Of a stretch of DNA of 64,000 nt, positions 1-64,000 are shown one piece after another. The notes beneath the pieces were generated by a model. It had not been told where the DNA came from. It did not search any database and saw nothing but the letters and a program-made list of their open reading frames with translations. Position numbers and translations under genes: made by a program. The first letter of the stretch is position 1. Each line of letters opens with the position of its first letter. This DNA comes from Akkermansia muciniphila (lineage in GTDB: Bacteria; Verrucomicrobiota; Verrucomicrobiia; Verrucomicrobiales; DEV007), in contig CAMCXS010000006.1 of the NCBI GenBank assembly GCA_945883495.1, forward strand, positions 62,001 to 126,000. The letters are read 5' to 3'.

Positions 1-10
1 CCGAAAGGGG

Positions 11-1510
11 TCATGAGGGGAGGACGACTTTTGCGGAGGGCGCCCCGAGGCGAGATGCGAGCGGGGAGGCTGTTTGAGCCCAGCCGATCCAAGTTACCAT
101 GTCACGTAGCGCGGGGGTGTAGTCGCCGCGCAGGGCTCGCTGGCCTCGGGGACTTTGGAGAAAACTGGTGACGTCTTGCAACAATTCCTCCGGCTGGGCC
201 TCAGCGACGGCGGCGGCGGTTCGATAGCCCGCGCCCGTAAGGAGCTTAGCTTGTTCAGCGCGAAGTTCCGGGACTTCGAGGATCAGACGGGCTTGATCTT
301 GCCAATCAAGGACGACGGAAGGGGAGTGCCAGCCGCCTCCCAATTGCTGAGACAGCGGGCCTGCTTGGCTTTCCAGAAGATCGCCAATGGTGCGGACCCC
401 GCAGGCATTCAAGCGCTCCGCTGTTTTGGGGCCGATCGAAGGGGCTCGCTCGACGTCATCACTCAGTTGCAAACCTGGCTTCACTTCGGGAGGCGCCGGA
501 GGCAACGAGACCGGGGTGGGGGCGGTGGGCGCTTCAAGCAAAGTTGAATCGGTTGACTGCGGCGACTGAAGGACTTCCGGTGCCGGGAGAGCGATGACGG
601 AAGCCAGAGCCTTGGCCTTGGCGGCTTCCTCGCGGACTTGCCGCAAGTCCGCCGTGAGGGTGCGTTCCACTTGACCGGTGGCGACCCATTCCTGGTACTG
701 GTTCTCCACTAAGGCGCGCTCTCGGGCGTCCGAGATATTCTTGGTCACCCACGCGATGGGGATATCGAGCAAGGAAAAGATCCCTTCGATGGTGGGCTGG
801 GTTGCTGGGGGGGCGACTCCAGCTTCGACGAACGCGCGATCGAGGATGCGGGCGAGCGAGATCGTAGCAAAGGCGATCAACTGCGCAATCATCTCCCGGC
901 CGGATTGATCGAGACCTTCTTTTGGGTCCTTGATGGATTTGGCGAAGTCGAAATGCTCAATGAGAGCTTCGTAGTAGCCATTGGAGATTTCCGCCCCGGC
1001 TGTGACCAGCTCATCAAGCCAGCCCGGGTGCGAGCCTGCTTCGAGGTGAGGATAGCCCATGCGGGACTTCGCCACTTCGCGGAGGTCGTCGTAACTCTGC
1101 CGGATGGACCATTCAACGGCGCGGTGGATGTTCGCCTCCTCCTTGGTCTGTCCGGTATGAAACGGCATGAGCGGGTCCGTGACGTAGTGGCTCATGACAC
1201 CGGCACTGTAGGCCGCCAGACTCCACTCTTTGCGCCAGAGTGCGCGCACTGTGGCACCGTACCAGTGCCGGACCTGCTCCCTTGCACCGCCCCAGTAGTT
1301 GTCCCGGACGTGAAGGACGTGGTTTGTAAAATCCTTAAAGGTCTTGTCGGGATCCTTGGCTCCTTCGAAATACATCTGGTGGTAGGTCACCAGAAAGTCC
1401 CTCCACGCTGGGGCCCGCGCTGCGCGCAGATGCGCAAGGGCATCGAGAGCCAGTTTGTGGTGGGTGCTGCGGCAATACGCAGCATCGAGAACGCGGATAA
1501 TGAGGCTCAT
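11..1510 (-). CDS. Zinc-dependent phospholipase C-like protein with C-terminal helix-hairpin-helix (DUF4332-type) domain
   Basis: I start this at the internal ATG (1510) because the protein then begins MSLIIRVLDAAY, the usual kind of start for this fold. The ORF could begin 11 codons earlier. The first ~200 residues carry the metal-ligand pattern of zinc-dependent phospholipase C/S1-P1 nuclease proteins: STHHKLALDAL near the start, NHVLHV, then SHYVTDPLMPFHTG followed by EEANIHRAVEWS (H-x3-D-x4-H and E-x3-H-x3-E spacing). There is no obvious signal peptide, unlike secreted PLCs. A proline-rich linker leads to a C-terminal segment with SIGPKTAERLNACGVRTIG, a helix-hairpin-helix of the kind in DUF4332 proteins. 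Substrate is unknown. It may be a nuclease or phospholipase, and the HhH hints at a nucleic-acid partner. The family call is fairly secure; the function is inference. Confidence 0.75.
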   Translation of the reverse strand: MSLIIRVLDAAYCRSTHHKLALDALAHLRAARAPAWRDFLVTYHQMYFEGAKDPDKTFKDFTNHVLHVRDNYWGGAREQVRHWYGATVRALWRKEWSLAAYSAGVMSHYVTDPLMPFHTGQTKEEANIHRAVEWSIRQSYDDLREVAKSRMGYPHLEAGSHPGWLDELVTAGAEISNGYYEALIEHFDFAKSIKDPKEGLDQSGREMIAQLIAFATISLARILDRAFVEAGVAPPATQPTIEGIFSLLDIPIAWVTKNISDARERALVENQYQEWVATGQVERTLTADLRQVREEAAKAKALASVIALPAPEVLQSPQSTDSTLLEAPTAPTPVSLPPAPPEVKPGLQLSDDVERAPSIGPKTAERLNACGVRTIGDLLESQAGPLSQQLGGGWHSPSVVLDWQDQARLILEVPELRAEQAKLLTGAGYRTAAAVAEAQPEELLQDVTSFLQSPRGQRALRGDYTPALRDMVTWIGWAQTASPLASRLGAPSAKVVLPS

Positions 1511-1612
1511 GGCGGGTGCTGGGTGTTCCCGAACTGTAAACAAATCTTAACTGAGACGCATTTTCGTCTGATGCAAGCGATTTGCTATGTGTGATGCGGC
1601 TGTCGTTGCCGA

Positions 1613-2332
1613 TCAGGAAGACCGGCGACGTCGCATCCACCAGCCCGCCGGTATGGCCACGGCCAGAACCGAACTCCCCGCAAAGAGAACCCAAGCCAAA
1701 ATGGGAGGACGGCTGACCTCCGCTCGCATCGGCACTGGACCTTTCAGAGCATCTGTAAGCGGAATCCTCCAAGTGACTAGGTTTTGACCGGCATCGATCT
1801 CTTCCGTGTTCGCTCCGAGAACTTTGACGGGGAAGCGCATATGATACACGAACGTGTAGTTCTGCAAAACCTTGGAGGCTATGCCACGAGCCAAGCCCTT
1901 CTTTGCCATTGGGTTTTGTCCGTCAAGGCCCCCTGAGAGATCGATGGTCCGGGTCATGACGTATCGATCTGGCAGCTTTTCGGCGGTAAACTTTCCGAAA
2001 AACCGCGCCATTTCCGCCCCTTCTTCGCCGCTAGCGACTGCCTTGAGTGCGTCCACCTTGTCGAAGTCGATTTGGAACTCGGTGATCCGGAGCTTTCCGC
2101 TTGTGCGGCAATCGTAGTGGCTCAGGGAGAGGCCTTTGGCCTTGGCGAACATCTCCTCCATTCCGCGCTTCATCTCAAATCCGTCGCCCTCGGCGAGATC
2201 GGCCTTGATTTCAATTCGGGATCGGATGTGACCGCCGCCTGAGAGGCCGATGGCGAACTCTTCCTCGTAATTCACACAGCTGGACAGGACCAGTGAGACG
2301 AGAACAAGCGGGAGAAAAAGACAACGGCCCAT
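1613..2332 (-). CDS. Predicted lipoprotein with a C-terminal membrane helix
   Basis: 239 residues. The N-terminus is a clear lipoprotein signal: MGRCLFLPLVLVSLVLSSC, with lipobox LSSC and acylated Cys19. The mature part is mixed polar sequence rich in D, E and K (residues ~20-200). The end is unusual: a second hydrophobic stretch PPILAWVLFAGSSVLAVAIPAGWW followed by RRRRSS, a stop-transfer-like C-terminal membrane helix. A lipid anchor at one end and a membrane helix at the other would tether both ends of the soluble domain. I do not recognise the domain. It lies downstream of ftsH on the same strand, but a strong hairpin separates the two, so it is probably transcribed separately. Confidence 0.65.
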   Translation of the reverse strand: MGRCLFLPLVLVSLVLSSCVNYEEEFAIGLSGGGHIRSRIEIKADLAEGDGFEMKRGMEEMFAKAKGLSLSHYDCRTSGKLRITEFQIDFDKVDALKAVASGEEGAEMARFFGKFTAEKLPDRYVMTRTIDLSGGLDGQNPMAKKGLARGIASKVLQNYTFVYHMRFPVKVLGANTEEIDAGQNLVTWRIPLTDALKGPVPMRAEVSRPPILAWVLFAGSSVLAVAIPAGWWMRRRRSS

Positions 2333-2401
2333 AAACGAGGGATGAAGAGACGGTCGTCAATGGCTCCTAGGTTGAAGTCTTGGGCGCCATCTGAAAACGA
2401 A

Positions 2402-2433
2402 AGTGGCGGAACCGTGCACACGATTCCGCCACT
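2402..2433 (-). terminator. Intrinsic terminator-like hairpin after ftsH
   Basis: A perfect 10-bp stem AGTGGCGGAA / TTCCGCCACT encloses a second small stem CGTG/CACG. Read on the minus strand it follows the ftsH stop by about 28 bases and runs into a T-rich tail (TTTCGTTTTC). A T6 run also lies on the plus-strand side, 11 bases beyond the stem, so it could work in both directions. Confidence 0.7.
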
Positions 2434-2460
2434 CGTCATGAGACTTTTTTGATACCAGGG

Positions 2461-4530
2461 TCAGGCTCCCACTGGGGCCAGACCGCCGGGGAGCTCGCCA
2501 TCACTGACGTCCGCCGGGCCAGCTTCCGCCGAGCCGGTCGGGAGCGCGGGCGGCTTCGGACTGGACGGAGGCGTGCGCATCTCGCCGTAGTGCATGATGT
2601 CGCGGATGTGGTCGCCATCCAGGGTTTCGTATTCCAGGAGGGACTTCGCGATCGTGTCCAGCGTGGTGCGGTTTGTGATGAGGAGCGCCTTGGCCTTGTT
2701 GTAAGCGGTATCGATCAGGAGTTTGACCTCGGTATCGATCTTGCGAGCGGTCTCATCGCTGTAGTTGCGGCCGGAACCCATATCCCGGCCGAGGAAGAGA
2801 TGTTCGTGATTCTCGCCGTACTCGACCATGCCGAGTTCGTCGCTCATGCCCCATTCGCAGACCATCTTGCGAGCGATGTTGGTCGCCATTTTGATATCGC
2901 CGCGAGCTCCGTTGGTGACGTCACCGAAGACGATCTCCTCCGCGACCCGGCCTCCCATGGCGACCACGAGATTGTCGAGGAGTTCATGTTTGCGGTGGGT
3001 GAACTTATCCTCTTCCGGCAAGAACATCGTCACACCGAGCGCTGGGCCGCGGGGTATGATGGTCACCTTGTGGAGGGGGTCGGTGTGGTCGAGAAGTTCG
3101 TTGAGAATGGCGTGACCGGCTTCGTGATAGGCGGTGTTCTCTTTCTCCTTCTCGCTCATCACAAGGCTCCGGCGTTCGCGGCCCCAACGGACTTTGTCGC
3201 GAGCTTCCTCGAGATCGTGTTGCGTGATAGCCTTTTGATTTTTCCGGGCCGCCAGGAGGGCACCTTCGTTGATGACGTTGGCCAATTCCGCTCCCGAGTA
3301 GCCAGGAGTTCCCCTGGCGATTAGAGCGAGATCGACGTTCGCGCCGAGTTTGACCTTCCGAGCATGCACGCGGAGGATTTCTTCCCGTCCCTTCACGTCC
3401 GGAAGATTTACGGTAATCTGGCGATCGAATCGTCCGGGACGAAGGAGCGCGGGATCGAGGACATCCGGGCGGTTCGTGGCCGCGATGATGATGACTCCTT
3501 CGGTGGTGTCGAAACCGTCCATCTCGACGAGCAAGGCGTTCAGGGTTTGCTCCCGTTCATCGTGCCCACCACCGAGGCCATGGCCCCGGTGACGGCCGAC
3601 GGCGTCAATCTCATCAATGAAGATGATACAGGGAGCGTTCTTTTTGCCCTGCTCAAACATATCCCGCACCCGGGAAGCTCCGACCCCGACGAACATTTCG
3701 ACGAAGTCCGAACCGCTGATGGTGAAGAAGGGGACATCGGCCTCGCCGGCGATGGCACGGGCCAGAAGAGTTTTCCCGGTTCCCGGAGGTCCGACCATGA
3801 GGACGCCTTTCGGGATGCGGCCTCCGAGGCGTTGGAATTTCTTCGGGTCTTTGAGGAACTCGACGATTTCCCAGACTTCTTCCTTAGCCTCCTCGACGCC
3901 CGCCACGTTCTTGAAAGTGACCTTGTTCTTGTCCATCGACATCATTTTGGCCTTGCTCTTGCCGAAGCTCATCGCACCGCGTCCCGCCATTTTCATCTGA
4001 TGACGGAATAGGAAATACACCACCGCGAGGAGCATTAGAATTGGCAACAGGCTGACGACCAGGGTCGGGAGCACGTTGCTTTGGTTGCGGAATTCGATAA
4101 AGTCCCCGAGCGTTTTGGTGCTGGCCGTAACTGGGCTTGCGGAGCCATCAGCCGGGTATTTGGCCAAATCTTCCAAGAGTTTGTCTTGGAGGACGATGGG
4201 CAAATTGATCACGGTGCGGAAGCGTTGGCGATCCGGCTCGCCCTCGGCCGTCGTTCCGGCGATGAAGGTCCCGCTGAGCACCGTCTCCTTCTTGCCTTCG
4301 GATTCAATGATGCTGATCGGGTCGGCTTCGCTGGCTACAACCTTCCGTTGCTCAAGCAGTTGCTGGAACTCGAAATAGCTCTTTTTGACGCCACCGCCGA
4401 CGCTTTGGCCGAGGGGCCCGGCGAATGCCAAGCCGAAAAGAAGGCAGGCAATCAGCAGCAATAGAAGGCCGCGCCAGTTGAAGGATTCCCCACGGTTGCG
4501 GGGATCGTCGTTGTGAGGGTCTTGCGACAT
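2461..4530 (-). CDS. ftsH: ATP-dependent zinc metalloprotease FtsH
   Basis: 689 residues, close to the usual length. FtsH is a membrane-anchored AAA+ protease that extracts and degrades membrane and short-lived cytosolic proteins as a hexamer. Visible parts in order: a first membrane helix ~20-38; a periplasmic segment ~40-150; a second membrane helix ~152-175; Walker A GPPGTGKT at 247-254; Walker [13 protein letters not shown]; the second region of homology ending [18 protein letters not shown]; and the zinc site HEAGH at 469-473. The C-terminal tail is proline-rich and low in complexity. yqgE lies upstream on the same strand after an 85-bp gap. No strong Shine-Dalgarno sequence is seen before the start. 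Confidence 0.98.
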
Positions 4531-4615
4531 AAGCTCTTGGTCGAAATTTCCGGATAAAAATTTAAACGATTTCTTTCTCCGGGATCGTGACCTGTAACTT
4601 TCGCAGCGAAATTGC

Positions 4616-5173
4616 TCAGTTCAAGGAAAGATCGTCGGGCATGTCGGCCGCGATGCGATGCAACGGGCTGACTTGACGGATCAAGCGAGACCACAAATCT
4701 GCCGAAGTATTTTCAAGAATCTCGCCAGAACCCGGGCGCTGCACCTCCCACGCTTGCGCGTCCAGTTCGCCTTCCAGTTGGCCGGGAGCCCATCCGGAGT
4801 ATCCGATAAAGCCCCGAACCTCGCAACCTTCGAGCCGCAACGCCTTGGCTTGAGCGGCTGACAGATGGGTGCGGCAGGCGAGGGAACGGGTGCCTGCATC
4901 CCAGGAAAGGGCGGCGAAGGTGAGGTGATCTTTGCCCACCGGCCCCCCGAAGTAGACGCCCACGTCCCCGATCCCCGAAAATTCTTCAGAAGGAAGAAGA
5001 TCCTGAACCCGCTTGTGGATGGGCCGGTTGAGGATGTAACCCAGCGCCCCCTCATCCGCCGAGTGTTGGGAGATGAGGACTACGGTGCGGCGGAAAGTCG
5101 CTTCCAGCAACTCGGGGCCGGCGAGAAGCAGGTGGCCGCTGAGAGGCGGAACGGGTTGGGAATCCGATGACAT
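4616..5173 (-). CDS. YqgE/AlgH family protein (UPF0301)
   Basis: I start at the ATG at 5173 ([19 protein letters not shown]) rather than 11 codons upstream, because the family begins shortly before the LxGxxLLAxP motif. Family hallmarks are present: [21 protein letters not shown], then [17 protein letters not shown], and [16 protein letters not shown] near residue 140. The family is widespread; its role is not settled, with AlgH linked to alginate regulation in Pseudomonas. It sits head-to-tail before ftsH and could share its transcript. Start choice is moderately sure; family assignment is firm. Confidence 0.93.
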
Positions 5174-5313
5174 CAACTTGATTTCCGGGCCCTTCCGGGC
5201 TCTCATCCTGTTGCACCGTCGTCGTTCTGATCTTGGGAGGCAAGAAACTCTTTTTCGCAGACGGCGCCCCCCGCATGTTTTTTCCTATCGATACAGTCCG
5301 GGTTGGTCAGCCG

Positions 5314-6318
5314 ATGACCCCCACCGAGATCCGCGATGTGGCCACAGCCCTGCTGGATCCCTTTGTACCCAACCCCGCGAAGGCCGATTTCCTCCGCGCT
5401 CTTTCCGTAAAGGGCGAAACTCCGATGGAGATCGCCGGCTTGGTGGAGGCGTTTTTGGAGCGCGCGGTCGATCCCGGACTCCGGCCAGGCGCCGTAAACG
5501 GACCGATGCTGGATGTTTGCGGCACCGGGGGGGACAAGCTTCAGCTGTTCAATGTTTCCACCACGGTCATGTTTGTGGCTGCTGCGGCGGGCGCGGTGGT
5601 GGTGAAGCACGGAAATCGCGGCATCACCTCCCGGAGCGGCGGAGCGGATGTGCTCGAAGCCCTGGGTATCCGGATTGACTTGCCGCCGGAACGCTTTGCG
5701 GAGTGCGTGAAGCGGACGGGGCTGGGGTTTCTCTTTGCTCCCGCGTATCATCCTGCCTTCCAAGTGATCGCTCCAGTGCGGCAAGAGCTGGCGCGGGAAG
5801 GTACACGAACCGTTTTCAACCTTCTTGGGCCATTGCTGAACCCGGTCCGTCCCGCGCATCAGTTGATTGGCGTCTTTTCGCAGTCGTTGCCCCCAATCTT
5901 CGCGGAGATTCTTGTGCAACTCGGCCGGACGTCTGCCTGGGTCGTGCATGGCAGCACGGCGGATGGCGCGGCCATGGATGAGCTCTCCACCCTCGGCCCC
6001 AGTTTGATTTGCAAGTTGCAGCCAACGGGAGTCACCGAGCGGGAAACGCTGTTTCCCGAGGACATCGGGGTGGAACCGGCGGAGCTGGGCCAACTTCGAG
6101 GGGGCGAGGCCAACGAGAACGCCGCCATCCTCATCTCGATACTAGAGGGAACCGAAAGGGGACCAAAGCGCGATTTGGTCCTTCTGAATGCAGGAGCTTC
6201 CTTGGTGGTGGCCGGGTTGGCGAGGGATCTCGCGGAGGGCATCGCATTGGCCAAGGAGCAGATCGAAAACGGGGCTGCGGCCCGCAAGCTTGAGCAACTG
6301 CGGCAAGCAGCTGGTTGA
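5314..6318 (+). CDS. trpD: Anthranilate phosphoribosyltransferase
   Basis: 334 residues from the ATG at 5314 ([14 protein letters not shown]); an in-frame extension to 5233 lacks family similarity. TrpD joins anthranilate and PRPP in tryptophan synthesis. Signature elements: [10 protein letters not shown] (PRPP/diphosphate loop) around residue 68, [37 protein letters not shown] (anthranilate and PRPP contacts), and [13 protein letters not shown]. The usual GTGGDGxxTFN is [11 protein letters not shown] here, a mild variation. No other trp gene is in the window, so the gene is outside a trp operon. It is followed by icd after an 86-base gap on the same strand. Confidence 0.95.
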
Positions 6319-6404
6319 CAGAACGAAATTCTCGAATCATTGCTGCCGGCCGGTCTCTATGTCAGGGCTCCGGATTTTTACTAAGAATCAGCTCTTCCTC
6401 CAAG

Positions 6405-7658
6405 ATGCCCTCATTCAGCAATCTCGTTCCCCCATCCGGTTCCGCCATCACCATTGACGGAGGAAAACTCTCGGTCCCAGAGAATCCGATTATCCCTTTC
6501 ATCCGCGGCGATGGCACGGGTCCGGATATTTGGAGCGCCAGCGAAACGGTCTTCGACGCTGCCGTGGCCAAAGCTTATGGTGGCCAGCGCAAGATTTCCT
6601 GGTTCGAAGTTTTCGCCGGGCAAGCAGCCAAGGATAAGTTCGACAACTGGCTGCCAGAGGACACCCTCACGGCGTTCCGGCATTATCTCGTCGGAATCAA
6701 GGGACCACTCACCACGCCAGTCGGGGGTGGGATCCGCTCGCTGAACGTCGCTCTGCGGCAAATGCTCGACCTCTACGTCTGCCTGCGGCCGGTGCGTTGG
6801 TTCAAGGGCGTTCCCAGTCCCGTGAAGCATCCGGAGAAGACGGACATGGTGATCTTCCGCGAGAACTCGGAAGACATTTACGCTGGAATCGAGTTCCAAC
6901 ACGGCAAGGAGGATACGGAAAAGTTCAAACAGCTTTTCAAGGAGAGCTTCCCCGACCGGTACGCAAAGATTCGGTTCCCCGAAACCAGCGGGATAGGCAT
7001 CAAGCCCTGTTCCCGCGAAGGCACCCGGCGGTTGGTCCGAGCCGCACTCGACTACACCGTCATCAACAAGTTGCCGAGTCTGACTCTGGTCCACAAGGGC
7101 AACATTATGAAGTTCACCGAAGGGGCCTTCATGGAGTGGGGCTATGCATTGTCCAAGGAGGAATATGGCGCCAGCGATCTTGATGGCGGACCTTGGCAAG
7201 TCTTCGAGAAGAACGGCCACAAAGTCGTCGTCAAGGACGTCATCGCCGATGCCTTCCTCCAACAGATTCTCACGCGTCCCGCCGATTACTCGGTCATCGC
7301 AACGATGAACCTGAATGGGGATTACATCTCGGATGCCTTGGCAGCCTGCGTCGGCGGCATCGGGATCGCTCCCGGCGGAAATATCAATTACGAGACTGGC
7401 CATGCCATTTTCGAAGCGACCCACGGCACCGCGCCGAAATATGCCGGCTTGGACAAGGTGAATCCCGGGTCCGTGATCCTGTCTGGCGAAATGATGTTGC
7501 GCCACATGGGATGGATCGAAGCCGCCGATCTCATCCTCAAGGGGATGGACGGAGCCATCGCCAGCAAGCGAGTCACTTACGATTTCGCCCGTCTCATGGA
7601 AGGGGCGACCGAAATCAGGTGCTCGGAGTTCGGGCACAACATCGTGCAACACATGTAA
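6405..7658 (+). CDS. icd: NADP-dependent isocitrate dehydrogenase
   Basis: 417 residues from the ATG at 6405 ([12 protein letters not shown]), nearly the E. coli Icd length; the longer ORF start at 6315 would add an unrelated 30 residues. The enzyme decarboxylates isocitrate to 2-oxoglutarate in the TCA cycle. Seen: [14 protein letters not shown] at the N-terminus; [14 protein letters not shown], which contains the serine phosphorylated by AceK in enterobacteria; YAGIEF; the Lys of [24 protein letters not shown] with metal-binding aspartates; and [18 protein letters not shown] for the cofactor pocket. All key residues appear intact. Confidence 0.97.
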
Positions 7659-7773
7659 TTCCTGCTGCACGCTTGGCCAGGAATTCGGCGGTTGCATCCT
7701 CCGGTTGAATCTTGATCCTTCCGCTTCCGTCGATTTCCTTGGTCTGGATTTCAGACCTCCATCCTAGCTTCCG

Positions 7774-8799
7774 ATGTCACTCGCCCGCCGTCCCGTCCCT
7801 CCCAAAGCCCCTGCGGCCGCGACCGATGCCCTGAGCGCGGAGATTCAGCAGCAGCGGATCTGGGTGGACTCGGTTAAGGGAGAGATGTCACGAGCGATTG
7901 TCGGCCAGCACCTGCTTGTCGATCGACTCCTCGTCGGGATTCTCACCAATGGTCACGTTTTGCTCGAAGGCGTTCCTGGGTTGGCCAAGACGTTGACGAT
8001 CCGGTCCTTAGCGGGATGCTTGAGCGTCGATTTTCGGCGTATTCAGTTCACGCCGGATCTTCTGCCAGCGGATTTGATCGGCACGATGATCTACAATCCG
8101 CAGGCCAGCGAATTTCGCCCCAAGCTGGGACCGATCTTTGCGAATTTGATCCTCGCGGACGAAATCAACCGGGCGCCGGCCAAGGTGCAAAGCGCGCTGT
8201 TGGAAGCGATGGCTGAACGCCAAGTAACGTTGGCGGAGAAGACTTGGCGGCTCCCGGACCCGTTCCTCGTGCTCGCGACGCAAAACCCGATCGATCAAGA
8301 AGGTACATATCAGCTCCCAGAAGCGCAACTTGACCGCTTTCTGCTCAAAGTGACCGTTGGTTACCCCAGCCCGGAAGAGGAACGGCAGATCCTTGATATG
8401 ATGGGCACGAGCGCCAAACCGCCGGAGACCCGGGCGATCGTGGAGCCGAAAACGATTTTGGAGAGCCGCGAATTGGTGAACCGGATTTACATCGACGATT
8501 CGATCAAGAACTACATCGTCAACATCATCCACTCGACCCGGTACCCGGAAATTGTCAGCCAGTCGTTGAAGCCGTTGATCCGGGCCGGGGCGTCGCCCCG
8601 TGGCACGATCAATCTGACGTTGGCGGCCCGGGCCCGGGCCTACATTTCAGGGCGCGGTTACGTGATTCCTCAGGATATCAAGGACCTCGCTTACGACGTG
8701 TTGCGCCATCGCATCTTGCTCACCTATGAAGCCGAGGCCGAAGGAGTGACGTCGGAGCAGGTGATTCAAGAGATCCTCAACCACCTTCCCGTGCCGTGA
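7774..8799 (+). CDS. MoxR-family AAA+ ATPase
   Basis: 341 residues. MoxR ATPases act as chaperone-like machines, usually maturing metal or VWA-domain partner proteins. Seen: Walker A in LLEGVPGLAKTLTIRSL, Walker B LILADEINRAPAKVQSALLEAM, sensor 1 in LVLATQNPIDQEGTYQLPEAQLDRF, and the C-terminal lid around GASPRGTINLTLAARARAYI. MoxR genes normally precede a DUF58 and VWA-protein operon, but here the next gene is convergent and overlaps the 3' end by 23 bases, so the usual partners are absent. Confidence 0.95.
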   Translation: MSLARRPVPPKAPAAATDALSAEIQQQRIWVDSVKGEMSRAIVGQHLLVDRLLVGILTNGHVLLEGVPGLAKTLTIRSLAGCLSVDFRRIQFTPDLLPADLIGTMIYNPQASEFRPKLGPIFANLILADEINRAPAKVQSALLEAMAERQVTLAEKTWRLPDPFLVLATQNPIDQEGTYQLPEAQLDRFLLKVTVGYPSPEEERQILDMMGTSAKPPETRAIVEPKTILESRELVNRIYIDDSIKNYIVNIIHSTRYPEIVSQSLKPLIRAGASPRGTINLTLAARARAYISGRGYVIPQDIKDLAYDVLRHRILLTYEAEAEGVTSEQVIQEILNHLPVP

Positions 8800-9148
8800 T
8801 CGGAGGCTTCTTTGCTGCCGTGGAGGCCACCGGCCTGCCCTGGACCAGTGGCTGGCGGCAAAGCGAGCAGGATTGGGCCTTGGCGGAGCGGAAGACTTGT
8901 CCGCCTGACATCTTGAGGAAGCGGCAGTCTGGGTTTGCGCAAAACCATCCACCGTGTGTGGTCATCGCTCCCGAGGTTTCTTCCGGAGCCGGGGATTGTT
9001 TCCAGAACACCGGAACGGCCTTGCCCTCGGCCACCGAATCCTTGGGCGCTATTTGATCATGCGCGCCGAAGACCAGCCAGGCACCAACCGGCACGGCGAG
9101 AAAGCTCAAGAGAGCCACCATCGCGACAGGTTTCCGGGAGGACCGCAT
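8777..9148 (-). CDS. Small membrane-anchored protein with zinc-ribbon-like cysteines and IAPKDS motif
   Basis: 123 residues. A basic start (MRSSRKPVAM) precedes a hydrophobic stretch at ~10-28, giving an N-terminal anchor or signal peptide. IAPKDS follows at residues 33-38. Two CxxC-type knuckles come later: CANPDC around residue 70 and CSLC near residue 96, which could bind one metal. I do not recognise the family. Its last 23 bases overlap the 3' end of the moxR gene on the other strand. The same IAPKDS motif, in nearly identical DNA, recurs in the small exported protein at 11756-12025. Confidence 0.6.
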   Translation of the reverse strand: MRSSRKPVAMVALLSFLAVPVGAWLVFGAHDQIAPKDSVAEGKAVPVFWKQSPAPEETSGAMTTHGGWFCANPDCRFLKMSGGQVFRSAKAQSCSLCRQPLVQGRPVASTAAKKPPITAREGG

Positions 9149-9278
9149 GTCAGGAACCGAGCAGAAACAATGGAAAAAACAAGTTGATTCTCGCGCGGCA
9201 TCGCCACCGTAGCAGAGCCACGGAGGATCGTCAGCGAAAAAATCAATTTAGTTGTTCCCCCTTGAATCCAAAAACAGA

Positions 9279-10025
9279 ATGAAAGTTGCCGCTACTACCG
9301 AAGGACACCCGGAAGAGTTCCAGATGGTCCAAGGGATCCTTCGGGGAGAGTCCGCCGCCGCGGAACGCTTTACCAAACGATTCCGGGATCCGCTGATTTC
9401 TTGGCTCAGTTCCAAATGCGATGCCAAAGACGGGCGTTCCCGTGAGAAGGCGATCGATCTTGTCGATCAGCTCATCGCCGAGTGCGTGGCCGGGGATTCC
9501 GAGAAGGGCAAGGGACCGCTCCTGTCCAAGTTTGGAGGTAAAGGATCGCTTGAAGGTTGGCTCCGCCGGTCCTCCCGCTGCCGCCTCATCAGTTGGTGGC
9601 GCAGTTTGGAATACCGTTCCGAGCAAACCGAATCCAGTCTGATTACCAGCGATGACGACGACAGCCCGCTGGACACGCGCTTGGCCGTTTCCACGGATGT
9701 TTACACGGAGGAAGCGATCGCGGAAGTGTTGCGGGATGCGCTTCTTTTCGGCTTCCGGCAGGCGGAAAAAGAGGAGCCGCTGGGTTTGGTGTTTCTGCGT
9801 CTCTCCAGTTTGCACGGGATTCAGAAGCAACGCCTCGCGCAGGCTTGGAATCGGGATCCCGCACAAGCCGGTCGGCGTATCACCAAGGCTTTGGAATTGA
9901 TCCGAGACGGTGCTCAGGAGTATGTCCGCTCCGTTGATCCTTACCTGGATTTGGAATGGTCCGATTATCTGAAGGTGTTCGAGGCTTACCCGAGACTTTT
10001 GCACGGGGATGGGGAGTCCGCCTGA
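9279..10025 (+). CDS. Sigma-70-like (ECF-type) regulatory protein
   Basis: 248 residues from the ATG at 9279 (MKVAATTEGHPEEF). The middle follows the sigma region 2 pattern: ERFTKRFRDPLISWL, a DLVDQLIAE helix, then KFGGKGSLEGWLRRSSRCRLISWWR, equivalent to the Fxg-gsLxgWLrtiaRNraidxxR segment. A later segment LRLSSLHGIQKQRLAQAW continuing to RRITKALELI looks like the region 4 helix-turn-helix. It probably directs RNA polymerase to a special set of promoters, but it is divergent and longer than typical ECF factors. It heads a same-strand group with a 73-residue protein, a GAF protein and a subtilase. Confidence 0.75.
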   Translation: MKVAATTEGHPEEFQMVQGILRGESAAAERFTKRFRDPLISWLSSKCDAKDGRSREKAIDLVDQLIAECVAGDSEKGKGPLLSKFGGKGSLEGWLRRSSRCRLISWWRSLEYRSEQTESSLITSDDDDSPLDTRLAVSTDVYTEEAIAEVLRDALLFGFRQAEKEEPLGLVFLRLSSLHGIQKQRLAQAWNRDPAQAGRRITKALELIRDGAQEYVRSVDPYLDLEWSDYLKVFEAYPRLLHGDGESA

Positions 10026-10109
10026 AGGGGAAAGAGGAAGAAAAACGCAAACGCCAACACCCGTCACGTCTGGAAATGCAGACCATAGAAACCCTCACGT
10101 AACCTCCTC

Positions 10110-10331
10110 ATGACAGCAGATCTTCAAGAGTTTGTCCTCATTACTGATTTCCTCGCCTTCCTTGATCCCGAGATCGAGGCGCGTGAAGGATTGACCCCCG
10201 AGATTCGGGATCTCCTTTGTCGCATTGCCCGTGGCGATGCGTCCGATGATGACCGTTCCCGGGCCGTCCCGGTTTTGAATGCCAGCAGCGAGGCCATCGA
10301 GTTCCTCGCCCGGCAGTTGGCTGCCAATTGA
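10110..10331 (+). CDS. Small acidic protein between the sigma-like and GAF genes
   Basis: 73 residues, unrecognised and predicted soluble. The sequence is acidic and probably all helical (ITDFLAFLDPEIEAREGLTP, then a D-rich turn and a C-terminal helix SSEAIEFLARQLAAN). There are no cysteines of the zinc anti-sigma type (HxxxCxxC) and no membrane helix. Its place directly after a sigma-like gene and 3 bases before the GAF gene suggests a co-expressed regulatory partner, but this is inference. The start has CCTCCTC just upstream, not a Shine-Dalgarno sequence. Confidence 0.6.
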   Translation: MTADLQEFVLITDFLAFLDPEIEAREGLTPEIRDLLCRIARGDASDDDRSRAVPVLNASSEAIEFLARQLAAN

Positions 10332-10334
10332 ACC

Positions 10335-10883
10335 ATGAGTCCAACGCCGGCCGCCCCCAGTCTTCAGCAGCAATTGGAACGAGCCGCTCTCGCGGAAATC
10401 GGCCAGCGGCTCACCGGGGTATTGGATGCGGTGACCCGACGGGTGCTCCTCGACGGGTTTCGCGCGGCCGGCGCGGACGAGGGCACCGTTTGGGTGGCCA
10501 ACCCCGGTGCCCGGGAGTTGATCCCAGTCCTCAACAGCGGTCCGGATGAGGGCAGTTTTCTCCGCCAGTTCCGGCAGCCCTTTGACCGGGGCGTGATCAG
10601 CATGGTCTTTCTCAGCGGTCAGGCTTTCTGCGAGAATGACGTCTCCGGGAACTCGACCCATGACCGGACCATCGATACCGCGCTTTCCCAAGTCACCGCC
10701 GCGATGATCGCAGTCCCCTTGTTTTTCGCGAACCGGCCCCGTGGCGTCGTTTCATGCGTTCGTCTGGGCGGCGGGGTGTTCGAAGCGAATCACCTCCGGG
10801 AGATGCAGCATTGCGTTTCCGTCGTGGAGCGGTTGATCGATGGCGGGTTGTTGCAGAACCTTTTGGAATCCGATTTTTCGTGA
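10335..10883 (+). CDS. GAF-domain protein
   Basis: 182 residues, nearly all one GAF domain: the helix AEIGQRLTGVLDAVTRRVLLDGF; strands GTVWVAN and LIPVLNSGPD; the segment GVISMVFLSGQAFCENDV; and the closing AAMIAVPLFFANRPRGVVSCVRL plus a C-terminal helix. GAF domains bind small ligands or mediate signalling contacts. There is no attached output domain, so its output is likely the neighbouring protein. The stop overlaps the GTG start of the subtilase gene (GTGA), which indicates translational coupling. Confidence 0.82.
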   Translation: MSPTPAAPSLQQQLERAALAEIGQRLTGVLDAVTRRVLLDGFRAAGADEGTVWVANPGARELIPVLNSGPDEGSFLRQFRQPFDRGVISMVFLSGQAFCENDVSGNSTHDRTIDTALSQVTAAMIAVPLFFANRPRGVVSCVRLGGGVFEANHLREMQHCVSVVERLIDGGLLQNLLESDFS

Positions 10884-11683
10884 GCGATTCCGGCTGGATT
10901 GTGCCGGAGCAGGCTCGCGAGGCTCTGCGCGCCGGAACGGGTAAGGGAATCAGAGTCGCCATTCTCGATTCCGGGGTCGATTGGTCGCACCCCGCGCTCG
11001 CCAAGGCACGAATTCGGGAGTCTGTCTCCGTTTTGGCCACGGAATTGGGGCCCGAACTGCGCGAGGCGACCGGGGGCGATGTCTTTGGGCATGGGACCGC
11101 CGTCGCGCACTTGGTTCACGAAGTCGCTCCCGAAGCGGAACTTGGGAGCTTTCAGGTGCTTCATTCCGGTGAACACGGTTGTTCCGGAACCGCCTCGACG
11201 TTGGAAATGGCGGTGGGGGCGGCGATCGAACGCGGCTACCACATCATTAACTGCAGTTTCGGAACGCCGGCCCGGCCGCCTATTTTCCGGCACTTCAAAA
11301 GCTGGATCGACGCCGCGTATCTCCATGACGTTCACGTCGTAACGGCCTGCAACAATGCGGATTATGCCCGCCCGGAATGGCCAGCGCACTTTCCCAGTGT
11401 GATCGCGGTGAACATGGGGAGAATTGATGACGACTCGATTCACTACCGGCCGGGCCATCTCGTGGAATTTTTCGCCCGGGGTGAGAAACTACGTGTTCCT
11501 TGGTTGCAGCACGAGTGGAAAACGGTGACCGGCAGCAGCTACGCGGCGCCGAGGGTGGCCGGCTTGTTGGCGCGTCTTCTCTCGGAGCATCGTGGGCTGA
11601 CCGTGCCACTGGTGAAAGCGATTCTCCGCGAAGTCTCGCTGCCCTGGACCGAGCTCGTGGCCGGGGACAACGTCTGGCTCTGA
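10880..11683 (+). CDS. Cytosolic S8 (subtilisin-like) serine protease
   Basis: I start this at GTG 10880, which overlaps the GAF stop as GTGA; an ATG at 10754 would run through the GAF gene. The result is a minimal 267-residue catalytic domain without signal peptide or propeptide. The triad is complete: Asp30 in VAILDSGVDWSHP, His71 in FGHGTAVAHL, and Ser220 in TGSSYAAPRVAGLLARL (GSSYAAP instead of the usual GTSMAAP). An oxyanion Asn lies in VVTACNNADY. The lack of export signal and the coupling to a GAF protein suggest a regulated intracellular protease, with the GAF protein a likely activator or inhibitor. Confidence 0.85.
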   Translation: MSDSGWIVPEQAREALRAGTGKGIRVAILDSGVDWSHPALAKARIRESVSVLATELGPELREATGGDVFGHGTAVAHLVHEVAPEAELGSFQVLHSGEHGCSGTASTLEMAVGAAIERGYHIINCSFGTPARPPIFRHFKSWIDAAYLHDVHVVTACNNADYARPEWPAHFPSVIAVNMGRIDDDSIHYRPGHLVEFFARGEKLRVPWLQHEWKTVTGSSYAAPRVAGLLARLLSEHRGLTVPLVKAILREVSLPWTELVAGDNVWL

Positions 11684-11755
11684 GGTGGCGGCGCAAGACG
11701 CAATTTGCGATTGCCAAAGCGGCCCCGTGGGCGCAGGGTGGTCTCACTTAGAACA

Positions 11756-12025
11756 ATGAAAGGTTTTTTCACGCTGACATTTCTGGTGCTCGCCACCTCG
11801 ACCGGAGGTCTACAGGCCGAAACGAAGAGCCAGCGTGTCCCCGACGGGATTGCGCCCAAGGATTCTCTCTTTGGGGAGCGGCCCGGCCCCGAAACCGAGA
11901 AGCGCATCCGCCTTTCCGAAACCAAAATCCAAACCCAAGCGGAAACCATCCGCCTTCTCGAAGCACGTATCAAAGAGCTGGAAGCCGAACTCGCAGCCCT
12001 GAAAGCCGCCACGGCGGGGCGCTGA
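11756..12025 (+). CDS. Small exported coiled-coil protein with IAPKDS motif
   Basis: 89 residues from the ATG at 11756. A signal peptide (MKGFFTLTFLVLATSTGGLQA) is followed by IAPKDS at residues 32-37 and then a charged heptad-like helix (KRIRLSETKIQTQAETIRLL and on), a likely coiled coil. The family is unknown. It follows the subtilase gene by 72 bases on the same strand. IAPKDS is also found in the protein at 8777-9148, so the two may belong to one exported family or bind the same partner. Confidence 0.6.
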   Translation: MKGFFTLTFLVLATSTGGLQAETKSQRVPDGIAPKDSLFGERPGPETEKRIRLSETKIQTQAETIRLLEARIKELEAELAALKAATAGR

Positions 12026-12103
12026 TCGCGCTGATCGCGCGAGTTGATGGTTGATCGGCGGGGAAGAGCTGCCGCTTCGACTATCCATCCCAGCGGCCCG
12101 CGC

Positions 12104-12487
12104 TCAGGGGTTCTCCGCGTCCGCGTCGCCGGTGACTTCGTCGGCATAGAGGTTGATTCTTGCCGCGATCGCTCGGGCGTCGTCTTCGCTGCTCAGCAGA
12201 CCGCGCATCGCGGCGACCAAGTGACCGGTGAACAGGCTAATGTGGTGCCGCGAAATTCCCCGGCCGCGATGCACCGAGGCCAAGCTCCGGCCTCCATAAG
12301 CCACCGGACCGCCCAGCGCCGCTCCGATGAATTGATACTGCATCTGGCGGAGTCTCTCGGGTGGGGTGTGCGCGAAAAAGGGCGCTAATTCCGGGTCGGT
12401 CAAGACGCGGCGGTAAAGTTCATCCACGATCCGGGCCACTCCTTCCGAGCCACCGGCGCGTTCATACAAAGTCTGTTCCGTTTCCAT
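12104..12487 (-). CDS. glbN: Group 1 truncated haemoglobin
   Basis: 127 residues, the usual size. The N-terminus TLYERAGGSEGVARIVDELY matches the LYxxxGG start of trHbN/GlbN proteins. His73 in SVHRGRGI aligns with the proximal haem ligand F8, and HHISLFTGHLVAAM with helix G. These proteins bind O2 or NO and are often linked to NO detoxification. The gene lies alone between the small exported protein and the haem protein that starts 90 bases away on the opposite strand. Confidence 0.9.
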   Translation of the reverse strand: METEQTLYERAGGSEGVARIVDELYRRVLTDPELAPFFAHTPPERLRQMQYQFIGAALGGPVAYGGRSLASVHRGRGISRHHISLFTGHLVAAMRGLLSSEDDARAIAARINLYADEVTGDADAENP

Positions 12488-12576
12488 TGATCGACTGCTC
12501 GTGAAGAGAGCGGGTTTTTGCGGGACCGCCAGTCGTCGATTGTCCTTTTCGTGGCTTCACTCGGAAATTCTGTGCG

Positions 12577-15354
12577 ATGACTCCGTCCCCCTTGAGCTCC
12601 CTGTTGGCGCTGGTTTTGGCCGCGCCAGCCTTGGCCGAGTTTCCCGCTCCGTTGAACTCCGAAACGAGTCCGGGCGAGCCGATGAGTGCCGAGGAAGCCG
12701 CTTCCACGATTGAGTTGCCAGCCGGCTTTCACGCCAACGTCTTCGCCGCCGAGCCGGAGGTGCAAAACCCGATCGCCATGGCTTGGGACGCCCGGGGACG
12801 CCTCTGGATCGCGGAAAATTACAGTTATGCGGAGCGCACCTTGCAATTCGACGACCGTTTCCGCGATCGCATCCTCATTTTTACCGACGAGAACCACGAC
12901 GGCCGGGCCGATGAGCGCAGAGTTTTTTCAGACACGCTGAATCGGCTCACCGGATTGGAGGTAACGGCGGACGGTGTGTACGCGATTTGCCCGCCGCAGC
13001 TCCTCTTCCTGCCGGATCGGAACCATGATGACGTTCCCGACACGCCTGCCGAGGTGCTCCTCGATGGCTTCACGGTTCCTCCGGCGAATCATCACAACTT
13101 CGCCAACGGTCTGCGCCTGGGACCCGATGGCTGGCTCTACGGACGATGTGGAGCTTCGGCCCCGGGAGAGGTCGGCAGTCCTGGATGCGCGGCGGCGGAA
13201 CGGATTCCACTGCGCGGCACGATTTGGCGGTATCATCCGCAAACGAAGGTCTTCGAGGCGCTGGCCAGCGGCACCACGAATCCCTGGGGACACGACTGGA
13301 ACGAAGACGGCGAGCTGTTCTTTATTAACACCGTCAACGGCCATTTCTGGCATCTCATTCCCGGCGCACACTACGTCCGGCCGCACACGATCGATCCCAA
13401 TCCTCGCGTCTATGAAGCGATCGATATGCATGCCGATCATTGGCATTTCGATACCTCGGGGGATTGGACCAAATCCCGCGACGGTGCCGCCAACGCCTGG
13501 GGCGGAGGGCATGCTCACTGCGGTTTGCTCTTTTCCCGGAGCGGCACTTGGCCAGAGGCTTATCGTGGCAGGGCCTTCACCCTTAACTTCCACGGACGCC
13601 GCATCAACGTGGAACGCCTGGAGAAAGAAGGCGCGGGCTACATCGCCCGGCATGAACCTGACTTCGCGATTTGGAAAGACCCGTTCTTCCGCGGCATCGA
13701 CCTCTCCGAAGGGCCCGATGGCGCCGTCTACGTCCTCGATTGGAGTGACACCGGGGAGTGCCACGAAAACACCGGGGTGCATCGCACCAGCGGTCGCATC
13801 TACCGGATCGCGTATGGAGAGAGCAAACCGCCGTTCCAATGGGATTTGGCGTGGCGCAACCGTCCTGAGCTCTCGGCAGATTCTCTCCCTTTCCGCGCGC
13901 AGCACTGGCCGTTGGACACGGTGCTCGGGAAGCGGCCCCGGCCGGAGGCTTCCGCCGGAGAGATCGATGCCGCGTTGCAGTTGCAGGTGCAGGCCACGCC
14001 TCTCGAACGCGCCTCCGTGCTGCAGCGCCTCCCGGTGGCGCGGCGTTTGGCCGTGGCGGAACCACTCGTCGCCGAACCGAGGTGGGTGCAAGACCACAAT
14101 CTTCCGTTGATGGTTTGGTATGGACTGATTCCAGTCGCCGACGAGGACCCGGTTGGTTTGGCGAAGTTGGCCGGAAAGACCAATTGGCCCACGTTGCAAC
14201 GACTGATCGCCCGGCGCTTGGGCGAGGACCTGGAGAGCAAACCGGAAGGGCTCAACGTTCTGCTGGAATTGGGCCGGGCCGGAACCGCGGAACTTAGAAA
14301 AGAGATCATCGCCGGGATGAGCCAAGCCACCGCGGGTTGGCGCAAAGCCAAAGCACCTGAGTCGTGGCCAGCGTTTGCCGCTGTGATGACTCCCGTGGAG
14401 GTGCAAGAGCTTCAGGTCCTCTTCGGCGATGGCCGGGCTCTCGATTCGGTCCGCGCGCTGGCCCTTGATCCGAAAGCGGATTTGGCAGCCCGCAAGGCCG
14501 CGTTGCGCAGCCTCATCGAAGCGCGGCCCGATGATCTGCGCCAGGTCTGCGAGAAGTTGGTGTCCGTCCGCTTCCTTAATCCGCTGGCGGCCCAAGGACT
14601 CTCGCTGTTCGATGATCCCAAAGCGGCCGAGGCGATCGCCGGCGCATGGAAACAATTTCACCCGGAGGATCGTCCCTCGTTCTTCGCCGCGCTCACTTCC
14701 CGTCCCGTCTTCGCCACGGTGCTGCTCGATGCCTTGGCGCGGGAGGCGGTTCCGAAAAGCGCCCTTAGTGCCTACGATGCCCGCCAAATTCAAGCGCTCG
14801 GCGACGCCACGCTCAATCAGCGGCTCGAAGCGGTCTGGGGCTCCCTGCGCGCCAGTTCTGGCGGCCAAGCCCAGGCCATCGCCGACTGGAAGAAGCGGCT
14901 CTCCCCCGGCGTCCTTGCTGCCGCTGACAAAGGCAAAGGCCGGATGACCTTTCAGAATGTCTGCGCCACGTGCCATCAGCTCTACGGCAGCGGGGGAGCG
15001 ATCGGCCCCGATCTGACCGGCAGTGGACGGAGCGACCTGGATTACCTGCTGGAAAACATTCTCGACCCCAGCGCCGTCGTTTCCGCGGACTACCAACTTT
15101 CGGTTCTTTCCCTCAAAGATGGCCGGGTCCTGACCGGCATGATTCGCGGCCGCACGGAAAAAGTCGTCACCCTCCAAACCATGGCCTCCGCAGAAAGCAT
15201 TCCCGCCGACCAAATCGCCAAATCGGAAATCATTCCGATGTCCCTGATGCCCGAAGGATTAGCGCTCGCCATGCAACCCGATCAGTTCCGGGACCTCATT
15301 GCCTATCTCATGCATCCGGTGCAGGTGGAGCTTGGGTCCGGATCGCTGCCGTAA
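12577..15354 (+). CDS. PVC-type haem-binding / membrane-bound dehydrogenase-like protein with C-terminal cytochrome c domain
   Basis: 925 residues with a signal peptide (LLALVLAAPALAEF). The first ~410 residues form a beta-propeller of the Pirellula/Verrucomicrobium dehydrogenase type: AGFHANVFAAEPEVQNPIAM, DARGRLWIAE, NHHNFANGLRLGPDGWLYG, GPDGAVYVLDWSDTGECHEN. A HEAT-like helical region of ~400 residues follows. The C-terminal cytochrome domain has CATCH at about residue 796, then GGAIGPDLTGSGRSDLDYLL with ENILDPSAVV. Such proteins are large families in Planctomycetes and Verrucomicrobia, thought to oxidise sugars or related compounds in the periplasm. A decayed tail of a similar protein lies just downstream. 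Confidence 0.92.
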   Translation: MTPSPLSSLLALVLAAPALAEFPAPLNSETSPGEPMSAEEAASTIELPAGFHANVFAAEPEVQNPIAMAWDARGRLWIAENYSYAERTLQFDDRFRDRILIFTDENHDGRADERRVFSDTLNRLTGLEVTADGVYAICPPQLLFLPDRNHDDVPDTPAEVLLDGFTVPPANHHNFANGLRLGPDGWLYGRCGASAPGEVGSPGCAAAERIPLRGTIWRYHPQTKVFEALASGTTNPWGHDWNEDGELFFINTVNGHFWHLIPGAHYVRPHTIDPNPRVYEAIDMHADHWHFDTSGDWTKSRDGAANAWGGGHAHCGLLFSRSGTWPEAYRGRAFTLNFHGRRINVERLEKEGAGYIARHEPDFAIWKDPFFRGIDLSEGPDGAVYVLDWSDTGECHENTGVHRTSGRIYRIAYGESKPPFQWDLAWRNRPELSADSLPFRAQHWPLDTVLGKRPRPEASAGEIDAALQLQVQATPLERASVLQRLPVARRLAVAEPLVAEPRWVQDHNLPLMVWYGLIPVADEDPVGLAKLAGKTNWPTLQRLIARRLGEDLESKPEGLNVLLELGRAGTAELRKEIIAGMSQATAGWRKAKAPESWPAFAAVMTPVEVQELQVLFGDGRALDSVRALALDPKADLAARKAALRSLIEARPDDLRQVCEKLVSVRFLNPLAAQGLSLFDDPKAAEAIAGAWKQFHPEDRPSFFAALTSRPVFATVLLDALAREAVPKSALSAYDARQIQALGDATLNQRLEAVWGSLRASSGGQAQAIADWKKRLSPGVLAAADKGKGRMTFQNVCATCHQLYGSGGAIGPDLTGSGRSDLDYLLENILDPSAVVSADYQLSVLSLKDGRVLTGMIRGRTEKVVTLQTMASAESIPADQIAKSEIIPMSLMPEGLALAMQPDQFRDLIAYLMHPVQVELGSGSLP

Positions 15355-15380
15355 TCAGGTGTCCGGAAATGTAGGGGTTC

Positions 15381-15542
15381 ATGGAAGACTTGCCGGAGCC
15401 GGTGACGATCGCGAAAAGCCGGATCAAGAGCCGGGAAGTCAGCGAAAGCTCGTTGATGCCGGAGGGATTGCTGAACGGCCTCCAGGAGCCGGATGTGCGC
15501 AGTTTGTTTTTGTATTTGCGGCGGACCGAAGAACTTCCTTGA
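15381..15542 (+). pseudogene. Remnant C-terminal tail of a second PVC-type haem-binding protein
   Basis: A 53-codon open stretch (MEDLPEPVTIAKSRIKSREV through SSLMPEGLLNGLQEPDVRSL to LYLRRTEELP). Its second half matches the terminal motif of the haem-binding CxxCH family, SLMPEGLL-L---vRdLfaYLr. The intact gene just upstream ends with the same layout (AKSEIIPMSLMPEGLALAMQ then FRDLIAYL). An in-frame stop (TAG at 15372-15374) lies three codons before the ATG, so the rest of the gene is gone. It is most easily read as what remains of a neighbouring paralogue, not a working gene. Confidence 0.6.
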
Positions 15543-15578
15543 ATTCGGGACGCCCGGAAGTGCCCGGATTCTCCGCCC

Positions 15579-16346
15579 TCAGCTCGGCAACTCCGCCTTC
15601 TTCGCCGCCGCCTTCTTGTCGCGCTTGACCTCGTTGGTATCGCGGACTTTGGCGAGGGAGGAGAGAGAGACGAGTTCGGAACGGAGGCCGCGGAAGATTT
15701 CGGCGTAACGGCTTTCGCTGCCGAGGCGGTTGGCGGCCCAGGCGAGGCTGTCGAGGATGATGCGGAGGGTTTCGTTGTAATCGCGGCGGATGTCCTTGAG
15801 GCCGCGCAGTTTGGGGGTGGTGCGCTGGTGGTCGTCGAAGGCTTTGTCAATCGCTTCGAACGCCGTTTCGGCAGCGGCCAGGGCTTGGATCCACTTGGTC
15901 AGACCGGCCTGGTCCGCGGCTTGGCGCACGGCGGGTTCCGCGAGATCCGCCAGGAGTTGGTTGAGTTGCGTGGTATTCTCTTCGTAGATGAGATGCTGGA
16001 ACCCGGCTGGCCGCCGGTCGAGGACCTCCTGGACGATGGCGGCCGCCGTGCGCACGGACTGGCTTTCCGGGTCGTCCTGAGCGATTCGCGTCACCTCATA
16101 GAGCCGGACCTTCAAGGTGTCCCGCTTCTTGTCCGCCTGGGACTTCGGCTCGGCCAGCGGATTGGACGGCAAGCGGCCAATGCGTTGTCCCAATTCCTGG
16201 TTTAACTCCGCTAAGCGGGTGGCGAAAAGGGACAGCAGATCCCCAGGAGCAAATCCGGCGAGAAGCGGGGCGGCTTTCTCCCCAAAGGCGAACAGGTGAT
16301 CCTCGGAAAAGTCGCGGATGTCGAAGTTTGGGCTGGTGAAGCGCAT
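15579..16346 (-). CDS. Helical protein of unknown function
   Basis: 255 residues, starting MRFTSPNFDIRDFSEDHLFA. It is predicted to be almost entirely alpha-helical: long amphipathic helices with periodic leucines (ADQAGLTKWIQALAAAETAF, LRGLKDIRRDYNETLRIILD) and a lysine-rich tail (KRDKKAAAKKAELPS). No signal peptide, membrane helix or catalytic motif is seen. The overall style recalls the DUF6261 family of Bacteroidetes and Verrucomicrobia, but I cannot confirm this. Its promoter side faces the gene-poor repeat patch. Confidence 0.65.
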   Translation of the reverse strand: MRFTSPNFDIRDFSEDHLFAFGEKAAPLLAGFAPGDLLSLFATRLAELNQELGQRIGRLPSNPLAEPKSQADKKRDTLKVRLYEVTRIAQDDPESQSVRTAAAIVQEVLDRRPAGFQHLIYEENTTQLNQLLADLAEPAVRQAADQAGLTKWIQALAAAETAFEAIDKAFDDHQRTTPKLRGLKDIRRDYNETLRIILDSLAWAANRLGSESRYAEIFRGLRSELVSLSSLAKVRDTNEVKRDKKAAAKKAELPS

Positions 16347-16524
16347 GGGAGGCGAGAGGTTCTTGTTTGGTAATGTCAGGATACTTGGGGAGCTTGGGAA
16401 TCATGTCAAAAGGATTTTGCATGGATTGTTAGGATTGTGCCTCCGGCTTGCCGTGCGCGACGCCGGACCAGCCGCGCAGAGGCCTCGTTTCCATGCGTGC
16501 AGCTCCGTTCCTGGCGGAATGAAT

Positions 16525-16776
16525 CGTGATTTGCCACGGAACGGTGCCGTCCCAGTCAATACCAAGGGGCATTCCGCCCGGGACGGCGCCGTACCGGTCG
16601 GAACCAGGGGTGATTCCGGCCAGTACGGTGCCGTCCCGGTCAAAGCCAAGGGTGATTCCTGCCGTGACGGCGCCGTTCCGGTCAAAGCCCGGGGCCATTC
16701 CGCCGGGGACGGAGCCGTCCCAGTCAAAACCAAGGGTGATTCCTCCCGGGCCGGCTCCGTCCCGGATCGTGATCTA
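16525..16776. repeat. Six tandem 42-bp repeats with a palindromic core
   Basis: Units start at 16525, 16567, 16609, 16651, 16693 and 16735 (the last degenerates after about 30 bases). The common form is GGTGATTCC, a variable GC-rich triplet block, GACGGCGCCGTCCCGGTC, then AAAGCCAAG. The core GACGGCGCCGTC is a dyad, so each unit can form a small hairpin. Because 42 is a multiple of 3, several frames stay open on both strands, including one reading GAVPVKAKGDS; I regard these as by-products. The units differ at scattered positions, so the array is not brand new. Confidence 0.85.
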
Positions 16777-16899
16777 GGTCCGTTGGGCTCTAGGTATTAA
16801 CCTCCCGACTAACTTGCGGGCCCCGGAGCCGAAAAGTTACTCTCCGTTCCACTTCCGCGCCCCGTGGATTGTCTGCTAAAAACGGAGATGGATTCCCTC

Positions 16900-16934
16900 G
16901 AGCAGAGCCGCAGAGAGCGCAGAGAATCAGAGTG
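16900..16934. repeat. GCAGAG-rich dispersed-type element, copy 1
   Basis: Reads GAGCAGAGCCGCAGAGAGCG continuing CAGAGAATCAGAGTG: five CAGAG words spaced 8 to 9 bases apart. A similar sequence in the opposite orientation lies at 17017-17046. Such GCAGAG phrases look like dispersed elements and not chance. Confidence 0.55.
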
Positions 16935-17002
16935 AACAGTGGTTTGGTTGAGATCCTGTTGTCACCCTCCAGGAGACCAAGGGTGTACAGGCGTTCCGCC
17001 AG

Positions 17003-17515
17003 TTAAAAATCCCAGTCCTCTGCGAGCTCTGCGCCTCTGCGCGAGGCCAAGGCATTCCCGTTTGTAGGATTCATGCTCTCATGGGTATCATGAGGCTCAT
17101 GGGTCTCCTCGTGCTCGCCGATCGTGCCGAACTCGAAATCTAAGGAGGCATCCCAATCGTGCGCCAGGATGAGGCCGGTTTGCTGGAGTTTGCGCAGCAG
17201 GTCCGGGTGCTTTTGGGCCAGGAATTTGAGGCGGCGCCGTTTGTAGGGCTTTACCTGGGCCACTTCCAGGGTGATGGCGGCGTTTGTGGCGATTTCGGGA
17301 GTCTTGGAGGCTGCTAGCTTCTGCAGGCGGGCCACATTCTTAACGGAAATGTGGGATTGCTCCAGAAAGTGGAAGATCTCATCCATCTGAAGGGCGTAGT
17401 CTCGCTCTTCCTGGGGCAGGCGAGCGCACTCCTTGCAGATGTGGTTCTGGTGCCCTTTTCCGGAAAACGCCTCATTGGGGCGTGAGCATTCACAGATTCT
17501 GCAGAAGTGGCCCAT
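17003..17515 (-). CDS. Zinc-finger protein paired with the hydrolase-WD40 gene
   Basis: 170 residues. The N-terminus has a treble-clef-like metal site: Cys5, Cys8, Cys10, then Cys27 and Cys30 (FCRICEC, HICKEC). The middle is helical and basic (QVKPYKRRRLKFLAQKHPDL), the C-terminus acidic and low in complexity (EHEETHEPHDTHE). The last 12 or so residues come from a GCAGAG-rich repeat that has probably replaced the original end. It begins 7 bases after the stop of the 1248-residue WD40 gene, so the two are almost certainly one operon. Function is unknown; nucleic-acid or protein binding is likely. Confidence 0.75.
   Translation of the reverse strand: MGHFCRICECSRPNEAFSGKGHQNHICKECARLPQEERDYALQMDEIFHFLEQSHISVKNVARLQKLAASKTPEIATNAAITLEVAQVKPYKRRRLKFLAQKHPDLLRKLQQTGLILAHDWDASLDFEFGTIGEHEETHEPHDTHESMNPTNGNALASRRGAELAEDWDF
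17017..17046. repeat. GCAGAG-rich dispersed-type element, copy 2 (inverted)
   Basis: On the minus strand it reads CGCAGAGGCGCAGAGCTCGC then AGAGG, the same vocabulary as the copy at 16900-16934 but inverted. It lies inside the 3' end of the zinc-finger gene and encodes its terminal LASRRGAELAED. Confidence 0.55.
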
Positions 17516-17522
17516 CGGGAAC

Positions 17523-20500
17523 TCAGCGGCGCTGATCTCCGATGATGTTCAACAAGCCCCCGGTCACGGGATCCCAGATCCGCACGGTGAAGTCCTTGCT
17601 CCCGCTGGCGATCCGGCTGCCGTCTGGGTCGAAGCTGAGGGCGGTGACGGGGAGGCGGTGGCCTTCCAGGGTGAGGATTGGGGCCGGCGCGGCGGCGGCG
17701 GTGTCCCACAATTTCACGGTGTTCCCATTTCCGGCGGAAGCGAGGACCTTGCCCTTGGGGTCAAAGGCCAGGGCGGTGACTTCACCGGGTTCGGTCAGTT
17801 CAAGTTTGCCCGTTTCTCGACCCGTGTTCGGATCCCAAAGCCGGATGAGTGATTCGGTGCCGCCGGTTGCCAAGAGTTTCCCGTCGGCCCGGTAGGCCAC
17901 CGCACGGACGCTTTGGGTGTGACCAGTCAAGGTGTGGATCGGTTCGCCGGTGGCGGCGTTCCAGAGGCGCACGGTGCCGTCGTAACTCGCGCTGGCCAGT
18001 TGCCGCCCGGAGAAGCTGAAGGCCACATCACGGACCCAGTGCGTGTGCCCGGACAAAATGGCCTTAGATTCCCCGGTGGCCACGTTCCAGAGAATGACCC
18101 GGTTGTCGTCGCTCCCGCTGGCCAGGGTGGCTCCGTCCGGGCTGAAGGTGAGCGCGTAGACGTCATCGGTGTGGCCGCTGCTTTCGTCGCCCATGCGGCG
18201 GATCCAATCGCCCGTTTTCGCATCCCACAGGTGAATCGTGGTCCCGTCCGCGGTGGCGAGCAGGAGCCCCTTGGGACCGACGGCGGACATCAGGATCTTG
18301 CTGGGCGTGGTGACGCTGGTGAGGATCTTGCCGGAATCGGGATCGACGACCCGGGCGTGCTCTTGGTCACTCGTGATGAAGACGCCGCTGGAGTCTGGGA
18401 GGAAGGCAGTGCTGTTGATTTCGGAGTCGAAGTCGGTCAAGCTCCGCACCAGTTTGCCGGTTTCCGGATCCCAAATCTTAATGAGCTGGCTGCGGCAACG
18501 CGTGGCTAACAGCTTGCCGGATTGATCAAAAGCGACGCTGCTGAGAACATCCGGATGCGCCGGGAGCGAGTGGCGCAGGGCGAGGCGTCCTCCCTCCATG
18601 GTCCAGATGCGGACGACTTTATCGGCCCCGCCCGAGGCGAGCAACGTGCCGGAGGCGTTGAAACTGAGCGTGCGGACGCCGCCTGGGTGCGCGGATTGGG
18701 AGAGCAAGGGATCTCCGGTAGAGGCGTTCCATAAGCGGATGTGCTCGTCTCCATGCGCTCCGCTAGCCAGATACGCACCATCCGCGGTGTAGGCAAGGGT
18801 GCGCAACGCACCGGTGTGGCCCCGAAGTTCAGTGGGCTGGTTTTTGCTGCCTTGAGTCCAGAGCCGGATCGTGCGGTCATCGCTCCCGCTTGCCAAGGAG
18901 GTGCCGTTTGGGTGAAAGGCGATGGAGCGGACCCAATCCCGATGCCCTTCCAGGTTGGCGATTTGCGAACCGGTCGGGGAATACCAGAGCTGCACGGAGC
19001 CGTCGCGATGTCCGCTGGCCAAAATGAGACCGGTTGGGTTCAGGGCGATGCTCTTGACGCCGTAGGCATCAAGCACTGGGAGAGGCTTGCGGGTGCCGAG
19101 GTCAATGACATGAATGGTGCTCTCGGAAGCGTAAGCGATCCGCGATTGATCGGCGCTGGTGGCGACGCAGCGGACTTGGTGGGCATCAATGGTGGCGCGG
19201 ACGCGGCCAGTGGAGAGGTGGCGTAGTTTGATGTTGGCGTTCGTCGCCGTGATGAGGTTGCCCTCGGCCTCGCGGAAGCCGAGCGCGAGATCGGGGATGG
19301 GATCGTCTTTGCTGAAGAAGCGATCCCACGCATACCAACCGCCGAAGCCGATGGCGGCCAAAAAGATCGCGTAGCAGCTCATTTCGATGACAAACCGAGC
19401 GATGGGGCCACGGTGAGCACCGAGTGAAGCGCGATTCACGGCGCGGAAGCTGAGGATGAAGCCGGTGAGGGGAAACGCGACGATGGAAATCACCAGAAGC
19501 GCCCCGGCCACAGCGCCGGTAGAGGTCAGGCCGATGGCTTGCGAAATGAGGGCCAAAGGGTGGGGAACACCGAGGAAAATGTAGAGCGGGGGAAGGAAGA
19601 GAGCGCTCATCCAGAGGCAGAACGCGACGACTGCGAGCCAGTTCGGGTTCCCAAGTTCCGGAAGGCTACCGCTATGGAGATTTGGATCCTTGAGGATGCC
19701 TTCGCGGATCTTCACCTTGAAAATCTCCAGCCACTGGGCCCAACGGTCGCGGCGGGGGCTTGCGACGGCAGGTGCCGTTTCTGGAGCGTGCGCGGCGTTC
19801 GCTTGCTCGATGTGCAATGAGAGGAGATCGAGAACCTCTGGGTGGGTGAAGTAGGATGTGTGGACCAGTTCGTCCCCATGCATCACGGAGGCTTGCTCGC
19901 CGACGAGGGCGGGCATGGCGGATGAGCCCCAGGCATACTGAGACAAGGCGGAACGCGCTTGGGTGAGAATGGCGCCGGCGCGTTTGTCGAGCTTGGCGTT
20001 GGCTCCATCGATCAGGCTGCGATCCAGATCCTCCGGAATCGCGGGATAACGGAAGTCCGGCAGGTAGATCGGCCCTTCGGTGACGTGGCTCAGGGTGCAG
20101 CCGGGGCGATCGTGCCCTTGGGCGGTCTTGGAGAGCCGCACCCAGAGGAATTCGTCACCGCTCGGGGCGACGAGGCGGTTGTAAAGAGGGGCGATGATCC
20201 AGCGGACAATGCGGCGGTTGAACTGAACGACGCGGTCGGAAATAAAGACGCGGTGGTCCGGGACGGCGAGCCGAGGCATCACTTGACCGGAAAGTCGGAG
20301 GGAACCGCGCAGTCCGTTGATGGCCTCGTCTTCCTTGGACCAAATGCCGAGCCAACGATCGCCGAATTCTAAGAAGGCTTCGTTCTTGATGCGCGCCTCG
20401 CGTCGCACGGATTGGGCTTCCACGCGGATGGCGGTGAGGCCGATGAAAAAGGCGGAGGCCAAGGTCGGTGCGGCGACCCCGATGACGATGAGGAGGATCC

Positions 20501-21269
20501 AGTCGAAGATCGTATTGGGGCGGGTAACGTTGGACACGCGGAGGACTTCGTTGCCAATGGCTTGGCCAAAGCGTTCCCCAGTTTCCAAGATCTGTTCCCG
20601 GCCACGGAGGGCAAGTTTATCGGATGTGGTCTTCGCGTCGCGGACGGAATCCGCGGTCACGTTTTCGGCGGCGGCAGCCTTTTGACGGGAGCGGAATTCT
20701 TCCCAGTGGGAGGTGAGTTCGAAGCGGTGGTTGAGGTGCCAGGCGAGAAAGCCGAGGACACCGGCGACGAAGAGGAAGGTAAGCGCGGCGATGACCTTGC
20801 CCTGCCAGCGGCCGAGGAAGGAGCCTTGAAACTGGAGGAATGGCGTCCCGACCGTGGCCCAGCTGCGCAGTCCCTTGAGCTTGAGGAATTCCTGATCCGC
20901 CGGCGAGGACCAACGCCGTTTGACGGCCATTTGCAGAGCCAGCCAAATGACGGAACCACCGTGGCTGTGACCGATGAGGTGATACGGCCGGCCCTGGCGC
21001 TCGAAGCCGACCAGCTTGTCGAGGAGATCACTCGCGGCCTGGTGCCGGGCGCGCTCGCCATTCATTCCGCTCCAATGGAAGATTTCCTGATCGCAACTGT
21101 CGGGAATATCGACTTCGTGGCCGAGCCGTTCCTCGAACGCTTTCCAAGCGTAACTGCCTTGCTGCCACCAACGTTCTCCTTCGTCGGCGTCATGCCCCGC
21201 GCTGGTGCCGTGGATGAGCAGCAGGACGGGCAACTCATTGGAGTCAACGGCTGTAGGGGAATCGCTCAT
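17523..21269 (-). CDS. Alpha/beta-hydrolase, multi-pass membrane and WD40-repeat fusion protein
   Basis: 1248 residues. Part 1 (1-~150): an alpha/beta-hydrolase with LPVLLLIHGTSAGHD (oxyanion loop) and the nucleophile elbow GHSHGG, Ser102. Part 2: hydrophobic helices at ~158-178 and ~248-275, then a cluster between ~545 and 650 (FCLWMSALFLPPLYIFLGV, GALLVISIVAFPLTGFILSF, FVIEMSCYAIFLAAIGFGGW). Part 3 (~660-1248): about 14 WD40 blades with typical ends such as LASGSDDRTIRLW and LASASYDGTVRLW. The likely topology has both ends cytosolic. WD40 repeats could sense or scaffold, and the hydrolase could act on lipids or acyl-modified proteins. There is no signal peptide. Catalytic activity is inferred. 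Confidence 0.85.
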   Translation of the reverse strand: MSDSPTAVDSNELPVLLLIHGTSAGHDADEGERWWQQGSYAWKAFEERLGHEVDIPDSCDQEIFHWSGMNGERARHQAASDLLDKLVGFERQGRPYHLIGHSHGGSVIWLALQMAVKRRWSSPADQEFLKLKGLRSWATVGTPFLQFQGSFLGRWQGKVIAALTFLFVAGVLGFLAWHLNHRFELTSHWEEFRSRQKAAAAENVTADSVRDAKTTSDKLALRGREQILETGERFGQAIGNEVLRVSNVTRPNTIFDWILLIVIGVAAPTLASAFFIGLTAIRVEAQSVRREARIKNEAFLEFGDRWLGIWSKEDEAINGLRGSLRLSGQVMPRLAVPDHRVFISDRVVQFNRRIVRWIIAPLYNRLVAPSGDEFLWVRLSKTAQGHDRPGCTLSHVTEGPIYLPDFRYPAIPEDLDRSLIDGANAKLDKRAGAILTQARSALSQYAWGSSAMPALVGEQASVMHGDELVHTSYFTHPEVLDLLSLHIEQANAAHAPETAPAVASPRRDRWAQWLEIFKVKIREGILKDPNLHSGSLPELGNPNWLAVVAFCLWMSALFLPPLYIFLGVPHPLALISQAIGLTSTGAVAGALLVISIVAFPLTGFILSFRAVNRASLGAHRGPIARFVIEMSCYAIFLAAIGFGGWYAWDRFFSKDDPIPDLALGFREAEGNLITATNANIKLRHLSTGRVRATIDAHQVRCVATSADQSRIAYASESTIHVIDLGTRKPLPVLDAYGVKSIALNPTGLILASGHRDGSVQLWYSPTGSQIANLEGHRDWVRSIAFHPNGTSLASGSDDRTIRLWTQGSKNQPTELRGHTGALRTLAYTADGAYLASGAHGDEHIRLWNASTGDPLLSQSAHPGGVRTLSFNASGTLLASGGADKVVRIWTMEGGRLALRHSLPAHPDVLSSVAFDQSGKLLATRCRSQLIKIWDPETGKLVRSLTDFDSEINSTAFLPDSSGVFITSDQEHARVVDPDSGKILTSVTTPSKILMSAVGPKGLLLATADGTTIHLWDAKTGDWIRRMGDESSGHTDDVYALTFSPDGATLASGSDDNRVILWNVATGESKAILSGHTHWVRDVAFSFSGRQLASASYDGTVRLWNAATGEPIHTLTGHTQSVRAVAYRADGKLLATGGTESLIRLWDPNTGRETGKLELTEPGEVTALAFDPKGKVLASAGNGNTVKLWDTAAAAPAPILTLEGHRLPVTALSFDPDGSRIASGSKDFTVRIWDPVTGGLLNIIGDQRR

Positions 21270-21419
21270 AGACGCGGTGATGGTGTGCCATCATAGGCGT
21301 GGCGCCGTGGCTTGCAACTGGTGAGGCGGGGAGTGGCGTGCGCAGCGTTGGACGTGCATGGATGAGCTTGGTCGTGAAAATCCCTTGCTCTTGTTTACGG
21401 TCTGGCCAGAATGGTGATT

Positions 21420-22319
21420 ATGAAGCAACCGCTTTTGGTGCACTGTTTACTAGGGCTCGGACTCATCGCTCCGATGCGAGCGGACATTCTCAAGTTCAAT
21501 GCGTTATCCCCCGAGCGGGAGGCCGCCATGGGGGTGAGCGAGTTTGAGAAGATCAAGCGCCAAAAGCCAATCGTCACCAGCGGAGCAAACTACCAGGCGG
21601 TGCAGCGTGTTGCCTCGCGTTTGGTTCCGGTGGTCAGTGTCCCGAAGGCGAATTGGGAGTTTGTCGTGTTTCAGGATGACACGCCGAACGCGTTCGCGCT
21701 TCCCGGCGGCAAAGTGGGGGTTCATACCGGGCTGTTCCGGGTCGTGCAAAACGACAGCCAACTGGCCGCTGTGCTTGGCCACGAGTTGGCGCACGTCACG
21801 GCGCGGCATTCCGGACAACGGATTACCCAAGGCGTGGCGGGGGCGACGGTTGGAGCCATCGCCGGGAAAGTGTTGGAGAACAAGACGGGAATGGATCAGC
21901 GGACGGCCCAGGCGATCACCGGTACCGCCGCCACCTTGCGGTTGTTGAAATTCTCCCGGAGACAGGAATTGGAAGCTGATCAGCTAGGTGCCAGTTACAT
22001 GGCTCGGGCGGGTTACAATCCCAATGAGGCGGTGCAGCTTTGGACCAACTTCGCGGCTTTCAAGGCTAGGGCCGGCGGAAGCAATTTGCCTGCGTTCCTC
22101 AGTACGCACCCCGTGGATAGCCGCCGGATTGAGGAGTTAAAGGCTTATCTGCCGGTCGCGATGGCGGAATACAATCAAGGGCGTAACCCAGCCCCGGGCA
22201 GAGCCGCCGCGCCGGTTCAAGTGACGGAATCGGCCAAGGCCACGCCTCCCGCAGCGACGCGCCCGCGGGAGTCCGTCTCTCTGCGGGATCTCTTTCGCCG
22301 CCAGGAGCGGGCCCGATAA
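21420..22319 (+). CDS. M48-family zinc metalloprotease, exported
   Basis: About 299 residues from ATG 21420 (MKQPLLVHCLLGLGLIAPMRA); an ATG three codons earlier is equally possible. The signal peptide is short. The zinc motif HELAH (121-125) stands in AAVLGHELAHVTARHSGQR, and the third ligand is in RRQELEADQLGASYMARAGY. The segment NAFALPGGKVGVHTGL is typical of the periplasmic M48C (BepA/LoiP-like) proteases that clear misassembled outer-membrane proteins. The C-terminal tail is proline- and alanine-rich. The stop codon abuts the stop of the next, convergent gene with no base between. Confidence 0.93.
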   Translation: MKQPLLVHCLLGLGLIAPMRADILKFNALSPEREAAMGVSEFEKIKRQKPIVTSGANYQAVQRVASRLVPVVSVPKANWEFVVFQDDTPNAFALPGGKVGVHTGLFRVVQNDSQLAAVLGHELAHVTARHSGQRITQGVAGATVGAIAGKVLENKTGMDQRTAQAITGTAATLRLLKFSRRQELEADQLGASYMARAGYNPNEAVQLWTNFAAFKARAGGSNLPAFLSTHPVDSRRIEELKAYLPVAMAEYNQGRNPAPGRAAAPVQVTESAKATPPAATRPRESVSLRDLFRRQERAR

Positions 22320-23441
22320 TCACGAGGCCATGTCGTAGCGGCCCAGAATCCGCCGGACGGCGCCCTCGCGGGTTTCGATGCTTTCGCAGAGCTTCAGCTG
22401 CACCCGGGCGCGTTCGAGGTTTTGGAGGTCATGCTTCACCTTGAAGTAGCGGTTTCCTTCCAGGTAGTCCGTATAAAACCTCATTCCGAGTTCCAGGGTG
22501 ATGAGGCGCACGCAATCGTAAAGATAGGCGCGATCCGCTGCGGTAAGGAACGGGGCGGCTTCCCGGAAGTAGCCGCGAACCAGACCTTCGAAGAGGTCGG
22601 TGTCGAAGTAAACGTCCTCTAGGTTTGCGGGTTCCTCTCCCGCCGGATTGCAGGCACTCCGGGCCGCGTCGCCAAAGTCGTAGTGGATGAGACCGGGCTT
22701 GACCGTGTCCAGGTCGACGATGGCGGTGCCTTTTCCGGTGATTTCATCGATCATGATGTTCGTGATCTTGGGATCTCCGTGGATCGGCCGTTGCTTCAAG
22801 TCGCCTCGGGCCAAGGCCTCTTCCAGGATGGGAACAAAGGCGCGCCGTTCCTCAATGAACCGGGCAAGGCGCCGGGACTCCGCGGTCGCGTCTCGAAAAC
22901 GCCGACCAGATTCCGTGGCGACGACTTCATCGAAGTGGGCGAGATAGCGCGGCGCGATGTGAAACCCGGGGAGGGTGTCCTCCATCTGATCCACGGCGAA
23001 ATCGGAGATGATGCGCTGGAAGTGTCCGAGAACCTGGCCGGCCTCAACGGCGTGTTCCACCGTTTCGACTTTGTCGTGGGAATAGGCGGATGCGATCATG
23101 CTCAAGGCGCGCCAGACATCACCGGTGTCGGGATCCCGGAAGTAGTCCTGGCCTCCCCGGATTGAAATCACCCTGGGAAGTTGCCAGATGCGGTCGGCGT
23201 GCTCCGCCTCGACCCGGATCCGCCGATGGGCGTATTCGGTGACGGCGCGCATGTTGGCCATGACCTTCTCTGGATGCGGGAAGACGTGACGATTGATGCG
23301 CTGGAGAACGAACTGTTGCTCGTCGGATGTGGTCCGGAAAATGGCCCGGTAGGTGTCATTGACGTTTCCAGACCCGAGCGAGGTGACCGCCACGAGTTGG
23401 CCCCGTACATTGAACTGTCTGGCAATTTCCGCCGGTGTCAT
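22320..23441 (-). CDS. Phosphotransferase of the aminoglycoside/N-acetylhexosamine kinase type
   Basis: 373 residues from ATG 23441 (MTPAEIARQFNVRG); the ORF is open for another 31 codons without family features. Kinase elements: LGSGNVNDTYRA (glycine-rich loop), FVLQRINRHVF, the catalytic HGDPKITNIMID (HxDxxxxN), and IVDLDTVKPGLIHYDFGDA (DLD metal site). The whole pattern, including the FPHPEKVMANM segment, resembles NahK, which makes N-acetylhexosamine 1-phosphate. The exact sugar cannot be told. The gene lies about 270 bases downstream of nadE on the same strand. Confidence 0.85.
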   Translation of the reverse strand: MTPAEIARQFNVRGQLVAVTSLGSGNVNDTYRAIFRTTSDEQQFVLQRINRHVFPHPEKVMANMRAVTEYAHRRIRVEAEHADRIWQLPRVISIRGGQDYFRDPDTGDVWRALSMIASAYSHDKVETVEHAVEAGQVLGHFQRIISDFAVDQMEDTLPGFHIAPRYLAHFDEVVATESGRRFRDATAESRRLARFIEERRAFVPILEEALARGDLKQRPIHGDPKITNIMIDEITGKGTAIVDLDTVKPGLIHYDFGDAARSACNPAGEEPANLEDVYFDTDLFEGLVRGYFREAAPFLTAADRAYLYDCVRLITLELGMRFYTDYLEGNRYFKVKHDLQNLERARVQLKLCESIETREGAVRRILGRYDMAS

Positions 23442-23711
23442 CGCATGCTGGTAGCGACGGAGGAGAAAGGGTTCAAGCCCGAACTGATGTTGGAGGGAAA
23501 CATTTCGCTTGAACACATCGTAAGTGGTATTCACGTGAGCGTATTGATGCGCAAGGGGCCTTGTCTCATGGCCAACCCGATCTATGACGGCGGCGTCTTC
23601 AAGGCACGCGTCTCCGCTCTGGATCTAGCCCGCGATATCCTCTCTGTAGTCCTGGGACTGGACGGATCGGAACGGGCCAAGCCGCTTCCGCTATGTTGCA
23701 TCTGCCGCGGA

Positions 23712-25676
23712 TCACCCTGCGGTTTTCATTTCCAACTGCCGTAACTCCTCCTCAAATCCGCCGGATAGAATCGGGAAACGGCACCAGGTTTTGGGATCCA
23801 AATTCTCATCGTCAAGATGGAAGGAGGGGGCGTATCGCTCGCGCTTCCATTGATTGCGGGACCAGAGCCGGAAGAAGCGGATCACCCAAGCACGGAGTTG
23901 CTCCGCCGTGTAGCCAGAGCAATCCACTTGAACGGCTTCCCAGACAGCCACTGGCAGAAGTTTGTCCCGGATGGCAAACCGTTCGATGGCGTCGAGCACG
24001 GGATAGGGCATGAGGTCGTCTTCGTCCGTTTGGTGACGGGTAGAGGGGCGCAACTCCGCCGTGGGCGCTTGCTCGTTGATCAGTTTGAGAATCGGGATCG
24101 GCTCGATTCCCTCTTCCGGGGCGCCAGTGCTTTCCAACCAACGGAGCCAATGGCGCAGGAACGCTTTATCGATGCCGGCGATGGGGCTCAGGCCGCCGCA
24201 GGTGTCTCCGTCCATTGTGGCGTAGCCGACGGCGGCTTCGGACCGGTTGCTGGTGGACACGAGGAGGGCACCTCGAAGATTGGCGAGCATCCAAATTCCC
24301 GGAGCGCGGACGCGAGCTTGGATGTTCTGCATGGCCAAATCGTCCTGATCCCACCGCAGCTTCCGGCCCAAGGCGGACGAGGCGAGGTCGGAATATCCTT
24401 GGACGAAGGGATCGATGTCCCAACGATGAAATCCCGCGCCGAGCGATTCCGCCACCGATCGCGCCGCCGTTTCCGTGACGGGGCCACTATTTGCGGATGC
24501 TTGGTAGATGCAGACCAGCAATTCCTGCATCCACTGGGCCGGTTTCGCGCCGAGCCAGCTACCAAGCTTCTCGCGGAAGGCGGCGTCGCCCAACTCCGCA
24601 CAGCCCAGCCGGAGCATGAGGGAAACCAAGCAGGCGATCGCCCCGGAATCCGCCCCTCCGCTCAGCGAGAGAACGAAGCCCCGGCTGCGACTTTTGCGCA
24701 CGTAATCGAAAAGGCCAAGTGCGACGGCGTGGGCGAATTCCCGCTCCTTGGTCCAATCTGGCATTGGCGGCTGGTTGGACGGCTGGGGAGCGGGGGTGCC
24801 GAAGGAGAAGGGAACCGCCACCTCTGGTGCGTGGCTGGGGTCGAGGTCCCTGCTCACGATGCGGGCTTGGGCGGAGCGGGTTCGGGTCACGTCAATGACG
24901 GCCGAAGTGACGTGAACATCCGCGAAGAAAAGCCGGGGGCCTTCCACAAGCATGCGGCCTCCAGCTGCGATCATCGCACCTCCGTCGTAGATGGAACGTC
25001 CCGCCTCGTTGCCTACGAGATTGGCGTAGACGTAGCCTGCGCCGAGCGCCCGGGAGTTATCGAGGACGAACCCTTGGCGAACCTGTTGTTTGCCGAAGGC
25101 GAAATGACTGGCGCTGGGGTTCAGGATGATGTCGACGCCGCGCCGCGCCAGACCGATGCCTGGGGGATCGGGGACCCAGGCGTCTTCGCAGATTTCGAAG
25201 CCGATCCGCACTCCGCCGAGATCAAAAAGCAAATCCCCCAACAAAATGCCTTCGGGCTCAATCCGGGCCACCTTGCCTTGGGGCCAAGGTTTGAACCAGC
25301 GGGGCTCGTAGTGCAAGCCGTCCCCGGCAAGGTTTTGCTTCGCGGCCAAACCCGTAATGGTCCCGTCCACGAGGAGAGCGGCTGCATTGTAGACCCCGCC
25401 GCGGTGGAAGACGGGCAAGCCAACGGCGACGGCCATGCCCGAGGTGGCGGGGGCGATTTCGTGCAAGGCCTTCCAGGCGCGTTCGATGACCCCTGGCGAG
25501 AGAAAGGCATCCTCGCAGCCGTAGCCGGTAACGCAAAGTTCGGGCAGGCAGAGCAAGGTGACGGACTGAGTCCTCGCCAGATCGATTGCCTGCACGATGC
25601 GGCTGACGTTCCCGGGCCAATCCAGGGGCGTTTGGTTGAGGCAAGCGGCCCCGGCGCGGACTCGGAGGGAACTCAT
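23712..25676 (-). CDS. nadE: Glutamine-dependent NAD+ synthetase
   Basis: 654 residues from ATG 25676 (MSSLRVRAGAACLNQTPLDW), the normal length. An upstream in-frame extension to 26057 runs antisense through ompH and is rejected. The N-terminal nitrilase-type glutaminase supplies ammonia: catalytic Glu in VTLLCLPELCVTGYG and Cys in GFEICEDAWVPD. The C-terminal synthetase has the ATP loop LSLSGGADSGAIACL, and NRSEAAVGYATMDGDTCGGL. It makes NAD+ from deamido-NAD+. It is divergent from an ompH/skp paralogue across a 75-base gap that must hold both promoters. Confidence 0.96.
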   Translation of the reverse strand: MSSLRVRAGAACLNQTPLDWPGNVSRIVQAIDLARTQSVTLLCLPELCVTGYGCEDAFLSPGVIERAWKALHEIAPATSGMAVAVGLPVFHRGGVYNAAALLVDGTITGLAAKQNLAGDGLHYEPRWFKPWPQGKVARIEPEGILLGDLLFDLGGVRIGFEICEDAWVPDPPGIGLARRGVDIILNPSASHFAFGKQQVRQGFVLDNSRALGAGYVYANLVGNEAGRSIYDGGAMIAAGGRMLVEGPRLFFADVHVTSAVIDVTRTRSAQARIVSRDLDPSHAPEVAVPFSFGTPAPQPSNQPPMPDWTKEREFAHAVALGLFDYVRKSRSRGFVLSLSGGADSGAIACLVSLMLRLGCAELGDAAFREKLGSWLGAKPAQWMQELLVCIYQASANSGPVTETAARSVAESLGAGFHRWDIDPFVQGYSDLASSALGRKLRWDQDDLAMQNIQARVRAPGIWMLANLRGALLVSTSNRSEAAVGYATMDGDTCGGLSPIAGIDKAFLRHWLRWLESTGAPEEGIEPIPILKLINEQAPTAELRPSTRHQTDEDDLMPYPVLDAIERFAIRDKLLPVAVWEAVQVDCSGYTAEQLRAWVIRFFRLWSRNQWKRERYAPSFHLDDENLDPKTWCRFPILSGGFEEELRQLEMKTAG

Positions 25677-25751
25677 GGGGCGGCCAACAAACCCTGGGTT
25701 GATGAAGGAAGCAAGCTTGACCCTGAGGGGCTCGTCGTGCTTGGTGAACTC

Positions 25752-26294
25752 ATGCTTCGTATCGTTCCGGTTTTTCTTTTCTTGATGTCCTGCGTTGCTT
25801 ACGCCGCCGACCCCGTGATCGCCGTGGTGGATTTCAAAAAAGCGCTCGCCGCGCACCCCAAAGCCAAAGAATTGGAAGTGGAACTCAAGGCCACACAAGA
25901 GAATGCCAAGAAGGTGTTCGAGGCCAAGCAGAAGGAGTTGGGTGAGCTGCAAGAAGCCTTGGCGACCGCCCGCGAGCCACTGAAAACTGAGAAGGGCAAC
26001 ACTCAGGAGAATCTCCAAATCGTCCGCGACTTGGAATCCCGCGGGCTGGAGATTCAACGTTCCATGCTAGATACCCAGGCACGGACCCGGCAAACCATCG
26101 CGGATCGGCAAGATGCCGTATTGCCCGGTTTGGCTGATGAGATCCGCCAAAACGTCGCCACCGCGAACAACGGCAAATACGCCGTGGTTCTCGATATTTC
26201 CGCCCTTTCCCGGGACGGCTTGCCTCAGGTGATCGAGGCTCCCGGGGCCTTCGACTTGACGGACCGCGTCATTGCTCTGCTGCCTGCCAAGTGA
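25752..26294 (+). CDS. OmpH/Skp-family periplasmic chaperone, paralogue 1
   Basis: 180 residues from ATG 25752 (MLRIVPVFLFLMSCVAYA, signal peptide). This gene is easily missed because a long open frame reaches it from upstream. The mature part starts ADPVIAVVDFKKALAAHPKA, the standard Skp opening. A long charged coiled coil follows (QENAKKVFEAKQKELGELQE), then the closing strand region YAVVLDISALSRDGLPQVI. Skp holds unfolded outer-membrane proteins. A second homologue lies next to bamA at 40293-40919. Its stop overlaps the GTG start of the following gene (GTGA). Confidence 0.88.
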   Translation: MLRIVPVFLFLMSCVAYAADPVIAVVDFKKALAAHPKAKELEVELKATQENAKKVFEAKQKELGELQEALATAREPLKTEKGNTQENLQIVRDLESRGLEIQRSMLDTQARTRQTIADRQDAVLPGLADEIRQNVATANNGKYAVVLDISALSRDGLPQVIEAPGAFDLTDRVIALLPAK

Positions 26295-27130
26295 TCCCGC
26301 CTTCGATGAAGCCAATCCCGCTCGAAGACGATTTCAACGACATCGTGAACAAGGCCATGAGCGGCCTGCGGCTGACCGACAAGGAATTGTCGCGCCGCAC
26401 CGGCGTCTCCATGGACATCATCCACGCGCTTTGCCGGGGCCAGTTGGACGAGACCTCGTTGCCGAGAATTGCGCCCGCCTTGGAACTCGATCCCCAGGCA
26501 TTGCTCCGCTCCGCGTTGAAGCTCTACCGGCCCCGTCCGGCCGAGGTCGAGGGGGTGGAGATGTTTACGAGTGTCTACCGGGCTTCGATGACGGTGAACG
26601 CGTTCCTCCTGTTCGACCCCGGCAGCAAAGAAGCGGCAATCTTCGATACCAGCACGGATGCCCTGCCGATCGTCGACCGAATCGCCGAGTTGGGCCTGAA
26701 GGCAACGTCACTGTTCGTGACGCACACCCATCCCGACCACATCGCGGAGGCGGATGCGTTGCAGCGGCGGCTTGGCGTGATGGTGCGTTCGTCCAATCGC
26801 GAGCCGTTGGCCGGCAGCACGACGTTTGAGCCCGGGAGCGCGTTCCGTCTGGGGAATCTGAGCATTGAGGCTCGATCGACTTGGGGGCATTCCAAGGGAG
26901 GCACGACCTATGTGATTTCCGGGTTGGAAGTGCCGGTGGCGATCGTCGGTGATGCACTTTTCGCCGGATCGATGGGCGGCGGAATGGTTTCCTACGCCGA
27001 CGCGTTGCGCACGAACCGGGAGGCGATTTTTAGTTTGCCGGACGATACCGTGATCTGTCCTGGGCACGGTCCGATGTGCACCGTAAGCGAAGAGAAACGG
27101 CACAATCCGTTTTTTCCGGAGTTCAAGTAA
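26291..27130 (+). CDS. Metallo-beta-lactamase-fold hydrolase with N-terminal helix-turn-helix
   Basis: 279 residues from GTG 26291, which overlaps the ompH stop; ATG 26306 (MKPIPLED) is the alternative. Residues ~15-75 form an XRE-like helix-turn-helix: LTDKELSRRTGVSMDIIHAL, then LPRIAPALELDPQALLRSA. The rest is an MBL fold: metal motif LFVTHTHPDHIAEA, WGHSKGGTTYVI, VGDALFAGSMGGG, and CPGHGPMCTVSEE. It resembles glyoxalase II-like hydrolases more than lactamases. The fusion suggests a substrate-sensing regulator or a DNA-associated hydrolase. Co-expression with the ompH paralogue is likely. Confidence 0.85.
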   Translation: MIPPSMKPIPLEDDFNDIVNKAMSGLRLTDKELSRRTGVSMDIIHALCRGQLDETSLPRIAPALELDPQALLRSALKLYRPRPAEVEGVEMFTSVYRASMTVNAFLLFDPGSKEAAIFDTSTDALPIVDRIAELGLKATSLFVTHTHPDHIAEADALQRRLGVMVRSSNREPLAGSTTFEPGSAFRLGNLSIEARSTWGHSKGGTTYVISGLEVPVAIVGDALFAGSMGGGMVSYADALRTNREAIFSLPDDTVICPGHGPMCTVSEEKRHNPFFPEFK

Positions 27131-27179
27131 GCGCATTGAAAGTTGAACCATCCGGCGTTCTGGGTGATCCAAGAGCGAG

Positions 27180-28646
27180 ATGGATCAGGAGGAATTCGCA
27201 CGGGGGATCAGCCGGCGCCAAATTTTGCGGCGCTGTGGGATGGGGATGGCCGGAGTCGCGGCTGCCCATTTGTTTCAGTCCTGTGGGCCGGACCGGGGAG
27301 CGATTTCTTCAAAAGCGGGGCTGAAAGGTTCGCTGGAGCTGAACCCGTTGGCGCCCCGGGCTCCGCATTTTCCAGCGCGTGCCAAGCACGTTATCCACTT
27401 GTTCATGAACGGTGGGCCGTCCCAGGTCGATACTTTTGACCCTAAAGAGGCGCTCACGAAGTACGATGGACAAGCCTTGCCGGGGGATTACATCAAGACG
27501 GAGCGGAAAACCGGCGGGGCGATGCGCTCGCCCTTCAATTTCAAGCGTTACGGGAAAAGCGGGCTTCCGGTCAGCGATCTCTTCGTGAACGTGGCCCAGT
27601 CCGCGGACGACCTTTGTGTCATCCGGTCGATGCACGCGAATGTGCCCAATCATGAGCCGTCTCTGATGCTCATGAATACCGGGGATCAGCTTCAGCCCCG
27701 TCCTAGCGTCGGAGCTTGGGTCACCTATGGCTTGGGGACGCTCAATGACAATCTTCCCGGCTTTGTCGCGCTTTGCCCAAATGGCGTGCCGATCGTGGAG
27801 ACCCAGAACTGGCGTTCCGCCTTTCTTCCTGGCGCGTACCAAGGAACGCATATCGATACGAAGTACACCGCGATCGACGATCTGATCCGGAACATTCGCA
27901 ATCCGCGAATCCCAATGAAGCAGCAGCGGGCGCAACTCGATTTGGTGCAGGAGCTCAATCGCAAGCATCTGGCGGAGCGGGCAAACGACGCCAAGCTGGA
28001 AGCGCGCATGCAAAGCTTCGAGCTTGCCTATCGCATGCAAATGGAGGCGAGCGACGCCTTCAACGTGGCGGCGGAGCCGGATTGGATTCAAGATGAGTAT
28101 GGCCGTGATGTCCAAGGCCGCCAAATGCTCATGGCGCGGCGGTTAGTGGAGCGCGGAGTTCGTTTTGTCCAGGTCTGGCACGGGGCGGGGCAGCCTTGGG
28201 ACAGCCACGCCGAAATTGAAAAGAATCACGGCAAACTGGCCCAGGAGTGCGACAAAGCGATCGGCGCGCTGTTGCGTGATTTGAAGCGGACCGGACTGCT
28301 CGAAGAGACGCTGGTGGTCTGGGGCGGAGAATTTGGCCGGACACCGACCGTGGAGCTACCGACTCCGGGGTTGAACGACGCCAAGACCATGCTGGGGCGG
28401 GATCACAACCACTACGGCTTTACAATGTGGATGGCCGGCGGCGGCGTTAAAGGCGGGCATGTTCACGGCGCCACGGATGAATTCGGATTCAAAGCGGTGG
28501 AGAACCCGGTTCACGTTCACGATCTCCATGCCACGATTCTCCACCTGATTGGCTTTGATCACACCAAGCTGACGTATCACTACGCGGGTCGCGATTTCCG
28601 GTTGACCGATGTCCACGGAGAAGTGGTCCACGACCTCATCGCCTAG
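27180..28646 (+). CDS. Tat-exported DUF1501 protein
   Basis: 488 residues. The N-terminus is a twin-arginine signal, SRRQILRRCGMGMAGVAAAH, followed by LFQSCG, which may be a lipobox. The body is the DUF1501 sulfatase-like fold: HVIHLFMNGGPSQVDTFDPK, MHANVPNHEPSLMLMNTG, GVRFVQVWHGAGQPWDSHAE, VVWGGEFGRTP, and GRDHNHYGFTMWMAGGGVKG. These genes are very abundant in Planctomycetes and Verrucomicrobia and almost always follow a DUF1549/DUF1553 cytochrome gene. Here no such partner is adjacent. The catalytic role is unproven. Confidence 0.93.
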   Translation: MDQEEFARGISRRQILRRCGMGMAGVAAAHLFQSCGPDRGAISSKAGLKGSLELNPLAPRAPHFPARAKHVIHLFMNGGPSQVDTFDPKEALTKYDGQALPGDYIKTERKTGGAMRSPFNFKRYGKSGLPVSDLFVNVAQSADDLCVIRSMHANVPNHEPSLMLMNTGDQLQPRPSVGAWVTYGLGTLNDNLPGFVALCPNGVPIVETQNWRSAFLPGAYQGTHIDTKYTAIDDLIRNIRNPRIPMKQQRAQLDLVQELNRKHLAERANDAKLEARMQSFELAYRMQMEASDAFNVAAEPDWIQDEYGRDVQGRQMLMARRLVERGVRFVQVWHGAGQPWDSHAEIEKNHGKLAQECDKAIGALLRDLKRTGLLEETLVVWGGEFGRTPTVELPTPGLNDAKTMLGRDHNHYGFTMWMAGGGVKGGHVHGATDEFGFKAVENPVHVHDLHATILHLIGFDHTKLTYHYAGRDFRLTDVHGEVVHDLIA

Positions 28647-28659
28647 GTGGGACTGGGTG

Positions 28660-28687
28660 GGGCTCCCGAGCTTTAACCGGGGAGCCC
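28660..28687. terminator. Hairpin between convergent DUF1501 and Nudix genes
   Basis: Perfect 8-bp stem GGGCTCCC / GGGAGCCC (28660-28667 and 28680-28687) around a 12-base loop. It covers the stop of the Nudix gene and lies 14 bases after the DUF1501 stop. No T-run follows, so it is a weak or bidirectional terminator at best. Confidence 0.5.
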
Positions 28688-29242
28688 GGACTCTTGCCAG
28701 TGAATTTCACGAGGCATGGCGAGGTCTGCCAATATGGAATCCCGCCAATGGGCCAACACGGTGGCATGACTCGGTTTCACCATGTCCAGAACGCCGTCAT
28801 CTCGAAGATCGATGACGCGAAGCTGGCGGCCAGCATGGATCTCTGGGGGCAGGGTATCGACGCGCGTGGCGTAGACGTGGGCGACGGGATTCGCCAAAAG
28901 AATCCGGGTGTTTCCGGGGATTTTCCCAGGCAAGCCATAGCCGAGTTTGCGCCATTTCCTCGCGGAATACCAGGTCTCGCGATTCACCATGTGAAGGACG
29001 GTGACTGGATGAAGGTCCGAGGCTGGCTCCAGGCCGAGCTCTTCAAGCATCTCCTCGCGGATGACTTCGCCGAACGTTTGCCGCCGTCCGATCTTGCCGC
29101 CAGGAAGTACCCAGCGCACGCCGCCGCCGCTGAGACGCTTCCGGCCTTCGCGGACCACGACACGGAGGAAATGGTCGTGCCAAGCAATCACGCGAGCGCT
29201 TGCCACGGTCAGGACCGGCTTTGACTTGGCGACGGAAGGCAT
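28673..29242 (-). CDS. Nudix-domain protein with a divergent Nudix box
   Basis: 189 residues. The Nudix fold is seen in VRWVLPGGKIGRRQTFGEVI followed by REEMLEELGL. Aligned to GX5EX7REUXEEXGU, the first Glu is Gln and the Arg position is Glu, while the metal-binding EExG core is kept. Activity on nucleoside diphosphate derivatives is possible but less certain than for a canonical box. The C-terminal half is Verrucomicrobia-style unknown sequence. It is convergent with the DUF1501 gene and divergent from the aquaporin gene. Confidence 0.85.
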   Translation of the reverse strand: MPSVAKSKPVLTVASARVIAWHDHFLRVVVREGRKRLSGGGVRWVLPGGKIGRRQTFGEVIREEMLEELGLEPASDLHPVTVLHMVNRETWYSARKWRKLGYGLPGKIPGNTRILLANPVAHVYATRVDTLPPEIHAGRQLRVIDLRDDGVLDMVKPSHATVLAHWRDSILADLAMPREIHWQESGLPG

Positions 29243-29348
29243 GGTCTGGTGGAACTGGTAGGGTAAATTCCGTAAGGTTGCAAATTCCGAAAGCTACGTT
29301 TGCCGATTCTGCCTTGAGATCATGCGCCATTCATGGCAGGAGACGGCA

Positions 29349-30065
29349 ATGCCAGGTAGAAAACCCCTTGTCGCCGAGTTTCTCGGCACCTTCACCCTCG
29401 TCTTTGCCGGGACCGGCTCCGTGATTGTGAATGACGTCCATAGCGGCGTGGTCTCGCTGGTCGGGATTGCGCTCTCTTTTGGATTGATCGTGCTCTCGAT
29501 GATCTACACGATCGGCGACGTCTCTGGAGCCCACATCAATCCAGCGGTGACGTTTGGTTTTTGCCTGTCGAAGCGCTTCCCCTGGTCCTCGTTCCTGCCC
29601 TATGTGATCGTGCAGTGTCTCGGGGCGTTGGCCGCCAGTGGTTGCTTACATTGGTTTTTCCCAGCGCATGAGAACCTGGGCGCGACCTTGCCTTCTGGCG
29701 CCCCGGAGCAGAGCTTCGCCATGGAGGTAATCTTGACTGGGCTGCTGGTGTTCGTCGTTCTCAATGTCTCCCAAGGCGCCAAGGAGCGGGGCATCACCGC
29801 CGGGATCGTGGTGGGAGCGGTGATCGCCTGGGAAGTCCTGGTGGGTGGGCCGGTGTCCGGCGCCTCGATGAATCCGGCTCGCTCGCTGGGGCCGGCCGTC
29901 GTCTCCGGCAAGCTGGACCACCTTTGGATTTATCTCACTTCCACTTTCGTTGGTTCGGCGGTGGGCGTGATCGCCTTCCACTCCATCCGTTCCACGGAAC
30001 CGGCCAAACCCGCTGCCCAAACGCCAGCTCAGCCTCCCGCGTCCAAAAATCGCCGCCGCAAATGA
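29349..30065 (+). CDS. Aquaporin-family (MIP) channel, probably arsenite/glycerol type
   Basis: 238 residues from ATG 29349 (MPGRKPLVAEFLGTFTLVFA); ATG 29322 would add 9 residues. Six membrane helices and both selectivity boxes are present: SGAHINPAVTFGF (NPA1, residues 64-66) and SGASMNPARSLGPAVV (NPA2, with the conserved Arg). Its stop overlaps the arsC start (ATGA). A MIP channel coupled to arsC is the arrangement of aqpS in Sinorhizobium meliloti, where the channel lets arsenite leave the cell after arsenate reduction. That role here is inferred from the pairing. Confidence 0.92.
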   Translation: MPGRKPLVAEFLGTFTLVFAGTGSVIVNDVHSGVVSLVGIALSFGLIVLSMIYTIGDVSGAHINPAVTFGFCLSKRFPWSSFLPYVIVQCLGALAASGCLHWFFPAHENLGATLPSGAPEQSFAMEVILTGLLVFVVLNVSQGAKERGITAGIVVGAVIAWEVLVGGPVSGASMNPARSLGPAVVSGKLDHLWIYLTSTFVGSAVGVIAFHSIRSTEPAKPAAQTPAQPPASKNRRRK

Positions 30066-30490
30066 AACACGTCCTCTTCGTCTGCATCCACAACAGCGCC
30101 CGCAGCCAAATGGCCGAGGCGTTCCTGAATCATTTTTGCCCGAAAGTCTATCGCGCCTTCAGCGCCGGGATTGAACCGGGCAAGCTGAACCCGGCCGTCG
30201 TCGAAGCTATGCGCGAAGTGGGCATTGATATCTCGGGGAACGCCACCAAGAGCGTCGATGCCATGATTGCCTCCGGGGAGCGTTTCGACACCGTCATCAC
30301 GGTTTGCGACGAGGCCAGCGCCGAGCGTTGCCCCTACGTGCCCGGTTCCGGGGAGAGGTTGCACTGGGGATTTCCCGATCCTTCCGCCCTGGCGGGCTCG
30401 CCCGAAGAGAAACTCGTGCGCACCCGCGAAATCCGGGATCAAATCCGGTCGACAGTGGAGGCTTGGTGCTCGGCAACCTGTCTGGCGTAA
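30062..30490 (+). CDS. arsC: Arsenate reductase of the low-molecular-weight phosphatase type
   Basis: 142 residues, starting at the ATG that overlaps the aquaporin stop. The P-loop is VLFVCIHNSARSQMAEAFL (Cys8, Arg). Two more conserved Cys sit in VITVCDEASAERCPYVPG, and HWGFPDPSAL carries the general-acid Asp. This is the thioredoxin-coupled ArsC layout, which turns arsenate into arsenite using the Cys relay. Plain tyrosine phosphatases lack the second and third Cys, so ArsC is preferred. No ArsR or ArsB/Acr3 gene is seen nearby. Confidence 0.92.
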   Translation: MKHVLFVCIHNSARSQMAEAFLNHFCPKVYRAFSAGIEPGKLNPAVVEAMREVGIDISGNATKSVDAMIASGERFDTVITVCDEASAERCPYVPGSGERLHWGFPDPSALAGSPEEKLVRTREIRDQIRSTVEAWCSATCLA

Positions 30491-30493
30491 CGG

Positions 30494-30871
30494 CTAGCGC
30501 TGCTGTAGGTCGAAGAATAGCATCTTCGTGCCCACGAGGATTAAAAGAATCGCGAAGATTCTCTTCAGGCTGTCATTGCTCATGGATTGCATCCAGCCGG
30601 TGGCCAGCCAAGCCGTCAGAACGGCGCCAGCACTGGCCGCGAGCACCACGGACCAGACCACGAGCGGAGGCGACGCAGTCGCGTTTCGGGCGGTCGCGAC
30701 GATTGCCGTCGGAATAATGACGGCCAACGAGGTTGCGACTGCTTGTTTGTGGCTCAAACCGAGCAGCCCGTGGAAGAAAGGAACCATGATGATTCCTCCG
30801 CCGACTCCGCAGAGCGCGGCGATGACTCCGCTGAGGACTCCGACCAGCAGGGCGAGAAGTACGGCCTTCAT
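30494..30871 (-). CDS. Half-size TauE/SafE-family membrane permease
   Basis: 125 residues with four membrane helices. The first helix has the family motif GVLSGVIAALCGVGGGIIMVP; the second follows SHKQAVATSLAVIIPTAIVA. Full-length TauE/SafE transporters have about 250 residues made of two such halves, so this is a half unit that would need to dimerise. Transported ion unknown (sulphite, sulphonates or others). Its ATG overlaps the holA stop by 4 bases, and its stop faces the arsC stop across 3 bases. Confidence 0.88.
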   Translation of the reverse strand: MKAVLLALLVGVLSGVIAALCGVGGGIIMVPFFHGLLGLSHKQAVATSLAVIIPTAIVATARNATASPPLVVWSVVLAASAGAVLTAWLATGWMQSMSNDSLKRIFAILLILVGTKMLFFDLQQR

Positions 30872-31986
30872 GAGATGGGGGCAGGGCGCTTTAAGAGACT
30901 GATCACGAGCTGAGAGAGGACGGTGCGGGGATCCGTTTGGCTGGTGACCAGTTTCAGGTTAGCGTCGAGGCAGGCGCGGAATCCGGCTTTGAGCTCGGCC
31001 AGGGTGAAGCGGTGACAGACTTTGGCGGCGAGAAACACGGGATAGGCATTGGGCCCGCCGTCTTTGTTCCGGGGCAGGTGGGCGATGGCGGAGGCGGGCA
31101 GCCGTTTCAAGCTTGCCTGGTAGCTGTTGTAGGCTCCGGAGGCTTTGACGCCGTGCAATTCATCGAATTCCCGGGCCACCATGAGACTGCGGACGCGCGG
31201 AACGATCGCTGCCAGGAGGATGGTGATGGCGCTGTCTCCCTGTCGCATTTGTTGATCAATGAGTTCCAAGGTCCGGGGCAGCTGCCGTTGCGCGAGGGCA
31301 TCTCCGATCTCGAAGATGATGCCGGCACGGGTTTGGGCAACCACGTTCCGGACATCCTCATCGGTAGCGGTGCCTCCAGCGCCGACGAATGTCGCCAGTT
31401 TATCGATCTCCATGTCGAGCGTGCGGCTGTTGTCCCCAGTAAGGGCCACGAAGAGATCGAGGGCTTGCGGCTGGAATTTCAGTTCGCGTTGCCCAGCGCG
31501 GCGCTGGACGATCTGCATGCAGTCCTCTTGCCAACCGGTCTTGCTGGTGTCGGGCAGGTCGTGGACGGTGACTTTGCCGAGCGAAGAGAGCTTTTTGTAA
31601 AAGCTGCGGCGCTTGTCGATCTCCGAGGCGGTGAGAATGAAGAACACGCCGGGTGGCATTCCGGCTTCGAGGACATCGGTGAGCCGATCGACGGCGTTGA
31701 GTGCGGTCGTGGTGCGGCCGATGACGTTGTCGGCGAAAAAGGTAGCGCCTTGGAGCCAGACGGTTTTGTCGCCGCCGAAGAATGGGAGGGTTTGGATGCC
31801 TTCGATGACTTGGCGGACGATGCTGCCCGCGTGCTCGGCCGTCTCTGCGGCGCCGTGGATGATTTCCAGGCCGAAGTCGGCATTCTGGGCGGGAGTGAGC
31901 TGGCGGGCGAGCCGGAGGGCGTCTTCCTTGACGCGGGCCTCGTCCGTGCCGAGGAACGCGAAGATCTGCGAGTCGGTTTTGGCCAC
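30868..31986 (-). CDS. holA: DNA polymerase III subunit delta
   Basis: 372 residues, starting at GTG 31986 (GTG-GCC-AAA: MAKTDSQIFAFLG). HolA is the clamp-loader subunit that opens the sliding clamp. The N-terminus shows the inactive AAA+ fold (LGTDEARVKEDALRLARQLT, FFGGDKTVWLQGATFF), followed by LVALTGDNSRTLDMEIDKLA and the delta-type helical C-terminal domain (AIVPRVRSLMVAREF). No P-loop is expected. The downstream TauE-like gene overlaps by 4 bases, so the two are likely cotranscribed. Confidence 0.88.
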   Translation of the reverse strand: MAKTDSQIFAFLGTDEARVKEDALRLARQLTPAQNADFGLEIIHGAAETAEHAGSIVRQVIEGIQTLPFFGGDKTVWLQGATFFADNVIGRTTTALNAVDRLTDVLEAGMPPGVFFILTASEIDKRRSFYKKLSSLGKVTVHDLPDTSKTGWQEDCMQIVQRRAGQRELKFQPQALDLFVALTGDNSRTLDMEIDKLATFVGAGGTATDEDVRNVVAQTRAGIIFEIGDALAQRQLPRTLELIDQQMRQGDSAITILLAAIVPRVRSLMVAREFDELHGVKASGAYNSYQASLKRLPASAIAHLPRNKDGGPNAYPVFLAAKVCHRFTLAELKAGFRACLDANLKLVTSQTDPRTVLSQLVISLLKRPAPIS

Positions 31987-32143
31987 CCCAAGCCTTGGTG
32001 CTGATTGGGCGGAGAGTCAACCTCAGGCAAATCGCGAAACAGGGGAGCGGAAGGCCGCGTGAGAGGGAGCGAGGCGCGCAAGCTTTTGCAATTTCCGCGG
32101 GAGCATGCAGCTTTGGCGCCGTCCAACCGTTTCCGAGCGCACC

Positions 32144-32437
32144 ATGAAAACAATCCCCGATTGGATGATGGCTCTGGCTTTGGCCACGGCCACGGCATGT
32201 CCGGCCATGGCTGGTGAAGTCTACGTGGAGATCAAGACTCCTGAGGGCGAGCCGACGGAGGGCGCGGAGGTGCAGGTCGCGATGGAGGATGGGGAAAAGA
32301 CGGTGCCGGTGAAGACGGACAAGGCGGGGGTGGCGGTATTGGCCTGGAAGACCGACGTAAAAAAAGGTCGAATAATCGTCAACGGGGCTGCCCAGTACGC
32401 GGGGACGATTCCGCTTCGGATCAGTTTCAAGCAATAG
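32144..32437 (+). CDS. Small exported beta-sandwich protein
   Basis: 97 residues from ATG 32144. A signal peptide (MALALATATACPAMAGE) is followed by a single beta-rich domain: VYVEIKTPEGEPTEGAEVQV, VPVKTDKAGVAVLAWK, IPLRISFKQ. The pattern looks like a carboxypeptidase-regulatory-like or Ig-type domain, as in other small periplasmic proteins. Function unknown. It is divergent from holA and stands before hpf. Confidence 0.7.
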   Translation: MKTIPDWMMALALATATACPAMAGEVYVEIKTPEGEPTEGAEVQVAMEDGEKTVPVKTDKAGVAVLAWKTDVKKGRIIVNGAAQYAGTIPLRISFKQ

Positions 32438-32523
32438 CGCTCCGGCAGCCAAGAAAACGGCCTCAGGTCAAGCCAGAACCGCAACCTGAGAAAAATTTAG
32501 GGTACGGTTTTTTATCGCGCAGG

Positions 32524-32538
32524 GGCACGTGGTTTGCT
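32524..32538 (+). promoter_or_regulatory. Sigma-54-like promoter sequence before hpf
   Basis: GGCACGTGGTTTGCT matches GGCACG-N4-TTGCW, with exactly 10 bases between the -24 GG and the -12 GC. Sigma-54 control of hpf is known in other bacteria. The start codon lies only 13 bases after the motif, so the transcript would be nearly leaderless. A TGn-TAGTCT extended -10 for sigma-70 overlaps the same bases. Confidence 0.4.
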
Positions 32539-32551
32539 AGTCTTACCGTTC

Positions 32552-33169
32552 ATGCAGACAGCGAATATCAATCTTCCCATCCGCGTGACCGGCCGGCATG
32601 TGAGCATCACAGAAGCGATGCGCGATCACGCGGAGAAAAAGGTGGCCTCCCTCCATCTGGATTATCCGCGCATCATTGAGGCGCGGGTGATTTTGGATGT
32701 GGAGTGCAACTTCAGGCACCGGGCGGAGATCGTGCTCCATTGCGCCAATCACATTACGATTGAGGCGCATTCCACTACGGAGGACATGTATGCGTCGATT
32801 GACGAGACCATCGCCAAAGTCGCGCGCATGATGCGAAAGCACAAAACCGCCATGCTGAAGCGCAATCACCGTCCCGGCAAGGGGAAGAAACGGCAGGGAG
32901 TGAAATTTTTGGCGGATCGATTGGGCGATACTCTGGAGACCCTGGCTCCCGTAGAGCCCGAGAGCCCTCCAGAAGTGGTGATCGTGCATAAGGAAGTTTC
33001 CCGGGTGAAGTCGCTCCAAGAGGAAGAGGCGATCGAGGAAATGGAGATCCGGAAGATGCCTTTCGTGCTCTTCAAGCATCCGCAAACTGAGAAACTGTCG
33101 ATTTTGTATCGCCGCAAAGATGGTGACTACGCGGTGATTCATCCGCAGTTGGAAGCCAAGGCGAGCTGA
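32552..33169 (+). CDS. hpf: Ribosome hibernation-promoting factor, long form
   Basis: 205 residues from ATG 32552 (MQTANINLPIRVTGRHVSIT); a TTG 6 codons earlier is possible. The N-terminal domain (~1-105) is the S30AE/HPF fold that binds the 30S decoding region. A charged linker with PEVVIVHKEVSRVKSL follows, and then the C-terminal dimerisation domain (IRKMPFVLFKHPQTEKLSIL then YRRKDGDYAVIHPQLE). Long HPF makes 100S ribosome dimers in resting cells. It is upstream of hprK and separated from it by a strong terminator. Confidence 0.94.
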   Translation: MQTANINLPIRVTGRHVSITEAMRDHAEKKVASLHLDYPRIIEARVILDVECNFRHRAEIVLHCANHITIEAHSTTEDMYASIDETIAKVARMMRKHKTAMLKRNHRPGKGKKRQGVKFLADRLGDTLETLAPVEPESPPEVVIVHKEVSRVKSLQEEEAIEEMEIRKMPFVLFKHPQTEKLSILYRRKDGDYAVIHPQLEAKAS

Positions 33170-33206
33170 TTCGCGTTCTGGTTTTTGGTTGGCTCCGTCA
33201 GTTCAG

Positions 33207-33250
33207 GGCGGCGTGTCGGCGGGGATTCCGCCTGCGCGCCGCCTATTTTT
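33207..33250 (+). terminator. Intrinsic terminator after hpf
   Basis: A two-tier hairpin: outer stem GGCGGCG / CGCCGCC (33207-33213 with 33237-33243) and inner stem GGCGG / CCGCC, then TATTTTT. It stands about 40 bases after the hpf stop, so hprK needs its own promoter. Confidence 0.75.
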
Positions 33251-33316
33251 CGAAACGGGGAAACTTGAGTGTTTAGCGGGGCTGGACTCCCCGCGAGTTC
33301 GGGTGCAGAATCCGGA

Positions 33317-34306
33317 ATGGCAAACTTTGAGCCCAAGTCCTCCGCGGGACGGGCGAAGCGAATTGAAGCCCTGAGCGTCCGTGATTTCTTCGAACGGCAT
33401 GGCCGCGATTTGCGGATGCGGCTGGTGGGGGACGAGAGTGGGTTCGACCGATTGATTCGGGAGCCGACAATCAACCGCCCGGGTTTGGCGTTGGCCGGAT
33501 ACTACAACTACTTCGCCTTCATGCGGGTCCAGGTGATCGGCAAAGCAGAGCGATCTTATCTGAAGAGCCTTCCCGAAGAGGAACGGCAGCGCCGGTTCGA
33601 AGAGTTTTGCCGCCGGGACATCCCGTGCATCGTAATCAGCCGTGGCGAGACCTTGCCGGATGAAATGCTGGTGGCCGCCAACCGGGCGGGGATTTCCGTG
33701 TTCCGGACCACGATGGTGACGATGAACTTTATCAATGCAGCCACGATCCAGCTGGAGTGGGACTTTGCTCCGACCCAGAGCGTGCACGGCTGCATGGTCG
33801 ATGTTCTCGGCGTCGGGGTGTTGATCCGGGGAAACAGCGGCAGCGGAAAGAGCGAGTGCGTTCTTTCGCTCTTGCGCCGGGGCGCCAGCTTGGTGGCGGA
33901 CGACAAGGTGGACCTTCGCAATATCGAGAACCGGGAAATCATCGGCATGTCCCCAGAAATGGGTCGCTACCACATGGAGGTGCGCGGCTTGGGAATCATC
34001 AATGTGGCGGCTTTATTTGGGGTCGGCTCCATTCGGCTGGAAAAACGGCTCGATTTGGTGTGCACGTTGAAGTTAATGTCGGATTTCGACAACATCGACC
34101 GGCACGGGCTGGATCAGAAGTACTTCCATCTGCTCGGGCTACGGATTCCAGAGGTGGAAATCCCGGTGGCGGCGGGGCGCGACGTGGCGCAATTGGTCGA
34201 GGTGGCGGCTCTTGACCAAAAATTGCGCAGTTACGGCTACAATGCGGCAGTCGAACTTGACAAAAAGCTAATCAAGGTGATGCGGGAGCGGACGGGATTC
34301 GGTTGA
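33317..34306 (+). CDS. hprK: HPr kinase/phosphorylase
   Basis: 329 residues from ATG 33317 (MANFEPKSSAGRAKRIEALS). HprK phosphorylates Ser of HPr and also removes the phosphate, linking carbon state to gene control. The N-terminal domain spans ~20-145. The catalytic part has SVHGCMVDVLGVGVLIRGNS, where the P-loop GNSGSGKS lies at 172-179, and the HprK signature MEVRGLGIINVAALFG. All key residues are present. ptsH and ptsI follow on the same strand, giving the HprK-HPr-EI relay. Confidence 0.96.
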   Translation: MANFEPKSSAGRAKRIEALSVRDFFERHGRDLRMRLVGDESGFDRLIREPTINRPGLALAGYYNYFAFMRVQVIGKAERSYLKSLPEEERQRRFEEFCRRDIPCIVISRGETLPDEMLVAANRAGISVFRTTMVTMNFINAATIQLEWDFAPTQSVHGCMVDVLGVGVLIRGNSGSGKSECVLSLLRRGASLVADDKVDLRNIENREIIGMSPEMGRYHMEVRGLGIINVAALFGVGSIRLEKRLDLVCTLKLMSDFDNIDRHGLDQKYFHLLGLRIPEVEIPVAAGRDVAQLVEVAALDQKLRSYGYNAAVELDKKLIKVMRERTGFG

Positions 34307-34337
34307 AGCAGATTTTGCGGGATTCGCAGCAGGGCCG

Positions 34338-34346
34338 TGCTAGTAT
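34338..34346 (+). promoter_or_regulatory. Extended -10 promoter candidate for ptsH-ptsI
   Basis: TGC-TAGTAT, an extended -10 (TGn plus a 4/6 match). No good -35 is seen at 17 bp. It would start the transcript near 34353, leaving a leader of about 110 bases before ptsH. Confidence 0.35.
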
Positions 34347-34461
34347 GGCGAAGGATCGCCAGTCGGAGGCAGCAAGGGCTGAAGAACTGGCGAGACCGCT
34401 GCGCGAAACAATTCCAATCGAATGCCCGGGAGGGAAATGACGTAGGCTGGAGATCGTGGTC

Positions 34462-34731
34462 ATGGCAGTAAGTAAAAGATTCAAGATTACCAACAAGCAG
34501 GGGCTTCATGCTCGGCCGGCGGCATTGTTCGTGCGGACGGCAGCGCGGTATTCTTCGGAAATCTGGGTGACCAAGGATGATGACGAGGTCAACGGAAAGA
34601 GCATAATGGGCCTCATGATGCTCGCGGCGGAATACGGATCCGAGGTTGAGGTTCGCGTCGAGGGGGAGGATGAAGAAGCGGCGATCGATGAGTTGGACCG
34701 CCTTTTCGCCGGTGGCTTCAGCGGACTTTGA
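34462..34731 (+). CDS. ptsH: Phosphocarrier protein HPr
   Basis: 89 residues from ATG 34462 (MAVSKRFKITNKQG); a GTG two codons earlier is possible. His16 in KQGLHARPAALFVRTA is the site phosphorylated by EI. Ser47 in VNGKSIMGLMMLAA is the HprK site. Both are intact, so the protein can serve the transfer and the regulatory relay. It lies 155 bases after hprK and 27 bases before ptsI. Confidence 0.96.
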   Translation: MAVSKRFKITNKQGLHARPAALFVRTAARYSSEIWVTKDDDEVNGKSIMGLMMLAAEYGSEVEVRVEGEDEEAAIDELDRLFAGGFSGL

Positions 34732-34758
34732 GTTGAGCCAGCGCGTCGCCATGTTCGG

Positions 34759-36522
34759 ATGAAGGGTGGATCGCACGAAGTACGTCTCAAGGGGCTCGGG
34801 GTTTCACCCGGGGTGGTCCGCGCCAGAGTCGTGGTCCGGGACAATTCGTTCACGGAACCAGAGACCTTTTCCGTCCGTCCGGCGGATTTCCTCGGAGAGC
34901 GCACGCGTTTCGAAAACGCGCTCGTCGAAACGCGGCGCCAAATCGTTTCGCTCCAAAACCAGATCCGGGCCACGGCGGGGGATGATGCGGACATCTTCGA
35001 TGCGCATCTTCTTGTGCTCGAGGATCATGCCGTTTTGGAGCAAGTTTTCGACAAGGTCGCCAAGGAGGGAATCAATATTGAGTCGGCCCTCTACCAAGTC
35101 TTCTCCGGCTACATGGAGAGTTTGCGACGCGTCTCCGATCCCTATCTAAAGGAACGCGCTGTCGATTTGGGCGACGTGATGCGGCGCATCTTGCGCAATC
35201 TCAAGCCCGGGACCGGCGAATCTGTGGCGGACCATCCGGTCAAACACCCGCATATCCTCGCGGCCAACGATCTCTCGCCTTCGGAGATTGCGTCGATGGA
35301 TCGGTCGCTTGTCCTGGCTTGTGCGACGGAAATGGGGAGTCCCACCTCGCACACTGCGATTATCGCCCGCTCCCTCGGTATTCCCGCAGTCGTCGGCCTC
35401 CATGAGTTTGACGGTCATTTTCACACGGGGGACGAAGTGCTTCTGGATGGCTATAATGGAGTCGTCATCGCCCATCCGCGAGCGGAGACGGTGGAGCACT
35501 ACGCCCGCTTTGAAGCAGAGAAAGGGGCGATCCGGGATCAACTGAACCAACTGGTTGGTGAGCGCGCGATCACGCTCGATCATCAAGTGGTGGTGCTGTC
35601 CTCCAATATCGAGTTTTCCCATGAGATGGACCGGGTCCGCCAAGTGGGTTCGGAGGGCGTGGGGCTCTACCGGACGGAGTTTTTCTACCTTGATCGGCCG
35701 TTTTTGCCCGAGGAGCACGCATTGCTGGAAGACTACGTAAAGGTGGCCAAAGGGGCACGTCCGCACGGCGTCATCATCCGGACGTTGGATGCCGGGGGCG
35801 ATAAACTGCCGACCTCAATCCAGCACGGTACTGAGCACAACCCTTTCTTGGGCTGGCGGGGTATCCGGGTTTGCTTGGAAGAGTCCGAGATGTTCCGGAC
35901 ACAACTGCGAGCCATTTTGCGGGCCAGCGCCGAAGGGCATGTTTCCATCATGTTCCCCTTGGTCTCCAGCCTTGAAGAGGTCCTAGAAGCCAAGGCGCGG
36001 TTGGAAGAAGCCAAGGCATCTCTGAGGGCCGAGGGGGTGCCGTTTGATGACCGGATTCCCGTCGGCGTGATGATCGAAGTCCCGAGCGCCGTGATGATTG
36101 CGGATGTGCTGGCCCGGGAGGTCGATTTCTTCAGTATCGGCACGAATGATTTGGTTCAGTACACGATCGCGGTGGACCGGGTGAATGAGCGGGTGGCGGG
36201 ATTGTACGCACCGCACCATCCAGCGATCGTGCGGATGATCAAGCGTGTGGCGGACGCCGCCGCCGCGCGCGGGATTTGGACGGGGGTCTGCGGTGAAATG
36301 GCCGGGGATGTCCTTTCCACGCCGCTTTTGCTTGGGCTCGGCATCACGGAATTGAGCGTGAGCCCTGGGCAAATTCTCCCAGTGAAGCGAGCGGTGCGGG
36401 CGCTCAATTGCTCCGAGTGCCAGGCCTTCGCCGAAGAAATGTTGACGCTGACCACGGTGGAGGAAATCACCTCCCGTTGCCGGGAATTGGCGTTGAGCCG
36501 GTATCCCGAGTTGCTGCTCTGA
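34759..36522 (+). CDS. ptsI: Phosphoenolpyruvate-protein phosphotransferase (PTS enzyme I)
   Basis: 587 residues. The domain order is standard: N-terminal HPr-binding part (~1-150), phosphohistidine domain with His198 in EMGSPTSHTAIIARSLGIPA, then the PEP-binding barrel with EGVGLYRTEFFYLDR, VPSAVMIADVLAREVDFFSI, FSIGTNDLVQY and the catalytic Cys in GVCGEMAGD. It passes phosphate from PEP to HPr. No EII permease is in the window, so the relay may be mainly regulatory, as in several Verrucomicrobia-type genomes. The stop lies in a hairpin shared with ruvB. Confidence 0.96.
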   Translation: MKGGSHEVRLKGLGVSPGVVRARVVVRDNSFTEPETFSVRPADFLGERTRFENALVETRRQIVSLQNQIRATAGDDADIFDAHLLVLEDHAVLEQVFDKVAKEGINIESALYQVFSGYMESLRRVSDPYLKERAVDLGDVMRRILRNLKPGTGESVADHPVKHPHILAANDLSPSEIASMDRSLVLACATEMGSPTSHTAIIARSLGIPAVVGLHEFDGHFHTGDEVLLDGYNGVVIAHPRAETVEHYARFEAEKGAIRDQLNQLVGERAITLDHQVVVLSSNIEFSHEMDRVRQVGSEGVGLYRTEFFYLDRPFLPEEHALLEDYVKVAKGARPHGVIIRTLDAGGDKLPTSIQHGTEHNPFLGWRGIRVCLEESEMFRTQLRAILRASAEGHVSIMFPLVSSLEEVLEAKARLEEAKASLRAEGVPFDDRIPVGVMIEVPSAVMIADVLAREVDFFSIGTNDLVQYTIAVDRVNERVAGLYAPHHPAIVRMIKRVADAAAARGIWTGVCGEMAGDVLSTPLLLGLGITELSVSPGQILPVKRAVRALNCSECQAFAEEMLTLTTVEEITSRCRELALSRYPELLL

Positions 36523-36538
36523 GCCGCTGGTCAGAGCA
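36515..36538. terminator. Hairpin containing both convergent stop codons (ptsI, ruvB)
   Basis: Perfect 8-bp stem TGCTCTGA / TCAGAGCA with loop GCCGCTGG. The left arm carries the ptsI stop (TGA), the right arm the ruvB stop (TCA on this strand). No clear T-run, so terminator strength is uncertain. Confidence 0.5.
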
Positions 36539-37550
36539 GTTCTGGCTGGGTGTTTTTTGGGGGAGGAGCGCCGAGTTTCCCATAGGCCTTGAGCATCGCG
36601 ACCCGTCCTCGCGGTGTTCTCTTGGTGTACCCTTGCATGATCAGGTAGGGCTCGTAAACTTCCTCGATGGTCGATTCGTCTTCTCCCACGGAGACGGCGA
36701 GCGAGCTGAGGCCGACTGGGCCGCCATCAAACTTGAAAACGAGTGCTTCGAGGAGCCGGACGTCCATTTCATCAAGACCTTCGGCGTCGATCTCAAGCAT
36801 CATGAGGGCTTTGTCCGCTACTTCGCGAGTGATCACGTTGTTGGCGCGGACCTGGGCGTAGTCGCGCACCCAGCGCAGCAGGTTGTTCGCGACGCGAGGG
36901 GTGCCGCGGCTCCGGGCAGCGACTTCGCGGGCACCTTCGGGTTCGATCTCGACATCCAAAAGGCGGGCGGACCGTTCCACGATGCGGCTCAGTTGTTCGA
37001 TCCCGTAGTAGTCGAGCCGGTTGATGGTGCCAAAGCGCGAGCGGAGAGGGGCGGTCAACATTCCGGATCGGGTCGTGGCACCGACCAGGGTGAACTTGGG
37101 GAGGTTGAGCTGGATGGTGCGGGCGTTGGGGCCTTGGTCGATGATGATATCAAGCTTGAAGTCCTCCATCGCCGGATAGAGATACTCTTCGATACTTGGA
37201 TGGAGGCGATGAATCTCGTCGATGAAAAGGACGTCGCCCTCCGCAAGCTTGGTGAGAATGCCGGCGAGATCGCCCGCCTTATCGATTTGGGGGCCGCTGG
37301 TGATGTGAATCTGCGCCTGGGCGGCGTGCGCGAGAATATTGGCGAGAGTCGTCTTGCCTAGTCCTGGCGGACCGCTGAGGAGGACATGAGCCACCACGTC
37401 GCCACGTTGGCGTGCGGCCTCGACCATCAGCATGAGGCGCTCCGTGATCTTCTCCTGACCCGTAAAATCCTGAAACTGGCTGGGACGCAGGGAAAGATCG
37501 AAGTTCGTCTTGGGGGCGGCGACGGTGCGTGTGTAGAAAGGATCGCTCAC
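36531..37550 (-). CDS. ruvB: Holliday junction branch migration helicase RuvB
   Basis: 339 residues from GTG 37550 ([17 protein letters not shown]); the frame is open for 30 more codons upstream without similarity. RuvB drives branch migration with RuvA. Seen: [19 protein letters not shown], Walker [19 protein letters not shown], Walker [21 protein letters not shown], sensor region [20 protein letters not shown], and the winged-helix end [16 protein letters not shown]. No ruvA or ruvC is adjacent. Confidence 0.96.
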
Positions 37551-37877
37551 GCTGCAATCTGGACCCGATCCTGACGCGGACTCAACGCGGAATCCGGCGA
37601 AAATGGTCGATTTAGCGGATTTAGTGCGAATTTTCCTCAATTTTGTTTTACAATCGTGAGTCTCTAATCAAGGTGGAGGAGGAACGGGTTCGTCTAGGTA
37701 CCGAAATGTGCGACGAAGGCTCGATCCGGCATGGGTAATTCCAGGTTTTTGAGCGCCGCCAGGATGGCGATGTGAGATCTGTGGAGAATGACCTTGACCG
37801 GAGAGGCTAGAGACGCAGAATGGGCCGTGGGGGCTGGATCCGATCTTTGTGCCCTTTCTCGCTGACTTTTGCTGCTC
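37551..37877. other. Intergenic region between divergent ruvB and bamA
   Basis: 327 bases without a convincing gene; it must hold both promoters. An AT-rich stretch around 37625-37675 includes TTTTGTTTTACAATC and TCTAATCA; TTGTTT-16-TAATCA is one weak plus-strand promoter. The rest is ordinary GC-rich sequence. Confidence 0.5.
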
Positions 37878-40163
37878 ATGAAGATGTTTGCACCTTGGAA
37901 AATCGCCACCTTGATGATCGCGCTCGTCGCGCTGCTGCCGGACAGTCCGGTTTGGGCGCAGGGGGCCGCTGGTAAAACAGTGACCGCGATCGATGTCGAA
38001 TATGTGGGGCAGCAGAGTGTCGCTCCTGACCGGATTCTGTCGAACATGGCTACTAAAGTGGGGCAGCCTTTCTCCCAGGCGGTCGTGGAGGATGACATTA
38101 AGAATCTCTACGCGAGTGGAATGGTGGAAAACATTCGCATCCTTACGGAACCCGCAGGGGCGGGGGTGAGAGTGGTGGTCCGGGTGCAGACTCGCACATC
38201 ACTTGGGAAAATTTCGTTCGACGGGAACACCGCGTTTTCAGAGAACAAGCTGCGCAACAAGGTTGATTTGACACCAGGTGGTCCGCTCGATGAGGGGAAG
38301 GTCCAGGCGGGCCAGCGTGAGATTCAGAAGCTCTATGAGAATTCCGGTTTCGCCGAGACTGTCGTTTCCTACGAAATTCTCTCTGGCGGCCAAGCGGGGT
38401 TCTCCGAAGTAGTCTACAAGATCAATGAGGGTTCAAAGAGCGTCTTGCGCGAGGTAGAGTTCGTCGGGAACACCGTCTTCAGCGCAAAAGAACTTCGCAA
38501 GCAAATGAAGTCGAAGCAGACTTCGTTGCTTCCTCCAATCGGAGGACGTGGCCGGATCAACGAGGACCAGATCGACGATGACCTTGATGCGATCGAGCGC
38601 TTCTACAAGGATCGTGGTTACCTCAATGCACGCATCGTTGACACTCGTCGTGTCCGGGTGGATGGCAAAAAGGTCGATTTGGTGGTCACGCTGGACGAGG
38701 GGGCTGTTTACACGGTGAATAGTGTTCGTATTAGCGGCGCTCGGGCCTTCAGCGTTGCCGACCTTACCCCGTATTTAAAGACGCGCTCCGCGCAAACCTT
38801 CTCCGCGTCGAGCGTGGAGGCCGATCTCCAGGCACTTCGCGACTACTATGGGTCCCGTGGATATGCGGACGCCTCCGTGGTGCCTGTTCTCGACAGCGCA
38901 GGCGGCACGTCCGTCGACGTGGTTTACTCCATTACGGAAGGGGCCAAGTATTACCTCGGCAAGATTGATATCGAGGGCAATGTCAAGACCAAGGATAAGG
39001 TCATCCGCAACGAGTTCCCAGGTCAGCCTGGTGAAGTCTTCAATGCGCCGAAGATGATGGCTGGGCGCAAGAGGCTTGAGAACATCGGCTACTTCTCAAG
39101 CGTGGACGTGAGCCCGACGGATTCCGCCCAGGAAGGCTACAAAGACATCAATATCGACGTCGTCGAAAAGCCTACCGGCTCTCTGAACTTCGGTGCGGGT
39201 TTCAGCTCAATCGACAATTTGGTCGGCTTTGTTGAGGTCACTCAGACGAATTTCGATATCGGCAATTGGCCGAATTTCACAGGAGCGGGACAGCGCTTCC
39301 GCGCAGCTGCCCGGATCGGGACGCAGCGCCGGGATTTGATGGTGAACTTGACCGAGCCCTGGTTCCTCGACCGGCCATTGGCCCTTGGGGGCGAGTTATT
39401 CTACCGCGACCTTTTCTTCTTGAGCGATTACTTTGACCAAAGCAACGCGGGCGGTGCCATCAACCTTCGGAAGCCCCTTGGTGAGCACAGCAACATTGCT
39501 TTGGAATATAAGCTCCAATCGACCAGCATTGACGTGACGGATAATGCATCCTCCATCATCAAGGCTGAGGAGGGCGACTACCTGCAAAGTCTGATCGGGG
39601 CGACCTATGCACACGATACCCGCGACGACCTATTCCTGACGCGCAAGGGACACCGAGTGGATGGAGGCCTCTCGTATTCAGGTTTGGGAGGAGACGTCGA
39701 GGACTTTCACCTTGAGGCGGGCGCCGTTCAGTTTGTGCATCTTCCGTTTGATTCTATCCTGAGCGTGGAAGGTCACTTCCATACGGTCTTCGGGGACGAC
39801 GTGCCCATCTTTGAGCGTGAGTTTTTGGGTGGTGCGAACAACCTGAGAGGTTTCGACTTCCGCGATGTTGGTCCGAAGGACGAGTTGGGTGAGGCGATTG
39901 GTGGCCAGACTTCGACTTGGGCGAGCGTGGAGTATACCATTCCGATTATGCCGCAACTTCGTGGGGCGGTCTTCTATGACGTTGGTATGGTCGCCTCCGA
40001 AGAGGCCTCGTTTGATGGGGATTGGAATTCTGATGCAGGTGTCGGTCTTCGGGTCTTCCTTCCTGTGGGCCCCCTGCGACTTGACTACGCGATTCCGCTG
40101 GCCGCCGACGAATTCAACGACTCCAGTGGTCGCTTCCAATTCAATATTGGCTATCGTTTCTGA
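37878..40163 (+). CDS. bamA: Outer-membrane protein assembly factor BamA
   Basis: 761 residues from ATG 37878 (MKMFAPWKIATLMIALVALL), signal peptide ending AQG. BamA inserts beta-barrel proteins into the outer membrane. Five POTRA domains span ~35-420 (for example VTAIDVEYVGQQSVAPDRIL, GKISFDGNTAFSENKLR, REVEFVGNTVFSAKELRKQM, YYLGKIDIEGNVKTKDKVIR). The barrel follows, with FEREFLGGANNLRGFDFRDV, the conserved loop 6 (V/I)RGF-type motif, and terminal FQFNIGYRF ending in the expected aromatic residue. skp follows 130 bases later. Confidence 0.96.
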   Translation: MKMFAPWKIATLMIALVALLPDSPVWAQGAAGKTVTAIDVEYVGQQSVAPDRILSNMATKVGQPFSQAVVEDDIKNLYASGMVENIRILTEPAGAGVRVVVRVQTRTSLGKISFDGNTAFSENKLRNKVDLTPGGPLDEGKVQAGQREIQKLYENSGFAETVVSYEILSGGQAGFSEVVYKINEGSKSVLREVEFVGNTVFSAKELRKQMKSKQTSLLPPIGGRGRINEDQIDDDLDAIERFYKDRGYLNARIVDTRRVRVDGKKVDLVVTLDEGAVYTVNSVRISGARAFSVADLTPYLKTRSAQTFSASSVEADLQALRDYYGSRGYADASVVPVLDSAGGTSVDVVYSITEGAKYYLGKIDIEGNVKTKDKVIRNEFPGQPGEVFNAPKMMAGRKRLENIGYFSSVDVSPTDSAQEGYKDINIDVVEKPTGSLNFGAGFSSIDNLVGFVEVTQTNFDIGNWPNFTGAGQRFRAAARIGTQRRDLMVNLTEPWFLDRPLALGGELFYRDLFFLSDYFDQSNAGGAINLRKPLGEHSNIALEYKLQSTSIDVTDNASSIIKAEEGDYLQSLIGATYAHDTRDDLFLTRKGHRVDGGLSYSGLGGDVEDFHLEAGAVQFVHLPFDSILSVEGHFHTVFGDDVPIFEREFLGGANNLRGFDFRDVGPKDELGEAIGGQTSTWASVEYTIPIMPQLRGAVFYDVGMVASEEASFDGDWNSDAGVGLRVFLPVGPLRLDYAIPLAADEFNDSSGRFQFNIGYRF

Positions 40164-40292
40164 AGCTTGGCTCGTCTATTGCCTTGCTGATTCAGCCAGT
40201 GGAAATCAGTGTTAGGAAGTGCTTGAAATCTTTCGAGCGCTTCCTAAGTTCCGGGACCTTAACTGACCCACCTAGAAATAACCACTTCAACC

Positions 40293-40919
40293 ATGAACTT
40301 CAGACTTCTTACAACTTGTCTTGTCACTGCTGCGGCCATGAGCGCCGGGCAACTTCAAGCCCAACAGCCCGCGAAGATCGGTTTGGTCGACTTTGCCCGC
40401 CTGCAACGCGAATTCTATCGCACTGATTTGGAGCGGAAGTCCTTCCAGGCCAAGCGTGATGAGGAGCGCGCCAAGGTCGAAGGTCGCCGCAAGCAGTTCA
40501 AGGAGTTACTTGAGGCTCAAGCGGGCGCCCAAAAGAAGCTCAAGGACCCAACTCTGAGCGAAGACGCGAAGAAGAAGGTGGTGGAGGAGGCCACTGAGCG
40601 TCAGGGCCAGCTCCAGAGCCTCCAACAAGAGCTTCTTGAGCTTGAGAGCAAGATCAACGCTGAGTTGGCGGCCAAGGCCAACGAGGTACAAAAGAGCCTT
40701 ACCGAGGAAATCTATAACACTATCGGCGAGGTTGCCGGTGCTCAGAATTTCGATGTCGTGCTCAACCGCACCTTCGGAATCAATGGAGTGCCTACCGTTG
40801 CGTTCAGCTCGGCCAAAAATCTGACCGATCTTACCGAGGAAGTCAGTAAGAAGCTGAATTCCAAGGCTCCTGCGGGTTGGACGCCACCTAAGGAGGGTGA
40901 GGCCGACATCAAGCCTTAA
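40293..40919 (+). CDS. skp: OmpH/Skp-family periplasmic chaperone, paralogue 2
   Basis: 208 residues. A signal peptide (MNFRLLTTCLVTAAAMSAGQ-LQAQ) leads to PAKIGLVDFARLQREFYRTD, a long lysine- and glutamate-rich coiled coil (~55-160), then FDVVLNRTFGINGVPTVAFS. It is longer than the paralogue at 25752. Its place after bamA and before lpxD is the conserved order, so it is likely the main Skp. A clear terminator follows the gene. Confidence 0.92.
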   Translation: MNFRLLTTCLVTAAAMSAGQLQAQQPAKIGLVDFARLQREFYRTDLERKSFQAKRDEERAKVEGRRKQFKELLEAQAGAQKKLKDPTLSEDAKKKVVEEATERQGQLQSLQQELLELESKINAELAAKANEVQKSLTEEIYNTIGEVAGAQNFDVVLNRTFGINGVPTVAFSSAKNLTDLTEEVSKKLNSKAPAGWTPPKEGEADIKP

Positions 40920-40951
40920 TTTCTCCTTTCATTCAGAACAATCGCTTTTCT

Positions 40952-40983
40952 GGGGACGGTGGTCATACACCGTCCCCTTTTTT
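40952..40983 (+). terminator. Intrinsic terminator between skp and lpxD
   Basis: Perfect 10-bp stem GGGGACGGTG / CACCGTCCCC (40952-40961, 40968-40977), loop GTCATA, then six T. A textbook rho-independent terminator that separates skp from lpxD, or attenuates between them. Confidence 0.9.
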
Positions 40984-41018
40984 GTGATAAGCCCCGTCTT
41001 GCCGCCCCTGCCTCCATC

Positions 41019-42083
41019 ATGGAACTCACCGTTGCCGATCTTGTCGCCCTTCTGCATGGCCGCCTCGTTCAGGGGGATTCCTCCGCGATTCTTCATGGTT
41101 TTGACTCCCTCCGGGAGTGCGGTCCCAATGAATTGAGTTTCTTTGGGAATGAGCTGTATCAGAAGGATTTTGAAGCATCCCGGGCCGGCGCCATTTTGGT
41201 CAAGGCGGGAGCAAAGAACTGCCCGCCGGCCGCCGCGATTATCGAGGTGGATGATCCGGTCCTCGCATTTGATGTGATCGTCCGCCGCTTCGGCGCTCCC
41301 GAGATTAAGTTCCGGCCCGGGGTTCATCCAACGGCTGTTATCGGCCAAGGCGTCCAGTTTGATCCCGCGCAAGTTTGCATCGGACCGTATGTGCATCTGG
41401 CGGATGGTGTTGTCCTTGGGGATGGGACCTGGCTTGGAGCCTACGTCTCGTTGGGGCAGGATGTCACCCTGGGCCGGAATTGTCGGCTATACGACCATGT
41501 GTCGGTGCGGGAAGGTTGCCGCTTGGGTGATCGCGTGGTGCTGCAAGCGGGCGTTGTCATCGGCGCGGACGGCTACGGCTATCAGTTTAAGGATGGTCGC
41601 CACCAGCCGATCCGGCAGGCGGGAATTGTGATTTTGGAAGATGACGTGGAGGTCGGTGCGAATTCTACGATTGATCGAGCGAGGTTTGGATCAACGGTGA
41701 TTGGCGAGGGAACCAAGATTGATAACTTGGTGCAGGTTGGCCACAACGTGGTCACCGGCAAGCACTGTCTGATCGTGGCGTTGTCGGGACTGAGCGGCAG
41801 TTCGCGGCTTGGTAATTACGTGACCGTGGCGGCGCAGAGTGGCGTGGCAGGGCACGTGACGGTGGGAGATGAAGCCGTCTTGGGAGGCCGAAGTGGCGTG
41901 ATTTCCAACTTGGAAGGGCGCGAGACCTATTTTGGCTATCCCGCCAAGACGATGAAAGAGTGGAGCCGACAGCAAGTGTTTGCCAAGAAGGTGCCAAAAC
42001 TCCTGCAGAGAGTGGCGGAACTCGAAGCCAAAATCGCGGCGCTGGAGGCACGCTTGGTGGCGCAAAGCGGGAGCGACACGTAA
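41019..42083 (+). CDS. lpxD: UDP-3-O-acyl-glucosamine N-acyltransferase
   Basis: 354 residues from ATG 41019 (MELTVADLVALLHGRLVQGD). LpxD adds the second acyl chain in lipid A synthesis. The N-terminal uridine-binding domain includes NELSFFGNELYQKDF. The rest is left-handed beta-helix hexapeptide repeats with GVVIGADGYGYQFKDGRHQP, VEVGANSTIDRARFGSTVIG, DNLVQVGHNVVTGKHC (catalytic His) and SGLSGSSRLGNYVTV. It shows that the cell makes lipid A. A strong terminator before it means its own promoter is needed, in the ~35 bases before the ATG or by read-through. Confidence 0.96.
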   Translation: MELTVADLVALLHGRLVQGDSSAILHGFDSLRECGPNELSFFGNELYQKDFEASRAGAILVKAGAKNCPPAAAIIEVDDPVLAFDVIVRRFGAPEIKFRPGVHPTAVIGQGVQFDPAQVCIGPYVHLADGVVLGDGTWLGAYVSLGQDVTLGRNCRLYDHVSVREGCRLGDRVVLQAGVVIGADGYGYQFKDGRHQPIRQAGIVILEDDVEVGANSTIDRARFGSTVIGEGTKIDNLVQVGHNVVTGKHCLIVALSGLSGSSRLGNYVTVAAQSGVAGHVTVGDEAVLGGRSGVISNLEGRETYFGYPAKTMKEWSRQQVFAKKVPKLLQRVAELEAKIAALEARLVAQSGSDT

Positions 42084-42149
42084 TTGTTCCCATGGGGCGG
42101 TATCCTTTCCCGCTTGATTCGATCCGCCCATTTTGCCACCGTTCTTTAT

Positions 42150-42917
42150 ATGCCCGCATGCTTCCGTTGCTTTTCATTGATGCTGCTACTGCTCTCGGCG
42201 TCGCCGGCTTCTGATTCTCGGGTCTTTGAATTGCGCACGTATGTGACAAACCCTGGAAAGCTTCCGGATCTGCTGGCTCGGTTTCGAGATCATACCTGTG
42301 CGCTATTCGAGCGGCATGGGATGGAAAATATCGGCTACTGGGTTCCGATGGACGAGGCAGACGGGGCCGGGAATACGCTGATTTACCTGTTGGCTCATGC
42401 CAGCCGTGACGCCGCCAAAGAGAGCTGGAAGAACTTCGCCGCAGATCCGGAATGGAAGGAGGTCCGGGCGGCGAGTGAGGCTAGCGGAAAAATTTTGGCA
42501 CAAACTCCGGAGTCGGTGTTTCTGCATTTTGCGGACTTCAGTCCGGCGCTGGCCCCAGCGGCAGCGACAGGGACGAGGGTATTCGAACTGCGCACTTATC
42601 ACACGCCGCCAGGGAAATTGTCGTTGCTTCACAACCGGTTTCGCGAGCACACGGTTCAGCTTTTCTCGAAACACGGTATGACGCATATCGGCTACTGGAC
42701 CCCGATCGATCCGGAGCAGGGAGCGGAAGATACGCTGATTTATCTCTTGGCCCACGCGTCTCGGGAAGCGGCGGCGCAGTCATTTGCGGCGTTCCGCGCG
42801 GATCCGGACTGGATTTCCGCAAAGAGTGCGTCTGAAAAAGATGGAGCGCTTACCGTCCAACCGGGTGGAGTGAAAAGTGTTTTCCTGAAGGCGACCGATT
42901 TCTCTTCGCGCAAGTAA
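42150..42917 (+). CDS. Exported protein with two NIPSNAP domains
   Basis: 255 residues from ATG 42150 (MPACFRCFSLMLLLLSASPA), a signal peptide. Two similar halves each start RVFELRTY (VFELRTYVTNPGKLPDLLAR and VFELRTYHTPPGKLSLLHNR) and share HGMENIGYW/HGMTHIGYW and NTLIYLLAHASRDAA/DTLIYLLAHASREAA. This is the NIPSNAP (dimeric alpha/beta barrel) fold, which is common in Planctomycetes and Verrucomicrobia with an unknown role. An internal duplication is clear. It starts 66 bases after lpxD. Confidence 0.88.
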   Translation: MPACFRCFSLMLLLLSASPASDSRVFELRTYVTNPGKLPDLLARFRDHTCALFERHGMENIGYWVPMDEADGAGNTLIYLLAHASRDAAKESWKNFAADPEWKEVRAASEASGKILAQTPESVFLHFADFSPALAPAAATGTRVFELRTYHTPPGKLSLLHNRFREHTVQLFSKHGMTHIGYWTPIDPEQGAEDTLIYLLAHASREAAAQSFAAFRADPDWISAKSASEKDGALTVQPGGVKSVFLKATDFSSRK

Positions 42918-42929
42918 AGAGTCGTTGAA

Positions 42930-43214
42930 GTGGTGAATGTTCCCGAGTCAGAGCTGTCGTCAATCGCCGGGTTTGCTCAGATGATCGCGGCAGCGTCATC
43001 CGAGACTGAGATCACGCCATCTCACATTTTTGGGGTAATCAAGCTGGTGATTTTCGTGGTGATGTTGGGCCTTCTTCAGTCGCTGAAAAAGGGCCGCCCC
43101 CGCCCACGGGCTACCCGGCGAGCAACCCGGAAATCAGAGCGTTATCCTCGATCGAGGGCGGGTTTGAACACCCGTCGCTACTCAGGTTCTAAGCCGGAGG
43201 GTGGAAGCGTGTGA
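42930..43214 (+). CDS. Small predicted membrane protein
   Basis: 94 residues from GTG 42930 (or 42933), so the start is uncertain. One membrane helix (FGVIKLVIFVVMLGLLQSL) is followed by a very basic tail (KKGRPRPRATRRATRKSERY). It overlaps the GTG start of the next gene by 14 bases. Composition is plausible but there is no family support, and it could be a chance ORF. Confidence 0.4.
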   Translation: MVNVPESELSSIAGFAQMIAAASSETEITPSHIFGVIKLVIFVVMLGLLQSLKKGRPRPRATRRATRKSERYPRSRAGLNTRRYSGSKPEGGSV

Positions 43215-45561
43215 CTTAAGTTTCCGGCACTGGTTGGCAATCGCTTGCATCGGCGTTGCTTTCGGTGTTGGCGCGGTTTCCCGTTGGCCGACCGGCAACG
43301 GATTCTGGACCGCCGGGGGCTTGAGCCCTCATTTCGAGAGGGATGTGGCTCCGCTGCTCGAGACGTATTGCTTCGAGTGTCATGGCGATGGAGCCGCAAA
43401 AGGTGACGTCACCCTGGACCATTTCGCCACCGATGAAGAGCGTGTCCGTGCGAAGGTGTTTTGGGAAGCCGTATACCACAGCGTGGAGTCTGGCCAAATG
43501 CCCCCGGCGGGCGAGACGCTGCTCAGCGATGTGGACCGAGCGAGGCTGCTTGCTTGGATTGAGCGCGACGTGTTTCGACTGGATCCGCGAAATCCTGATC
43601 CCGGGCAAGTGGTGATTCGCCGGTTGAATCGCCAAGAGTACCGGAACAGCATGATGGAACTTTTCGGCAAGCTTCCGGTCGATCCCTCGGCGGATCTTCC
43701 GCCTGACGATACCGGTTACGGCTTTGATAATATGGGGGCCGTGCTCTCGATGTCGCCAGACTTGTTGGAAAAGTATGTGCTGGCGTCGGACAGAGTGTTG
43801 AACCAAGCGATTCGGACGCGTCCACCTGCCGCAGACTTGGCTTCATTTGAGGCGGAAGATCATTTTCGGGGAGTTCAGCATGCTGCGCACGGAACTGGGA
43901 GTTTGGCGCAGGAAGGCACTGTTGGACTCAAACTTCCCGTGAAGCGGGATGGGGATTACCGGCTGCGGATCTGGGCGGGAGCCGATCAATCTGGGGATGA
44001 GTTGGCGAAAATGGGCGTCAAGATCGCTGGGAGCTCGAAGCAGACGTTTGAGGTCAAGGGCGACTCGACTCGACCGAAAGCGGTCGAGTTTTCTGTGAGG
44101 TTGCGCCGCGGAGAGCAGTGGTTGGAAATGGCTTTCCTCAACGACTATTACAATCCGAATCACCCCGATCCAACGAAGCGGGATCGGAATCTCCACATCC
44201 ATCGCGTGGAATTGGTGGGACCAATCGACTTGGTACCAGCGCCGCCGCCGCCAACTCACCAAGCCATTTTCTCGCAGGGCGGCTCCGGTTCCGAACGGCA
44301 GCGGGCAGAGCGAATCGTCGCGGCGTTTGGGCGCAAGGCTTGGCGGCGTTCTCTGGGAGCGGATGAAGTGGCGCGTCTGATGTCTCTCTACGAGGTAGCA
44401 CGGAACCAAGGGGACAGTTTTGAAGGCGGGGTGCGATTGGCCATTCAGGCGGCGTTGGTGGCTCCGCAGTTCCTCTTTCGCGGCGAAGGCCTGGAAGCAA
44501 GCCAGGGGGAGCGGGGGATCGTTCCGGTGAGCGAGGTGGAATTGGCCAGCCGGCTCTCCTTCTTTCTCTGGAGCGGGCCGCCGGATGAGCACTTGTTAGC
44601 TTTGGCGGAGTCTGGAGGACTTCGGGAGAATCTTCAGCTTGAGGTAATCCGGTTGCTGGAGGACGGGCGAGCCCGAGCCTTGGTCGAGAACTTTGCGGGC
44701 CAATGGTTACAGTTGCGCAATCTCGATTTGGTTGCGCCCGACCGGAAGTCGTTTCCGGGGTGGGACGAACGCTTGCGCGGGGCCATGCGCAATGAGACGG
44801 AAGAAGTGTTCCTCGCCATTTTCGCCGGAAATCGGAGCATCCTTGAATTTCTAGACAGTGACTACACTTACCTCAACGAGCGCTTGGCGAGGCACTATGG
44901 GATCGAGGGCGTCAGGGGCCAGGAGTTCCGCCGAGTGTCTTTGGAGGGGAATGTGAGGCAGCGCCGGGGCGGAGTCTTGACGCACGCCAGCATTCTGACG
45001 CTGACTTCCAATCCCACACGGACTTCCCCAGTAAATCGGGGGAATTGGGTGCTGGAAAACATCTTGGGGACTCCTCCGCCTCCTGCGCCCCCAAATGTGC
45101 CGCTTCTCGAAGCGAGCGCTCAGAAGGCGGCGAATGGCAGCCTCCGGGCTCGGCTGGAAGCTCATCGCGAGCAGGTGGCTTGTGCGAATTGCCACTCCCG
45201 GATGGACCCGATCGGATTGGCCATGGAAAATTACGATGGCATCGGTGCGTGGAGGGAGCAGGACGGCGGATCGCCAGTCGACGCTTCGGGGGAGCTGGCG
45301 GGAGCCGGCCGGTTTGAGAACATGGAAGGTTTGCGGAAGCTGCTTCTGGAGCGGGAGAAAGACGCTTTCGTGAAGTCGCTCGCCACGTCTCTGCTCAGCT
45401 ACGCGCTGGGCAGGGGAGTTGAGTATTATGACAAGCCGACGCTCAGTAAGATTCAGGAACGGGTGGGGCGCGGTAGCTACCGGGCCCACGAGCTCATTTT
45501 CGCCATCGTCGATTCAGTCCCCTTTCAATACCGTCGGCCGGTGACTCAGGAAGCACGTTGA
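43201..45561 (+). CDS. DUF1587/1592/1588/1585-type cytochrome-like protein
   Basis: 786 residues from GTG 43201. An N-terminal anchor (LAIACIGVAFGVGAV) leads to the planctomycete cytochrome C domain with CFECH at 57-61 (PLLETYCFECHGDGAAKGDV). A carbohydrate-binding-like insert covers ~220-340. The typical blocks then come: SRLSFFLWSGPPDEHLLALA, NFAGQWLQLRNLDLVAPD, YTYLNERLARHYGI, VNRGNWVLENILGTPPPPAP, and CANCHSRMDPIGLAMENYDG (661-665 CANCH). Such genes nearly always precede a DUF1552 gene, which is missing here. Probably a periplasmic oxidoreductase for carbohydrate or other substrates; the role is unproven. Confidence 0.92.
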   Translation: MEACDLSFRHWLAIACIGVAFGVGAVSRWPTGNGFWTAGGLSPHFERDVAPLLETYCFECHGDGAAKGDVTLDHFATDEERVRAKVFWEAVYHSVESGQMPPAGETLLSDVDRARLLAWIERDVFRLDPRNPDPGQVVIRRLNRQEYRNSMMELFGKLPVDPSADLPPDDTGYGFDNMGAVLSMSPDLLEKYVLASDRVLNQAIRTRPPAADLASFEAEDHFRGVQHAAHGTGSLAQEGTVGLKLPVKRDGDYRLRIWAGADQSGDELAKMGVKIAGSSKQTFEVKGDSTRPKAVEFSVRLRRGEQWLEMAFLNDYYNPNHPDPTKRDRNLHIHRVELVGPIDLVPAPPPPTHQAIFSQGGSGSERQRAERIVAAFGRKAWRRSLGADEVARLMSLYEVARNQGDSFEGGVRLAIQAALVAPQFLFRGEGLEASQGERGIVPVSEVELASRLSFFLWSGPPDEHLLALAESGGLRENLQLEVIRLLEDGRARALVENFAGQWLQLRNLDLVAPDRKSFPGWDERLRGAMRNETEEVFLAIFAGNRSILEFLDSDYTYLNERLARHYGIEGVRGQEFRRVSLEGNVRQRRGGVLTHASILTLTSNPTRTSPVNRGNWVLENILGTPPPPAPPNVPLLEASAQKAANGSLRARLEAHREQVACANCHSRMDPIGLAMENYDGIGAWREQDGGSPVDASGELAGAGRFENMEGLRKLLLEREKDAFVKSLATSLLSYALGRGVEYYDKPTLSKIQERVGRGSYRAHELIFAIVDSVPFQYRRPVTQEAR

Positions 45562-45616
45562 TTCTCGCGGAAGGGGAATTGCGCGCCACCGCAAATCACC
45601 CTAAGTTCGCCGCCCT

Positions 45617-48600
45617 ATGTCGACCCCTGTTACCCCGCTCTTGCATGACCCCCGGATTTCCGATGGGCGGCTTATGGCCGTCAATCGGGGGGAAATCGCC
45701 ATCCGCATCTTCCGCGCGGCCAACGAGTTAGGCTTGCAGACGGTGGCGATTTTCGCGGACGAGGATCGGTTTTCGCGTCACCGTTTCAAGGCGGATGAGG
45801 CCTACATGCTGCGACGGGAGAAGGGGCCCGTCGGGGCTTACTTGGATATCGAGGGAATCGTGGGGCTCGCCAAAGAAAAGCGAGTCACCCTCATTCACCC
45901 CGGTTACGGATTCCTATCCGAGAATCCGGCTTTGGCGCGGAGCTGTGCGCAAGCCGGGATCGTTTTCGTGGGGCCTCGTCCGGAACTCCTAGAGCAGATG
46001 GGCGACAAAGTGGCCGCTCGGGCGGTGGCGAAACGCGCGGGCGTGCCGACCTTACCCGGCACCGAGGATCCGGTGGAGGATCCGAAGAAGGCGCTGAAGA
46101 TAGCCAAAAGCATCGGCTTCCCCCTGATCATCAAGGCGGCGTTTGGCGGGGGCGGGCGCGGCATGCGGGTGGTGGAGAAAGCGGCGGACTTGGAGCAACG
46201 GCTCGAAGAGGCGCAAAACGAGGCGGAACGGGCCTTCGGCAACAAAGCGGTCTTCCTCGAGCGCTATATTGGCCGGGCCAAGCACATTGAAGTCCAGATT
46301 CTCGGAGATCACCATGGGAATGTGGTCCACCTCCACGAGCGGGATTGCTCGGTGCAACGCCGCTATCAGAAGGTGATCGAGATCGCTCCGAGCGTCGGGC
46401 TCGAACCTGCTTTGATCAAAGAACTATGCGACGCGGCAGTCGCCATCGCGCGAGAGGTTCGTTATGACAACGCAGGCACTGTGGAGTTCCTTTACGACAT
46501 GGACGCCAAGGAGTGGTTCTTCATCGAGATGAATCCGCGGATTCAGGTGGAGCACACTGTGACGGAGCAGATCACCGGCTTTGATCTTGTGCGCTCGCAG
46601 ATTCTCATTGCCAAGGGATTTCCGCTCCACGGCAAGGAGATCGATATTCCCGCTCAAGAAGAGATTCCGCGCAATGGATACGCGATTCAGTGTCGCGTCA
46701 CCAGCGAAGATCCGGAGAACAACTTCGCGCCGGATTATGGGCGAGTGGCGAATTACCGATCCGCCGCTGGATTCGGTATACGACTAGACGCCGGGAATGG
46801 CGATGCCGGAAGCGTTATCACTCCGTATTATGATTCGCTGTTAGTGAAAGTGACGGCGAGCGGCCGGAGCTTCGCGAGCGCGACGCAACGGATGCACCGG
46901 GCCCTTCGTGAATTCCGGATCCGCGGGGTGAAGACGAATATCCCGTTCTTGGAAAACGTGATTTTGCACCAGGCGTTCCAAACCGGTGAGGTGCACACCA
47001 AGCTCATCGATACCGATCCGCATCTGTTTAGCTTCCGCTCGCGGCGTGACCGGGCGACAAAGTTGCTTGCCTACTTGAGCGAGGTCACGGTGAACGGGAA
47101 TCCGCACGCCAAGGGATGGAAACCGAAAGAGATTCTGCCGCCGGCGCCGCGTCCGCATCACGATCCTGATGCGGCCATCATCCCAGGGAGTCGGCAAAAG
47201 CTCCTTGAGCTGGGACCGGAGAAGTTTGCGCAATGGATTTCTAAGCAGCAGCGTTTGCTGATCACGGACACGACCCTCCGGGACGCGCACCAATCACTGC
47301 TGGCAACGCGGATGCGCACCTACGACATGCTCGGCGTTGCCGATGCGATCGCGCGGCGCACTCCCCAACTTTTCAGTTTGGAAATGTGGGGTGGCGCCAC
47401 CTTTGATACCGCGATGCGGTTCTTGCAGGACGATCCGTGGGAGCGCCTCAGTTTGCTGCGGGAGCGGATTCCGAATATTTGCTTCCAGATGCTGTTCCGG
47501 GGCTCCAACGCCGTCGGGTATTCGAATTATCCGGATAACGTCGTTGAGTCTTTCGTGAAGCACTCCGCCGCGGCGGGGATGGATATCTTCCGGATCTTCG
47601 ACAGCTTGAACTATCTCCCGAATCTCAAGGTGGCCATGGATGCTTGCCAAGGAACCGGGGCGGTCTGCGAAGCGGCGATTTGCTACACGGGCGATATTGA
47701 TGACCCGAAGCGCGACAAGTATTCGTTGAAGTACTACGTCGAGAAGGCCAAGGAACTGGAGCGGATGGGCGCCCACATCCTGGCGATCAAAGACATGGCG
47801 GGCCTTTGCCGCCCCTTCGCGGCCCGCAAGTTGGTCAAGGCGCTGAAGGAGGAGCTCGGGATTCCGATTCATTTCCACACGCACGACAGTTCCGGCATCA
47901 ATGCGGCGTCGGTCCTCCAAGCCTGCGAAGCCGGTGTGGATATCGTCGATCTTGCCATCAGTAGTATGTCGGGTTCCACGAGTCAGCCGAACCTGAACTC
48001 GGTGGTCGCCGCGTTGCAGGGACACAAGCGGGATACAGGATTGGATCTCGATGTGCTCAATGAGATGAGCGATTATTGGGAGGAAGTTCTCGGGTATTAT
48101 GTGCCGTTCATGAGCGCGCCGCGGGCGGGAAGCGCGGAAGTCTATGTCCACGAAATGCCCGGCGGCCAGTTCACGAATCTGAAGGAACAGGCGGCCGCCC
48201 TCGGCCTGGGGCATCGCTGGCCTGAAGTGGCGCGCTGTTATGCGGAGGTCAACCAACTGCTCGGAGATATCGTCAAGGTGACGCCTTCTTCGAAAGTCGT
48301 GGGGGATTTGGCGATTTTCTTGATCACCCGTGGCCTGCGTCCGGCGGATGTTCCGAACTTGACGCCTGGCGTGCTCGATTTCCCTGAATCGGTGATCGAT
48401 ATGTTGGCCGGCGGTCTCGGACAACCGGACGGTGGCTGGCCCGAAGACGTGCAGCGGGTGATTTTGGGCAACCGTCGTCAGGCGACGACGAAGAGGCCGG
48501 GAGAAGTCGCACCACCCATGGATCTCGAGGTCACCCGGGAAGAGCTGCACCGCAAGTTGCGCCGCAAGCCGACGGATAATGATCTGTTCAGCTATATTAT

Positions 48601-49102
48601 GTATCCGCAGGTCTTCCTCGACTTCGAGAAATCCCGGAAAACCTACGATTCGCTGAGCGGGTTGCCGAGCACCGCGTTTTTTTATGGATTGCGATTGGGC
48701 GAAGAGATTTCGGTCGATATCGACGAAGGCAAAACCCTCTTTATTAAGCTGGTCAGCATCAGCGAGGCGGATGCCCAAGGTGTGCGGACTCTGTTTTATG
48801 AATTGAACGGCATGCCGCGCGAGGCCCAGGTGGTCGACTCTTCAAAAGCGGTTGCCAGCTCAGCCCGGCCCAAGGGCGATCCTGAAAATCCCGCGCACGT
48901 GGTTGCGCCGATGCCCGGGATGATCACGCACCTTGCCGTCGGTGTCGGCTCCACGGTGAAGCAGGGTGATAAGCTGGTGACGTTGGAAGCGATGAAAATG
49001 CTGACGAGCGTAGGAGCCAGCCGCGATGGCGTGGTCTCCGAACTTTTGGTTCACCAAGGCGATACCGTCGCTGCGAACGACTTGCTGTTACGTTTGGAGT
49101 GA
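45617..49102 (+). CDS. pyc: Pyruvate carboxylase
   Basis: 1161 residues, full length. Biotin carboxylase domain (~15-470): MAVNRGEIAIRIFRAANELG, KAAFGGGGRGMRVVEKAADL (ATP loop), NPRIQVEHTVTEQITG. Carboxyltransferase domain (~540-840): LITDTTLRDAHQSLLATRMR, LFSLEMWGGATFDTAMRFLQ, FHTHDSSGINAASVLQACEA. C-terminal biotin domain with biotinyl Lys1127 in LVTLEAMKMLTS. It makes oxaloacetate from pyruvate to refill the TCA cycle. The gene stands on its own promoter between the cytochrome gene and a membrane-protein gene. Confidence 0.98.
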   Translation: MSTPVTPLLHDPRISDGRLMAVNRGEIAIRIFRAANELGLQTVAIFADEDRFSRHRFKADEAYMLRREKGPVGAYLDIEGIVGLAKEKRVTLIHPGYGFLSENPALARSCAQAGIVFVGPRPELLEQMGDKVAARAVAKRAGVPTLPGTEDPVEDPKKALKIAKSIGFPLIIKAAFGGGGRGMRVVEKAADLEQRLEEAQNEAERAFGNKAVFLERYIGRAKHIEVQILGDHHGNVVHLHERDCSVQRRYQKVIEIAPSVGLEPALIKELCDAAVAIAREVRYDNAGTVEFLYDMDAKEWFFIEMNPRIQVEHTVTEQITGFDLVRSQILIAKGFPLHGKEIDIPAQEEIPRNGYAIQCRVTSEDPENNFAPDYGRVANYRSAAGFGIRLDAGNGDAGSVITPYYDSLLVKVTASGRSFASATQRMHRALREFRIRGVKTNIPFLENVILHQAFQTGEVHTKLIDTDPHLFSFRSRRDRATKLLAYLSEVTVNGNPHAKGWKPKEILPPAPRPHHDPDAAIIPGSRQKLLELGPEKFAQWISKQQRLLITDTTLRDAHQSLLATRMRTYDMLGVADAIARRTPQLFSLEMWGGATFDTAMRFLQDDPWERLSLLRERIPNICFQMLFRGSNAVGYSNYPDNVVESFVKHSAAAGMDIFRIFDSLNYLPNLKVAMDACQGTGAVCEAAICYTGDIDDPKRDKYSLKYYVEKAKELERMGAHILAIKDMAGLCRPFAARKLVKALKEELGIPIHFHTHDSSGINAASVLQACEAGVDIVDLAISSMSGSTSQPNLNSVVAALQGHKRDTGLDLDVLNEMSDYWEEVLGYYVPFMSAPRAGSAEVYVHEMPGGQFTNLKEQAAALGLGHRWPEVARCYAEVNQLLGDIVKVTPSSKVVGDLAIFLITRGLRPADVPNLTPGVLDFPESVIDMLAGGLGQPDGGWPEDVQRVILGNRRQATTKRPGEVAPPMDLEVTREELHRKLRRKPTDNDLFSYIMYPQVFLDFEKSRKTYDSLSGLPSTAFFYGLRLGEEISVDIDEGKTLFIKLVSISEADAQGVRTLFYELNGMPREAQVVDSSKAVASSARPKGDPENPAHVVAPMPGMITHLAVGVGSTVKQGDKLVTLEAMKMLTSVGASRDGVVSELLVHQGDTVAANDLLLRLE

Positions 49103-49106
49103 CCCG

Positions 49107-49958
49107 ATGAGCGGCCGGCCTCGTCTCGAACTGGCGATGACGCCGCGCCGTTGGGCGCTGCTGATGCTCTTCGCCTGCGCGACGGTGGGGATGGTGGCGC
49201 TGCATGGAACCGGCCAGGAGAGCCTCTTCTGGCCGGGACTGGCGGCGTGGTTGGGTTCTGGGTTTCTCGTTTTGGGGGATCCGGAACCGAAGCTGCGCCG
49301 CCGCATGGGCGTCCTGCTCGGCTGCATAGCCCTGCTGGCGGTCTGCGATATTCACACCGCGATCGATGAGCGGAATGTCTGGCAGGTTGGTATTCCCTTT
49401 TTCCTGGTGATTTTCATCCCGGCCTTGCAGCAGCATTGGGGAGACCGGGGAGTGATCTCCTTTCGCTTCTGGCCGGAGGCGTGGCATCCACGCGATGTGA
49501 TCTACACGGTGATTTCCGTCCCGCTCGCTTGGGCGGTGCTGAAGTTCTACTGGTGGTGCAACCCGGAGCTCTATACGCATTGGGCGCTCCCGCCAGAGTC
49601 GGATCCGGGGGCGATTCAACAGTTGTTCCTCGCGATCAACGCTGTCGGCATTTGGGACGAGCTGTTCTTCGTGAACACCGTCTTCGCGATGTTGCGAAGT
49701 TTGTTTCCTTACCGAGTCGCCAATGCCTTCCAAGCGATCGTTTACGCATCCGTCCTCTACGATATGGCGTTCACAGGAGTCGGCCCCTTGATCCTCTTGG
49801 CCTTCGCGTGGACCCAGGGGGCGATGTTCGAGCGATCGGAGAGTCTGGTCTTTGTCCTCGTGGTGCATTTGATTGTCGATTTTTTCTTGGTGGCCGCGAT
49901 CGTTGGTTCCTACTACCCCGGCTACGGCCTGGATTACCTCTGGCGGCACGGGTTTTGA
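49107..49958 (+). CDS. CPBP-like intramembrane protease homologue with altered motifs
   Basis: 283 residues from ATG 49107 ([20 protein letters not shown]), 4 bases after the pyc stop, so cotranscription is likely. About eight membrane helices. The CPBP (Abi) family signature EExxxR is replaced by [14 protein letters not shown]; the later helix [20 protein letters not shown] carries the His and Asp expected in motif 3. Metal-site residues are partly changed, so it may be a weak or inactive member. The C-terminal end is [12 protein letters not shown]. Confidence 0.72.
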
Positions 49959-50004
49959 CAGCCTTGTCATTTGCCCTCGCTTGGAACCCGGCTACGGTCC
50001 GGGA

Positions 50005-50958
50005 ATGAACCAATTGGAGCAGCTCAAGCAGTTCACCACCGTCGTTGCCGACACTGGAGATTTCGAAACGATGCGGAGATACGCTCCGCAGGACGCCACC
50101 ACCAACCCGTCGCTCATCCTTAAGGCGGCAAAACAAGAGGCCTATCGTCCGCTCGTGGATCGCGCCGTGGCCGACTGCAAGGCCGCCGGGCTGACCGGTG
50201 ACGCCTTGGTGGAAGCCGTCCTCGACCGCATCCTGATTTTGTTCGGCAAAGCGATTCTCGACATCGTTCCGGGCCGGGTCTCCACCGAAGTGGACGCTCG
50301 CCTCTCGTTCGATGCCGAAGGAACGTTGAACAAGGCGCGCCGCCTCATCGAGATCTACGAGGAAGAAGGTGTGTCCCGGGATCGCGTGCTGATCAAGATC
50401 GCTTCTACCTGGGAAGGCATCCAAGCCGCGCGTCAGCTGGAAGAAGAGGGGATCCACTGCAACTTGACGTTGCTCTTCAGCCTGATTCAGGCGGTCGCTT
50501 GCGCCGAATCCGGGGTGAAATTGATCTCTCCGTTCGTTGGCCGGATTTACGATTGGTACAAGAAGAGCACCGGCAAGGAATATCAAGGCGCTGATGATCC
50601 GGGCGTGCAATCCGTGCAGACAATCTACGCCTACTACAAGAAGTTTGGCTATCCGACGGAGGTCATGGGCGCGAGCTTCCGCAACGTTAGCCAAATCCTG
50701 GAGTTGGCGGGCTGCGACCTGTTGACCATCAGCCCCGAACTGCTGGCGGAACTTCAGGCGGGAACGGGCCCAGTGGAGCGCAAGCTTTCCGAAGAGAAAG
50801 TGGGCGGCCAAACCATCGAGGCGGTGCCGGCGGACGAGAAGAACTTCCGGTTCCTGCTCAACGAGGACGCCATGGCCACTGAAAAGACGGCCGAAGGCAT
50901 TCGCAAGTTTGCCGCGGACATGAACGAGCTGGAGCGCATGGTGCGCGCCGCCGTCTGA
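50005..50958 (+). CDS. tal: Transaldolase
   Basis: 317 residues from ATG 50005 ([20 protein letters not shown]). It moves a dihydroxyacetone unit between sugar phosphates in the pentose phosphate pathway. Class signature [13 protein letters not shown] near residue 30; Schiff-base Lys131 in [55 protein letters not shown]. This is the long TalB-type enzyme. A palindrome after the gene separates it from the convergent giant gene. Confidence 0.97.
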
Positions 50959-50967
50959 TCCGCTCAC

Positions 50968-50998
50968 GGCAAGGCGCTTGGTCTCTCAAGCGCCTGCC
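50968..50998. terminator. Hairpin between convergent tal and the giant gene
   Basis: Stem GGCGCTTG / CAAGCGCC (50973-50980 with 50987-50994) with loop GTCTCT, extended by GGCA/TGCC with one bulged A. It sits 10 bases after the tal stop. No T-run; a weak or bidirectional terminator is likely. Confidence 0.55.
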
Positions 50999-51065
50999 GC
51001 GACGACTCAGCATCTCTCTTGCCCGCCCACGAGTCACCGGCCGGCGTGGGATGGTGGGGTTCAAC

Positions 51066-54000
51066 TTACTTTGCCTGCAATCCGAAGTGTCCCGGGAATG
51101 CTCCGTTCAGGTAGCTGCCGCTGACCAAATTTTGCTCCTGTAGCAAGACCCCGCCGAAGCGGACATTGATTCCCGTGAAGGCATCCACGCAGCGGCCGGT
51201 GAGGAGACCTGTGCGGGCATTAAAGGTCGTTGAAATGGTTTCCGGCCCAGGGTAGCTCAGCTTGTTCGCGCTAGTCCAGGTGGCTCTGCGGGCGAAGACG
51301 GGATCGCTGCTCCCGGCCTCGAGTGGAGGGCCGGTGAATCGGAGCCAAACGTTGCCAAATCCTTCCGCCAAGCCGCTCATAGCCCTGGCCCCCCGACTGG
51401 GAGCCGTGTATCGGCAGCCCACAACCGGAAGGGTGACGGCGAGATCATGCGGATACCCGGATGCAAGGGCAGTGCCAGCGCGTTTGGCCCAGCGCCAGGT
51501 GCCATCGAGGTCCGTTGGTCCGGTGGCATCTCTGCGGAACGTTAGGCGGCCCGCTACGTAGCCTTTCGAGGGTCTGCCGGGGAGTGCGTGGTGGCAAATC
51601 CACTCCGCAGTGTCCTCTTGGCCAACCTGAAGGGAGCGCCCGACGAAACCTCCCAACGACACGGTGGTTCCATCCGCCAGGGTCACCCGGCCGCTGCAAG
51701 CCCCCGCAGAACTGACCAAGAGGGTGCCGTAGCCGTCGCCAGCTGGCTCAGTTGCCGGGTCGGCACCTTCCTCGGAGCAGATCACGAAGGTGTAAGCCCC
51801 TTCTTGAGGACAGCGATTGCTGGCGGTGAAGCGTTCTTGACGTTGCCCGCTGAGGGTGTGCTCGACGTTATCCACGGTCACGGAGCCCGTGAATCGGTAA
51901 GCTCCCGGAGAGCCCACGATTTCCTGCAAACCGACTCGGAGCTGTGCCGGGGGCAAGGTGCCACGAGCCACCGGTAGGTCCAACGGGCCACTGCGCGGCA
52001 TGGTTCCCCGCACTCTGTAGGCTGTGCCGTCGATCCACAACGTGGCGGTGAGGACTCCGGTTGCCGCGATGCGGAGGTTTTCCAGCGCTCCTGTAACGAT
52101 CTCCGCTCCGGACACCGCATCGGTCCGCGTGAGAAGACCATGGTAAAGCCCAGACATTTGCGTGGGATTGAAGTCGACGGCCGCCACTGGCGGTGGTTCC
52201 GAAGGGGGGCTGGTCGGCTTGCCAACGCGCAACTGCCCGGGGGCCGATTCATAGGGGGTTACCTGAGGCTCGATGCGCACTGCTCCGGAAGCGTCATTGC
52301 GGACGAAGACGCCCCCGACGAGGTTTTGTCGTTGAAAAGCGACCCCGTTGAAACGGGTGACCGCCAGAGTGCCGGGATCCACAAACTCACCCTTCACGGA
52401 TCCATTTCGTGCGGAAGCCGACCCGCTCAACCGATGGTGGCCATGGTGCACGAATTCATTGTTCCTGAACCAGGAAACGACGCGGTCCGCCGAGTCCGAC
52501 GAGGCCGTGGGAGCTGTGGGACCGATCAGGGAGAGTTCCGCGTTCCGGTAAACATCCGCAAAGGCCAAGACGCGGGTCCCTTTGGGCGGCGGAGTAAAAC
52601 GGCTGCCCACCAAGCTCACCTCAAGCCTGAAGTCGTCGGGGTAAAGCGGTTCCCGGGGCGGAACGCGGGTGTCTTTCCCCTTGTGCCACGTAAGTTTCCC
52701 GTCGCAATCGCTTAGGATTTCGCCCCCGGGTTGTTGAGCGACACTGCGGAAGGTGACCCGTCCCGCGATCCGTCCTTTGCCTGGTGACGAGGCATACAAC
52801 TCGGAGTAGACATGCATCTGGCCGTTGCCCGAAAGCAAAGCTTTCTCCGTGAAGCTGGTTCCGTCCCCCAGCTGACCGGACAAGGCGAAGCTGCCGGACG
52901 GGCTGAGCGATGCGGTGGCCCAGCCGTCACCGCCCGGTTCTTCATTCCCCCATCCGGGTTGCGAGGGAAGCAGCACCGTGTAAAGCCCGGTCGCGGCCAA
53001 CCTTGCCGGTACTGGGTTGGAACGGGCGTTGAAGGAAGAATGCACCAGGTCCGCAGTGGCGGCCAGATTGTTCCAGCTCACGGTGCCACGGATCGCACGG
53101 CCCTCCCCGGTGCGGACTAGTCCCAGATCGACCACCATATGGCCGCCGAAGCGCTGCGGCAGTGCCGCGATGAGGCGGCCATCCAGGCCCAAGCTCCCTC
53201 GAAGCGAGGCGTTGGCTCTGTTCAGACGCACCGTTCCGGACAGAAGTCCGCCCGTATCCGTCGCTCCCCGCCGGGGCGGAGAAATCGTCAGCGAGGCCAT
53301 GCCCACGATGGTTTTTTTGTCCTGGACGTCGACGAGAAACCCTTCATACGAGCCGGCGGCTTCCGGAACCCAGATTTCATCGATTCCTTGGGGGGACTGA
53401 ACCTCATCGGATGGGGTGGAGAAGTCCTTGCCGGCGCGGGAGTCGAGCACCAGGGTGCCAGTGGCTTGTCCCTCATACCGTGGATCTTGAACGGTGGCGG
53501 TCACCGCATAGGTTCCGGGCTCAACCGGGGGAACCAGTGATCCATTGTAGGTGACCTCGATGGTGAGACCTGGAGGAACAGTGACGACGGTCGCGGGGCG
53601 GGGCGTGCCATCCGGCTCCTGATAAAGCCCGGCCAACGCCACCACCGACGTATCCGGAGTGACCACAAAGGAGCGAACCACCTCTTGGGCCGGGGCAAAG
53701 TTCGACCCGCCAGGTTGCGACGCCGTGATCCGGACTAGGCCGGTTCCGGTGAAGGTGAGGACCGAGTCCCCCGCAATCGAGCCGGGGCCTTCCGTGACGG
53801 TGAAGACGACCGGGTTGCCGGAGATGCCCCCGGTGGCGGAGAGATTCACCGTGGCCGTCGCAATTTGGTCCGCGATGGGGGGGAAGTCGATCGACTGCGA
53901 AGCGGGGGCGATGTTCAGCGTGCCGGTGGCGGAGCCTGTGTAACGAAGATCGTTGATGGTGGCCTCGACGGCATAGCTGCCGACATCAACCGGCGCTTGG

Positions 54001-57000
54001 GCAAGTCCTGCGTAGGTGAGGTTCACCTGCAATCCCGGAGGCGTGGTGGCCGTCGTGACGGAGCGGGCGGTGCCGTCGTAGGTTTGGTTCAGCGCGCTCA
54101 AGGTGATGCTGCCCTCCGCTTTGAGGACGTTTAGGGTCAGGGGCGCGGCGGCCGCGGGGGCATAGTTTGCGTTTCCGGCTTGCGAGGCGGTGACGATGAC
54201 TTCTCCAGAGGCGGTGAAGGACAGGGAGTTACCGTCCGTGAGGACCCCGGGTCCACTGGTGACGGCAAAGGTGACCGGATTGCCCGAGTCGCCCCCCGTG
54301 GCGGAGATTACGACAGTGGCGGTGGCCAAGGGATCGGGAATCGAGGGGAATTGAATCGTTTGAGAGGCCTTGCTCACGGCCAAGGTCCCGGTGACAGTGC
54401 CTTGATAGCGAGAATCGTTGATGGTGGCCGAGATCGGGTAGCTGCCAACGTTGACCGGGGGGTGGGAACTGCCAGCGTAGGTGATGTTTACGGTCAGGTT
54501 CGGGGGCGTGGTGGTGGCGGTGACGATGCGGGCGGTGCCGTCGTAGGTTTGCTGGAGAGAGCCAAGGGAGATGCTGGCGGCGGCTTTGGTGACGTTCACC
54601 GTGCGGGCCAGGTCTGAAGCGGCGGCGTAGTTCGCGTTCCCAGCCTGGGAGGCGGTGACGATGACCTGGCCGGAGGCGGAGAAGCTCAAGGAATTCCCAC
54701 CCGTGATCTGTCCGGGTCCACTGGTGACGGCAAAGGTGACCGGGTTGCCCGAGCTCCCGCCGGTGGCCGCCAAGAGAACGGTGGCGGTGGCGGTTTGAGT
54801 GGGGATGGTGGGAAAGTCAATGGTCTGCGAAGCCTTGGCCACTACCAGGGTGCCCGTGGCGGAACCCTGATAACGGAGGTCATCAATGGTGGCCACAATG
54901 GCATAGCTCCCAGCATCGACGGGGGGCTGGGCGCCGCCGGCGTAGGTGAGGGTTGTGGTCAAGCCCGGGGGCGAAGTGGTGGCCGTGACGGTGCGCGCTG
55001 AGCCGTTGTAGGTCTGGTTGAGTGGGGCCAAGCTGATGGGGGCGGTTGCCTTGGCGACGTTGATGAAGAGGACCTTGTTTGGGGCGGGTTCGTGGTTTCC
55101 ATCCCCTGCTTGGGATGCGGTGATGCTGACGACGCCCGCGGTGAGAAAGCTCAGCACATTCCCTCCTGTGAGCACCCCGGGACCTCCGCTGAGGGCAAAG
55201 GTGATCGGATTCCCCGAGGTGCCACCGGTGGCGGACAAGAGAACGGTGGCGGTGGCAACCTGATCGGGCACGGGCGTCAAGACGATCTCTTGGGTCGCGA
55301 TGGTGACGGTGAGGAAACCGGAGGCGGCGCCTTGGTAGAGGGGATGGTTGATGGTCCCCGTCACTGGGTAAGTTCCGCGATTCACCGGGGCTTGGGGCGT
55401 TCCGTTGTAAGTGAATTCCACGGGCAAGCCGGCGGGAACGGTCGTGGCGGAAATCACCCGTGGCATGCCGTTGTAAGATTGCGTGAGGGACTCCAGGGAA
55501 ACGAGGGCCATGGCCTTGGAGACCTGGAACCTCTGGATCACGCCGGGGGCCCCGTTGTAATCCTCATTGCCGGCTTGGGAGGCCAAAATGGCCACCTCTC
55601 CCGCGCCGGTGAAGCTCAAGAGATTGCCTCCGGTGAGGGTCGCCGGGCCGCTGTCCACAGAGAAGGTGACCGGGTTGCCAGAGCCCCCGCCGGTGGCGCT
55701 CAAAAGCACGGTGGCGTTCGCCATTTGATCGGGGATGGAGGCGAAGTTGATCGTCTGGTCGAGCTTGGGCGTCTCCACCGTGATGCTGTAAGCCGGCGTG
55801 CTGGGATCGTCCGACGTGAACGTGAGCGTGGCCGTCTTCCGGCCGATGGAGGTGGGGACATGGACCAGCTCCAGAAGCGCCTCGTCGTTTCCAAAGAGGA
55901 CGGAGGAGGAAAGCGCGCCGATTTGGAACTGGCTGAAGTCCCGCCCGGAGAGGGACACGTTGGAAATCGCCAGCCGGTTGGTGCCGCCGTTGGTGAGGGA
56001 GAGCGTGATCGTCTTGCTAGAGCCAACGGCCACCGTGCCCAGGTTGAGGGCGCCACCGGGGGGATGCAGAGTCCCCGCAGGCTGTGCGATCTGGAGCTGC
56101 GCCGGCAAGTCCCGGGTCACACTGAAGAGTTCCGGGCCGGTGGCCGGGTGCATGGCGGAGAAAAAGAGACGGGGCCCCACCGCGGTCAAGGAGCTGGCAA
56201 AGGACGATAGTTCGCCCGGAAAGATGTCCGCGGCCAGATTGGTTCCCACCGCGGTGCCGTCGGTCATCCAAAGTTCGGTCCCGTTGTCGTCATCCGTCGC
56301 CAGGAAGTAGAGGATGTCCCCCATGCGGACGAGCTGGGTCGGCGAGGAGGCCGAGGCTCCTGGCCAGATGTCCTGCAGCAGGAAGGTGCCGTCGGCCGTG
56401 CCGTCGCTGCGCCACAGCTCCCGTCCGTTCACCCCATCGTCCGCCGTGAAGTAGAGGATGCCGCCCATGGCGGCCAGGGAAGCGGGGGAGGAAGACGCCG
56501 ATCCGGGGCGAATATCGCGAACCATGACGGTGCCTTGGGCCGTGCCATCGCTCTTCCACAATTCCGTTCCGCCGGAAGTGCCAGTGGCCGTGAAGAACAA
56601 GGTGCTTCCCACCGCCGTCAAGTTGGAGGGATCGGTACCGAAGCCTCCCGGGTAAATATCCGCCACCAGCACGGTGCCGTCGTCAGTGCCGTCGGTTTTC
56701 CAAAGTTCCGTGCCCACCTCGGTCCGGTTGGCGCTGAAGTAAAGTTCGCCATTCATGACGGCAAAGTTCGCTGGAGAGGAGCTGGAGAGCCCGGGGGCAA
56801 TGTCCTTGACGAGGCGCGTGCCTGCGGTGGTCCCGTCCGTGACCCAAAGTTCCGCGCCCAAGGACTCCTGGGCGCGGAAGTAGATCTTTCCCTTGAATGC
56901 GAAGAAGCCGGTGGGCGAAGATCCAGGGATGCCCTGATTGATGTCCAAAAGCAATGAGGTCCCGCTGGTGGTTCCATCGGTGACCCAAGGTTCGCTGCCG

Positions 57001-60000
57001 AAGGTGCTGTTGTTCGTAGCGGAGAAGACGGTCTTATTCCCCACGCTGGTGAACCCAGTGGGACTGGAGCCTTGACCCGAGGTGGTGACGATGTCCGCCA
57101 GAAGGAAGGTGCCAGCGGACGTTCCATCGGAAACATGAGGTTCCTGATCTGCCGCTATACCCGTGGCGCTGGCGGCAAAGATCGCCTTCGCTCCTTGAGG
57201 GGCAATGCCGGTCGGGCTACTGCTGGTCAATCCGCTGATGATATCCTTGATCCTGGTAGTCGATGCCGTGGTGCCTCCGCTGCGCCAAAGTTCGGTTCCT
57301 GATGTGGAGTCAGTCGCTGCGAAGAAGAGCGTCCCATCGATGTTGCGCAAGCTCGACGGGGATGCTGCGGCGGTCCCGGCCGCGAGGTCTCCGAGCGGAA
57401 AGGTGGTCGGCGCCGTTCCTTGACTGCGCCAGAGTTCACGGCCCGTGGCTCCGTCGTCGGCGGTGAACAAAACCAGGCCATTGAGGTCCATCAGAGCGAT
57501 GGGGCTGGACGAACTGGTGCCCACGAAGATGTCGCGGACCTGCACCGTCCCAGCATTTGTTCCGTCCGTCTTCCACAGCTCGCGTCCCCCTTCTGGACTT
57601 GTCGCGACAAAGTAGAGGATCCCTCCGCTTACTCGAAAAAGTGCCGGTGAGGATGAACTGGCTCCGCCGACGGCGATATCTTTGATCAAGACCGTTCCGA
57701 CGCTCGTGCCATCGCTCTTCCATAGCTCGATTCCTTCAGTAAAGGTGATCGCCGCGAAATAGAGTTCCCCGTTGAAAACCGTGAACGAGGGAGACAACAG
57801 CCCATTGCTGCTGCCGGGCTCGATGTCCTTCACCAAGGTCGTCCCTATCGTGGTTCCATCGGACCGCCACAGTTCCGTGCCCTCCTCGGCAGTGATGGCC
57901 GTGAAGTAAAGAACGGAGCCGTTGGCAATCATGTTCGACACGAAGGATCCCGAGGTGCCGGGAACGATGTCGCGGACCAGGGTTGTGCCCGCGGTGGTTC
58001 CGTTGGTCTTCCAGAGTTCCGACCCGTTTGCCGCAGTTGTGGCGGTGAAGAACACCTGGTTCCCCACGACTCTCAGGCTGGAAGGGCTGGAGCTGGAACC
58101 GCCGCTGTTGATGTCCAGGACCAGTTGGGTCCCCGCACTGGTGCCGTCGGATCTCCAGAGCTCCGCACCTCCGGTCGAACCCGTCGCCGAAAAGAGCAGG
58201 GTGCCATTTAAATTGACGAGATTTCCTGGGGTCGAGCTGAAGGACCCGGGGAAGATATCCGCCACCTGAACCGTTCCTGCCGCGGTCCCGTCGGTTTTCC
58301 AGAGTTCACGACCGCTCGACGAGGTGAACGCCGTAAAGAAGAGGGTGGAACCAACCGCCACCAATGAGGTTGGGGTGGTTAAACTGACACCCGCCGAGAG
58401 GTCGCTGACGACCCGGGTTCCTCCGGGCGTTCCGTCCGTCACCCAAAGCTGGCTTCCTTGGGATGGGACCTCGGCAACGAAGTAAGCCAAATCTCCGATG
58501 CGCTCCATCAAAGGGGAGAACGAGATGCCCTGAGGCCCGGGCACGAAGTCCCGTAGCGGATACGTTCCGGCCGCGGTGCCATCGCTGCGCCAGACTTCGG
58601 TTCCAAGCAGCGGCGTGGTCGCGTAAAAGAGGACGTAGCTGCCCATGGACAGTGGTTGGGAAATGCTGCTAAAGCCGGCGAGGGACGCGCTGATTTCCGT
58701 CACCAACTGGACTCCGTTGCCTAGGGCGGCCCCGCTCCCGCTCAGGTTTATGGTGAACATCGGAGTGTCCGGATCGGTGCTGTTGATGGTGAGCACGGCT
58801 TGACGCAGCCCGGTGGCCGAAGGGGTGAAGGTGACATCGAGCACCCCAAGAGCGCCAGGAGCGACGAGCGATGGATTGAGGGATCCGGGCACAAAGTCCG
58901 CGGCATGCGTGCCGCTGATGGAGCGGTTACTAAGGTTGAGCACCTGTTCTCCGGTGTTGCGCAGCACGAAGCGGCGCACGGAGCGCGAAGGCAACGGGAT
59001 CGAGCCAAAGGAAACAGTATCGCTCCCGCTGACCAGTCCACTGCCCTCCGGTTGTTCCACCAGAAGGTTGGGGACGGCCCCTCCCGAATTGATCACCAAC
59101 TCCAGGGACCACGACAGGATTGAGCCCCCAGAGAGATCGGTGTCATCCGACACAAACAAACTCCAGGTTCCGGCGGCCGGACTGGCGGTCAGTGCCTGCA
59201 AGCTCGTTCCAATGGTCCCGGTGCCACCCGGCGGCAACGGCTCCGTGGCTTCATAGTTTGCGGGGCGGTAGGTGCCGGAAAGGATCGCCGTGCTGTCGGA
59301 GACGGGGGCGGCCGCGGCATCGTCGAATACCAGGTTGAGCGCAGTGCCGACATTGGTCCCGCCCGCATCGGACATCAGGGCGCAGACCTGACCGGACGGC
59401 GCCATAAGGAACAGGTCGAGATCGTCCAACCGGGAGTGGGTTAAGCCCTGGATGCCGACCCGAAGCGATACGAGGCTGCCCAGCAGGCCGGTCACTTGGA
59501 TGGTGGACGGATAGGGAGAGGCGTTGCCCAGGCTTGGAATGCTGATGAAGGATGCGTTGCTGTAGGAAAACAGGCTGCCCGGTACGATGGTGACCTGGAT
59601 GGATTGGGTGTCGGAACCGTTGGCGTTCGCGGCGGTGATGCCGAAGGTGAAGGTGCCCGCCTGCTCGGCCGTGCCGGAGATCAAGCCGCTGGCGCTCAGA
59701 GTCAGACCAGGTGGCAAGGTCCCACTGGAGACCGCAAACGAGGTCGCGGGAGATGAGGTGGTGATCTGGTGGGAAAAGAGTTGATTCAATCCGCCCCTAA
59801 ACGTCGCCGCACTGGTGATCAGCGGGAGCGGCGGTCCCACCCGGATGTCGTCAAAGGCAAACCCGTCCGAGGGGATGGAGAAGTCGTCATAATGGTTGAA
59901 GCGAATGCGGAACTGATTGCCCCGTGGCAGGCCAAAACTCGTGATCGCCGCGCCGAGATCCACGGAGAAAAGTCTCCAAGCAGCGGAAATCTCGCTGCGC

Positions 60001-62726
60001 AGGGGCTGGACCTCGTACCAAGTCGTGCCGTCGGCGCTGATGGCCACGCCATCGAAGTCGGCTCCGCTGGTGAAGGGAACGGTCGGCGGGCCGTGCGCTT
60101 CATCTCCAAATTCCTTAGCCCAAAACGACAGCTGCAGATCTCCCGATGGCGGCAGATTGATCGTCAAGGTCAGCTCATTGCGCGACAACGTTGTATTTGT
60201 GCTGGAATCCATGAGCAAATGACGCAGTCCGCGATAGGGCTCGTTTGCGGCGGAAACCACCGTGCGTGCGGCATTGGTTCCGCCGATCTCCCAGTAAGTT
60301 CCTAAGGAGTTTTCGAAGTCTTCGAACAGCGGAACGGTGGCTGGGGCGACAATGTTGATCGTCAGGGTTTGGGTGTCGGATCCGGCCGCGTTGGTGGCCG
60401 TGACGTCCACCGGGAAGACGCCCCCGTTTTGCGGTGTTCCCGAAATCTGTCCCGTCACCGGGTTCAGAGTCAGGCCTGACGGAAGGCTGCCGCTCAGGCT
60501 GAACGACTCGGCCGCCACCGATGTGGTGATCTGGTGCGAAAACGGCTGCCCGGCCACCCCGGCGACGGTGTCCGGACTGGTGATGATGGGCCGCGGGTCG
60601 CTGTGCCCGGTGAGGATCAGGGAGAAAGTCTGTTGCCCTTCGGACAAGCTGCCCACATGATCCACGGTGACGGTGTAGATTCCGGGGGCCGGAGGATTGG
60701 AGATGAGGACCTGTTCCACGTTGTCCACCGTGTTCACTCCCGGGACCGCCAGGGCGGTGAGCGCCGCGTTGCTCCAGTCCCCGACGTAGGGCATCACAAA
60801 GGGCAGATGCGTCGTGCCGCCCGGTCCGGTGATGGACAGGTTGAGGTCATTCACCAAGTCTGGGGTCCGGTCATCGTGGGCGGAGACCCCGGTGCCAGCG
60901 GGATCGGTCCAACACAGCGTCGCCCGGATGGGCTGGGTCCCGTCCCAGACGATGGTGTAGGTCTGGGAGCCACCGTTCTGCAAGGTGTCTTCCACCAGGT
61001 GATCGGTGAAGGGGCGATCCGCCTGAGCCCGGATGATGTCCGCCGCCGCTTTGGTGTTCATCAAACCCCAGCCATACTGGTAATCCGGCCCAGCCCGTCC
61101 AATGTCATCCGCGGTGTGAATGATCAGCCCCTTGAGCGTGCTCGCCCGCATCACCTCTCCAGGAAAGCGCTGCCCGTAATAATCGATCAGCAGCATCGCG
61201 GAACCACAGGCGTTTGGCGCCGCCATGCTGGTTCCGCTGCTGGAGTAATAGTTGGTATCAGACAGGCTTCCCGACGAGTACAATCCAGCTCCGTTGCCCA
61301 CGATGTCCGGCTTGATCCGTCCATCGTCTGTCGGCCCGGTGGAGCTGAAGCTGGTCAAGGTCGACGGCGCCAGATCCCGGACGCCGGAGGTGACGGCATC
61401 ATTCGCCGCACCGATCGTCATGACGTTTTTGCAACTTTTGTAGGTTCCGGTCAGCAGGTCATATCCGGCCTTGTAGACCCCATCTGCAACGGGATGCTGC
61501 GCCGGATCATACGCTCGCTGGGGTCCGTTTGTCCCTTGAAACCAAGTTTGGCCCGAGGCCGGAGGCGTATCACTCCGGTCGTTGCCAGAGGACCAAAAGG
61601 GAAGGTAATAGGGGAGGTTGAACAGCATTGCGTCGTAGAGCACGCTCACGCTCGTGTCATAGCGCCCATAGACCGTATCGATATCGTTCGCCGGATTGCC
61701 ATCATCCGAGAAGGTGCCGAGCCATGTGGACGTCGCTGGATCCCATCCCAAGCGGAATCCGTAGGAATGGTTGGAGAGATAAATCTTTCCCGGTTCCTCG
61801 GGAAACGAGGCTCCCGCCGCGAGCATCTCCGAAGCCGCATTCGAGGCCTCATAGGCATCGATCGCCGCCATCGGAGCCATTCCCAAAGCGCCAGGATCAA
61901 TGCCAATGGCGGTCAGGGTGCCAGCGACGTGCGTGGCGTGATTACTGACGGTGGTATAGCCGTCTCGCACCGTGACTTTGGTTGGCAGGCCGAATTCCTG
62001 GTGCGTGACGCGGGGGATGCCCTGCGCTTCCCACAAACCAAAAACCAAACCGGCTCCGTTAGCCTGGAAGGGAGTGATGGTGCGAACGAGGTTGGCCGCG
62101 CTGCTGATGGCGGCGTTGGCGTTGTGCGACCCTTCATACAAGGGACGGTCCCCATCGAATCCCACCAGCGCCAGCCGGGTTCCATCCGGATCCACGATCA
62201 GAGTGGGAAGCCCCAGCCGTTTGGCTTTGTCGCGGATCACCTCGGTTTTCTCATCTTCCAAGGCCCGCAGGCGAGCCACCAAGGCCGCCCGCTGCTGGGG
62301 ATCACTCAGCTCCACGCGCCCCATCAGCAGCCCTGCCGCCTCCTCTTCCACTTCGCCAAGCTCCCGCTGCCCTGGGGCCGCGCGGCGGGCCTCCTTCACG
62401 GGACCCGGCCCGGCGGCACCGGCGGCGCCTTGGGGAGCTCCAGCTGGCGCGGCACTCTTCTGCGCGATGCCCAGAGCGCTCCCTGCTGTGCCACGATTGG
62501 GATTGGAATTCACCCCCGTGGACGGTTCCGCCGCCGCCACGCCCTCCGCCCGGCGCCCGCTCCCGGGACCCGATTCCGCCACAGTTCGCGGCGCGGGATC
62601 ATCGCCAGCAGCAGGTGCCGGGTCTTGCCAGCCGCGCCTCACCCAGAGAGCGATGCCGGTGAGAACGGCCACGGCCAGGATGGCTGTCAGGATCCGTGGC
62701 AGGTGTTTTGGATGGAACGGAATCAT
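51066..62726 (-). CDS. Giant exported multidomain protein with N-terminal subtilase domain
   Basis: 3886 residues. A signal or membrane helix lies at ~11-28 and a Pro/Ala/Gly-rich stretch at ~33-120. The subtilase domain is at ~200-560: His263 in NHATHVAGTLT, oxyanion Asn382 in WSSGND, Ser500 in SSSGTSMAAPNACGS. The usual Asp position is Glu233 (LVFGLWEAQGIP). Next come putative Ig modules (~730-1050), a P-domain-like segment (~1055-1210), choice-of-anchor D modules (~1256-1342, ~2223-2326), 17 ELWxSDGT repeats (~1385-2170), MBG-type repeats (~2340-3100) and two C-terminal beta-rich modules (~3115-3886). No standard cell-wall sorting signal is seen. Probably a secreted or surface protein for adhesion or protein breakdown. 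It is the largest gene in the window. Confidence 0.88.
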   Translation of the reverse strand: MIPFHPKHLPRILTAILAVAVLTGIALWVRRGWQDPAPAAGDDPAPRTVAESGPGSGRRAEGVAAAEPSTGVNSNPNRGTAGSALGIAQKSAAPAGAPQGAAGAAGPGPVKEARRAAPGQRELGEVEEEAAGLLMGRVELSDPQQRAALVARLRALEDEKTEVIRDKAKRLGLPTLIVDPDGTRLALVGFDGDRPLYEGSHNANAAISSAANLVRTITPFQANGAGLVFGLWEAQGIPRVTHQEFGLPTKVTVRDGYTTVSNHATHVAGTLTAIGIDPGALGMAPMAAIDAYEASNAASEMLAAGASFPEEPGKIYLSNHSYGFRLGWDPATSTWLGTFSDDGNPANDIDTVYGRYDTSVSVLYDAMLFNLPYYLPFWSSGNDRSDTPPASGQTWFQGTNGPQRAYDPAQHPVADGVYKAGYDLLTGTYKSCKNVMTIGAANDAVTSGVRDLAPSTLTSFSSTGPTDDGRIKPDIVGNGAGLYSSGSLSDTNYYSSSGTSMAAPNACGSAMLLIDYYGQRFPGEVMRASTLKGLIIHTADDIGRAGPDYQYGWGLMNTKAAADIIRAQADRPFTDHLVEDTLQNGGSQTYTIVWDGTQPIRATLCWTDPAGTGVSAHDDRTPDLVNDLNLSITGPGGTTHLPFVMPYVGDWSNAALTALAVPGVNTVDNVEQVLISNPPAPGIYTVTVDHVGSLSEGQQTFSLILTGHSDPRPIITSPDTVAGVAGQPFSHQITTSVAAESFSLSGSLPSGLTLNPVTGQISGTPQNGGVFPVDVTATNAAGSDTQTLTINIVAPATVPLFEDFENSLGTYWEIGGTNAARTVVSAANEPYRGLRHLLMDSSTNTTLSRNELTLTINLPPSGDLQLSFWAKEFGDEAHGPPTVPFTSGADFDGVAISADGTTWYEVQPLRSEISAAWRLFSVDLGAAITSFGLPRGNQFRIRFNHYDDFSIPSDGFAFDDIRVGPPLPLITSAATFRGGLNQLFSHQITTSSPATSFAVSSGTLPPGLTLSASGLISGTAEQAGTFTFGITAANANGSDTQSIQVTIVPGSLFSYSNASFISIPSLGNASPYPSTIQVTGLLGSLVSLRVGIQGLTHSRLDDLDLFLMAPSGQVCALMSDAGGTNVGTALNLVFDDAAAAPVSDSTAILSGTYRPANYEATEPLPPGGTGTIGTSLQALTASPAAGTWSLFVSDDTDLSGGSILSWSLELVINSGGAVPNLLVEQPEGSGLVSGSDTVSFGSIPLPSRSVRRFVLRNTGEQVLNLSNRSISGTHAADFVPGSLNPSLVAPGALGVLDVTFTPSATGLRQAVLTINSTDPDTPMFTINLSGSGAALGNGVQLVTEISASLAGFSSISQPLSMGSYVLFYATTPLLGTEVWRSDGTAAGTYPLRDFVPGPQGISFSPLMERIGDLAYFVAEVPSQGSQLWVTDGTPGGTRVVSDLSAGVSLTTPTSLVAVGSTLFFTAFTSSSGRELWKTDGTAAGTVQVADIFPGSFSSTPGNLVNLNGTLLFSATGSTGGAELWRSDGTSAGTQLVLDINSGGSSSSPSSLRVVGNQVFFTATTAANGSELWKTNGTTAGTTLVRDIVPGTSGSFVSNMIANGSVLYFTAITAEEGTELWRSDGTTIGTTLVKDIEPGSSNGLLSPSFTVFNGELYFAAITFTEGIELWKSDGTSVGTVLIKDIAVGGASSSSPALFRVSGGILYFVATSPEGGRELWKTDGTNAGTVQVRDIFVGTSSSSPIALMDLNGLVLFTADDGATGRELWRSQGTAPTTFPLGDLAAGTAAASPSSLRNIDGTLFFAATDSTSGTELWRSGGTTASTTRIKDIISGLTSSSPTGIAPQGAKAIFAASATGIAADQEPHVSDGTSAGTFLLADIVTTSGQGSSPTGFTSVGNKTVFSATNNSTFGSEPWVTDGTTSGTSLLLDINQGIPGSSPTGFFAFKGKIYFRAQESLGAELWVTDGTTAGTRLVKDIAPGLSSSSPANFAVMNGELYFSANRTEVGTELWKTDGTDDGTVLVADIYPGGFGTDPSNLTAVGSTLFFTATGTSGGTELWKSDGTAQGTVMVRDIRPGSASSSPASLAAMGGILYFTADDGVNGRELWRSDGTADGTFLLQDIWPGASASSPTQLVRMGDILYFLATDDDNGTELWMTDGTAVGTNLAADIFPGELSSFASSLTAVGPRLFFSAMHPATGPELFSVTRDLPAQLQIAQPAGTLHPPGGALNLGTVAVGSSKTITLSLTNGGTNRLAISNVSLSGRDFSQFQIGALSSSVLFGNDEALLELVHVPTSIGRKTATLTFTSDDPSTPAYSITVETPKLDQTINFASIPDQMANATVLLSATGGGSGNPVTFSVDSGPATLTGGNLLSFTGAGEVAILASQAGNEDYNGAPGVIQRFQVSKAMALVSLESLTQSYNGMPRVISATTVPAGLPVEFTYNGTPQAPVNRGTYPVTGTINHPLYQGAASGFLTVTIATQEIVLTPVPDQVATATVLLSATGGTSGNPITFALSGGPGVLTGGNVLSFLTAGVVSITASQAGDGNHEPAPNKVLFINVAKATAPISLAPLNQTYNGSARTVTATTSPPGLTTTLTYAGGAQPPVDAGSYAIVATIDDLRYQGSATGTLVVAKASQTIDFPTIPTQTATATVLLAATGGSSGNPVTFAVTSGPGQITGGNSLSFSASGQVIVTASQAGNANYAAASDLARTVNVTKAAASISLGSLQQTYDGTARIVTATTTPPNLTVNITYAGSSHPPVNVGSYPISATINDSRYQGTVTGTLAVSKASQTIQFPSIPDPLATATVVISATGGDSGNPVTFAVTSGPGVLTDGNSLSFTASGEVIVTASQAGNANYAPAAAAPLTLNVLKAEGSITLSALNQTYDGTARSVTTATTPPGLQVNLTYAGLAQAPVDVGSYAVEATINDLRYTGSATGTLNIAPASQSIDFPPIADQIATATVNLSATGGISGNPVVFTVTEGPGSIAGDSVLTFTGTGLVRITASQPGGSNFAPAQEVVRSFVVTPDTSVVALAGLYQEPDGTPRPATVVTVPPGLTIEVTYNGSLVPPVEPGTYAVTATVQDPRYEGQATGTLVLDSRAGKDFSTPSDEVQSPQGIDEIWVPEAAGSYEGFLVDVQDKKTIVGMASLTISPPRRGATDTGGLLSGTVRLNRANASLRGSLGLDGRLIAALPQRFGGHMVVDLGLVRTGEGRAIRGTVSWNNLAATADLVHSSFNARSNPVPARLAATGLYTVLLPSQPGWGNEEPGGDGWATASLSPSGSFALSGQLGDGTSFTEKALLSGNGQMHVYSELYASSPGKGRIAGRVTFRSVAQQPGGEILSDCDGKLTWHKGKDTRVPPREPLYPDDFRLEVSLVGSRFTPPPKGTRVLAFADVYRNAELSLIGPTAPTASSDSADRVVSWFRNNEFVHHGHHRLSGSASARNGSVKGEFVDPGTLAVTRFNGVAFQRQNLVGGVFVRNDASGAVRIEPQVTPYESAPGQLRVGKPTSPPSEPPPVAAVDFNPTQMSGLYHGLLTRTDAVSGAEIVTGALENLRIAATGVLTATLWIDGTAYRVRGTMPRSGPLDLPVARGTLPPAQLRVGLQEIVGSPGAYRFTGSVTVDNVEHTLSGQRQERFTASNRCPQEGAYTFVICSEEGADPATEPAGDGYGTLLVSSAGACSGRVTLADGTTVSLGGFVGRSLQVGQEDTAEWICHHALPGRPSKGYVAGRLTFRRDATGPTDLDGTWRWAKRAGTALASGYPHDLAVTLPVVGCRYTAPSRGARAMSGLAEGFGNVWLRFTGPPLEAGSSDPVFARRATWTSANKLSYPGPETISTTFNARTGLLTGRCVDAFTGINVRFGGVLLQEQNLVSGSYLNGAFPGHFGLQAK
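53440..55700. repeat. MBG-type repeat region inside the giant gene
   Basis: Five tandem copies of about 155 residues (~465 bases). The GNPxTF-like strand recurs near 55680, 55206, 54740, 54275 and 53815. Each copy has ATATVLLSATGG(T/S)SGNP, a LSFxxxGxVxITASQAGN strand and the LNQTYNGxARxVTATTxPPG strand. DNA identity between copies is high, so unequal recombination could change copy number. Confidence 0.85.
56240..58600. repeat. Tandem ELWxSDGT repeats inside the giant gene
   Basis: I count 17 copies of the ELW(R/K)(S/T)DGT motif with its following G-T-x-L-V-x-D-I strand, about 144 bases (48 residues) apart. They probably form one or more beta-propellers. Copies are more varied than the MBG block. 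Confidence 0.82.
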
Positions 62727-63256
62727 GTGGGGTATTGGAGGCTACCGTTCCAAGGGGGGCGCAACGGACCAAGCCGCCGGGCTTCAGGACCGAAAGTGGG
62801 GCTTCGAGCGGAGTCCCCATTTCTGTCTGATTCCCTCCCCCTGGAGCGCACGCCATCCTGAAAAAAACGCCTGCAGCTCTGCAAGGAAAATTCTCATCTC
62901 TCACGATTTTTTTTTGTCAGGGCACAGGGTTCCTTCTTTCATGCCCAAGCCCCCCAGTCTGAAGACCTTTGGCCGCAATCCGTTTCATTCGTTTCACCTT
63001 TCGCGCACCCATGACGGCAAAGCCGCCATTGTCGTGGTCGCGGAACTCCCTATTCTCCTAGAAGCTCCGTTTGGGGCGGGCTCGATCGAAGTCCATGGAT
63101 CGTCTCCAGGAATGATCGAGCGCCGCAGGGATCGAAGCTGTGGCGCTCTTCGGGCGCGCTGGCGATGGCGATGGCGGCGTCTTTGACGGTGTCGCGATTT
63201 CCGTCGAGGACGAGGGGGAGTCGAGGAGGTCGTTGAGGTTCCACTGTTCGCCTCTC
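62727..63256. other. Intergenic region upstream of the giant gene and vapBC
   Basis: 530 bases without a gene I can support. Near 62907 there is an A/T tract of nine T. An ATG at 62941 opens 81 codons that end in a WRWRWRR-like low-complexity run made by GATGGC repeats, so I discount it. An open minus-strand stretch at 63050-63240 lacks a start and a recognisable domain. The promoter of the giant gene must lie at the left edge. Confidence 0.5.
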
Positions 63257-63292
63257 TTGACAGCAAAGCCAGGCTACACGATTTTCGTGTAG
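63257..63292 (+). promoter_or_regulatory. vapBC promoter with palindromic operator
   Basis: TTGACA (63257-63262) is a perfect -35. A perfect palindrome, CTACACGA-TTT-TCGTGTAG (63274-63292), ends 1 base before the vapB ATG and spans the -10 region. This is the expected autoregulation site of an antitoxin, which would block RNA polymerase when bound. Confidence 0.7.
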
Positions 63293-63293
63293 C

Positions 63294-63524
63294 ATGAAAA
63301 ACGTGACCATCACCTTGGATGAAGAGGTGCTGCGTTGGGCCAAGGTCTGGGCGGCCCGACACGACACGAGCGTATCCCGGATGTTGGGGGAAGAACTGCG
63401 GAGGAAAATGCTCTCGGAGAAGCAGTATGAGCGGGCGCGACGGCGCTTCATGGCGAGGCAGCCTGTGCCCTTGAAACCCGCGGACAGACCGTATCCGTCC
63501 CGCGACAGTCTCTATGAGCGATAA
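63294..63524 (+). CDS. VapB-type antitoxin with ribbon-helix-helix N-terminus
   Basis: 76 residues. MKNVTITLDEEVLRWAKVWA then ARHDTSVSRMLGEELRRKM is the strand-helix-helix (RHH) fold that binds the operator. The C-terminal tail (QPVPLKPADRPYPSRDSLYE) would wrap into the toxin active site. It starts 1 base after the palindrome and overlaps the toxin start by 11 bases, so the two are translationally coupled. Confidence 0.85.
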   Translation: MKNVTITLDEEVLRWAKVWAARHDTSVSRMLGEELRRKMLSEKQYERARRRFMARQPVPLKPADRPYPSRDSLYER

Positions 63525-63942
63525 CGTTTTCGTGGACGCCAACATCCTGCTTTACTCGCGGGATGCTTCGGAACCCGAAAAGCAGGTGATCGCCAGTGCC
63601 CGGCTTGACGAGTTGTGGGAGAAGCACACCGGCAGGCTCTCCGTTCAGGTCCTCAACGAATATTTCGTCAACGTCACCCGCAAGCTCGACCCCGGATTGT
63701 CGCCGGAGGAAGCCTGGGACGACATCGAAGCTCTCTCCGCCTGGGCGCCGCTGCCGCTCGATATGGGCATCCTGACCCGAGCCTTCGCCGTGCAACGACG
63801 TTATGGGCTTTCTTGGTGGGACTCCATGATTGTGGCCGCCGCCGAAGCTTCTGACTGTTCCGTCATCCTGAGTGAGGACCTGTCGGACGGATCGAGCTAC
63901 TTCGGCATCACAGTGGAGAATCCCTTCAACGCGTTGCGCTGA
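63514..63942 (+). CDS. VapC-type PIN-domain ribonuclease toxin
   Basis: 142 residues. The PIN acidic set is complete: Asp8 in VFVDANILLYSRD, Glu49 in VQVLNEYFVNV, Asp103 in GLSWWDSMIVAAA, Asp122 in ILSEDLSDG. PIN toxins cut tRNA or rRNA when the antitoxin is lost. The module lies next to the window edge; the final 58 bases hold no gene I can see. Confidence 0.9.
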   Translation: MSDNVFVDANILLYSRDASEPEKQVIASARLDELWEKHTGRLSVQVLNEYFVNVTRKLDPGLSPEEAWDDIEALSAWAPLPLDMGILTRAFAVQRRYGLSWWDSMIVAAAEASDCSVILSEDLSDGSSYFGITVENPFNALR

Positions 63943-64000
63943 ATATTGTTCGGGCTCTGCACGAACGGGGCCGCCGCGCAGATGCGGCCCAGGAACGGAT

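Follow-up and report, generated by a model that had tools for sequence, protein, structure and literature searches.

Within the window analyzed here, the whole stretch of 64,000 nucleotides from a Verrucomicrobiota genome, four genes on the forward strand raise the question of why a sigma factor, a very small protein, a GAF-domain protein and a subtilase are encoded together and which of them acts on which. The gene of the ECF sigma factor (9279-10025, 248 aa) is separated by 84 bp from a gene for a 73-aa protein (10110-10331). The gene of a stand-alone GAF-domain protein (10335-10883, 182 aa) starts 3 bases past the stop of the small gene, and the GTG start of the S8 subtilase gene (10880-11683, 267 aa) lies inside the GAF stop, resulting in a GTGA overlap. 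A first-pass annotation had given the same four positions, the 3-base spacing and the overlap, all of which were found again.

The same annotation had described the subtilase as a bare cytosolic core with an intact catalytic triad, and this description holds. The protein matches PF00082 above the cut-off (75.7 bits), its AF2 model is a complete subtilisin core with a pLDDT of 90, and neither a signal peptide nor a propeptide was found in it. Across the S8 alignment, Asp30 (codon GAT, 10967-10969), His71 (CAT, 11090-11092), Ser220 (AGC, 11537-11539, aligned with the subtilisin serine) and the oxyanion residue N159 are invariant. A further S8 domain, unrelated to this operon, is located near 61065-61973 in a 3886-aa ORF on the reverse strand of the window (51066-62726). 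The GAF protein scores just below the gathering cut-offs of PF13185 (GAF_2, 28.3 of 28.6 bits) and PF01590 (GAF, 22.3 of 22.4 bits) over residues 29-159, and a homologue from the Chloroflexota side reaches 72 bits. Its nearest solved sequence is the CyaB2 GAF domain (1ykd, E 5e-4). It is presumed to be the sensor or regulator of the protease, and we infer that the S8 enzyme is gated by a ligand of this protein.

In a set of 142 related genomes, S8 homologues (E<1e-20) were detected in 65, the sigma subfamily (>200 bits) in 52 and homologues of the 73-aa protein in 55. Sigma, small protein and S8 occur together in 50 genomes and are all absent from 75. The 17 mixed genomes comprise eleven with S8 alone, four with S8 and the small protein without sigma, one with the small protein and sigma and one with sigma alone, the last two being incomplete genomes. 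Several of the S8-only genomes contain loci with other partners, namely an L,D-transpeptidase (type B) or a RiPP (type C). In one genome (G050; L070, L084, L085) the set is present three times, in whole or in part, and these copies have diverged and are each rearranged. The p-values for this co-occurrence are inflated by shared ancestry, as many of the genomes belong to one genus.

The clustering on which the first-pass annotation had relied recurs at the level of individual loci. The GAF gene adjoins S8 in 40 of 40 fetched related loci (39 by tblastn, the fortieth by reading), and the GAF protein is thus the constant partner of the protease. Of 41 loci, 24 encode a small protein of 71-80 aa and 16 a sigma factor, whose gene has the small gene beside it in every case. 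Given this adjacency of GAF and S8, and since no sigma gene in these loci lacks the small gene, the four-gene cluster is conserved and not a product of chance. The genes could still be neighbors without any functional link, clustered by shared ancestry alone, and the large share of genomes from one genus would fit such an explanation. However, it is highly improbable, since the order has been rearranged while all four genes were retained. Eleven loci are collinear, five loci of one family (f4) have the sigma and small gene pair convergent with the GAF and S8 pair, and one locus (L084) is divergent. In one genus the co-occurrence is kept even though the sigma gene lies 9-22 kb away from the small, GAF and S8 genes.

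The sigma-family profile matches solved ECF sigma factors across regions 2 and 4 (AlgU 2e-11) and aligns with AlgU/SigE over positions 7-203. Regions 2 and 4 are present and region 3 is not, which is the arrangement that defines ECF sigma factors. Members of the family match PF04542/PF08281, and the window protein on its own stays below the curated NCBIfam cut-offs. Judged by its sequence, the product of 9279-10025 is a true ECF sigma factor, with a conserved C-terminal extension past region 4 (DPYLDLEWSDYL). It is probably the output of the putative switch formed by the four genes.

For the 73-aa protein, no Pfam or NCBIfam family was found above the cut-off. In its AF2 model, a helix at residues 3-17 is followed by a linker of low confidence (18-29) and, at residues 30-72, by three helices that form a confidently predicted bundle. 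The closest solved folds to this model are the anti-sigma domains of MucA, RsiW, ChrR and DdvA, with weak matches of 1.9-2.5 angstrom over 45-48 residues, a Z of at most 4.5 for about 47 residues and non-significant Foldseek E-values of 4-10. This likeness of the model is supportive of an anti-sigma identity and not a proof of it. The HxxxCxxC zinc motif of ZAS proteins is present in none of the 45 homologues, and no transmembrane helix as in membrane anti-sigma factors of the RIP type was found in the 73 aa, whose four helices include no long hydrophobic segment. From the homologues and the model, the protein is predicted to be a soluble, zinc-less anti-sigma domain and a candidate substrate of the S8 enzyme. 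Alternatively, it may act in trans on an S8 enzyme that has no propeptide of its own, either inhibiting it or helping it to fold, with no role in sigma inhibition. The frequent position of the small gene 5' of GAF and S8 agrees with this, but such a function is improbable for several reasons. Subtilisin propeptides have an alpha/beta fold, whereas this protein is predicted to be all-helical. Furthermore, the GAF-S8 pairs of types B and C manage without it, and in family f4 the small gene is encoded with the sigma gene on the strand opposite to GAF and S8.

The linker of the small protein contains a short conserved motif. Of the 45 homologues, 43 have a tag of the form [DEQT][VI]x[GA][HR] here, for example PEVSGH or PDVEGH, compared to 3 of 39 sigma factors and 3 of 64 GAF proteins. 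In the window it is present in a degenerate version, PEIEAR (residues 20-25, 10167-10184), which falls inside the low-confidence, presumably flexible linker of the AF2 model and is a candidate recognition or cleavage tag. The first-pass annotation had considered the sigma factor as a possible target or regulator. This idea holds in part, as the sigma factor is the probable output, whereas the likely substrate is its 73-aa partner, because of the anti-sigma-like predicted fold of the latter and the much higher frequency of the tag in it. A subtilase that targets the sigma factor itself and keeps its level low, as has been shown for AntA with ClpXP, with the small protein as an adaptor, would be in line with the subtilases in the ECF54 context and with sigma degradation as a known mode of control (review PMC8999054), and the conserved C-terminal extension of the sigma factor could also be read in this way. 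Both the rarity of the tag in sigma factors and the predicted fold of the small protein argue against it, and we regard it as quite unlikely.

The pairing of GAF and S8 is not restricted to sigma loci. In a scan of named genomes, such pairs were also found in Chloroflexota, Actinomycetota, Myxococcota and Hyphomicrobiales, and a close S8 is present in 27 of 251 sampled genomes from the phylum of locus L122. GAF-S8 is a wider two-gene module with other partners elsewhere, including RiPP precursors, L,D-transpeptidases and DVEGH-repeat proteins. In the S8 tree, whose partner labels were assigned automatically and in which the window S8 is unlabelled because of a false antisense ORF called over the small and GAF genes, S8 enzymes with the same type of partner group together, and the type has changed more than once. 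Near GAF-S8, the strict tag was matched 118 times in 70 of 124 loci, whereas control tags made by permuting its residue classes in every possible order gave a mean of 11 matches in 10 loci and a maximum of 40 in 33. The S8 proteins were excluded from these counts because the segment of their catalytic histidine, DVFGHG, itself fits the tag. For S8 without GAF there was no excess (7 of 41 loci, permuted maximum 10), and in the non-verrucomicrobial GAF-S8 loci the strict tag was absent from the called genes in 21 of 44.

In RiPP clusters with a radical SAM enzyme (rSAM) and an MNIO protein (PF05114), the precursor reads ...GDVEAH-GWCWRRNHFCNHW..., with the tag exactly at the junction of leader and core. 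A precursor of the form MAILRSSDGKFYEV...DVEAH-GWCWRRN... was observed in L073, L173, L174, L178, L179 and L181 (also L182, L184 and L187), and rSAM, MNIO, GAF and S8 genes occur in these clusters in varying combinations. Those precursors that were searched matched no Pfam or NCBIfam family. L182 has kept the tag, with no GAF neighbor detected, and in L177 and L183, where S8 has no GAF neighbor, the tag is absent. In three of the clusters (L073, L174, L181), a basic ORF of 53-54 aa (..DRIRSVR.G.RA.QPL.YRI.LVR..) comes first in the operon, behind a TGCATA-N15/16-CGTC promoter. An aroma-sacti RiPP protein (NF045560) beside GAF-S8 bears the tag and ends in EEAEVSGHDIKLL. Precursor-like ORFs of about 75-80 aa were seen near GAF-S8 in L120, L226, L231 and L232 (DVQGY and EVSGY in L120, L231 and L232), together with an enzyme of about 900 aa which by eye resembles lanthipeptide synthetases.

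In GAF-S8-YkuD loci, 18 of 19 L,D-transpeptidases carry the tag about 10 aa ahead of a buried hydrophobic, signal-like stretch ending in AxA, so that a cut at the tag would create an N-terminal signal peptide. Several of these loci (L041, L048, L054, L066, L107 and others) encode an N-terminal domain of about 190 aa, followed by the tag and the signal-like segment. In Chloroflexota and Actinomycetota, small proteins with 2-7 DVEGH/DTEGH repeats are encoded beside GAF-S8, and such tandem repeat proteins (L223, L235, L241, L244, L247, L251) were often found by eye near a CRP-family regulator.

These loci suggest that a cross-phylum GAF-S8 group probably recognizes tags of the form [DE][VI]x[GA][H/R/Y], including those in RiPP and L,D-transpeptidase precursors. 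The group is defined by an S8 gene adjoining a GAF gene and a neighbor with such a tag, and the window has both. A more general proposal, to which we assign about an even chance, sees in GAF-S8 a widespread cytosolic protease module that is gated by a ligand and directed by the tag, at which it cuts. It would mature RiPP precursors and DVEGH-repeat peptides, unmask the export signal of L,D-transpeptidases and, in Verrucomicrobiota, be wired to an anti-sigma factor. If true, one protease logic would serve peptide maturation, protein export and transcription.

The upstream regions probably connect the sigma factor to the operon in related genera. Of 47 small genes, 19 have an ECF-type promoter sequence, TGCATA-N15/16-CGTC, within the 140 bp 5' of them. 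The corresponding counts are 2 of 40 for sigma genes and 6 of 736 for other genes, and scrambled versions gave zero matches. CGTC is typical of ECF -10 elements. In these genera, the sigma factor probably drives its own small-GAF-S8 operon. Within the genus of the window, counts of TGCATA-N16-CGTC are at control level and none was found at the operon. A different conserved upstream block, CCGAGCAGAAACAA..AACAAGTTGATTCT..CACCGT (9157-9220, forward strand), was found there in a three-genome alignment as a possible promoter and is unlike that of the related genera. Several of the six other genes with the element belong to RiPP loci, and the ORF that opens a RiPP operon is one of them.

This common promoter, and the fact that RiPP clusters and multi-repeat proteins share the protease family and the tag, would also suit a 73-aa protein that is itself a peptide precursor, from which S8 frees an N- or C-terminal signal or product while the sigma factor merely controls expression. 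Nevertheless, this is unlikely, as no modification enzyme or exporter was seen in the window operon, the small gene always accompanies sigma, and the region after the tag is, according to the homologue alignment and the AF2 model, a conserved folded three-helix domain.

The explanation that we consider rather likely is that the operon is an ECF sigma switch gated by proteolysis, in which a GAF-controlled S8 enzyme cuts an anti-sigma factor at its tag and frees the sigma factor. The sigma factor would be held by the soluble, zinc-less 73-aa anti-sigma protein until the GAF protein binds, or loses, a cytosolic ligand and allows S8 to cut. Cleavage at the linker tag PEIEAR would then detach the three-helix domain from the N-terminal helix, with release of the sigma factor. 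Within this scheme, the order and co-occurrence of the genes and the enrichment of tag and promoter are computational results and the anti-sigma fold is a prediction, whereas we infer the binding of sigma, the cleavage and its exact residue, and the gating by a ligand. If true, the cutting of a soluble anti-sigma factor by a dedicated cytosolic subtilase would add a new way of activating a sigma factor. The shared tag also provides a rule, open to direct testing, for the substrates of a protease group that spans several phyla. Among the substrates predicted by it are RiPP precursors not yet characterised and a signal peptide that is hidden.

In the literature searched, of which few subscription papers and preprints were part, neither a combination of sigma, anti-sigma, GAF and S8 nor a DVxGH tag was described, in agreement with the first-pass annotation, which knew of no named system with this layout. 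No work joining GAF and S8 with RiPPs or ECF sigma factors was found in it, 'DVEGH' appeared only as chance strings, and 'aroma-sacti' gave no result.

Individual elements of the proposed switch can nevertheless be compared with known systems. Among S8 enzymes, QhpE is a stand-alone protease that acts on a neighboring precursor. It is the best NCBIfam match of the window S8 (NF049966), which is likewise stand-alone, but the score of 93.8 bits is below the cut-off of 165, no Qhp genes were seen nearby and the partner is a GAF protein. PatA/PatG and LanP are S8 enzymes that cut at the boundary of leader and core, similar to the type C loci. They differ by the GAF partner and the DVxGH tag of the latter, and the partner protein in the window is predicted to be anti-sigma-like. 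Bacillus intracellular subtilisins (7y6m) are also cytosolic and without a signal peptide, but share about 27 % identity with the window S8 and are not known to be linked to GAF or sigma. Regarding the sigma factor, RpoE-ChrR and SigH-RshA resemble the window in having an ECF sigma factor followed by a small soluble protein, whose anti-sigma-like fold is a prediction in the window, and in a cytosolic signal, presumed for the window, whereas the window set has no zinc ligands and adds a dedicated protease, a separate GAF protein and a proposed cleavage site in the linker. Known soluble anti-sigma systems work by conformational change, partner switch or mechanosensing (PMC8999054). In RsiW, MucA and RsiV, proteolysis of the anti-sigma factor releases the sigma factor as proposed here, but the window set has no membrane protein and no site-1 or site-2 proteases, and all of its components are predicted to be cytosolic. 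The ECF54 group, compared by its description only, shares a subtilase gene near an ECF sigma gene; it differs by a subtilase and CHAT context with no anti-sigma described and no GAF named, and its sigma factor is the proposed subtilase substrate (PMC8999054).
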